Positions 1-27,285 of a stretch of 27,285 bases of DNA are shown here, piece by piece (position 1 is the first letter of the stretch; every line of letters begins with the position of its first letter). Source of the DNA: a virus; the IMG/VR virus record IMGVR_UViG_3300034062_000426, positions 1-27,285 of that record; one strand, given 5' to 3'. The translations under genes were made by a program, and so were the position numbers. The notes under the pieces were generated by a model that was given only the letters and a program-made list of their open reading frames with translations, was not told the origin of the DNA and did no database searches.

Positions 1-659
1 CAACTATTAATGCTGGTACCGTAATTCCAGTTAATGAGGGAACGGCAACTTCTGGTTTTTACGCTCGTGTAATGCCAACCGTAGGTTTTGGTTCAAGCAG
101 CTATTTAACGCCCGGTGAGGCTTTTTCTGTGTTTGGGCGTGTTCAGTGTGGCGCTCCTTTCTCTGTAGCTCCTTCTACTACTTTTAACCACATGGCTGGT
201 ACAGTAGGTGAGTTTGCAGTTATTGGCACCTACTCTAACAACGGCTTGATGGCTGGTGTGATGGGTATCATCAATACCAACACTCTGTCTGGCGATGCTG
301 CTGTGATGGCGTTCATGGATGGCGATTCTGGTTTAACTACCGCTCGTTGCGCTTTTGGTGTTGCAATGGCTCAAACTACCGGGGGTTCAGGTTTTGAATA
401 CGGCCTTGACCTAAAGATGCAAGACCCTGTTGCTGATGGTGGTGGCCCCTCCAGCATTGCTCCCTACCAAAAAGCCAACATCCGCATGGAAGATGATGTT
501 GTAGTTATGGTTGACGCAGGTGTTCCAACTAACGGTACTACTGGCGATAACTTTGCTGGCACGGGCTCTCTGTATGTTGATTCAACCGCTGGTAAGTTGT
601 ATATCAACACCGGCGCTATCAGCAACCCAACTTGGGTTGTTGTTGGTACTCAGACCTAA
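1..659 (+). CDS. Virion structural protein, C-terminal part (start lies left of the window)
   Basis: The reading frame is open from base 3, so the gene begins outside the window and about 218 codons are visible; the Met at 72 is probably internal. The visible part is rich in Gly, Thr, Val and Ala, with few charged residues, as expected of beta-rich virion proteins. The last 35 residues, around GTGSLYVDSTAGKLYINTG, form a short beta module that I know from the C-termini of many phage capsid, decoration and fibre proteins. No catalytic motif is visible. Its place upstream of the connector genes suggests a head or head-decoration protein, but a fibre-like protein is also possible. The stop codon overlaps the next start (TAATG). 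Confidence 0.6.
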   Translation, partial: TINAGTVIPVNEGTATSGFYARVMPTVGFGSSSYLTPGEAFSVFGRVQCGAPFSVAPSTTFNHMAGTVGEFAVIGTYSNNGLMAGVMGIINTNTLSGDAAVMAFMDGDSGLTTARCAFGVAMAQTTGGSGFEYGLDLKMQDPVADGGGPSSIAPYQKANIRMEDDVVVMVDAGVPTNGTTGDNFAGTGSLYVDSTAGKLYINTGAISNPTWVVVGTQT

Positions 660-826
660 TGCTGACTCATAAAGACCCAGAGGTCCAAGCCATGCTTGGG
701 CTTCTGGAGAGCCAAAGAGATCACGCTATGGGACTCGTAGCGGCAATGGCAAAGGAAAATGCGGAGTTAAAAGCCCGCATGTTAGACGCACCAGAACCGG
801 AGCAACAACATGACGATGCAGTATGA
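659..826 (+). CDS. Small coiled-coil protein, 55 aa
   Basis: This start overlaps the stop of the preceding gene (TAATG at 657-661), which argues for translational coupling; an upstream in-frame ATG at 632 would lie deep inside the neighbour and is less likely. The protein is almost wholly helical, with a Leu/Met/Ala heptad-like pattern and the segment AKENAELKARM around residues 30-40, followed by an acidic, Gln/His-rich tail. Small coiled-coil proteins in this position may be assembly chaperones or bind a virion partner, but I recognise no family. The 3' end overlaps the next gene by 17 bases. Confidence 0.55.
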   Translation: MLTHKDPEVQAMLGLLESQRDHAMGLVAAMAKENAELKARMLDAPEPEQQHDDAV

Positions 827-1298
827 CGTAAAGTCGTATCACAACACAGTGTCGGGCGTGGCCGTGCCATACCGCGTGCGCCTAAAAGGGATTGTGGTTT
901 CGCCTTCCACCACTTCCAATCTGAATGTGACGTTTGCAAACAATGTCCCAGAAGCGGCCACCTACAACATTCCCGGCACTGCGGTTTGCACGGTTACGTA
1001 TGCTAACCACGGTCTAGCTGTGGGAGACAGAGTTGTTCTGAATTTCCTGACTGGCTCGGCTGTACCAGACACATATACCGTTGTCACAGTCCCAACAACA
1101 GGCACATTTACTGTTACTACAGCCGTGTTAACCACCAGTGGTAATGTGACAATGTATCAGGATGTGTTGGTTGAGATTGATTGTGCTACTGGAACATCGT
1201 TCTACACACTGATCCCCGGCGAGGGCGTATTGGCATCGGTGGGTATTTATACGTTCTTGCCGTCTGCTACGGTAACAACGACCATCTTTTACGGATAG
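810..1298 (+). CDS. Beta-rich virion structural protein, paralogue of the next gene
   Basis: The 162-residue product is Thr/Val-rich with almost no helix-forming stretches. It starts MTMQYDVKSYH, parallel to MAMQTDVESYH in the gene at 1308, which fixes the start at 810 rather than the ATG at 816. Residues 67-75 carry HGLAVGDRV, the signature of a small beta domain common in phage structural proteins. The C-terminus, IPGEGVLASVGIYTF to the final FYG, also matches its neighbour. The two genes are therefore an ancient tandem duplication. The exact location in the virion cannot be read from sequence; a head-associated or connector-associated protein is plausible. Cys60 and Cys125 are not conserved in the paralogue. 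Confidence 0.6.
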   Translation: MTMQYDVKSYHNTVSGVAVPYRVRLKGIVVSPSTTSNLNVTFANNVPEAATYNIPGTAVCTVTYANHGLAVGDRVVLNFLTGSAVPDTYTVVTVPTTGTFTVTTAVLTTSGNVTMYQDVLVEIDCATGTSFYTLIPGEGVLASVGIYTFLPSATVTTTIFYG

Positions 1299-1307
1299 GA
1301 TTGCATT

Positions 1308-1799
1308 ATGGCCATGCAAACCGACGTCGAGTCCTATCACGTAACAACGTCTAGGACGGTGACCACCAGTCAAGTACGCCTTAAAAGCATTACGGTGTCT
1401 CCGAATACGGCATCTTTGCGTAGTTCGGCAGTGGCTGATCCTACCGTTTTTAAGACGGGTACATACGCTAGGCTTGCCGCCAGTACCACTGTTACAGTGA
1501 CTATCACGGCGCACGGGTTAGAGACGGGTGATAGGGTCTTTATGGACTTCACCACCGGCACAGCAGTGGATGGGGTCTATGCAATTACCAAGACCGACGC
1601 AAACGTTTTTACTGTAATAACCGCAGCTAGTACCGCAACCAGCGGCGCGGTGACGTTTTACAGCAGCATTCTGTTGGAGCTTGACACGTACAACATCATT
1701 GGCTTGCCGGTCACCATTCCCGGTCAAGGTATACTTTGTAAAAACGGTATGTTTGTAGGCGTTGGTGGCTCAGTAACCGCAACGGTGTTTTATGGCTAA
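1308..1799 (+). CDS. Beta-rich virion structural protein, paralogue of the preceding gene
   Basis: The 163-residue product shares its N-terminus (MxMQxDVxSYH), the central HGLETGDRV motif at residues 69-77 and its C-terminus (IPGxGxL, ending VFYG) with the gene at 810. The regions between these anchors have diverged strongly, so the duplication is old and both copies are probably maintained for distinct roles. It lies 9 bases after its paralogue, and its last codons overlap the start of the next gene by 8 bases. No enzymatic motif is visible. I infer a structural role from composition and context only. Confidence 0.6.
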   Translation: MAMQTDVESYHVTTSRTVTTSQVRLKSITVSPNTASLRSSAVADPTVFKTGTYARLAASTTVTVTITAHGLETGDRVFMDFTTGTAVDGVYAITKTDANVFTVITAASTATSGAVTFYSSILLELDTYNIIGLPVTIPGQGILCKNGMFVGVGGSVTATVFYG

Positions 1800-2049
1800 G
1801 AAAAAAGGTCCGGTTCTCTCGGTTGGTCGCGGTGAAAAACTGCCCATCTCCAAGGGGGCGGGCTTGACCGCCAAAGGCCGTGCCAAGTACAACGCTGCTA
1901 CGGGTAGCAACCTCAAAGCCCCGCAACCGCAGGGCGGCAAGCGCAAGGATTCGTTCTGCGCCCGTATGTCCGGGATGCCCGGCCCGATGAAAGACGAGAA
2001 GGGTAAACCCACCCGTAAGGCGGCTGCTCTTGCAAGATGGAAGTGCTGA
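1792..2049 (+). CDS. Small basic protein with Cys-rich SFCARMSGM motif, 85 aa
   Basis: This Lys/Arg/Gly-rich protein starts MAKKKGPVLSVG and carries GSNLKAPQPQ, then the motif KDSFCARMSGMPGPMKDEKG, then KPTRKAAALARWKC at the end. The SFCARMSGM...GKPTRKAxAxxxW pattern is a family I recognise from aquatic phages and some other large DNA viruses; no function is established to my knowledge. The chain ends in Cys directly before the stop, as do two other small proteins downstream. High positive charge suggests nucleic-acid or internal-virion binding. It overlaps the upstream gene by 8 bases, so coupled translation is likely. Confidence 0.7.
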   Translation: MAKKKGPVLSVGRGEKLPISKGAGLTAKGRAKYNAATGSNLKAPQPQGGKRKDSFCARMSGMPGPMKDEKGKPTRKAAALARWKC

Positions 2050-2050
2050 C

Positions 2051-2254
2051 ATGACACAGACTCACGACACAGTTAAAAACATCATTGACCTTGCGTCGGT
2101 GGTCGCTGCTATTGGATCATTCTTGGAACTCCTTACACCTATCTTTGGTTTGATCGGCGCCGTATGGACTTTGATGCGTATCGCTGAGATGGTCACAGGG
2201 AAACCGTTTTCTGAAATTATTGGGCGGAAGAAACCCGATGCCAGCAACAAGTGA
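2051..2254 (+). CDS. Small membrane protein, possible holin-like, 67 aa
   Basis: The ATG at 2051 follows the upstream TGA by one base and gives MTQTHDTVKNIIDL; an in-frame ATG at 2030 inside the neighbour is less likely. Residues 10-48 are continuously hydrophobic with a possible turn at the Pro of LLTPIFG, giving one long or two short membrane helices. A basic tail (GRKKPDASNK) would lie in the cytoplasm. Size and topology match small phage holins of the one- or two-helix type, but there is no peptidase beside it, and a clear holin plus endolysin occur at 14465-15381. It could be a second holin, a holin regulator or an unrelated membrane protein. Confidence 0.5.
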   Translation: MTQTHDTVKNIIDLASVVAAIGSFLELLTPIFGLIGAVWTLMRIAEMVTGKPFSEIIGRKKPDASNK

Positions 2255-2696
2255 GAAGCAAAAGCGGTTCATGGATGCCGCAGCACACAACCCCGCATTT
2301 GCAAAGAAGGCTGGCGTGCCCGTATCTGTGGCCAAGGATTTCAGCGAGAAAAGCAAGGGCGTCAAGTTCGGGGGCAACAAATCCCGACCTGATCTTCAGA
2401 AGGTAAACGAGCCTAAAACTCGTCAGGGTAAGACTGAACTCTTTAATAAAGGTGGTGATACTATGGCTTCAAAAATGAACCCCGGAATGATGGCAATGAT
2501 GGCCAAGAAAAAAGGCACAGGGGACTCCCCAATGGGCAAACCTGTTATGAAAAAAGGCATGGACATGGCCAAAGATGGCATGAAGAAGATGGCCTCTGGC
2601 GGCATGACCAAGATGGCCAAAGGCGGCGGCATCGAGTCCAAGGGTAAGACCAAGGGCACAATGATCAAGATGAAGAGCGGCGGCAGAGCCTGCTAA
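2238..2696 (+). CDS. Basic Lys/Met/Gly-rich protein with MAxGG motifs and C-terminal Cys
   Basis: The start at 2238 gives MPATSEKQKRFMDAAAHNP, a phage small-protein N-terminus whose pattern (MPAxSEKQxRFM) I recognise; 2220 is an upstream alternative without that match. Residues 1-60 form a small basic module. From residue 76 the chain becomes a different module, starting MASKMNPGMMAMMAKKKG, which in related phages I would expect as its own gene. The tail carries KKMASGGMTKMAKGGG, then ESKGKTKGTM, and ends SGGRAC. It overlaps the upstream gene by 17 bases. The role is unknown. The charge and the shared motifs suggest an internal-virion or DNA-associated protein. A possible internal start at 2463 is listed separately. 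Confidence 0.65.
   Translation: MPATSEKQKRFMDAAAHNPAFAKKAGVPVSVAKDFSEKSKGVKFGGNKSRPDLQKVNEPKTRQGKTELFNKGGDTMASKMNPGMMAMMAKKKGTGDSPMGKPVMKKGMDMAKDGMKKMASGGMTKMAKGGGIESKGKTKGTMIKMKSGGRAC
2448..2465 (+). promoter_or_regulatory. Candidate internal ribosome binding site and start
   Basis: GGTGGTGAT at 2451-2459 matches eight of nine bases of the full anti-Shine-Dalgarno complement GGAGGTGAT and sits just before the ATG at 2463. That ATG is in frame with the gene starting at 2238 and would give a nested 77-residue C-terminal product beginning MASKMNPGMM. It is much stronger than the ribosome site visible before 2238. Confidence 0.45.
2583..2608 (+). repeat. 26-bp direct repeat encoding KKMASGGM, copy 1
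   Basis: These 26 bases recur at 3383-3408 in the next gene with a single mismatch, in the same coding frame, and encode KKMASGGMT in both. Conservation at DNA level in two otherwise different genes suggests recent exchange or duplication of the motif. Confidence 0.8.
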
Positions 2697-2700
2697 TTTA

Positions 2701-2705
2701 AGGAG
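2701..2705 (+). promoter_or_regulatory. Strong ribosome binding site AGGAG
   Basis: AGGAG lies five bases before the ATG at 2711 and fixes that start. It is one of the few canonical sites in a region where most genes rely on overlapping stops and starts. Confidence 0.7.
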
Positions 2706-2710
2706 CTATC

Positions 2711-3475
2711 ATGGCAAGCAAAAAAGCAGGGCGTTTAGCAGGTTTGGCCGCACTGGCTGGTCTTGCCTATATGGCCAACAAAAAAGGCGAGGGCAAAACT
2801 CCAGACGCGGTCAAAAGCGACAGCAAAAACGAGAGCAAAAGTAAGAGCTACGACCGCGATACCGACACTGGTGTGGACGCTATGGCTTCTGACGCAGCAA
2901 AGAAACCTGCTGCGGATTTGGGCGAAATTCGTGATGAAGAAGGTAGGTTATCAACGCTTCGTCGTAACACCGAGACCGGTGAGATGTATGACCCAATAGG
3001 GTCTACTTCGGGGAAAAGCGCGGCTGCAAAGGTTGCTACCCGACCAAAAGCCCCAATTGTTTCGGCAGCAAAAGCGCCTGCCGCAAGCACCGCAATGCCT
3101 GAAGGTGCTTTCCGGGGCATTCGTTCTGAAACAAAACCTGAAGGTGCTTATCGTGGCACGCGCTCTGACTCTCAGGCTGCAAAAGACGCTGAGCAGGCAA
3201 AACTTACGAGTTCGTATAAGCCACGCAGACCGGACGTAAAACTGAGAGATGCAGACTATCAATACCCGGCCACGGGAGAGTCGGGAGCTTTTACCAATAA
3301 GCAGCTAAAAAGATTTGGCGCGGAAGAAAGACCAGAAAGCGAAGAACAAAAAATTTTTGGTAAGAAGCGCGGCGGCGTGGTCAAGAAGATGGCTTCTGGC
3401 GGCATGACTTCTTCGGCTTCTAAACGTGCTGACGGTATTGCCACCAAAGGCAAGACTCGCGGAAGGATGTGCTGA
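2711..3475 (+). CDS. Basic low-complexity protein with MASGG motif and RGRMC tail, 254 aa
   Basis: The N-terminus is MASKKAGRLAGLAALAGLAYMANKKGEG: a short basic start, a roughly 15-residue hydrophobic Ala/Leu/Gly stretch that could be a membrane or signal-like segment, and then a long Lys/Ser/Asp/Ala-rich, probably disordered region. Two near-repeats, PEGAFRGIRSETK and PEGAYRGTRSDSQ, lie near residues 130-150. The C-terminus carries KKMASGGMTSSASKRADG and ends KGKTRGRMC. The same tail type occurs in the neighbours on both sides. I do not recognise the central part. A role inside the virion, perhaps with DNA, is inferred from charge and company only. Confidence 0.6.
   Translation: MASKKAGRLAGLAALAGLAYMANKKGEGKTPDAVKSDSKNESKSKSYDRDTDTGVDAMASDAAKKPAADLGEIRDEEGRLSTLRRNTETGEMYDPIGSTSGKSAAAKVATRPKAPIVSAAKAPAASTAMPEGAFRGIRSETKPEGAYRGTRSDSQAAKDAEQAKLTSSYKPRRPDVKLRDADYQYPATGESGAFTNKQLKRFGAEERPESEEQKIFGKKRGGVVKKMASGGMTSSASKRADGIATKGKTRGRMC
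3383..3408 (+). repeat. 26-bp direct repeat encoding KKMASGGM, copy 2
   Basis: This is the second copy of the repeat at 2583-2608, with one C/T difference at a synonymous position. It lies near the 3' end of its gene, as does the first copy. Confidence 0.8.
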
Positions 3476-3477
3476 TC

Positions 3478-3732
3478 ATGTCTGATTCAAAACAAGCAGA
3501 ACTTGACGCAGAAGCGCTGGCAAAGAAAGCTAGAGAAGAAGCTCGTTCTGGCGGCACTGATGCGCCACCTACGGACGCCATGAAGCAAAAAATGGCTGAT
3601 GAAAAAGACAAGAAGGCAGCAGAGAAAGCGCCGACTACCAAGACTGAAATGGGCAAACGCTTTAAGTCCGGTGGTGTCACTCGTGCGGATGGCTGCATTT
3701 CTAAGGGCCACACAAAAGGCCGGATGGTGTAA
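3478..3732 (+). CDS. Small charged protein with SKGHTKGRM tail, 84 aa
   Basis: The ATG at 3478 lies two bases after the upstream TGA and gives MSDSKQAELDAEALAKKA; a GTG at 3469 is possible but overlaps the neighbour. The N-terminal two thirds are helical and rich in Ala, Lys, Glu and Asp. The C-terminal third, KRFKSGGVTRADGCISKGH followed by TKGRMV, matches the tails of the two preceding genes (ADGIATKGKTRGRMC, ESKGKTKGTM). The three adjacent proteins thus share a C-terminal tag on unrelated bodies. This one ends in Val rather than Cys but has a Cys inside the tag. Its function is unknown. Confidence 0.6.
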   Translation: MSDSKQAELDAEALAKKAREEARSGGTDAPPTDAMKQKMADEKDKKAAEKAPTTKTEMGKRFKSGGVTRADGCISKGHTKGRMV

Positions 3733-3734
3733 TC

Positions 3735-3983
3735 ATGATGTCCAGCCGTGGCATGGGAGCCATCAACCCAAAGAAAATACCCAAAGCCAAAGCTATCAAG
3801 ATGGCTGAAGGCGGCAAGGTCAATGAAGCGGGCAACTACACCAAGCCCGGTCTTCGCAAACGCATCTTTAACAGCATCAAAGCTGCCGCAGTGCAAGGCA
3901 CCGGAGCAGGTCAGTGGTCAGCCCGTAAGGCCCAACTGATGGCCAAACGCTACAAAGCTGCTGGTGGCGGCTACAAAGACTGA
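3735..3983 (+). CDS. Small basic protein with WSARKAQ domain, 82 aa
   Basis: Two ATGs stand in tandem at 3735 and 3738, and either could be used. After GMGAINPKKIPKAKAIK comes MAEGGKVNEAGNYTKPGLRK, then RIFNSIKAAAVQGTGAGQWS, then ARKAQLMAKRYKAAGGGY. The block NYTKPxLRKRxFxxIKA...GQWSARKAQxxAxxYKxxGGGY is a compact basic domain I recognise from phage proteins and, to my recollection, from large eukaryotic DNA viruses. Its molecular role is unknown. Many Lys/Arg residues and a conserved Trp suggest nucleic-acid binding. The stop falls one base before the next start, so the two genes are probably co-translated. Confidence 0.7.
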   Translation: MMSSRGMGAINPKKIPKAKAIKMAEGGKVNEAGNYTKPGLRKRIFNSIKAAAVQGTGAGQWSARKAQLMAKRYKAAGGGYKD

Positions 3984-3984
3984 T

Positions 3985-4218
3985 ATGAAGGCACCGCAGA
4001 AATCCCTCAAAGACTGGGGCGACCAAAAATGGAGAACAAAAAGTGGTAAAAAATCTTCTGAAACAGGTGAGCGATACCTTCCAAGCGCTGCGATTAAAAG
4101 TCTCAGCCCTGCTGAGTACGCTGCAACGACCAAAGCCAAGCGAGCAGGAAAAGCCGCCGGGAAGCAATTCGTAGCTCAACCCAAAACGATTGCAAAGAAA
4201 ACAGCAGGATTTAGATAA
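3985..4218 (+). CDS. Small basic protein of the KSLKxWxxQKWRTKSGK family, 77 aa
   Basis: I take the ATG at 3985, one base past the upstream stop, giving MKAPQKSLKDWGDQKW; a GTG at 3964 would add seven residues inside the neighbour. The motif order is KSLKDWGDQKWRTKSGKKSS, then TGERYLPSAAIKSLSPAEYA, then an AKxAGKQFxxQPKxIAKKTA tail. This is a widespread family in aquatic phages, with look-alikes in large eukaryotic viruses as I recall. It often travels with the WSARKAQ domain directly upstream, as here. It is strongly basic with conserved Trp residues, so nucleic-acid binding is plausible but unproven. Its stop overlaps the next start (TAATG). Confidence 0.7.
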   Translation: MKAPQKSLKDWGDQKWRTKSGKKSSETGERYLPSAAIKSLSPAEYAATTKAKRAGKAAGKQFVAQPKTIAKKTAGFR

Positions 4219-5141
4219 TGGCAACCACCTCCGGCGTTTCCGCATTTAACCTTGACCTAACTGAACTGGTCGAGGAGGCGTTTGAACGCGCTGGTAGCGA
4301 GATGCGTACCGGCTATGACCTGCGAACTGCTCGCCGCAGTCTGAACATCATGTTTGCTGATTGGGCCAACCGTGGCATCAACATGTGGTCGATTGAGCCG
4401 GGGACCATCACTTTCGTGCAGGGGCAGAACACTTATGCACTGCCATCTGACACCATTGACCTGCTTGAGCACGTCATACGCACTGGTGGTAACGTAGCGT
4501 CTACACAGGCGGACTTGACCATCACCCGGATCAGCGTATCAACCTACGCCACGATCCCGAACAAAATCCAGCAGGCGCGGCCTATTCAGATTTGGATTCA
4601 GCGGTACAACGCACAGAGCTCGCCTACGGGCCTGACGCTGAACGGCACCATTACCTCTACGGCTACGACCATCACCCTCAGTTCGACTGTGGGCCTACCT
4701 GCTTCTGGCTTCATCAAAATTGACAACGAGACCATCAACTACAGTTACATCTCAGGGAATACTCTGGACAACTGCTTCCGCGCTCAGAATAACACCACCG
4801 CAGCCGCGCATACCACTGGCGCAGCCGTGTACTCGGAACAGTTGCCCGCCGTCACTGTCTGGCCAACGCCTGATGGCTCACAGACCTACACGCTGGCTTA
4901 CTGGCGTCTGCGCCGTACTCAGGATGCTGGCGGCGGTGTCAACGTCATGGACGTCCCGTTCCGGTTTGTGCCCTGCATGGCAGCGGGCTTGTCGTATTAC
5001 CTAGCGGGCAAGATTCCTTCAGGTTTTGAGCGCCTACCTATGCTCAAAGCCCAGTACGACGAGGCTTGGCAGAACGCCGCCGACGAGGATCGTGAAAAAG
5101 CTGCGGTGCGATTCGTGCCGCGCCAGATGTTTATAAACTGA
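4218..5141 (+). CDS. Head-to-tail adaptor-like protein, 307 aa
   Basis: The N-terminal 60 residues (ELVEEAFERAGSEMRTGYDL, then RTARRSLNIMFADWANRG) are helical and match a phage family I know as connector or tail-adaptor proteins of podoviruses, analogous to P22 gp4 and T7 gp11. Residues 62-130 start with the ITFVQGQNTYALPSDTIDL block typical of the family. Residues about 138-207 are an inserted beta module (TSTATTITLSSTVGLPASGF to AAAHTTGAAVY) that also occurs alone in other phage proteins. The helical C-terminus closes the adaptor. It would sit as a ring between portal and nozzle. A second adaptor-like gene lies at 5973. Confidence 0.75.
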   Translation: MATTSGVSAFNLDLTELVEEAFERAGSEMRTGYDLRTARRSLNIMFADWANRGINMWSIEPGTITFVQGQNTYALPSDTIDLLEHVIRTGGNVASTQADLTITRISVSTYATIPNKIQQARPIQIWIQRYNAQSSPTGLTLNGTITSTATTITLSSTVGLPASGFIKIDNETINYSYISGNTLDNCFRAQNNTTAAAHTTGAAVYSEQLPAVTVWPTPDGSQTYTLAYWRLRRTQDAGGGVNVMDVPFRFVPCMAAGLSYYLAGKIPSGFERLPMLKAQYDEAWQNAADEDREKAAVRFVPRQMFIN

Positions 5142-5142
5142 T

Positions 5143-5529
5143 ATGGGCAATAGGTTCGCCAGTGGTAAGAACGCGATCAGCGAGTGCGACCGCTGCGGGC
5201 AGCGCTTCAAGTTAAAACTGCTGAAGAAGGAAGTTATCAAGACTAAGACGTACAATTTGCTTGTATGTCCTGAGTGCTGGGACCCAGACCAACCGCAGCT
5301 TCAGTTGGGTATGTATCCAGTTGATGATCCACAAGCCCTGCGTAACCCGCGCCCAGACCGTAGCTATGTGGCTTCGGGGCTTTTGGTAAGCGGTTATTTG
5401 GGTGAGGGCAGCAGGAATATTCAGTGGGGTTGGAACCCCGTGGGTGGCTCTAGGTTTTTTGATGATGCGCTGACGCCAAATTTCTTGGCTTTGGGTGTGC
5501 AAATTGGTACAGTTACGGTTACCACATAG
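5143..5529 (+). CDS. Zinc-ribbon protein, 128 aa
   Basis: Cys15-x2-Cys18 (CDRC) and Cys42-x2-Cys45 (CPEC) form a four-Cys zinc site separated by a short beta hairpin (RFKLKLLKKEVIKTKTYNLL). After it comes the conserved linker DPDQPQLQLGMYPVDDPQAL, then RNPRPDRSY. The C-terminal half is Gly-rich and less conserved. I recognise the ribbon-plus-linker family from phages, where it lies beside connector genes as here. Its job is not established; zinc-stabilised binding to a connector or DNA is a reasonable guess. It starts one base after the adaptor stop, so the pair is probably co-translated. Confidence 0.7.
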   Translation: MGNRFASGKNAISECDRCGQRFKLKLLKKEVIKTKTYNLLVCPECWDPDQPQLQLGMYPVDDPQALRNPRPDRSYVASGLLVSGYLGEGSRNIQWGWNPVGGSRFFDDALTPNFLALGVQIGTVTVTT

Positions 5530-5532
5530 GAG
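5528..5532 (+). promoter_or_regulatory. Ribosome binding site AGGAG overlapping the upstream stop
   Basis: AGGAG begins within the TAG stop of the zinc-ribbon gene and lies six bases before the ATG at 5539. It supports the reality of the very short gene that follows. Confidence 0.7.
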
Positions 5533-5538
5533 TTAAAT

Positions 5539-5700
5539 ATGGACGCAAAGAAAGCAGTGCGGAAGCACGAAGCAAATATGCACCCCGGCAAAGCGCCGAC
5601 CAAACTGCGTGCGGGTGGCAAGACCAACGCCGACATGCTCAAGATGGGCCGTGGTTTGGCTAAAGTAGCCAACCAGAAGTCGTCTGGACGGAAAGGCTAA
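5539..5700 (+). CDS. Very small basic protein, 53 aa
   Basis: The frame reads MDAKKAVRKHEANMHPGKAP, then TKLRAGGKTNADMLKMGRGL, then AKVANQKSSGRKG. A canonical AGGAG stands before the ATG. The KHExxMHPGKxPTKLxxGGKT...GRxxAKVANQ pattern is a small phage family I recognise from aquatic phages. It is strongly basic and has an RAGGK motif like the xxGG motifs of the other small proteins. No function is known to me. The surrounding connector genes and the charge suggest a virion-internal or assembly role. Confidence 0.7.
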   Translation: MDAKKAVRKHEANMHPGKAPTKLRAGGKTNADMLKMGRGLAKVANQKSSGRKG

Positions 5701-5702
5701 TC

Positions 5703-5969
5703 ATGGCTAAATACAGCAAAAAAATTGGTGGCAAAGAAGTTGGTGATGCCAGCGTCTATGCTGAGCCACACACCATGAAGGGCAAACCCGTAGTTGCGGA
5801 AACCAACCCGGGCAGGATGCCAAACCACAGCAAGTTGGACACCTATAACGTGAGCCTTGGTGCCATCAGCAAGTTTGCCGGTGAGCAGCCAGCCAAAACC
5901 TCGGGCATAAAAATCCGTGGTACAGGCGCGGCTACCAAGGGCGTGATGGCTCGTGGCCCAATGGCGTAA
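5703..5969 (+). CDS. Small basic protein ending GIKIRGTGAATKG-type tail, 88 aa
   Basis: It starts two bases after the previous stop, with AAAGG in the preceding codons. The N-terminal 35 residues are Lys/Gly-rich (MAKYSKKIGGKEVGDASVYA), followed by a central stretch with NPGRMPNHSKLDTYNVSLG. The C-terminus is TSGIKIRGTGAATKGVMARG then PMA. That tail is a very common signature of small phage proteins of this class and resembles the KGxTKGRM tails at 3475 and 3732. It sits between the zinc-ribbon cluster and the second adaptor. Its role is unknown; a virion-associated basic protein is my best guess. Confidence 0.65.
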   Translation: MAKYSKKIGGKEVGDASVYAEPHTMKGKPVVAETNPGRMPNHSKLDTYNVSLGAISKFAGEQPAKTSGIKIRGTGAATKGVMARGPMA

Positions 5970-5972
5970 AGC

Positions 5973-6689
5973 ATGACATACACCGAGCTTGTAGCGGCGA
6001 TCCAGTCGTACACGGAGAATCAGTTCCCAGCTACAACTCTGGCGGACGGTTCTACCGTGTCCAGCACAACTCAGATTAACTTGCTCATTGAGCAGGCTGA
6101 GCAGCGCATCTACAACTCGGTGCAGTTCCCGTCTATCCGCAAGAATCAGTTCTCGTTGATCACGGCAAACAACAAGTACGTGTCTCTACCGGAAGACTTC
6201 TTGGCCGTGTACTCGTTGGCCTTGGTAACAGGTGTTATTGGCGCAAATTTAGACACCGGCACGTACGAATACTTGCTCAACAAAGACGCAAACTTTATCC
6301 GTCAAGCGTACCCGACTCCAAATGACACAGGCGAGCCAAAATACTACGCTTTGTTCGGGCCAACGATTCTTAATTCAACAATTACGAACGAGCTGTCGCT
6401 CATCCTTGGCCCAACGCCTGACGCCGGGTACTACGTAGAGCTGCATTACTTCTACTACCCTGAGTCGATCACCACAGCGGGAACTTCGTGGTTAGGCGAC
6501 AACTTCGATACGGTCTTGCTGTATGGCAGCTTGGTTGAGGCGTATACGTACATGAAGGGTGAGACTGACATCATCGGTCTGTACGACGGTAAGTACAAAG
6601 AAGCGCTGGCTCTGGCTAAACGTCTGGGTGATGGTATGGAGCGTCAAGACGCCTACCGATCTGGTCAATATAGACAGGCAGTCACATGA
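5973..6689 (+). CDS. Phage adaptor protein (SU10-adaptor-like), 238 aa
   Basis: The family pattern is clear. It begins MTYTELVAAIQSYTENQFP, then has the helix INLLIEQAEQRIYNSVQFPS, then KYVSLPEDFLAVYSLAL, a block around YEYLLNKDANFIRQAYPTP, then PKYYALFGP, then ILGPTPDAGYYVELHYFYYP, then a C-terminal helical part with LYGSLVEAYTYMKGE and a final DAYRSGQYRQ. I know this protein as the adaptor attached to the portal in short-tailed phages, including SU10-like ones. The 238-residue length is usual. With the gene at 4218 this makes two adaptor-class proteins, so one may be a connector ring and the other a head-completion protein. It overlaps the next gene by four bases (ATGA). Confidence 0.8.
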   Translation: MTYTELVAAIQSYTENQFPATTLADGSTVSSTTQINLLIEQAEQRIYNSVQFPSIRKNQFSLITANNKYVSLPEDFLAVYSLALVTGVIGANLDTGTYEYLLNKDANFIRQAYPTPNDTGEPKYYALFGPTILNSTITNELSLILGPTPDAGYYVELHYFYYPESITTAGTSWLGDNFDTVLLYGSLVEAYTYMKGETDIIGLYDGKYKEALALAKRLGDGMERQDAYRSGQYRQAVT

Positions 6690-7132
6690 CCATAGCCCAG
6701 ACATCGACGACCAGCTTCAAGGTAGAACTGCTTCAGGCGGTCCACAACTTTGGCCCGACGTCGCCCGACACTTTTAAGATCGCTTTGTACACGGCAGCGT
6801 CAAACATCGGCCCGGACACGACTGTATATACAACAACTGATGAAGTGGTTGGCACGGGCTACACAGCGGGCGGCAACACGCTGGTCATCTCCACGAGCCC
6901 GACCTCTGGTAACAACACGGCAAATATTCCTACCGCGTTTGTCAGCTTTGCCAACACATCTTGGGCAAGTTCAACTATTACGGCTCGTGGCGCTTTGATT
7001 TACAACAGCACGCAGGGCAACAAATCGGTGGCGGTGCTGGACTTTGGTGCAGATAAGACCACAGCCAACACTACGTTTTTAATTGAGTTTCCAACCGCCA
7101 ATGCCTCCAGCGCAATCGTGCGAATTTCATAA
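6686..7132 (+). CDS. Virion structural protein, paralogue of the gene at 7346
   Basis: The 148-residue product starts near TSFKVELLQAVHNFG and continues TFKIALYTAASNIGP, then DEVVGTGYTAGGNTL, then FANTSWASSTITARGALIYN, then a C-terminal KSVAVLDFGADKTT block. This is a common beta-rich phage structural family. The same blocks occur in the gene at 7346 (ELMSAQHQFG, TFKAALYLASATV, NEVSGTGYSAGG, VLIYNSTQSNKAVSV), so the two are paralogues. It is coupled to the adaptor gene by an ATGA overlap. Decoration, connector-collar or fibre-base roles are all possible. Confidence 0.7.
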   Translation: MTIAQTSTTSFKVELLQAVHNFGPTSPDTFKIALYTAASNIGPDTTVYTTTDEVVGTGYTAGGNTLVISTSPTSGNNTANIPTAFVSFANTSWASSTITARGALIYNSTQGNKSVAVLDFGADKTTANTTFLIEFPTANASSAIVRIS

Positions 7133-7140
7133 GGACCAAT

Positions 7141-7335
7141 ATGCTTGTAACGACAACCAAAGGCGAAATGGACGACTCTCTGCTTGAAAAGCGGGAGGGT
7201 ACCGTGGATAATGACAACGAATTCACCACATGGGTTGAATACTGGCAGGGGGGCGAACTTGTTCACCGCTCTGCACATGTAACTTTAAAGAAGCCTCCAA
7301 CTTTTGCTGGCGGCGTAGCAGCATCTATAGCATAA
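7141..7335 (+). CDS. Small conserved acidic protein, 64 aa
   Basis: AAGGA stands shortly before the ATG. The sequence MLVTTTKGEMDDSLLEKREG, then DNDNEFTTWVEYWQGGELVH, reads as a small beta-sheet protein of a family I recognise from phages, in which MxxTxxGxMDxxLLEKRxG and TTWVEYWxxGELVHRSxHV are conserved. It ends in a flexible Lys/Pro/Ala tail. It lies between two paralogous structural genes, so it was either inserted into or kept within a duplicated unit. No function is known to me. Confidence 0.65.
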   Translation: MLVTTTKGEMDDSLLEKREGTVDNDNEFTTWVEYWQGGELVHRSAHVTLKKPPTFAGGVAASIA

Positions 7336-7345
7336 AGGAAATATC

Positions 7346-7837
7346 ATGGCCAATACTCAATCAATGTGTACCTCTTTCTTGGGCGAACTGATGTCCGCTC
7401 AACACCAATTTGGTGCCTCAACAATCACCTCGCGCACCAGCTTGACCTCTCCAACTGGAGACACGTTTAAAGCCGCCTTGTACTTGGCTTCTGCTACGGT
7501 GAACGCATCTACTACGGCGTACTCTGCTAGTAACGAAGTCTCTGGTACAGGTTATTCGGCTGGTGGCGTGACGGTAACGACCGCAACAACTCCAACGGCA
7601 ACAAACGCTTCTGCTACGGCGGGTGTAGGTTTTGTCACGCCATCAGCTTCGATTACTTACACCACAGTGACCTTGCCCACGGCTTTTGATGCGGTGTTGA
7701 TTTATAACTCTACGCAAAGTAACAAGGCGGTTTCTGTCCATACGTTTGGCAGTCAGACCATTACAGCGGGCACGTTTACGCTGACAATGCCTGCCAACAC
7801 CACATCAACCGCGTTACTGCGTCTGGCAACAACTTAA
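7346..7837 (+). CDS. Virion structural protein, paralogue of the gene at 6686
   Basis: The 163-residue product follows the same order of blocks as the gene at 6686: an N-terminal helix (LGELMSAQHQFG), TFKAALYLAS, a GTGYSAGG turn, then VLIYNSTQSNKAVSVHTFGS and a beta C-terminus. It has an extra Ser/Thr stretch after residue 25 and a longer middle. AAAGGA precedes the ATG. Keeping two diverged copies suggests they form different rings or a hetero-oligomer. The role in the virion is inferred from composition and position only. Confidence 0.7.
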   Translation: MANTQSMCTSFLGELMSAQHQFGASTITSRTSLTSPTGDTFKAALYLASATVNASTTAYSASNEVSGTGYSAGGVTVTTATTPTATNASATAGVGFVTPSASITYTTVTLPTAFDAVLIYNSTQSNKAVSVHTFGSQTITAGTFTLTMPANTTSTALLRLATT

Positions 7838-7862
7838 GCGGAGGCGGCGCAAGCCGTAGGCC

Positions 7863-8636
7863 ATGTTTGGTATCTCCGCATTTGCACAGGCTCCCTTTGC
7901 GTCGTTGGGGGAAACGTTAGGCAGTGCCGCCCTGACGGGCTTATCTGCGTCTGCTGATGTAGGCTCCGCCACAGCAAATATTACGGTTGCTCTTACGGGA
8001 GTCGCCGCATCGGGTGCAGTAGGGTCTGTTGATTCTATTGTTGAACTTGCTAGTGTTGAGGCGGTTGGTTTAGCAGGCATAGTAGCACTGTCTTTAACGG
8101 TAGCTATAACAGGGGTTGAAGCCGCAGGCTCATCTGGCACAGTAATCTACAACGAGATTTATGGGACGAGCGGTGACGAGGCGATTGGTTCAGTTGGGAC
8201 AGTAAGTCCAAGCATTACAAAGGAACTGACTGGTGTTTCGGCTTCGGGCGCGGTAGATGCGGTAACTTTTACTAAAACAGAAGCCTTGACTGGGGTTCAA
8301 GCGGCAGGCGCGGTTGGGGATGTAACAGAAACAAACAGTCCGACAGAAGATGGCAACCAAGCTATAGGATCAGTTGGGACGGTTACTCCTAGCGCAGCTA
8401 CAGAACTGACTGGGGTTGCAGCTTCGGGCGCAGTTGGCACAGTTACCTTTATTGAGGCGTTTGAGCTTTCTGGTGTTCAAGCTACAGGTAGCGTGGGTAC
8501 TGTTGGTGTAGGTGCCAGAACACTAGCACTGACCGGGGTTCAAGCCGCAGGTTCATCTGGCACTGTGCTTGCTGTTTATTGGATTTTGGTAAATACTTCT
8601 CAAACACCCAATTGGGAGTTGGTTGAGACGGATTAA
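7863..8636 (+). CDS. Repeat protein with ELTGVxAxGxVGTV repeats, 257 aa
   Basis: The N-terminus is MFGISAFAQAPFASLG. Residues 22-240 consist of roughly ten short repeats of 16-20 residues with the consensus xLTGVxAxGAVGTV, some shortened to xAIGSVGTVTPS. The chain ends ILVNTSQTPNWELVETD, a Trp-bearing cap I know from similar phage proteins. Such short Gly/Val repeats suggest a beta-solenoid or extended beta fibre. The position between structural genes and the tail fibres suggests a fibre-like or decorating protein. The number of repeats could easily change by recombination between copies. GGAGGCGG upstream of 7863 may serve as ribosome site. Confidence 0.65.
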   Translation: MFGISAFAQAPFASLGETLGSAALTGLSASADVGSATANITVALTGVAASGAVGSVDSIVELASVEAVGLAGIVALSLTVAITGVEAAGSSGTVIYNEIYGTSGDEAIGSVGTVSPSITKELTGVSASGAVDAVTFTKTEALTGVQAAGAVGDVTETNSPTEDGNQAIGSVGTVTPSAATELTGVAASGAVGTVTFIEAFELSGVQATGSVGTVGVGARTLALTGVQAAGSSGTVLAVYWILVNTSQTPNWELVETD

Positions 8637-8644
8637 GGACACAT

Positions 8645-10849
8645 ATGGCACTCGTACTTGCAGATCGCGTAAAAGAAACCGCCACGACAACAGGCACCGG
8701 AACAGTAACGCTTCTTGGCGCAGTTACGGGGTTTCAGTCCTTCGCCGTGATTGGTGACGCTAACACGACTTATTACACAATTGCAGGACAGTCGAGTAAT
8801 GAGTGGGAAGTCGGGATTGGTACGTACACCTTGTCAGGCACAACCTTAGCCAGAACAACGGTGCTGTCAAACAGCGCAGGAACACAGCCTTCCGCGTTAA
8901 GTTTTTCAGCGGGCACAAAAGACGTATTTGTCACCTACCCCGCTGGGAAATCAGTCAACCTTGATGCGTCTGGAAATGCTACCGCTCTGGGAACTCCCGT
9001 CTCGGCCACTCTGACAAACGCCTCGGGTTTGCCAATTTCAACCGGCGTATCGGGTCTGGGAACCAATGTTGCAACTTTTCTGGCTACACCGTCTTCAGCC
9101 AATCTTGCTGCTGCGGTCACTGATGAGACCGGTACAGGCGCTCTTGTTTTTGCCACCAGCCCAACCTTGACCACTCCCGCTTTGGGTACGCCTTCCGCTC
9201 TGGTTGGAACAAACATTACAGGCACTGCTTCGGGCTTAACGGCTGGCAACGTAACAACCAACGCCAACTTGACAGGCGCTGTAACCTCTGTCGGTAACGC
9301 CACCTCTCTTGGCTCCTTTACATCGGCGCAACTTTTAGGTGCTCTTACGGACGAAACGGGCACGGGAGCAGCGGTATTTGCTACCAGCCCCACCTTGGTT
9401 ACCCCGGCACTTGGAACACCCTCCGCTCTGGTTGGCACTAATATTACTGGAACTGCGGCAGGACTCACTGCGGGCAACGTAACTACAAATGCCAACTTGA
9501 CTGGCGACGTGACTTCCGTTGGCAATGCAACAACCCTGACTAACGCGCCTGTTATTGCAAAAGTTTTGACAGGTTACGTATCTGGGGCCGGTACAGTAGC
9601 AGCTACGGACTCCATCTTGCAAGCTATCCAAAAGCTAAACGGAAATGATGCTACAAACGCCAATCTAACCGGTGCAGTTACTTCAGTTGGTAATGCAACA
9701 TCTCTCGGATCATTTACATCTGCTCAACTGCTGGGCGCACTTACTGACGAAACGGGCACAGGAGCAGCGGTATTTGCCACAAGCCCAACCTTGACCACTC
9801 CCGCGCTGGGCACGCCATCGGCGCTGGTTGGCACAAACATAACAGGCACCGCTTCGGGCTTAACCGCTGGTAATGTCACTACAAACGCCAATTTAACCGG
9901 AGATGTGACTTCGGTGGGTAACGCAACGAGTATTGCCGCAGGAGTAATTGTTAACGCAGACATTAACGCATCAGCCGCTATTGTTGATACAAAGCTGGCG
10001 ACAATTTCTACAGCTTTAAAAGTTAGCAACTCAGCGACGACAGCAACATCAGCAAACACCGCCAGCGCAATTGTTGCGCGTGATGCATCAGGAGACTTTA
10101 GTGCTGGAACAATTACAGCTTCTTTAACAGGCAACGCATCAACAGTTACAACTAACGCCAACTTAACCGGCGATGTAACCTCTGTTGGCAATGCAACAAG
10201 TATTGCTGCCGGTGTAATTGTCAATGCAGACATCAACGCGTCTGCTGGCATTGTGGACACCAAGCTGGCGACGATTTCTACGGCGTCAAAAGTTAGCAAC
10301 TCAGCGACTACAGCAACTAATGCGAACACCGCCAACGCAATTGTTGCGCGTGATGCAAGTGGAAACTTTACCGCAGGCACGATTACCGCCGCTTTGACGG
10401 GCAACGCATCTGGTTCAGCAGCTACGTTTACCAGCACGTCACAGAACTCGCAGTTTAATTCGGTTGGGGTTGGTACAGCCGCTTCCGGTACAGCAGGTGA
10501 GATTCGTGCAACCAACAACATCACGGCCTACTACTCAGATGATCGGTTCAAAACAAATCTTGGCAACATCCCTGATGCGCTGGCTAAAGTACTGACGCTC
10601 AACGGCTTCTATTACGAAGCCAACGAGCTTGCACAGTCTTTTGGTTACGAGAAGATTTTAGAAGTCGGTGTTTCCGCGCAGCAAGTCCAAGCAGTTCAGC
10701 CAGAGGTTGTGGCCCCGGCCCCAATCGACGAGAATTACTTAACTGTTCGCTACGAGCGCTTAGTTCCTCTGTTGATTGAGGCTATCAAAGAACTGAACGC
10801 CAAGGTCACCGCGCTAGAGCAAGTCGTGGCAAAATCAACGCAAGGATAA
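8645..10849 (+). CDS. Tail fibre with C-terminal S74 chaperone/peptidase domain, 734 aa
   Basis: Residues 1-105 form an N-terminal attachment domain (MALVLADRVKETATTTGTGT, then GTKDVFVTYPAGKS) that recurs in phage fibres and would anchor to the tail. Residues about 155-590 are modular Thr/Ala/Gly/Asn repeats, including a perfectly phased 90-residue tandem duplication. Residues about 625-734 are a peptidase S74 (intramolecular chaperone) domain: Ser631-Asp632 in YYSDDRFKTN, then ILEVGVSAQQVQAVQPE, then LTVRYERLVPLLIEAIKELN with a terminal helix. In this family the domain drives trimerisation and cuts itself off at the Ser-Asp site. The protein probably makes the receptor-binding fibre shaft. 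GGA precedes the start. Confidence 0.85.
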   Translation: MALVLADRVKETATTTGTGTVTLLGAVTGFQSFAVIGDANTTYYTIAGQSSNEWEVGIGTYTLSGTTLARTTVLSNSAGTQPSALSFSAGTKDVFVTYPAGKSVNLDASGNATALGTPVSATLTNASGLPISTGVSGLGTNVATFLATPSSANLAAAVTDETGTGALVFATSPTLTTPALGTPSALVGTNITGTASGLTAGNVTTNANLTGAVTSVGNATSLGSFTSAQLLGALTDETGTGAAVFATSPTLVTPALGTPSALVGTNITGTAAGLTAGNVTTNANLTGDVTSVGNATTLTNAPVIAKVLTGYVSGAGTVAATDSILQAIQKLNGNDATNANLTGAVTSVGNATSLGSFTSAQLLGALTDETGTGAAVFATSPTLTTPALGTPSALVGTNITGTASGLTAGNVTTNANLTGDVTSVGNATSIAAGVIVNADINASAAIVDTKLATISTALKVSNSATTATSANTASAIVARDASGDFSAGTITASLTGNASTVTTNANLTGDVTSVGNATSIAAGVIVNADINASAGIVDTKLATISTASKVSNSATTATNANTANAIVARDASGNFTAGTITAALTGNASGSAATFTSTSQNSQFNSVGVGTAASGTAGEIRATNNITAYYSDDRFKTNLGNIPDALAKVLTLNGFYYEANELAQSFGYEKILEVGVSAQQVQAVQPEVVAPAPIDENYLTVRYERLVPLLIEAIKELNAKVTALEQVVAKSTQG
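9119..9532 (+). repeat. Fibre module, two adjacent copies (76 and 62 codons)
   Basis: Copy A (9119-9346) and copy B (9347-9532) both read TDETGTGAxVFATSPTLxTP, then ALGTPSALVGTNITGTAxGL, then TAGNVTTNANLTGxVTSVGN. Copy A has 14 more residues (SLGSFTSAQLLGAL) linking it to copy B. DNA differs mainly at third positions. Confidence 0.85.
9743..9928 (+). repeat. Fibre module, third copy
   Basis: This is the third copy of the TDETGTG...SVGN module in the same gene, preceded by the same SLGSFTSAQLLGAL linker that ends copy A. A fourth, shorter copy lies in the next gene at 11356-11487. Confidence 0.85.
9878..10417 (+). repeat. 270-bp tandem duplication (2 x 90 codons) in the tail fibre
   Basis: The unit from 9878 to 10147 repeats from 10148 to 10417 in the same frame. 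Each unit runs TTNANLTGDVTSVGNATSIA, then AGVIVNADINASAxIVDTKL, to TAGTITAxLTGNAS-type ends, with only a few amino-acid differences. It is a simple in-frame duplication that lengthens the fibre shaft. Confidence 0.85.
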
Positions 10850-10851
10850 TT

Positions 10852-11652
10852 ATGGCAAGCACCTACTCCCCCTCGCTACGAATTGAGCTGATTGGCGCTG
10901 GCGAACAGGCCGGTACGTGGAACACCACGACCAACACCAACCTCGGCACGCTGATTGAGGCGTCTATTGCTGGATATGTGGCGGTATCCGTTACCTCGGC
11001 CAACCAAGCCTTCTCTGCGCTGGACGGTGCTGCTGACCAAGCACGAAACGCCGTTATTGCACTGTCCACAACGACCGGTGCCAATTTCAACGTCTATGCT
11101 CCCCCACAGGAGAAGACCTATATCATTTACAACACCACCGCCTTTACAGCTACGATTTTTAACTCAACGGCGATTGGTAACACAACCGCAGCGGGCGCAG
11201 GTATCACTGTTCCTGCGGGTGGTAAGGTATTGGTGTTTAGTGATGGAACTAATTTTTACAGCATAAGCGCCCCCAACCTAACCGGCGCAGTCACTTCGGT
11301 AGGTACCGCTACGTCTCTTGGATCGTTTACATCTTCTCAACTGTTGACTGCGCTTACGGACGAAACAGGTACGGGTTCAGCGGTATTTGCCACAAGCCCC
11401 ACGCTGATAACTCCTGCTCTGGGTACACCATCTGCCTTGGTTGGAACGAACATCACGGGTACAGCGGCAGGTCTGACGGCGGGCAACGCCACGACGGCTG
11501 CGGCAGCTACAACGCTGGCTACGACAAATTTTTCTATCGTTGAGTCCGGCGGCAAGCTATTTTTTAAGTACGGGGCTACAAACATTGCCTCAATGGACTC
11601 TTCGGGCAACTTGATTACGTTGGCGAATATTACCGCCTTCGGCACACCATAA
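10852..11652 (+). CDS. Second tail-fibre-like protein sharing modules with the upstream fibre, 266 aa
   Basis: The N-terminus MASTYSPSLRIELIGAGEQA, then GTWNTTTNTNLGTLIEASIA, is a very common phage fibre or baseplate-type attachment domain. Residues about 75-140 form a beta block with TYIIYNTTAFTATIFNST and a Gly-rich turn. Residues about 140-215 carry the SLGSFTSSQLLTAL linker and the TDETGTGSAVFATSPTLITP module also found three times in the upstream fibre. The end, GGKLFFKYGATNIASMDSSG with LITLANITAFGTP, is another recurrent cap. It starts two bases after the previous stop, with AAGGAT as ribosome site. It may be a short fibre or an adaptor that binds the adhesin encoded next. Confidence 0.75.
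   Translation: MASTYSPSLRIELIGAGEQAGTWNTTTNTNLGTLIEASIAGYVAVSVTSANQAFSALDGAADQARNAVIALSTTTGANFNVYAPPQEKTYIIYNTTAFTATIFNSTAIGNTTAAGAGITVPAGGKVLVFSDGTNFYSISAPNLTGAVTSVGTATSLGSFTSSQLLTALTDETGTGSAVFATSPTLITPALGTPSALVGTNITGTAAGLTAGNATTAAAATTLATTNFSIVESGGKLFFKYGATNIASMDSSGNLITLANITAFGTP
11356..11487 (+). repeat. Fibre module, fourth copy (in the second fibre gene)
   Basis: These 44 codons match the start of the module repeated at 9119, 9347 and 9743. Its presence in a separate gene provides homology for recombination between the two fibre genes. Confidence 0.8.
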
Positions 11653-11656
11653 GGAG
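11651..11656 (+). promoter_or_regulatory. Strong ribosome binding site AAGGAG
   Basis: AAGGAG overlaps the TAA stop of the upstream gene and lies five bases before the ATG at 11662. It suggests high translation of the adhesin gene. Confidence 0.7.
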
Positions 11657-11661
11657 CGAGC

Positions 11662-12558
11662 ATGACGCTTCCAGTCGTACCCGGCAATTCGATGTCGTTC
11701 TCTCAGATCAACACTGAGCTTGGCTTATCTTCAACTGCAACAATTTCTTTAAATGATGCCGCTGTTCGTACTCTAGCGGGTGTCGGCGCAAGCCCAGCAG
11801 CTATTGCCATTACCAATTTAAGCGGTAAGTCCAACCAGTTTGCCTTCACGATCAGCAGCAACCAGACCAACGCAAACTTACGCACTCTGGCAGTTAACGC
11901 TGGCTGGAACCAGAGCATTAAGGTTGCGGCTACTATTGCGTCTGGTGTGTATATCAGCAGCAATAATACAGGCACCCCTGCACTTACCGTTAGTGGGTCA
12001 TTCCCCGGCGGCGTCGAGCTTATTAATCAAGGTTTTATTATCGGCATGGGCGGTAATGGAAATGGTAGAGATATATTCGCGCTGGGGTACGTCGGGATCG
12101 ACGGTGATCCCGGTGGCGGTGCCCTTTCAGTCTCTTCCGCAATATCCGTAAACAACACAGGAACTATTGGCGGCGGCGGCGGCGGCGGCGGGAATGGCGG
12201 CTCTAGTTACAATAATAATGATTATGATCAGAAGGGTTATTTTGGCGGCGGCGGTGGTGGTGGCCGTTCTAGTAATGCAGCGAACTCTTCGGGCGGCATA
12301 TCGGTTAACAACCAAGGAAACGGTGGCGCGGGCACTGTTAACGGCGCTGGCGCTGGCGGCGCAGGTGTTCCGCTTAACGGAGGCTTTAGCACTGTGCCCA
12401 ACGGCGGCGCTGGAGGAAATTGGGGGGCAGCCGGTGTTAATGGAACAAGCGGCAATTACTCAGCCGCAGGTGCCGGTGGTTCTGGTGGATACGCTATCTC
12501 TGGTAATTCATATATTACATATATTGCAACAGGAACCCGACTCGGTTCAATCTCGTAA
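11662..12558 (+). CDS. Glycine-rich distal adhesin, gp38-like, 298 aa
   Basis: Residues 1-57 (MSFSQINTELGLSSTATISL, then NDAAVRTLAGV) are an N-terminal module common in phage fibre tips. Residues about 58-128 are beta-rich, with ALTVSGSFPGGVELINQG. Residues about 129-280 are very Gly-rich with blocks of seven or eight Gly (170-177 and 195-201) separated by polar loops (NGGSSYNNNDYDQKGYF, RSSNAANSSGG). The end, GYAISGNSYITYIATGTRLG, matches the closing motif of many phage adhesins. This layout resembles the polyglycine-II sandwich of T-even gp38 adhesins, where Gly helices hold variable receptor-binding loops. It therefore probably determines host range. Confidence 0.7.
   Translation: MTLPVVPGNSMSFSQINTELGLSSTATISLNDAAVRTLAGVGASPAAIAITNLSGKSNQFAFTISSNQTNANLRTLAVNAGWNQSIKVAATIASGVYISSNNTGTPALTVSGSFPGGVELINQGFIIGMGGNGNGRDIFALGYVGIDGDPGGGALSVSSAISVNNTGTIGGGGGGGGNGGSSYNNNDYDQKGYFGGGGGGGRSSNAANSSGGISVNNQGNGGAGTVNGAGAGGAGVPLNGGFSTVPNGGAGGNWGAAGVNGTSGNYSAAGAGGSGGYAISGNSYITYIATGTRLGSIS
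12169..12192 (+). repeat. GGC trinucleotide tract (7 GGC + GGG) in the adhesin
   Basis: Seven consecutive in-frame GGC codons and one GGG encode Gly170-177. A second tract of seven Gly codons (GGC/GGT) lies at 12244-12264. Slippage in units of three would change the Gly block without breaking the frame. Confidence 0.85.
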
Positions 12559-12568
12559 GGGAAAACAA

Positions 12569-12832
12569 ATGAGCATCCCATACACATACCAAATCATCAA
12601 TGTTAATGAAGCCGCACGTTGCATGGAGGTCGTATATTCAGCAGAAGGGCACCAGACCATGCACATTGGAGCGCGCCTGCCATTTGAAGGGGAATCGCTG
12701 GAAAAAGTCATCGACATGTATGCACCGGTCAATTACTGGATCGAGCAAAAACGACCTGTGGTGGTACCCCAAATTGGTGCTTTTGGGTTGATCGTTCCGT
12801 CCAGTAGTACCATTTCTATAACAGAACTTTAA
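12569..12832 (+). CDS. Small conserved protein following the adhesin, 87 aa
   Basis: The ATG at 12569 follows AAGGGA and gives MSIPYTYQIINVNEAARCME, then VVYSAEGHQTMHIGARLPFE, then GESLEKVIDMYAPVNYWIEQ. The frame is open further upstream, but that part is an artefact of the Gly codons of the adhesin read in another frame. The protein looks like a compact alpha/beta fold with a Pro/Ser/Thr-rich end. I recognise similar small proteins next to tail fibres, with YxIxNVNxxARxMEVVYxAEG as the conserved start. A fibre-assembly or fibre-associated role is inferred from position. Confidence 0.65.
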   Translation: MSIPYTYQIINVNEAARCMEVVYSAEGHQTMHIGARLPFEGESLEKVIDMYAPVNYWIEQKRPVVVPQIGAFGLIVPSSSTISITEL

Positions 12833-12861
12833 TATCTCATTAGTTTTAAGAGAAATTTATT

Positions 12862-13224
12862 ATGCCCGATCGACCATACGTTCAAATCGGCTGCGTAGCT
12901 AATTTGTACTCGCGTCAGATGCATTTTAAAAACGCTGGCGACATTGAGCACGGCCACACACATGCTTTTGACCACCTTACTCTATTAGCCTCTGGCTCTT
13001 TGCGTGTTACGGTTAACAGCAAGGTTACGGACTTCAAAGCGCCTCATATGATTTATATAAAGGCTGAGCACGAGCACGAGCTTGTAGCTCTTGAGGACAA
13101 CACAGTGGCTTACTGCATCCATGCACTGCGTAATGGAGATGGTGTTGATGACATTATTGACCCAGCCGCAGTACCAGCGGGTGTAAATCCAATGTCCTTT
13201 GCAAAACAGGTTATTTCTTTATAA
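12862..13224 (+). CDS. Cupin-domain protein, 120 aa
   Basis: Cupin motif 1 is visible as GDIEHGHTHAFDHLTLLASG (residues 26-45): His32 and His34 are the HxH pair and His38 is a further candidate metal ligand. Motif 2 is FKAPHMIYIKAEHEHEL (residues 58-74) with His70 or His72 completing the site. After it comes VAYCIHALR. The length fits a single-domain cupin with one metal. Cupins cover many enzymes and binding proteins, so the substrate cannot be told. Its position just after the adhesin suggests action on host sugars, or a structural cupin at the fibre, rather than nucleotide metabolism. AAGAGA lies before the ATG. Confidence 0.7.
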   Translation: MPDRPYVQIGCVANLYSRQMHFKNAGDIEHGHTHAFDHLTLLASGSLRVTVNSKVTDFKAPHMIYIKAEHEHELVALEDNTVAYCIHALRNGDGVDDIIDPAAVPAGVNPMSFAKQVISL

Positions 13225-13238
13225 GAAGTAATAGGTGC

Positions 13239-13397
13239 ATGGACGCCCTGCCACCCACACCCCCAACGGCACAAGCTCCTGCGCCCGTATTTGAATGCGT
13301 GAGGTGGAGTTGGTCTTCAGACCGCAAAGATGTCTGGTGCTTGAAGTGGCGTGAAAAGGGCAAGCCTGAACCTAAAAAGGTAGCGGAAAGTGATTGA
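13239..13397 (+). CDS. Small Pro/Trp-rich protein, 52 aa
   Basis: The frame reads MDALPPTPPTAQAPAPVF, then ECVRWSWSSDRKDVWCLKWR, then a Lys/Glu-rich end. The N-terminal Pro/Ala stretch is probably extended, followed by a short Trp/Cys-rich patch (CVRWSW and DVWCLKWR, Cys20 and Cys34) that could be a small metal- or disulfide-stabilised fold. It fills the space between the cupin and the lysis genes, and its last eight bases overlap the GTG start of the next gene. The ribosome site is weak (AGGTG). I know of no firm family; reality rests on length, position and non-random composition. Confidence 0.5.
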   Translation: MDALPPTPPTAQAPAPVFECVRWSWSSDRKDVWCLKWREKGKPEPKKVAESD

Positions 13398-13860
13398 TCC
13401 ATTAACGGCGCTAGCAGGCATACAGGCAGCAGTTGCGCTGATTAAGAAGGTCAGCAAGACCGTCGATGATGTATCGTCTCTTGGCCCCGTCCTTGGCAAG
13501 TACTTTGACGCGAAGTCCACCGCCACCAAGGCGGTTGTTCAGGCCAAGAAGTCCAAGTCCTCGATGGGCACGGCCATACAAATTGAGATGGCGCTGGATC
13601 AGGCCAAGCGCTTTGAAGATGAGTTGCAACTCCTGTTTATGCAGGCGGGGAAAATCGATGTGTGGAACCGCATCAAGTCTCGTGCAGCAGCGATGGACGT
13701 AGAGTCTGCCCATGATGCACGCAGAGAAAAAGAAGCTGCGGCCAAGCGCAAGCAAGAGATGGACGAGGTTGTTGAGTTGGCCTTGTTGGCGGTTATCTTC
13801 TTCAGTTTGGTCGGGGTGATCTTGTATTTCACCATTGGCATCCTTGAGCAGCAAAGATGA
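13390..13860 (+). CDS. Membrane protein of the lysis cassette, 156 aa
   Basis: The start is GTG at 13390, giving MIDPLTALAGIQAAVALIKK. Residues 1-35 form an amphipathic helix, then GPVLGKYFDAKSTATKAVVQ, then a long helical region rich in Lys, Arg, Glu and Ala (to about residue 126). One clear membrane helix follows at residues 128-150 (VELALLAVIFFSLVGVILYF) and a short polar end. I recognise the MIDPLTALAGxQAAVALIKK family from phages, where it lies beside holin and endolysin genes. With its coiled region and single C-terminal anchor it may be a spanin-like or holin-helper protein. It ends with an ATGA overlap to the next membrane gene. Confidence 0.65.
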   Translation: MIDPLTALAGIQAAVALIKKVSKTVDDVSSLGPVLGKYFDAKSTATKAVVQAKKSKSSMGTAIQIEMALDQAKRFEDELQLLFMQAGKIDVWNRIKSRAAAMDVESAHDARREKEAAAKRKQEMDEVVELALLAVIFFSLVGVILYFTIGILEQQR

Positions 13861-14465
13861 GCGACGAGCGTTTAAACCTAGTTGACAAGGTGCTGGCGTA
13901 TGTCAGCAGCCCGTTCCGTCTGTTTGCGATGGTGCTCATGGCTGTGCTGACCTTTGCGGGCTATTTTGTATACACAAACCAAGAGTTGTTGATAGGGGCG
14001 TACAAGGAGTCAAGAAAGATTCCCAGCATCGCTGAAGACCGCGTAGAAGACGCAGCAGCCCATCTGTTCAAGCAGTCGGGCGCACAGATCGTGGCGGTGT
14101 TTAAAGTCAACTCGATGTTTGGCACACGCATCCTGCACCGGGCCTACGCCAAGGACGGCAGGGACAAAACGAACGACGGGCTGGACGTTGGGCTGTTTAC
14201 ACAGAACGCAGGCAACAATTCAGATGTGGTCAAGCTCATGGCAAACGAGATTCCATGCAGTGAGTACAAGTCAGCGCAGTCAGAAATGGGTTTGTGGTAC
14301 ATCGCCAAGGGCGTTACCTATACGTGCCGTATCAGCGTTCCACCGGAGCCGGGCAGGTTTGTTGGGCAGATCACAGTCGGATGGGCTACCCAGCCTGAAG
14401 ACATGGACAACACCCGAGCCATGCTTCAAATCGCAGCAACCATGTTATCGAGGAGTAAACAGTAA
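13857..14465 (+). CDS. Single-pass membrane protein with a GAF-like soluble domain, 202 aa
   Basis: Residues 1-18 are cytosolic, residues 20-40 (RLFAMVLMAVLTFAGYFVYT) a membrane helix, and residues 50-202 a soluble alpha/beta domain. In it, AAAHLFKQSGAQIVAVFKVN begins a fold with an NSDVVKLMANEIPCSEYKS middle and a GRFVGQITVGWATQPEDMDN end, resembling GAF or sensor-like folds. Two Cys residues (in EIPCSEYKS and TYTCRISVP) could form a disulfide if the domain faces the periplasm. It lies between two lysis-associated membrane genes with ATGA overlaps. A spanin-like or holin-associated role is inferred from context; I recognise no enzyme motif. Confidence 0.6.
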   Translation: MSDERLNLVDKVLAYVSSPFRLFAMVLMAVLTFAGYFVYTNQELLIGAYKESRKIPSIAEDRVEDAAAHLFKQSGAQIVAVFKVNSMFGTRILHRAYAKDGRDKTNDGLDVGLFTQNAGNNSDVVKLMANEIPCSEYKSAQSEMGLWYIAKGVTYTCRISVPPEPGRFVGQITVGWATQPEDMDNTRAMLQIAATMLSRSKQ

Positions 14466-14962
14466 TGGATTGGCTTAAACAAATCGCGCCCACAATTGCC
14501 ACGGCAATGGGCGGTCCACTGGCGGGGATGGCTGTCTCGGCTATCTCCAAGGCAATCGGCGTAGACCCAGACAAGGTTGGCGACCTGATCTCCAGCAACA
14601 AGCTGTCAGCCGAGCAAATTGCTCAAGTCAAAATTGCTGAGATTGAACTTCAAAAGCAAGCGCAAGAGCTTGGCCTTAATTTTGCAAAGCTGGAAGTTGA
14701 AGACCGCAAGTCTGCGCGGGACATGCAAGCCGCCACGAGGTCAATTGTTCCCCCAGCCTTGGCTGCAATCATCACCGTCGGGTTTTTTGGCATTTTGGGG
14801 ATGATGCTTTTTGGCAAGGTTGACGGCAGCAACCCAACGATCTTGATGATGCTGGGCAGTTTGTCCACCGCTTGGACGGGCATCATTGCTTATTACTTTG
14901 GCTCAAGCGCTGGCTCACAAGCCAAGACAGACCTTCTTTCTAAGGCTCCAGCAATCAAATGA
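14465..14962 (+). CDS. Holin, 3-TM type, 165 aa
   Basis: The N-terminus MDWLKQIAPTIATAMGGPLA, then GMAVSAISKAIGVDPDKVGD, is the hydrophobic amphipathic start of a phage holin family (GTA-holin-like 3TM group). The middle (residues 45-92) is helical with AQVKIAEIELQKQAQELGLN and EVEDRKSARDMQAATRS. Two strong membrane helices follow at residues about 97-117 and 125-145, and the end is YYFGSSAGSQAKTDLL, a family hallmark. Holins form inner-membrane holes at a set time and release the endolysin, which is encoded directly downstream with an ATGA overlap. The two upstream membrane genes probably belong to the same lysis unit. Confidence 0.8.
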   Translation: MDWLKQIAPTIATAMGGPLAGMAVSAISKAIGVDPDKVGDLISSNKLSAEQIAQVKIAEIELQKQAQELGLNFAKLEVEDRKSARDMQAATRSIVPPALAAIITVGFFGILGMMLFGKVDGSNPTILMMLGSLSTAWTGIIAYYFGSSAGSQAKTDLLSKAPAIK

Positions 14963-15381
14963 CACCACACTTCACCCTCGCGGAACTGACCGCCACAAGC
15001 CACCGCCAGTTTGACAACACGCCAAACGAAGCCGAGACTGCCAACCTGCAACGACTGGCCGAGTTCTTGGAGCAGGTAAAAACTGTGCTGGATGGCAAAC
15101 CCATCATGGTCAACTCTGCCTTCCGGTCAAAGCAAGTCAACGACAGCGTTGGCTCCAAAGACACGAGCCAGCATAGAATCGGCTGCGCGGCAGACTTACG
15201 TGTCCCCGGTATGACGCCAGACCAAGTGGTGCGTGCAGTGATTGCTGCGGGTTTGCCGTTTGACCAGATCATCCGTGAGTTTGATGCTTGGACGCATATC
15301 AGCGTGACAAACACGCCAGACGGAGCCCCACGCAGGCAGGCGCTTATTATCGACAAAGCAGGCACTCGACCTTTTGCCTGA
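14959..15381 (+). CDS. Endolysin, peptidase M15 family (zinc D,D- or L,D-peptidase), 140 aa
   Basis: The start MTPHFTLAELTATSHRQFDN is the common M15A opening (HFTLxEL). Residues 47-62 (KPIMVNSAFRSKQVNDS) hold the Arg56 region. The zinc site is SQHRIGCAADLRV, with His72 and Asp79, and His113 in DAWTHISV; acidic Glu107 or Asp109 nearby may be the catalytic base. The fold and 140-residue length match single-domain phage M15 endolysins, which cut peptide cross-links of peptidoglycan in Gram-negative hosts. There is no signal peptide, so release depends on the holin just upstream. Confidence 0.85.
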   Translation: MTPHFTLAELTATSHRQFDNTPNEAETANLQRLAEFLEQVKTVLDGKPIMVNSAFRSKQVNDSVGSKDTSQHRIGCAADLRVPGMTPDQVVRAVIAAGLPFDQIIREFDAWTHISVTNTPDGAPRRQALIIDKAGTRPFA

Positions 15382-15399
15382 TACGTGGGAAAATGAATC

Positions 15400-17331
15400 A
15401 TGCCTTTACAAAAACTTCAGCTTCGTCCCGGTATAAATCGAGAATCTACTACGCTCGCTAATGAGGGTACGTACTTTGAGATGGACAAAGTTCGTTTTCG
15501 TTCAGGCTATCCAGAAAAGATTGGCGGCTGGGTTTCCGACACTGGCACATCTAATGCTACGCTAGCGCCTCCTACAGGCTCGTTCTGGGGCGTTTGCCGG
15601 TCGCTGTGGAACTGGATCACGCTGTCTAGCTACAACCTGCTAGGAGTTGGCACGAACCTCAAGTTCTATATCCAAAACGGTAGCGGCGGTACTTTTTACG
15701 ACATCACTCCTATTCGCCTGACCACCACTGCCGGGGATGTAACCTTTGCTGCCACCAACGGCTCAACCACTTTGACAGTTACCGACGCCGCGCACGGAGC
15801 GCAGGCTGGAGACTTTGTTACATACAGCGGCGCAGTCACTCTTGGCGGGGTAATCACCGCTACCGTGCTCAATAAAGAGTATCAAGTAGTGTCCGTCACC
15901 AGCAATAACGTCTACACAATAACTTCTACCGTTGCGGCGAACGCTTCGGATGTCGGCAATGGCGGCAGCGCTACCGTCGGTACATACCAAATCACGACCG
16001 GCTCTGATGTTTACACAGTCAGCGTGGGCTGGGGCGCTGGCGGTTGGGGCGGTATCACCACGGGATATACAAGCACAGGTTGGGGCTCACCCGCTCCCGC
16101 TGGTGTTGGCCTTGGCACTCAGCTTCGTCTGTGGAGTCAGTCTAACTTTGGCGAGGATTTAATTTTTAACCCCCGTGGTGGTGGGCTGTATCTTTGGGAA
16201 ACCAACGTCAACCCAAACATTTTTGACCGAGGCGTGCTGCTTACCGCCGGGGATACTCCAGACATTTGCAATTTTGTTATGGTGTCAGATGCCTCACGGT
16301 TTGTAATCTGCTTCGGTGTAAACGACTACGGCTCTGCCGTACAGAACCCCATGTTGGTGCGCTGGTCAGACCAAGAAGACTACACCCAGTGGACACCCGC
16401 TGTTACCAATCAAGCGGGTAGTTATACGCTTAGCCACGGCTCTCAGATTATTTCCGGCTTGCAGGCACGGCAGGAGATTTTGGTCTGGACAGACTCCGCT
16501 ATTTACTCTATGCAGTACCTTGGCCCCCCGTATGTGTGGGGTTTTCAGCTGCTTGCGGATAATCTGTCGATTGTTGGCCCTAACGCAACGGCTACGGCTA
16601 GCAACGTCGTTTACTGGATGGGCGTGGACAAGTTCTATATGTACTCTGGACGGGTAGAAACCTTATATTGCCCACTTCGCCAGTATATTTACGGCAACAT
16701 TAATTTGTCTCAGGCGTTTCAGTTCTTTGCTGGCACAAATGAGGGATACAACGAAATCTGGTGGTACTACTGCTCAGCTGGCTCAACAACAGTTGATAGA
16801 TATGTGGTGTACAACTACCTAGAGAAAATCTGGTCTTACGGAACTTTAGCTCGTTCTGCGTGGCTGGATAGTCCTTTGCGCGTCCAACCTATGGCAACTA
16901 CCTACGGGGCCCAGCTTGTGTACCACGAGAGCGGCGTGGACGACGGCACGACTAACCCGCCTTCGGCTATTAGTTCATATATTCAGTCTGCTGACTTTAA
17001 TATTGGCGACGGGCACAACTACGGGTTTGTCTGGAGGATGGTTCCAGATATCACGTTTGACGGTTCGTACGTCAATAACCCGTCGGTGACCTTCACCATG
17101 CGGCCACGGCAGAACCCCGGCTCAAACTACAGCACTGCAGCAACCCCCGCAGTAACAAGTACGCAGAACTATCAGGGGCAGCGGAACTACGCGGTTCAGC
17201 AGTTCACAGAGATTATTTATACGCGAGTCCGTGGCAGGCAAATGGCGTTTAAGGTCAGTTCTGACGGGCTTGGCGTGCAGTGGCAGCTTGGCGTGCCGTC
17301 CATCGACGTGCGACCAGACGGAAGAAGGTAA
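15400..17331 (+). CDS. Tail nozzle/hub-like structural protein, 643 aa
   Basis: The N-terminus MPLQKLQLRPGINRESTTLA, then NEGTYFEMDKVRFRSGYPEK, is a well-populated phage family that I associate with nozzle or hub proteins of short-tailed phages (P22 gp10 / T7 gp12 class). Residues about 117-180 are an inserted beta module with AAHGAQAGDFV, related to the HGLxxGDRV modules at 810 and 1308. The rest is beta-rich with many Trp and Tyr, compatible with a beta-propeller: NFVMVSDASRFVICFGVNDY, LVRWSDQEDYTQWTP, GLQARQEILVWTDSAIYSM, NVVYWMGVDKFYMYSGRVET. The C-terminus ends near RGRQMAFKVSSDGLGVQWQL. It probably closes the tail tube below the adaptor. Confidence 0.65.
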   Translation: MPLQKLQLRPGINRESTTLANEGTYFEMDKVRFRSGYPEKIGGWVSDTGTSNATLAPPTGSFWGVCRSLWNWITLSSYNLLGVGTNLKFYIQNGSGGTFYDITPIRLTTTAGDVTFAATNGSTTLTVTDAAHGAQAGDFVTYSGAVTLGGVITATVLNKEYQVVSVTSNNVYTITSTVAANASDVGNGGSATVGTYQITTGSDVYTVSVGWGAGGWGGITTGYTSTGWGSPAPAGVGLGTQLRLWSQSNFGEDLIFNPRGGGLYLWETNVNPNIFDRGVLLTAGDTPDICNFVMVSDASRFVICFGVNDYGSAVQNPMLVRWSDQEDYTQWTPAVTNQAGSYTLSHGSQIISGLQARQEILVWTDSAIYSMQYLGPPYVWGFQLLADNLSIVGPNATATASNVVYWMGVDKFYMYSGRVETLYCPLRQYIYGNINLSQAFQFFAGTNEGYNEIWWYYCSAGSTTVDRYVVYNYLEKIWSYGTLARSAWLDSPLRVQPMATTYGAQLVYHESGVDDGTTNPPSAISSYIQSADFNIGDGHNYGFVWRMVPDITFDGSYVNNPSVTFTMRPRQNPGSNYSTAATPAVTSTQNYQGQRNYAVQQFTEIIYTRVRGRQMAFKVSSDGLGVQWQLGVPSIDVRPDGRR

Positions 17332-17333
17332 GC

Positions 17334-17648
17334 ATGAGCAACCCGCTAATCCGTGCTCCGCGTCTAGCTAATCCTACGCCCATATATGACCAGCAGTACA
17401 TGGAGGCGTTACTTAGCTCTATACGCCTGTACTTCAATCAGCTGGACAACCCCGGTTCTGTGTTGGCCTCCACACAGAATATAAACAATGTGATCACTAC
17501 CGCGCTTAGCTTTAGCCAACCCGACCCAACAACTCCCGGAACCCTGCGTATTAGCCTGCCAACAGAGGCTGATGAGGCTGCAGGTAGGCTCAAGACCGGA
17601 GACGTTTACTACGACACAACTTCGTTTGTGTTAAAGGTAGCGCCATGA
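17334..17648 (+). CDS. Small structural-like protein, 104 aa
   Basis: The ATG at 17334 gives MSNPLIRAPRLANPTPIYDQ, then QYMEALLSSIRLYFNQLDNP, a start I recognise from small phage proteins next to tail genes. A longer frame from 17280 runs inside the nozzle gene and is unlikely to be used. The first half ends in an amphipathic helix; the second half is Thr/Ser-rich and ends GDVYYDTTSFVLKVAP, a beta cap similar in style to the GSLYVD...LYINTG caps of fibre and decoration proteins. It follows the nozzle gene by two bases. A minor virion protein is likely. Confidence 0.6.
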   Translation: MSNPLIRAPRLANPTPIYDQQYMEALLSSIRLYFNQLDNPGSVLASTQNINNVITTALSFSQPDPTTPGTLRISLPTEADEAAGRLKTGDVYYDTTSFVLKVAP

Positions 17649-17658
17649 TACGATTCAA

Positions 17659-18054
17659 ATGGTAAACCCCCGTAGCGCCGCCCTGTCTATGGTGTATGAG
17701 TCTGTAAAGCACAGGCTTACAGTTGGGCTTGAGCAGTACGCTGAAGCTGTCAAAGACTGGGATGTCATACCGCTAGAGCAAGGTGGGCAGGTGATCGGTG
17801 GGGTCTTAGCAAAAGAAAACGAAATGCACGTAGGGTACGGGGTCAAACCCAAAGGGGCTGTACGGGCACACATGAGAGCGATTTTGGAGCCTATGATTGA
17901 CCGATACGGGTTCATCAAGACCAAAGTCAGCGTTGAAAATGTAAGCGGGCTGGAGTTTTGCTATCGTCTTGGGTTTACCAAGTACGCTGAGACTGACGGT
18001 CACGTATTGTTAAAGTGCAATAGGAGCGATTATGCTTATCGGAACAAAACATAG
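17659..18054 (+). CDS. GNAT-like acetyltransferase-fold protein, first copy, 131 aa
   Basis: The product shows the GNAT order: helix 1-30 (YESVKHRLTVGLEQYAEAVK), strands around QVIGGVLAKENEMHVGYGV, a central helix from KPKGAVRAHMRAILEPMIDR, and the typical C-terminal end VSVENVSGLEFCYRLGFTKY. The GLEFCYRLGF segment is the classic GNAT C-terminal motif. Acetyl-CoA binding is not certain: the usual RxxGxG loop reads KPKGAVRA. T7 gp13, an internal virion protein of short-tailed phages, has a GNAT fold, so a virion role next to the internal protein downstream is plausible. The start lacks a clear ribosome site, and the gene overlaps the next one by 23 bases. Confidence 0.65.
   Translation: MVNPRSAALSMVYESVKHRLTVGLEQYAEAVKDWDVIPLEQGGQVIGGVLAKENEMHVGYGVKPKGAVRAHMRAILEPMIDRYGFIKTKVSVENVSGLEFCYRLGFTKYAETDGHVLLKCNRSDYAYRNKT
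18022..18026 (+). promoter_or_regulatory. Ribosome binding site AGGAG inside the GNAT gene
   Basis: AGGAG stands five bases before the ATG at 18032, inside the 3' end of the upstream GNAT gene. It fixes the start of the next protein at the MLIGTK tag. Confidence 0.7.
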
Positions 18055-19633
18055 CGGCTACAGCAGAGCTAACATTCGGTTGTACTTTGACCCAGTGACG
18101 ATCATGGCAGCCGCCACCACTGCTGAGACCGCTGCAGCTGTAACCGCCGCCGAGATTGCCGCCGCCGAAGCTGCCGCCGTTGCCGCCGCCGAAGCTGCCG
18201 CTGCCACCGCCGCTGCTGAAGCTGCCGCTGCCACCGCTGCTACTGAAGCCGCCGCCACCGCCGCTAGCGCTGCAAACGCTGCTCCAGCTTTTAATCCTGC
18301 TGGCATTATGGAGATTGGCGGAACTACCGCGCCGGGCGCTACACCTCTTACGGCAGAGGCAGTTAACGCCGCCGCTACGCAAGCAGGTCAACCTACTGCG
18401 CAAGAAATTTATCGACAAGCTGCTAACGCCAGCATTAATCCGGGGATAGTCAGCGATGCGTCGTCTAATTTGGCAACGCAGGGTACGCAAATGTTGCCGC
18501 AACAATCATTTGATTTTTCAAGTGTAGATAAGCTTTACAACGATGCTCTATCTAAAGGCGCTGGCCCCGAAGCCATGTCTTTTGACTCATTTGGAAATCC
18601 AGTCCCTGTAAGCAGCCCCGCATATAGCTCGGCTGACCCTACTGGTCTTGCCCAAATGGCGCTTGATGCTAATGCAGCCCCGCCCCCTTCTTCGCTAATG
18701 AAGGGCCTAAATTCAGCTATGGATTGGGCAAAAGCAAACAAGTTTGAAACAGCAGTGGGCGCATTTACGGGCGCTAAAGCCCTCGGCCTGCTTGACCCAG
18801 ATGGACAAACTCCTGACGACAATTCATATGATGGGCCTTTGTCTAAGTACCGCCTGTCTCCTGACTTTAAAGGGAGCACTGCAACGCCTAACATTTACAA
18901 GCCAACGTACCCTACGTACGCAGCGGGCGGCATCATGAATGCGGGTCCTGTGCAGGCCATGTCTGATCAAAACAATGCGATGGGCTATCAGCAAGCTATG
19001 GCTGCTACAGGCGGACAAGTAGCTAACTTTGTTAAAGGCGGTAGAACCGGAAGCATGACTGATTCGCTGGACTACTACAAGAGCATGATGGACGGCAAAG
19101 CCCCTGCTGCACCTTCAGATCGGGCAGATGTAGGTATCTTCCGTGACTCAGACCCAGACACGATGTATCAAGACGCGTTGACTGCGGCTCAAATCCGCAA
19201 CGCTAAAGTTAATAAGCGCGCTAGCTTGTCAGTCCCTAGCATGAAGCGCCCAACTCCTATGGGTCGTATCAATCTAGCTGCGCCCGGTATTAAGAGTTCA
19301 GATAAAGAGGACGTAAAAGAAGCCGCTGCGGGGGGCATCATGGGAGCTAGTAGTCTTGGTGGCTACGCTGCTGGTGGCAGTCCTCGTTTGCTTAGAGGCC
19401 CCGGTGACGGCATGAGCGACAATATCCCTGCTGTGATTGGCAAGAAACAACCAGCGCGTCTGGCCGATGGCGAGTTCGTAGTCCCTGCTGATGTGGTGTC
19501 ACATCTGGGCAATGGCTCTACCGAGGCGGGGGCTAAGCGGCTTCACGAGATGATGAACAAGGTGCGCAGAGACCGCACTGGCAACTCTAAACAAGGTAAG
19601 CAGATCGTAGCCAGCAAGTACATGCCCAAATAA
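18032..19633 (+). CDS. Internal virion (ejection-type) protein, Ala-rich, 533 aa
   Basis: Residues 1-18 (MLIGTKHSGYSRANIRLY) are a tag shared with the protein at 20040. Residues 25-84 are almost purely Ala, Glu and Thr, a long helix encoded by GCC/GCT/GAA repeats. The middle is low-complexity with AAGGIMNAG, FVKGGRTGS and AAAGGIMGAS motifs. The C-terminus is a conserved phage block starting at residue 450: SPRLLRGPGDGMSDNIPAVI, then ARLADGEFVVPADVVSHLG, then an Arg/Lys-rich helix (RLHEMMNKVRRDRTG). I know the DGEFVxPADVV block from internal and tape-measure-like phage proteins. Lack of a defined enzyme and the position beside GNAT genes and a giant protein support an ejected internal protein. 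Confidence 0.65.
   Translation: MLIGTKHSGYSRANIRLYFDPVTIMAAATTAETAAAVTAAEIAAAEAAAVAAAEAAAATAAAEAAAATAATEAAATAASAANAAPAFNPAGIMEIGGTTAPGATPLTAEAVNAAATQAGQPTAQEIYRQAANASINPGIVSDASSNLATQGTQMLPQQSFDFSSVDKLYNDALSKGAGPEAMSFDSFGNPVPVSSPAYSSADPTGLAQMALDANAAPPPSSLMKGLNSAMDWAKANKFETAVGAFTGAKALGLLDPDGQTPDDNSYDGPLSKYRLSPDFKGSTATPNIYKPTYPTYAAGGIMNAGPVQAMSDQNNAMGYQQAMAATGGQVANFVKGGRTGSMTDSLDYYKSMMDGKAPAAPSDRADVGIFRDSDPDTMYQDALTAAQIRNAKVNKRASLSVPSMKRPTPMGRINLAAPGIKSSDKEDVKEAAAGGIMGASSLGGYAAGGSPRLLRGPGDGMSDNIPAVIGKKQPARLADGEFVVPADVVSHLGNGSTEAGAKRLHEMMNKVRRDRTGNSKQGKQIVASKYMPK
18104..18283 (+). repeat. GCC/GCT/GAA low-complexity tract encoding poly-Ala helix
   Basis: Sixty codons encode residues 25-84, nearly all Ala with spaced Glu and Thr. 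The unit GCCGCCGCCGAAGCTGCC and its variants recur several times. Such tracts change length readily by recombination. Confidence 0.8.
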
Positions 19634-19635
19634 AT

Positions 19636-20043
19636 ATGCCTCTTCGTCAAGTTCAACCAAGTCAACTACCGCAGGTGTGGGCCATCGCAGCGCCTTTATT
19701 GCAAAAAGCAATTGATCTTGACCCAGAAGTGATTACGATTGAGCAAGTTGAGTACGCAGTCCGCACTGGCCGTACTTTTTTGCTTGTGTGGGATGAGCCA
19801 GATGTCGGAATTACCGGCGCAGTGACCGTTGATTTTATTGATTACCCGCGTGAGCGCGTAGCCCATGTGAACTTGATGGGTGGAAAAAGCATCGTGAGAC
19901 AGCACGTTTTTGATGAGGCTAAAAACTGGATGCGGTCTTACGGAGCTACAAAAGCACAATGTTGGGCCAACGGTTCGTTGGTGCAGATGTACGAGAAGAT
20001 GGGACTGGAGAACACCCATCAAGTCATGAGGGTTAAATTATGA
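19636..20043 (+). CDS. GNAT-like protein, second copy, 135 aa
   Basis: The product has the GNAT layout: N-terminal helix (LPQVWAIAAPLLQKAIDLDP), a central strand pair (RTFLLVWDEPDVGITGAVTV, then RVAHVNLMGGKS), a helix (SIVRQHVFDEAKNWMRSYGA) and a C-terminal end with CWANGSLVQMYEKMGLENTH. YEKMGL corresponds to the GNAT C-terminal YxxxGF motif. It starts two bases after the upstream stop and overlaps the next gene by four bases (ATGA). It differs clearly from the GNAT at 17659, so these are not recent copies. T7 gp13 is a GNAT-fold internal virion protein, which fits this place. Enzyme activity is uncertain. Confidence 0.7.
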   Translation: MPLRQVQPSQLPQVWAIAAPLLQKAIDLDPEVITIEQVEYAVRTGRTFLLVWDEPDVGITGAVTVDFIDYPRERVAHVNLMGGKSIVRQHVFDEAKNWMRSYGATKAQCWANGSLVQMYEKMGLENTHQVMRVKL

Positions 20044-22679
20044 TTATCGGAACTAAGTTCAATGGCTACAGCCGTGATGGCGTGCGTCGTCTGTATATGG
20101 GCGGTGGCGGTGGCGCACCTACGCAAACTACTAGCACCAGCTACCAGACAAACATTCCTGAGTATGCAAGGCCATATGTAGATACGATGCTGGGCGCGAC
20201 CCAGAAGCAGTTGTTTGAAGGCACTCCTACCGAGGGCGGCGGATTTGACATAACTGGCTTCAAACCGTATCAGCCGTACAGCACCAACCCTAGTGACTAT
20301 GTTGCTGGTTTTAGCCCTATGCAGCAGCAGTCGCAGCAGACCATAGCTGGCCTGCAGGTCCCCGGACAGTATCAAGCTGCGGCTGATATTACCGGCGCTG
20401 GCATTATGGGCGCTGCCGATGTCGGCGCTCAAGCTCGTGCGTTCAATCCTATGGCGCAACAAGCCGCTGGCATGGGGCGGCAGTATCAGCAGATGGCTAC
20501 CGACCCTAACGCTATCTCGGCGTACATGTCTCCGTACATGCAGAACGTCGTTGACACGCAGCAGCGCGAAGCCGTTCGTCAGAGCGATATTCAGCGTACA
20601 GCCAACATGGGTCAAGCCACTCAACAGGGCGCGTTTGGTGGTGGTCGGCAAGCCATCATTGAGGCTGAGCGTCAGCGCAATCTGGGCACTCAACTTGGCA
20701 GCATCCAAGCTCAAGGCTCGCAGAACGCCTTTCAACAGGCTCAACAGGCTCAGCAGTACGGCGCAAATTTGGGCCTTCAAGGTCTACAGACTGGCGCTGG
20801 CATCTACGGTCAGGGTTTGACTGCGCAGCAGCAGGCAATTCAACAGGCTCTGGGTGGCGCTGGTCAATTGGCTGGGCTTGGTACTCAAGCGTTGGAAGCT
20901 CAAAAAGGTATTGCTGGTCTTCAAGGGCAGGTCGGCGCACAGCAGCAGTCGCTGGAGCAGCAGAAGATCAATCAGGCCATCCAAGACTATTCCAATGCAC
21001 AGCAGTACCCGCTTATGCAGTTGGGCACTATGTCCAATATGCTGCGTGGCCTGCCAATGCAAGCTCAGACTACCCAGCAATACGTTGCGGCTCCAAACGC
21101 GCTTACACAAGGTATCGGCATGGCCGGTGCTGGCGCGTCTCTTTACAACGCGTTCAACCCAACTACTGGCAAGGCTGCTGGCGGCGTAATCTCGATGGCT
21201 AAAGGCGGTATCGCCAGCGTGCCTCAGTACGACGTAGGCGGTGAAGTAGAGAGTGACCTTGAGAGCATGCCAACGGAAGCGCTTGCTAGAGAGGCTAAAG
21301 AATCTCCTAGCCCAATCATCCGTCAAAAGGCCCAGCGCATTCTGCGTGAGCGTCAGATGGAGCAAGCCCCGCAAGCACCGCAAGGCATTCAATATCAAGC
21401 GCCGCAAGCACCGCAAGGCATGGCTGGTGGCGGCATCATTGCTTTTGCTAAACCAACTGATGAAAATAATCAGAGTCTTGTTATGGACCCTGAAAAAGGC
21501 GAAGGCGATGCTACTGGACTCGACCCATTGGGAAGAACCATGGAGCAGCGTCTTGCAACGCCGCCTGCTGGTGGCATCATGGGCGCAGGGGCAACTCCGG
21601 CGGCTCCAACGGCTTCAACAGCGCCCGCTACTTATGTCCCTAAAGCCGGGATCGCTATGCAGAATGCGCCCGATATCCCTGAGTTTATGAAGGCTCAGCA
21701 TGCTGATTTAGTGTACGAGGCGAACAAATCTCTTGCCGATCGTATGGCCGAGAAAGAGGCAATGTACGCCGCCAGAGGCGTAGCAGGTGTGTCTGAAGGC
21801 CAGCAGATGCAACGCGCTGAAATGATGGCTCAAAAATCCAACATGGGTGAAGAAAGACAGCGTCAGATAAATTTACGTCTGGCAGAGTTTTTTGCGGAGT
21901 GGGGATCAACTCCCGGCCCTACACTTGTTGCTGGCATGAACGCTCTCAAGAAAGCCGTACCTAATTTTGTTGCTGACGAAAAAGAACAGAAGAAACTGCG
22001 TCGTGAGATTGACAAGTCTATTGCTGATCTGGACAACTCTATGCGCCTTGAGAAGCGCGGCGACATTGATAAAGCCGATGCCGAAAGACAAAAGGCTGCT
22101 GATAAATTAAAAGATGCGTACGGGAAGTATATTGAATACGACTCGCAGCGTAAGAGAGACGAGTCAGCGGCTAAAACGTCTGCGGCTAGCGATAAATCAA
22201 GGTCTGAATCGGCTAAATTTGTTGCCGGTAAGCAATATGATGCCACTGTTGAGGCCGCAAGATTGCGTAACATCTCAGACAAAGCTACAAGCGACGCAGC
22301 TAATAGACGCGCAGACGAAGCTGCGCGGAATAACTTCCAACGTCAAGCGCTTGAGACTAAACGAGCTGCCGAAAGGCTTGAGGCTGACATTGCCAAAGAA
22401 GCTAAAGATACGATGGAGTACACCACTGCCAAACGCATGGCATCTACCACTAAGATTACCCCAGAACAAAGAGCAAAAGCAGAAAAAACAATTAAAGATT
22501 ACGAAACAGGTTGGGCTACGCGGCGTCAAAATGCAAAGGATGATCAGGACCTTGCTAAAGAACAGCTTAGAGAGATTAATGAACGACTTGGATACGGCAA
22601 AAAGCCTAATAGTTCAGGTGGGGGTGGCGCTGCATCCAATCGTCCGCCCTTGAATGATCCAAGTTTGCAAAAACCATAA
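20040..22679 (+). CDS. Large internal virion (ejection-type) protein, Gln-rich, 879 aa
   Basis: Residues 1-19 (MIIGTKFNGYSRDGVRRLY) match the tag of the protein at 18032. Residues about 30-350 are Gln/Ala/Gly-rich (FSPMQQQSQQTIAGLQVPGQ, QREAVRQSDIQRTANMGQAT, repeated QQAQQ and GLQ patches) with few hydrophobic blocks. This is a family I know from aquatic phages as an internal or DNA-ejection protein. Residues about 380-540 carry AAGGVISMAKGGIASV, QAPQAPQG repeats, GMAGGGIIAFA and PAGGIMGAG. Residues about 560-850 are charged coiled coil. It probably leaves the capsid with the DNA and helps form the ejection channel. A zone of Gly-rich low complexity ends the chain. Confidence 0.7.
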   Translation: MIIGTKFNGYSRDGVRRLYMGGGGGAPTQTTSTSYQTNIPEYARPYVDTMLGATQKQLFEGTPTEGGGFDITGFKPYQPYSTNPSDYVAGFSPMQQQSQQTIAGLQVPGQYQAAADITGAGIMGAADVGAQARAFNPMAQQAAGMGRQYQQMATDPNAISAYMSPYMQNVVDTQQREAVRQSDIQRTANMGQATQQGAFGGGRQAIIEAERQRNLGTQLGSIQAQGSQNAFQQAQQAQQYGANLGLQGLQTGAGIYGQGLTAQQQAIQQALGGAGQLAGLGTQALEAQKGIAGLQGQVGAQQQSLEQQKINQAIQDYSNAQQYPLMQLGTMSNMLRGLPMQAQTTQQYVAAPNALTQGIGMAGAGASLYNAFNPTTGKAAGGVISMAKGGIASVPQYDVGGEVESDLESMPTEALAREAKESPSPIIRQKAQRILRERQMEQAPQAPQGIQYQAPQAPQGMAGGGIIAFAKPTDENNQSLVMDPEKGEGDATGLDPLGRTMEQRLATPPAGGIMGAGATPAAPTASTAPATYVPKAGIAMQNAPDIPEFMKAQHADLVYEANKSLADRMAEKEAMYAARGVAGVSEGQQMQRAEMMAQKSNMGEERQRQINLRLAEFFAEWGSTPGPTLVAGMNALKKAVPNFVADEKEQKKLRREIDKSIADLDNSMRLEKRGDIDKADAERQKAADKLKDAYGKYIEYDSQRKRDESAAKTSAASDKSRSESAKFVAGKQYDATVEAARLRNISDKATSDAANRRADEAARNNFQRQALETKRAAERLEADIAKEAKDTMEYTTAKRMASTTKITPEQRAKAEKTIKDYETGWATRRQNAKDDQDLAKEQLREINERLGYGKKPNSSGGGGAASNRPPLNDPSLQKP

Positions 22680-22688
22680 GGGATAGTC

Positions 22689-25600
22689 ATGGCGTTAGAT
22701 ATTGAAAAGGCGCGGGCGGCTGGCTACTCTGATGCTGAAATTGTTGATTTCTTGGGTCAAGGCTCAACCTTAGATATTGACAAAGCTAGGAAAGCTGGGT
22801 ACAAAGACTCGGAGTTAATCCAGCACTTTACCGCGCCTTCAACAGCTGCTCCAGCTGCTCCAGCTACGCCTGTTGCCCCTCCCCCCGCTCAAAAACAAGT
22901 AGCGGGGCCAGAAGAAGGCGACTTTATGCGCGGCTTGGGCAATTTGCCCGGTCAATTTCAAGAGACGTACGGCGGGGCTAAAACACTTGCCGGTGTACTG
23001 CTTAAAAATAAAGACCTTATCCAAGGCGGTCTTGAGTCGATGGAAGAAGGCAAATTTAAACAGACTAGCAAAGAGTCTGATTCGTTTACAGAGGCATGGA
23101 AAGCAGGCATCGGCACTGTACTTACCGATTGGCTGCCGTACCAAATAGGTTCCGGCGTTGGCAGTATTGCTGAGACTGGCGCATTTATGCTTATGGGCGC
23201 GGGCGTTGGCGCTGTTACGGGCGCTGGTGTTGGAGCTTTGCCCGGCGCTCTAGCTGGAGCAGTATCTAAGGCACTTGTAAAAGAAGGTATTAAAGAAGCC
23301 GCTGAAAAAATTGCCAAAGAAAGCGGCAAGGAAGCGGCGCAAAAATACGTTGAAGCTCAAGCCAAAAAAGTTCTTGTTAGCGCTGGCACAACTGCTGGTA
23401 TGGTGTCCCAAGCTGGTATGTCTGGCGCTGGTGAAGTTACTGGACGCGCAGTTGAAGAGGCTCAGAAAGCTGGCAAAACAGCCGAAGATATTGATCTTGG
23501 TCGTGTCGTGCCCGCTGCTATCGCTCATGGCGTTGCTGATTTTCTTATAAATAAAACCGGCATTAACGCGTTAAAAATTGGTGAGAAGGGTTTTAATAAT
23601 CTTGCGTTGGACATTGCTACCAGAATTGCGGTTACTGGAGCCAAACAAACCCCTGCTGAATTAATCCAAACTGCAGCGGAACGTTACGGCGCTAAGTTGT
23701 CGCTAGATGACGCAGAAGCTCTCAAAGAATATGTTGACACTGCAGCTGCTGCGTTTGGTATGTCTGTTGCCCCCGGCGGTGTCGGCGGTGCGCGTACTAA
23801 TCTGTCGCAAAAATTTGCTAGAGCGGCTAAAGAAGATACAACTCCAGAAGATCAATTACGCCTTGAAAGCACAAGCGCGGCTGGCATGGTTCAAGCGCCG
23901 CCTCCTCCGCCTAGCGCTGATTTAGTTGCGGGTCTTACGCCGTCAATGCTTGGCAATGTGTCGCTAGCTAAAGTTTCCTCTGATACGGCTGAAGCGCAAA
24001 CTAAAGTCAATGAGGAAGCCGCTCAAGTTCAACTTACTAAAGACCAAGTTGTCCAGAAGGCGCAAGACTACGTTGCGGGTATTGAGGCTGGCGGAAAAGT
24101 AGATAGAGATGAAGTTAACACATTAGTAAAAGAGTTGAATTTTGACCGGCCTAAAAACTGGGGCATTATGTCCAACGTGGCTAAGATAGGTCTTATTAAA
24201 CAACATCTTGCACAACAAGGAGCGCTAAGTGCAGCAACTACAGGAACTGACGCAGACGCAGTTGGAACAAGCATTGATGTGGCTGGAAAGTCCGCTACGG
24301 GAGCCGCTTCCATCGGAGCTGTCCCTCCTGTCGCAGGTGGAGTGGTTTCTCCTACGGCAATTGCTGAATCAGATACAGGTGGAAAAGGAATTCAGCCAGC
24401 TGCACTGACTCGTGGGTCTGTTACGCCTGACGCGCTTCGTGCGCTGTCAAATAAACAACTGAATACTGAACTAGCTAATACTAGTCTTAGCGATGCCGAA
24501 TACGGACTCATAAAAACAGAATTAACCCAACGTCAACAAGGAACCCCAAGTGGCACTACGACCTCTCAAGCCAAGCAAACAAAAGCGCAAGGACAAGCAC
24601 CAGCAACCGGAACAGCAGCAACGCCTAAGAAGCTAACAGACTTATCACCTGAAGGGCAAGCGGAAGTTGCCCGTCGCCAAGCTCTCATCGCGGAGATTGA
24701 GCGGGATGGCCGAGATGCCACCGAAGAAAAGAATTACCTTAATAAGTTTTTGGCTAAGCAAGGTGTTACAGGGACATTGCCTGCTCGAAGCGAGACTAAG
24801 AGCATTAAAAAAGATTTCTTAGAAGAGGGCGAACTGCCGTACGCAGTGGAAGGCGAAGAAACGACTGGCGTAGCGCAAGACCGAGAGCGCGTGCAAGCTT
24901 ACAAAGAGTCTTTGACTGACGAAAAGGGCAAGCCTAAAACCATTCCTGATTACGATATCAGCGAAGGCGATCAGCAACTGTACAACGAAATGCGGGATGA
25001 AGTAAATCCGCAGGTTAAAGCTGCTAACGAGACGCGTAAAGAACTTGCCGCTGCGTATGAGGCTGCTCTTGAAAAATACAATCAAGCGCCAGAAGATCAA
25101 GAAAATGCAGCGTTTGAAGCATTGAATGCCGCTGAAGATGCGCTGCAAGAACACGGGCCTACTCAGCGTGAACTGCCTGAGTACTCAAAGAAATTTGCTG
25201 CTGACTACAAAGACATTTATTTTGGCAACATCACCGCCGGTCCGCTGGTAGATGGCAAAAGGGCGTTTGGTAGTAGCAGGCGTGAACATCAAAAAGCCGC
25301 CGCTGCGCTGCTAGAGTATTTGCAAAAAACAGGCGGAAGCAACAAAGAAAAACTCACTGCTGAGCAACGCCGCGCCGTCAATCAATATGAAGAAGGCCGT
25401 AGCGACTACAGCAAAATCTTTGGCGTTGAATTCCCGAGCTGGTCCAAGCTAACTCAAGAACAGAAAAATATCTTCTTGGATAGCGTGCCTACTTTAGCTG
25501 GCGCACAGCAGACCATAGCCTTTGCAAAACTTGCAAATCAACTTGTCCAAGACAACAGCCAGCTGTCTGAAGGTGAAAAGCGCGAGAAGCAAAACACTAT

Positions 25601-27285
25601 TGACCGCCAAGAAGAGGTGCGCCGCAAGTCTGAAGAACAGCAAGAGCGCGACCGCAAGAACCGTGAAGATATTGATCGCACTAAAGGGTCTGGCAGCACT
25701 TTACCTCCCGCCGTCATTAAAATGGTTATGGACGGGAATTTGCGAGGTGTCCTAAAGTACATGAGCGAAGTTAAGTTAGGCATTAGTGCAACGCCTACTA
25801 AACGAATCATGAAGGTGGTGGCGCAGGCTCTTGACGCTATGAATCTTGACACCAAGATTGTAATCGTTGAATCCTCAAAGATTGACGGGGACTTAGCGCA
25901 GTACGACCCAGCTAATGACACCATCTATATATCTAGAGAAGGTCTGAGCAGCAACACTATATTGCATGAAATTGTCCATGCCGGTACGGTCAAGGTTATC
26001 AATGAGTATTTGTACGGCAACAGGGGCTCTTTGTCTCAGTCGCAGTTAAATGCTATCCGCCAGTTAGAACGAATCATGGAGGAGACTCGTGATTCACTTG
26101 CTACAGACCATCCCCAAGCGTACAAAAATCTGTTTGAATTTGTATCCTATGCGTTAACCAGCGATCAACTACAAAAAGATTTACACGAAGAATCCGCCGC
26201 TTCTGCTGGGGCAAGACAAATATCGCGGAAAATTTTTGGAGATACAAGCGAATCTGTAGGCACAAACTTACCTGAGAAAAAATCTCAGTGGTCTAAATTT
26301 AAATTGGCGGTTGCGGGCCTTCTTAAAGTACGTGATATCTATCTGACAAAGAGTGGGAACTTAAGCAAGGCGGTAGAACCCAATTTTGTGATGGAAATTG
26401 CAGCGGCGTTTGACGACATTATTTCCAAACCGACTGAGCCAATCTACCTTCCATTGCTGCCTGCTACAGCGCCTACTGGCGCGCCCGCGCCTTCAGCGCC
26501 TAAACCTATAGAGAAGCACAAAGCTGAGTTAGGCAAGCACAACTCTGCGTACGATCTTCCGCAAGAAGATGCGCCTATATCGGTAGCAACTAGGATTTAC
26601 CGTTCGTGGAACAACATCAACACTTGGAGAAACGCGGCGCGTTTATTTCAAGATGATCGCTACGCCATTAAAGCGCACGACAATATTTTATATATGTCTG
26701 GCAAACTTATCCGCGAGGGTAAGGACACAATGAACAACGTCTACGATCAGATTGTGACGGCTGTTGGTGACGGCAAAAACTTCTTTAACGCATTTGTTAG
26801 CGAACCCGCCAGAGAGCTTGACCGCGCTGTAAAAGAGTTTGCTGATGGTGCGGGGTTTAAAAAGGTCAAACAGGCAATTGAAGAACTGCATAAAATTCTT
26901 GAAGCGGTGCATGAGCCAGAGCGCCGCATGGTACGTTACCTGTTGTCCGTTCCGCTTAGCCTTAAAGCTTCGCTTATGCACAACGGCAAAATGATTAGCG
27001 CCGCCGCACGCCGCAGTGACATCCTTAAACTGTTGGATAACTACACCTTGACTCAAGCGCAAGCTAAGCAGCTGCGAGAAGAGTTGGAGACAATCGTCTT
27101 TGAGAAAGACGCCAATGGTAGCTTAGTGCTTGACACCGACGGCAACCCAAAACCAAATATGACGTTTGTGGACCCTGCTGGAGACACATACACGCCACGC
27201 AAACCAAAAGGCAAATTTCTTAAGCCTGACATCAAGTACGATTCGGACTCCTATACCGCAACTGGTATCAATTTAGCTGATGCTA
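22689..27285 (+). CDS. Giant zincin-bearing polyvalent/ejection protein, N-terminal 1532 residues (runs off the window)
   Basis: From ATG 22689, preceded by AAGGGAT, the frame is open to the right edge without a stop. Residues 2-21 and 28-47 are two copies of LDIxKARxAGYxDxE. Residues about 60-130 lead into a hydrophobic Gly-zipper region (about 157-200, GAGVGAVTGAGVGALPGALA) and a helical Ala-rich part with GRVVPAAIAHGVADFL. A long, low-complexity, charged middle follows. Around residue 1075 begins a metallopeptidase domain: DPANDTIYISREG, then HEIVHAG (His1093, Glu1094, His1097) and Glu1150 in LFEFVSYAL as likely third zinc ligand. The rest is helical (about 1300-1480). This matches zincin-containing polyvalent proteins of phages, here probably delivered with DNA. 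Further domains may lie beyond the window. Confidence 0.75.
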   Translation, partial: MALDIEKARAAGYSDAEIVDFLGQGSTLDIDKARKAGYKDSELIQHFTAPSTAAPAAPATPVAPPPAQKQVAGPEEGDFMRGLGNLPGQFQETYGGAKTLAGVLLKNKDLIQGGLESMEEGKFKQTSKESDSFTEAWKAGIGTVLTDWLPYQIGSGVGSIAETGAFMLMGAGVGAVTGAGVGALPGALAGAVSKALVKEGIKEAAEKIAKESGKEAAQKYVEAQAKKVLVSAGTTAGMVSQAGMSGAGEVTGRAVEEAQKAGKTAEDIDLGRVVPAAIAHGVADFLINKTGINALKIGEKGFNNLALDIATRIAVTGAKQTPAELIQTAAERYGAKLSLDDAEALKEYVDTAAAAFGMSVAPGGVGGARTNLSQKFARAAKEDTTPEDQLRLESTSAAGMVQAPPPPPSADLVAGLTPSMLGNVSLAKVSSDTAEAQTKVNEEAAQVQLTKDQVVQKAQDYVAGIEAGGKVDRDEVNTLVKELNFDRPKNWGIMSNVAKIGLIKQHLAQQGALSAATTGTDADAVGTSIDVAGKSATGAASIGAVPPVAGGVVSPTAIAESDTGGKGIQPAALTRGSVTPDALRALSNKQLNTELANTSLSDAEYGLIKTELTQRQQGTPSGTTTSQAKQTKAQGQAPATGTAATPKKLTDLSPEGQAEVARRQALIAEIERDGRDATEEKNYLNKFLAKQGVTGTLPARSETKSIKKDFLEEGELPYAVEGEETTGVAQDRERVQAYKESLTDEKGKPKTIPDYDISEGDQQLYNEMRDEVNPQVKAANETRKELAAAYEAALEKYNQAPEDQENAAFEALNAAEDALQEHGPTQRELPEYSKKFAADYKDIYFGNITAGPLVDGKRAFGSSRREHQKAAAALLEYLQKTGGSNKEKLTAEQRRAVNQYEEGRSDYSKIFGVEFPSWSKLTQEQKNIFLDSVPTLAGAQQTIAFAKLANQLVQDNSQLSEGEKREKQNTIDRQEEVRRKSEEQQERDRKNREDIDRTKGSGSTLPPAVIKMVMDGNLRGVLKYMSEVKLGISATPTKRIMKVVAQALDAMNLDTKIVIVESSKIDGDLAQYDPANDTIYISREGLSSNTILHEIVHAGTVKVINEYLYGNRGSLSQSQLNAIRQLERIMEETRDSLATDHPQAYKNLFEFVSYALTSDQLQKDLHEESAASAGARQISRKIFGDTSESVGTNLPEKKSQWSKFKLAVAGLLKVRDIYLTKSGNLSKAVEPNFVMEIAAAFDDIISKPTEPIYLPLLPATAPTGAPAPSAPKPIEKHKAELGKHNSAYDLPQEDAPISVATRIYRSWNNINTWRNAARLFQDDRYAIKAHDNILYMSGKLIREGKDTMNNVYDQIVTAVGDGKNFFNAFVSEPARELDRAVKEFADGAGFKKVKQAIEELHKILEAVHEPERRMVRYLLSVPLSLKASLMHNGKMISAAARRSDILKLLDNYTLTQAQAKQLREELETIVFEKDANGSLVLDTDGNPKPNMTFVDPAGDTYTPRKPKGKFLKPDIKYDSDSYTATGINLADA

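Follow-up and report, generated by a model that had tools for sequence, protein, structure and literature searches.

The window analysed here is a stretch of 27,285 bases that makes up a complete IMG/VR record. An open reading frame on its forward strand begins with an ATG and continues stop-free for 1,532 codons up to the window end (22689..27284); because the record is complete at 27,285 bases, the absence of a stop codon marks the end of the contig and is not a biological feature. A preliminary description of this DNA had noted a single frame that stays open from 22689 to the window edge for at least 1532 codons, and this is confirmed. A complete homolog (L002, 2,328 aa) is 77% identical in an alignment spanning all 1,532 window residues. 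A second complete homolog (L003) has 2,377 aa, and the complete environmental homologs range from 2,244 to 2,408 aa, so that about 800 C-terminal residues of the window protein are missing and its full length, judged from these relatives, should be near 2,340 residues. Substitutions between the window and L002 at codon positions 1, 2, and 3 number 262, 184, and 580, respectively, with a dN of 0.155, a dS of 0.866, and a dN/dS of about 0.18 (purifying selection), a pattern that identifies a real, constrained gene. The gene, its internal features and the genes preceding it are listed in Table 1.

Searches with the window protein itself were largely unproductive. Pfam and NCBIfam returned nothing usable for the window protein alone and PHROGs returned nothing, and tblastn of its 1,532 residues against 50,697 phages gave zero matches; isolate phages are reached only by the C-terminal part, which is known from the homologs. 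No relative was found among the bacterial and archaeal genome contigs searched, and hence no host is indicated.

Table 1. Coordinates of the giant gene, its internal features, and the virion genes that precede it (window positions).
Feature	Position	Strand	Remarks
643-aa virion structural / head-closure type protein	15400..17331	+	phrog_3287
533-aa Ala-rich protein	18032..19633	+	probably structural, by gene order only
Small GNAT-like protein	19636..20043	+	weak match, E 0.0032; a 135-aa gene lies here in most homologs
879-aa protein	20040..22679	+	candidate ejection protein, by gene order only
Gene of the giant polyvalent-type protein (putative ejection protein), 5' part	22689..27285	+	1,532 of an estimated ~2,340 codons; cut by record end
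N-terminal tag, copy 1	22695..22769	+	residues 3-27, LDIEKARAAGYSDAEIVDFLGQGST
N-terminal tag, copy 2	22770..22844	+	residues 28-52, LDIDKARKAGYKDSELIQHFTAPST
Pro/Ala-rich linker after tag	22833..22916	+	residues 49-76; apparent exchange junction
Module A	22917..23828	+	residues 77-380; replaced by unrelated module B in close relatives, e.g., L003
Glycine-zipper hydrophobic stretch	23184..23258	+	residues 166-190
Low-constraint linker region	23841..24623	+	residues ~385-645; dN/dS 0.66 over 400-640
Charged middle, predicted helical	24963..25682	+	residues 759-998
Zincin-like metallopeptidase domain	25710..26435	+	residues 1008-1249; related to N4 gp50 C1
HEIVH (HExxH) zinc-binding motif	25965..25979	+	residues 1093-1097; invariant in 15 sequences
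Glu1150 (EFVSYAL)	26136..26138	+	invariant in 15 sequences; probable third zinc ligand
Start of helical C-terminal module	26490..27284	+	first quarter of ~1,070 residues; LPD38 farther on, outside the window

Genome slot and upstream genes

In L002 and L003, the gene ends a rightward block of virion genes and is followed by leftward replication genes. The same slot, that of the last virion gene with genes on the opposite strand next, is occupied by JC1 gp69, a 3,066-aa Vibrio phage protein, N4 gp50, and P22 gp16, and in MinM2 by a 2,803-aa LPD38 protein annotated as RelA/SpoT. The preliminary description had placed the gene directly after two ejection-type proteins. Two large genes do lie just upstream, but neither the 533-aa nor the 879-aa product has a Pfam or PHROG match, so that the “ejection-type” label is one of gene order only. 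These upstream genes have no sequence similarity to JC1 gp68/gp64. The JC1 gp69 gene is, like that of the window, preceded by head-closure and N-acetyltransferase genes. Small GNAT-like genes occur in the virion operon of the window at 17659-18054 and 19636-20043, with a weak match for the latter only; most homologs have the 135-aa gene immediately upstream of the 879-aa gene, and acetyltransferases are annotated in a comparable position in JC1 and CRP-901. Elsewhere in the window, 8645-10849 encodes a tail fibre that ends in an intramolecular chaperone of the Peptidase_S74 family (C-terminal, E 2.6e-9).

Domains of the giant protein

Several elements of the internal layout had been named in the preliminary description, and each was checked. 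The Gly-zipper region is present, with hydrophobic residues at 166-184 and a GxxxG series at 170/174/178/182/186, and long helices are predicted, at modest confidence, for the charged middle. The peptidase domain is a zincin in which the HExxH motif and the downstream Glu are unchanged across homologs, and it matches N4 gp50 both by profile and by predicted fold. A preprint on the N4 structure assigns residues 2124-2375 of gp50, the virion RNA polymerase, to a C1 domain with HExxH and residues 2376-3500 to C2 (PMC12633501). The window zincin recovers this C1 region by hmmsearch (1e-6) and by profile-profile comparison (96%, E 3.7e-9), the latter covering the downstream motif (EFVSYALT/EFMAWGLAN), and a solved “internal virion protein” (9sfn_G) is matched over the same motif at E 3.6e-4. 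For the zincin half, the AlphaFold model is of low overall quality (pTM 0.29), and its structural alignment to N4 residues 2124-2350 (VIA-align Z 8.1, 166 residues) is at about the level of common arrangements; the sequence profile agrees nonetheless, and the comparisons together show that the zincin of the window protein is homologous to N4 gp50 C1. A structural match of the same region to anthrax lethal factor reflects the generic zincin fold only.

LPD38 is large polyvalent protein associated domain 38, of phage type. In the complete homologs, Pfam places it near residues 2,011-2,205 (E 2e-15, above cut-off), and 7/8 aligned members have it, all but the window protein, which is truncated and in which it would be expected at about residues 2,020-2,220. 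A model of the C-terminal ~1,070 residues reached a pTM of 0.58, and Foldseek comparison of this model with viral models gave alignments of ~1,000 residues at a TM of ~0.4, many of them to proteins named polyvalent, LT, or RelA/SpoT or bearing a methylase; at that TM, the matches suggest a shared chassis and not a close match. By hhalign, the module matches the C terminus of JC1 gp69 (98%, E 1e-14) and the 3,066-aa Vibrio phage protein (99.4%). Comparison of the model with solved structures produced generic helical matches only, N4 C2 not being among the matches listed, and the profile-profile probability of the module against N4 C2 is <1%.

A zincin-like MPTase domain is common but not obligatory in phage polyvalent proteins (Iyer et al. 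2017). The LPD domain of the homologs, the zincin-like MPTase, and the position of the gene among virion genes support membership of the window protein in this class, to which it is a new addition with an N4-type zincin. The earlier suggestion of a polyvalent architecture is thus upheld as regards class membership (LPD38, N4-type zincin) but finds no support as regards several effector domains on one chain: no second enzyme was recognised, zincin and LPD38 being the only domains found in the window protein and the complete homologs.

Among characterized proteins, JC1 gp69/Bcep22 gp75 (DarB-like) resembles the window family in the homology of its C-terminal ~600 residues, in LPD38 (at 4195-4401 in JC1 gp69), and in being the last virion gene, whereas JC1 gp69 is much longer (4,515 aa), carries transglycosylase, methylase, and helicase domains that the window family lacks, and has no significant N-terminal duplication. 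N4 gp50 shares the C1 zincin (HExxH and downstream Glu motif), a helical part of ~1,100 residues after it, and the slot; homology between the two helical parts was not detected, and the RNA polymerase domain is found in N4 only. P22 gp16 corresponds in slot, in its succession of N-terminal tag, linker, and body, and in the exchange of the tag among relatives, but has 609 aa, a body without sequence similarity, no zincin, and no LPD38; blastp of window-family members (e.g., L049, on the same contig as L002) against P22 gp16 gave no match. P1 DarB, likened here by description and not by sequence, is also a very large virion head protein counted as polyvalent with an N-terminal signal, but it has methylase/helicase domains, and its signal is experimental where that of the window protein is inferred.

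Exchange of N-terminal tags and adjoining modules

The tandem N-terminal repeats of the preliminary description were borne out by shuffling (p < 1/2000), and 0/24 control windows were as good. Fifteen homologs were gathered through parts of the protein other than the tag, and in 12 of them an N-terminal motif is doubled (p at most 1/2000 each), in six unrelated kinds: LDIEKARAAGYSDAEIVDFL, NFFDQFD, SPEEWLAQQ, NPDTGERFALVNNEW, DPNYVNANFATKQAIFNKY, and REFTGELVPL. The remaining three have just one copy of their tag, which is YPQYNDLSD..KFYSDIP or a variant, giving seven kinds, six of them doubled. The kind of the window occurs on 31 viral loci. In whole-record searches the AGYSD and NPDTG tags occur at most once per virus, and tblastn with these two against isolate phages found none; the YPQY tag is found in isolate phages at the N terminus of proteins of 927 to 3,912 aa.

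Behind the tag lies a second exchangeable module, either type A (FMRGLGNLPGQ..., with the Gly-zipper) or an unrelated type B (ADVPLKVGAGIVTGVRMIADAFGA...), and tag and module combine independently. L002 and L003 are 90% identical in the core and unlike in both tag and module 2; the tags of L033 and L034 are unrelated despite 80% identity in the core and 87% in module 2; L034 and L036 share the tag (96%) and core (85%) with 28% identity in module 2; and L012 and L032 agree in tag (88%) and core (61%) with module 2 unlike. Between the window protein and L033, the tag is 83% identical against 40% for the core. Placing the seven tag kinds on a maximum-likelihood tree built from the core takes 7 changes; for two kinds, well-supported branches demand a minimum of two each. 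Sequence comparison thus shows tags to have been exchanged among relatives whose cores are up to 90% identical.

The arrangement extends to smaller proteins. Three proteins with the FDQFD tag (L166, L169, and L182, from about 8001 onwards) are relatives of P22 gp16, with 51-52% identity from residue ~66-72 to the end; compared with L237:11484-13313, their N-terminal ~66 residues are replaced by MANFFDQFD...NFFDQFD, and the ~45 residues past the junction are nearly identical to P22, the N-terminal segment of P22 being unrelated. L164, a fourth FDQFD-tagged protein, has a match to the “DNA transfer protein” PHROG with an E of 4e-143.

Tag-only searches of viral contigs yielded 188 loci of five kinds, encoding 172 distinct proteins. 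In 177/183, a stop codon occurs no more than 30 codons upstream of the motif, which must therefore be N-terminal; of the six search peptides per tag, one began with Met, which favours N-terminal matches, and five did not. When 176 longer proteins, including two added family members carrying the other two tags, were clustered without their first 75 residues, they formed 40 clusters, the largest comprising 67 proteins with seven tag kinds, and three clusters had more than one kind; these counts are approximate, the clustering being single linkage. Domains of the tagged cargo include LPD38 with ddrB-ParB, with ADP-ribosyltransferase, or with LPD23, and FtsK-gamma/LPD39 accompanied by a weaker match to HATPase. 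Mid-sized tagged proteins (654-1,145 aa) are encoded by L209 (1315-3657), L105 (1991-3952), and L157 (8001-11435), and probably serve other phages as ejection proteins; Pfam recognises no domain in L105, PHROGs gave no named function for L209 and L157, and glycine-rich segments follow soon after the tag in L105 and L209. The last virion gene of Caulobacter phage GB2A (L020:25143-27311) encodes a transglycosylase protein with an imperfect doubled N-terminal motif, EAYRRGLL/EAVRRGLI (shuffle 11/500).

Mosaicism of ejection proteins in general is already known (PMC8954989). Exchangeable doubled tags receive no mention in the parts consulted of Iyer et al., the ejection-protein review, and the P1 and P22 papers, subscription literature having lain outside this search.

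Proposed packaging and ejection, and possible roles of the tags

The window gene is probably the final one in the virion operon of a phage with a short tail (podovirus-type), and its product would be a polyvalent ejection protein of ~2,340 residues. The distantly related LPD38 protein JC1 gp69 was recovered with 51 unique peptides from purified virions by mass spectrometry (PMC9144972), and this, together with the slot shared with P22 gp16, N4 gp50, and JC1 gp69, makes it well supported by analogy that the window protein, as the preliminary description had proposed, would be packaged in the virion and ejected. Such a protein would be made late and sorted into the procapsid, with the N-terminal tag as a candidate signal, and would exit with the DNA via the tail; the glycine-zipper segment may insert it in the envelope, the long helical C-terminal module with LPD38 may be a common delivery chassis, and the embedded zincin may cut its own chain or another protein of host or phage, whether ahead of delivery, in its course, or once it is complete. 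Packaging and ejection are inferred here, as are catalysis and the part played by the tag. The long helices and the place in the virion operon would also suit a protein of virion structure or assembly, akin to a tape measure or scaffold, that is not ejected and merely resembles polyvalent proteins, yet this is improbable given the zincin and LPD38 homology, the slot of P22 gp16, N4 gp50, and JC1 gp69, and neighbours and relatives indicative of short-tailed phages, in which a tape measure is not required. More improbable still is a virion RNA polymerase of N4 type whose polymerase domain was missed: the C1 zincin, the slot, and a C-terminal half of similar size recall gp50, but Pfam and PHROGs detect no polymerase domain in the window protein or the complete homologs, and a low-complexity linker and helices precede the zincin.

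For the tags, there is about an even chance that they constitute a modular N-terminal address on ejection proteins, short, in most cases doubled, and of seven or more unrelated kinds, which is swapped through recombination in the linker that follows, among the giant polyvalent proteins as well as among those of P22 gp16 type, and serves as a portable packaging or entry signal. The leading idea, compatible with the ejection reading though held tentatively and at somewhat less than even odds, is that the doubled tag is a capsid-targeting sequence, as in P1 DarB, with unrelated equivalent tags in each lineage. It leads because the N-terminal 30 residues of DarB suffice to package a reporter, which is not packaged without them (PMC9024508); in addition, the tags lie at the extreme N terminus of both giant polyvalent and P22 gp16-type DNA transfer proteins, and a P22 study implicates the scaffold in gp16 incorporation (PMC12005531). 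The P22-like L182 is nevertheless evidence against a scaffold or coat partner specific to the tag, since its tag is replaced while its scaffold (85% over residues 1-303), coat (73%), gp7 (95%), and gp10 (93%), as well as gp14, remain 73-95% identical to P22; nor is the upstream 879-aa protein supported as one, its C-terminal part not following the tag kind. Exchange of the tag without change in the capsid genes would instead suit a leader for entry, active once the protein has been ejected, for example on a host envelope or cytoplasmic factor, and exchanged because hosts differ. Such a leader would also accord with the conservation of a tag within its kind (dN 0.036) and with the linker and often glycine-rich segment behind the tags (in the giants, 60% of first blocks, compared with 12% of the others). 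It is the somewhat less likely of the two; against it, no host factor is known, and the glycine run exceeds shuffled expectation in only about one quarter of tagged proteins.

T4 internal proteins and P1 DarB have established N-terminal signals; to our knowledge, how the proteins loaded into the capsid and injected are chosen is unsettled for most phages. Should the tags not signal packaging, it would have to be explained otherwise why they are exchanged while the capsid background hardly changes. If they do form an exchangeable address, capsid loading would become testable by deletion and swap, and the tags would provide a sequence-based finder of injected proteins in unknown phages.
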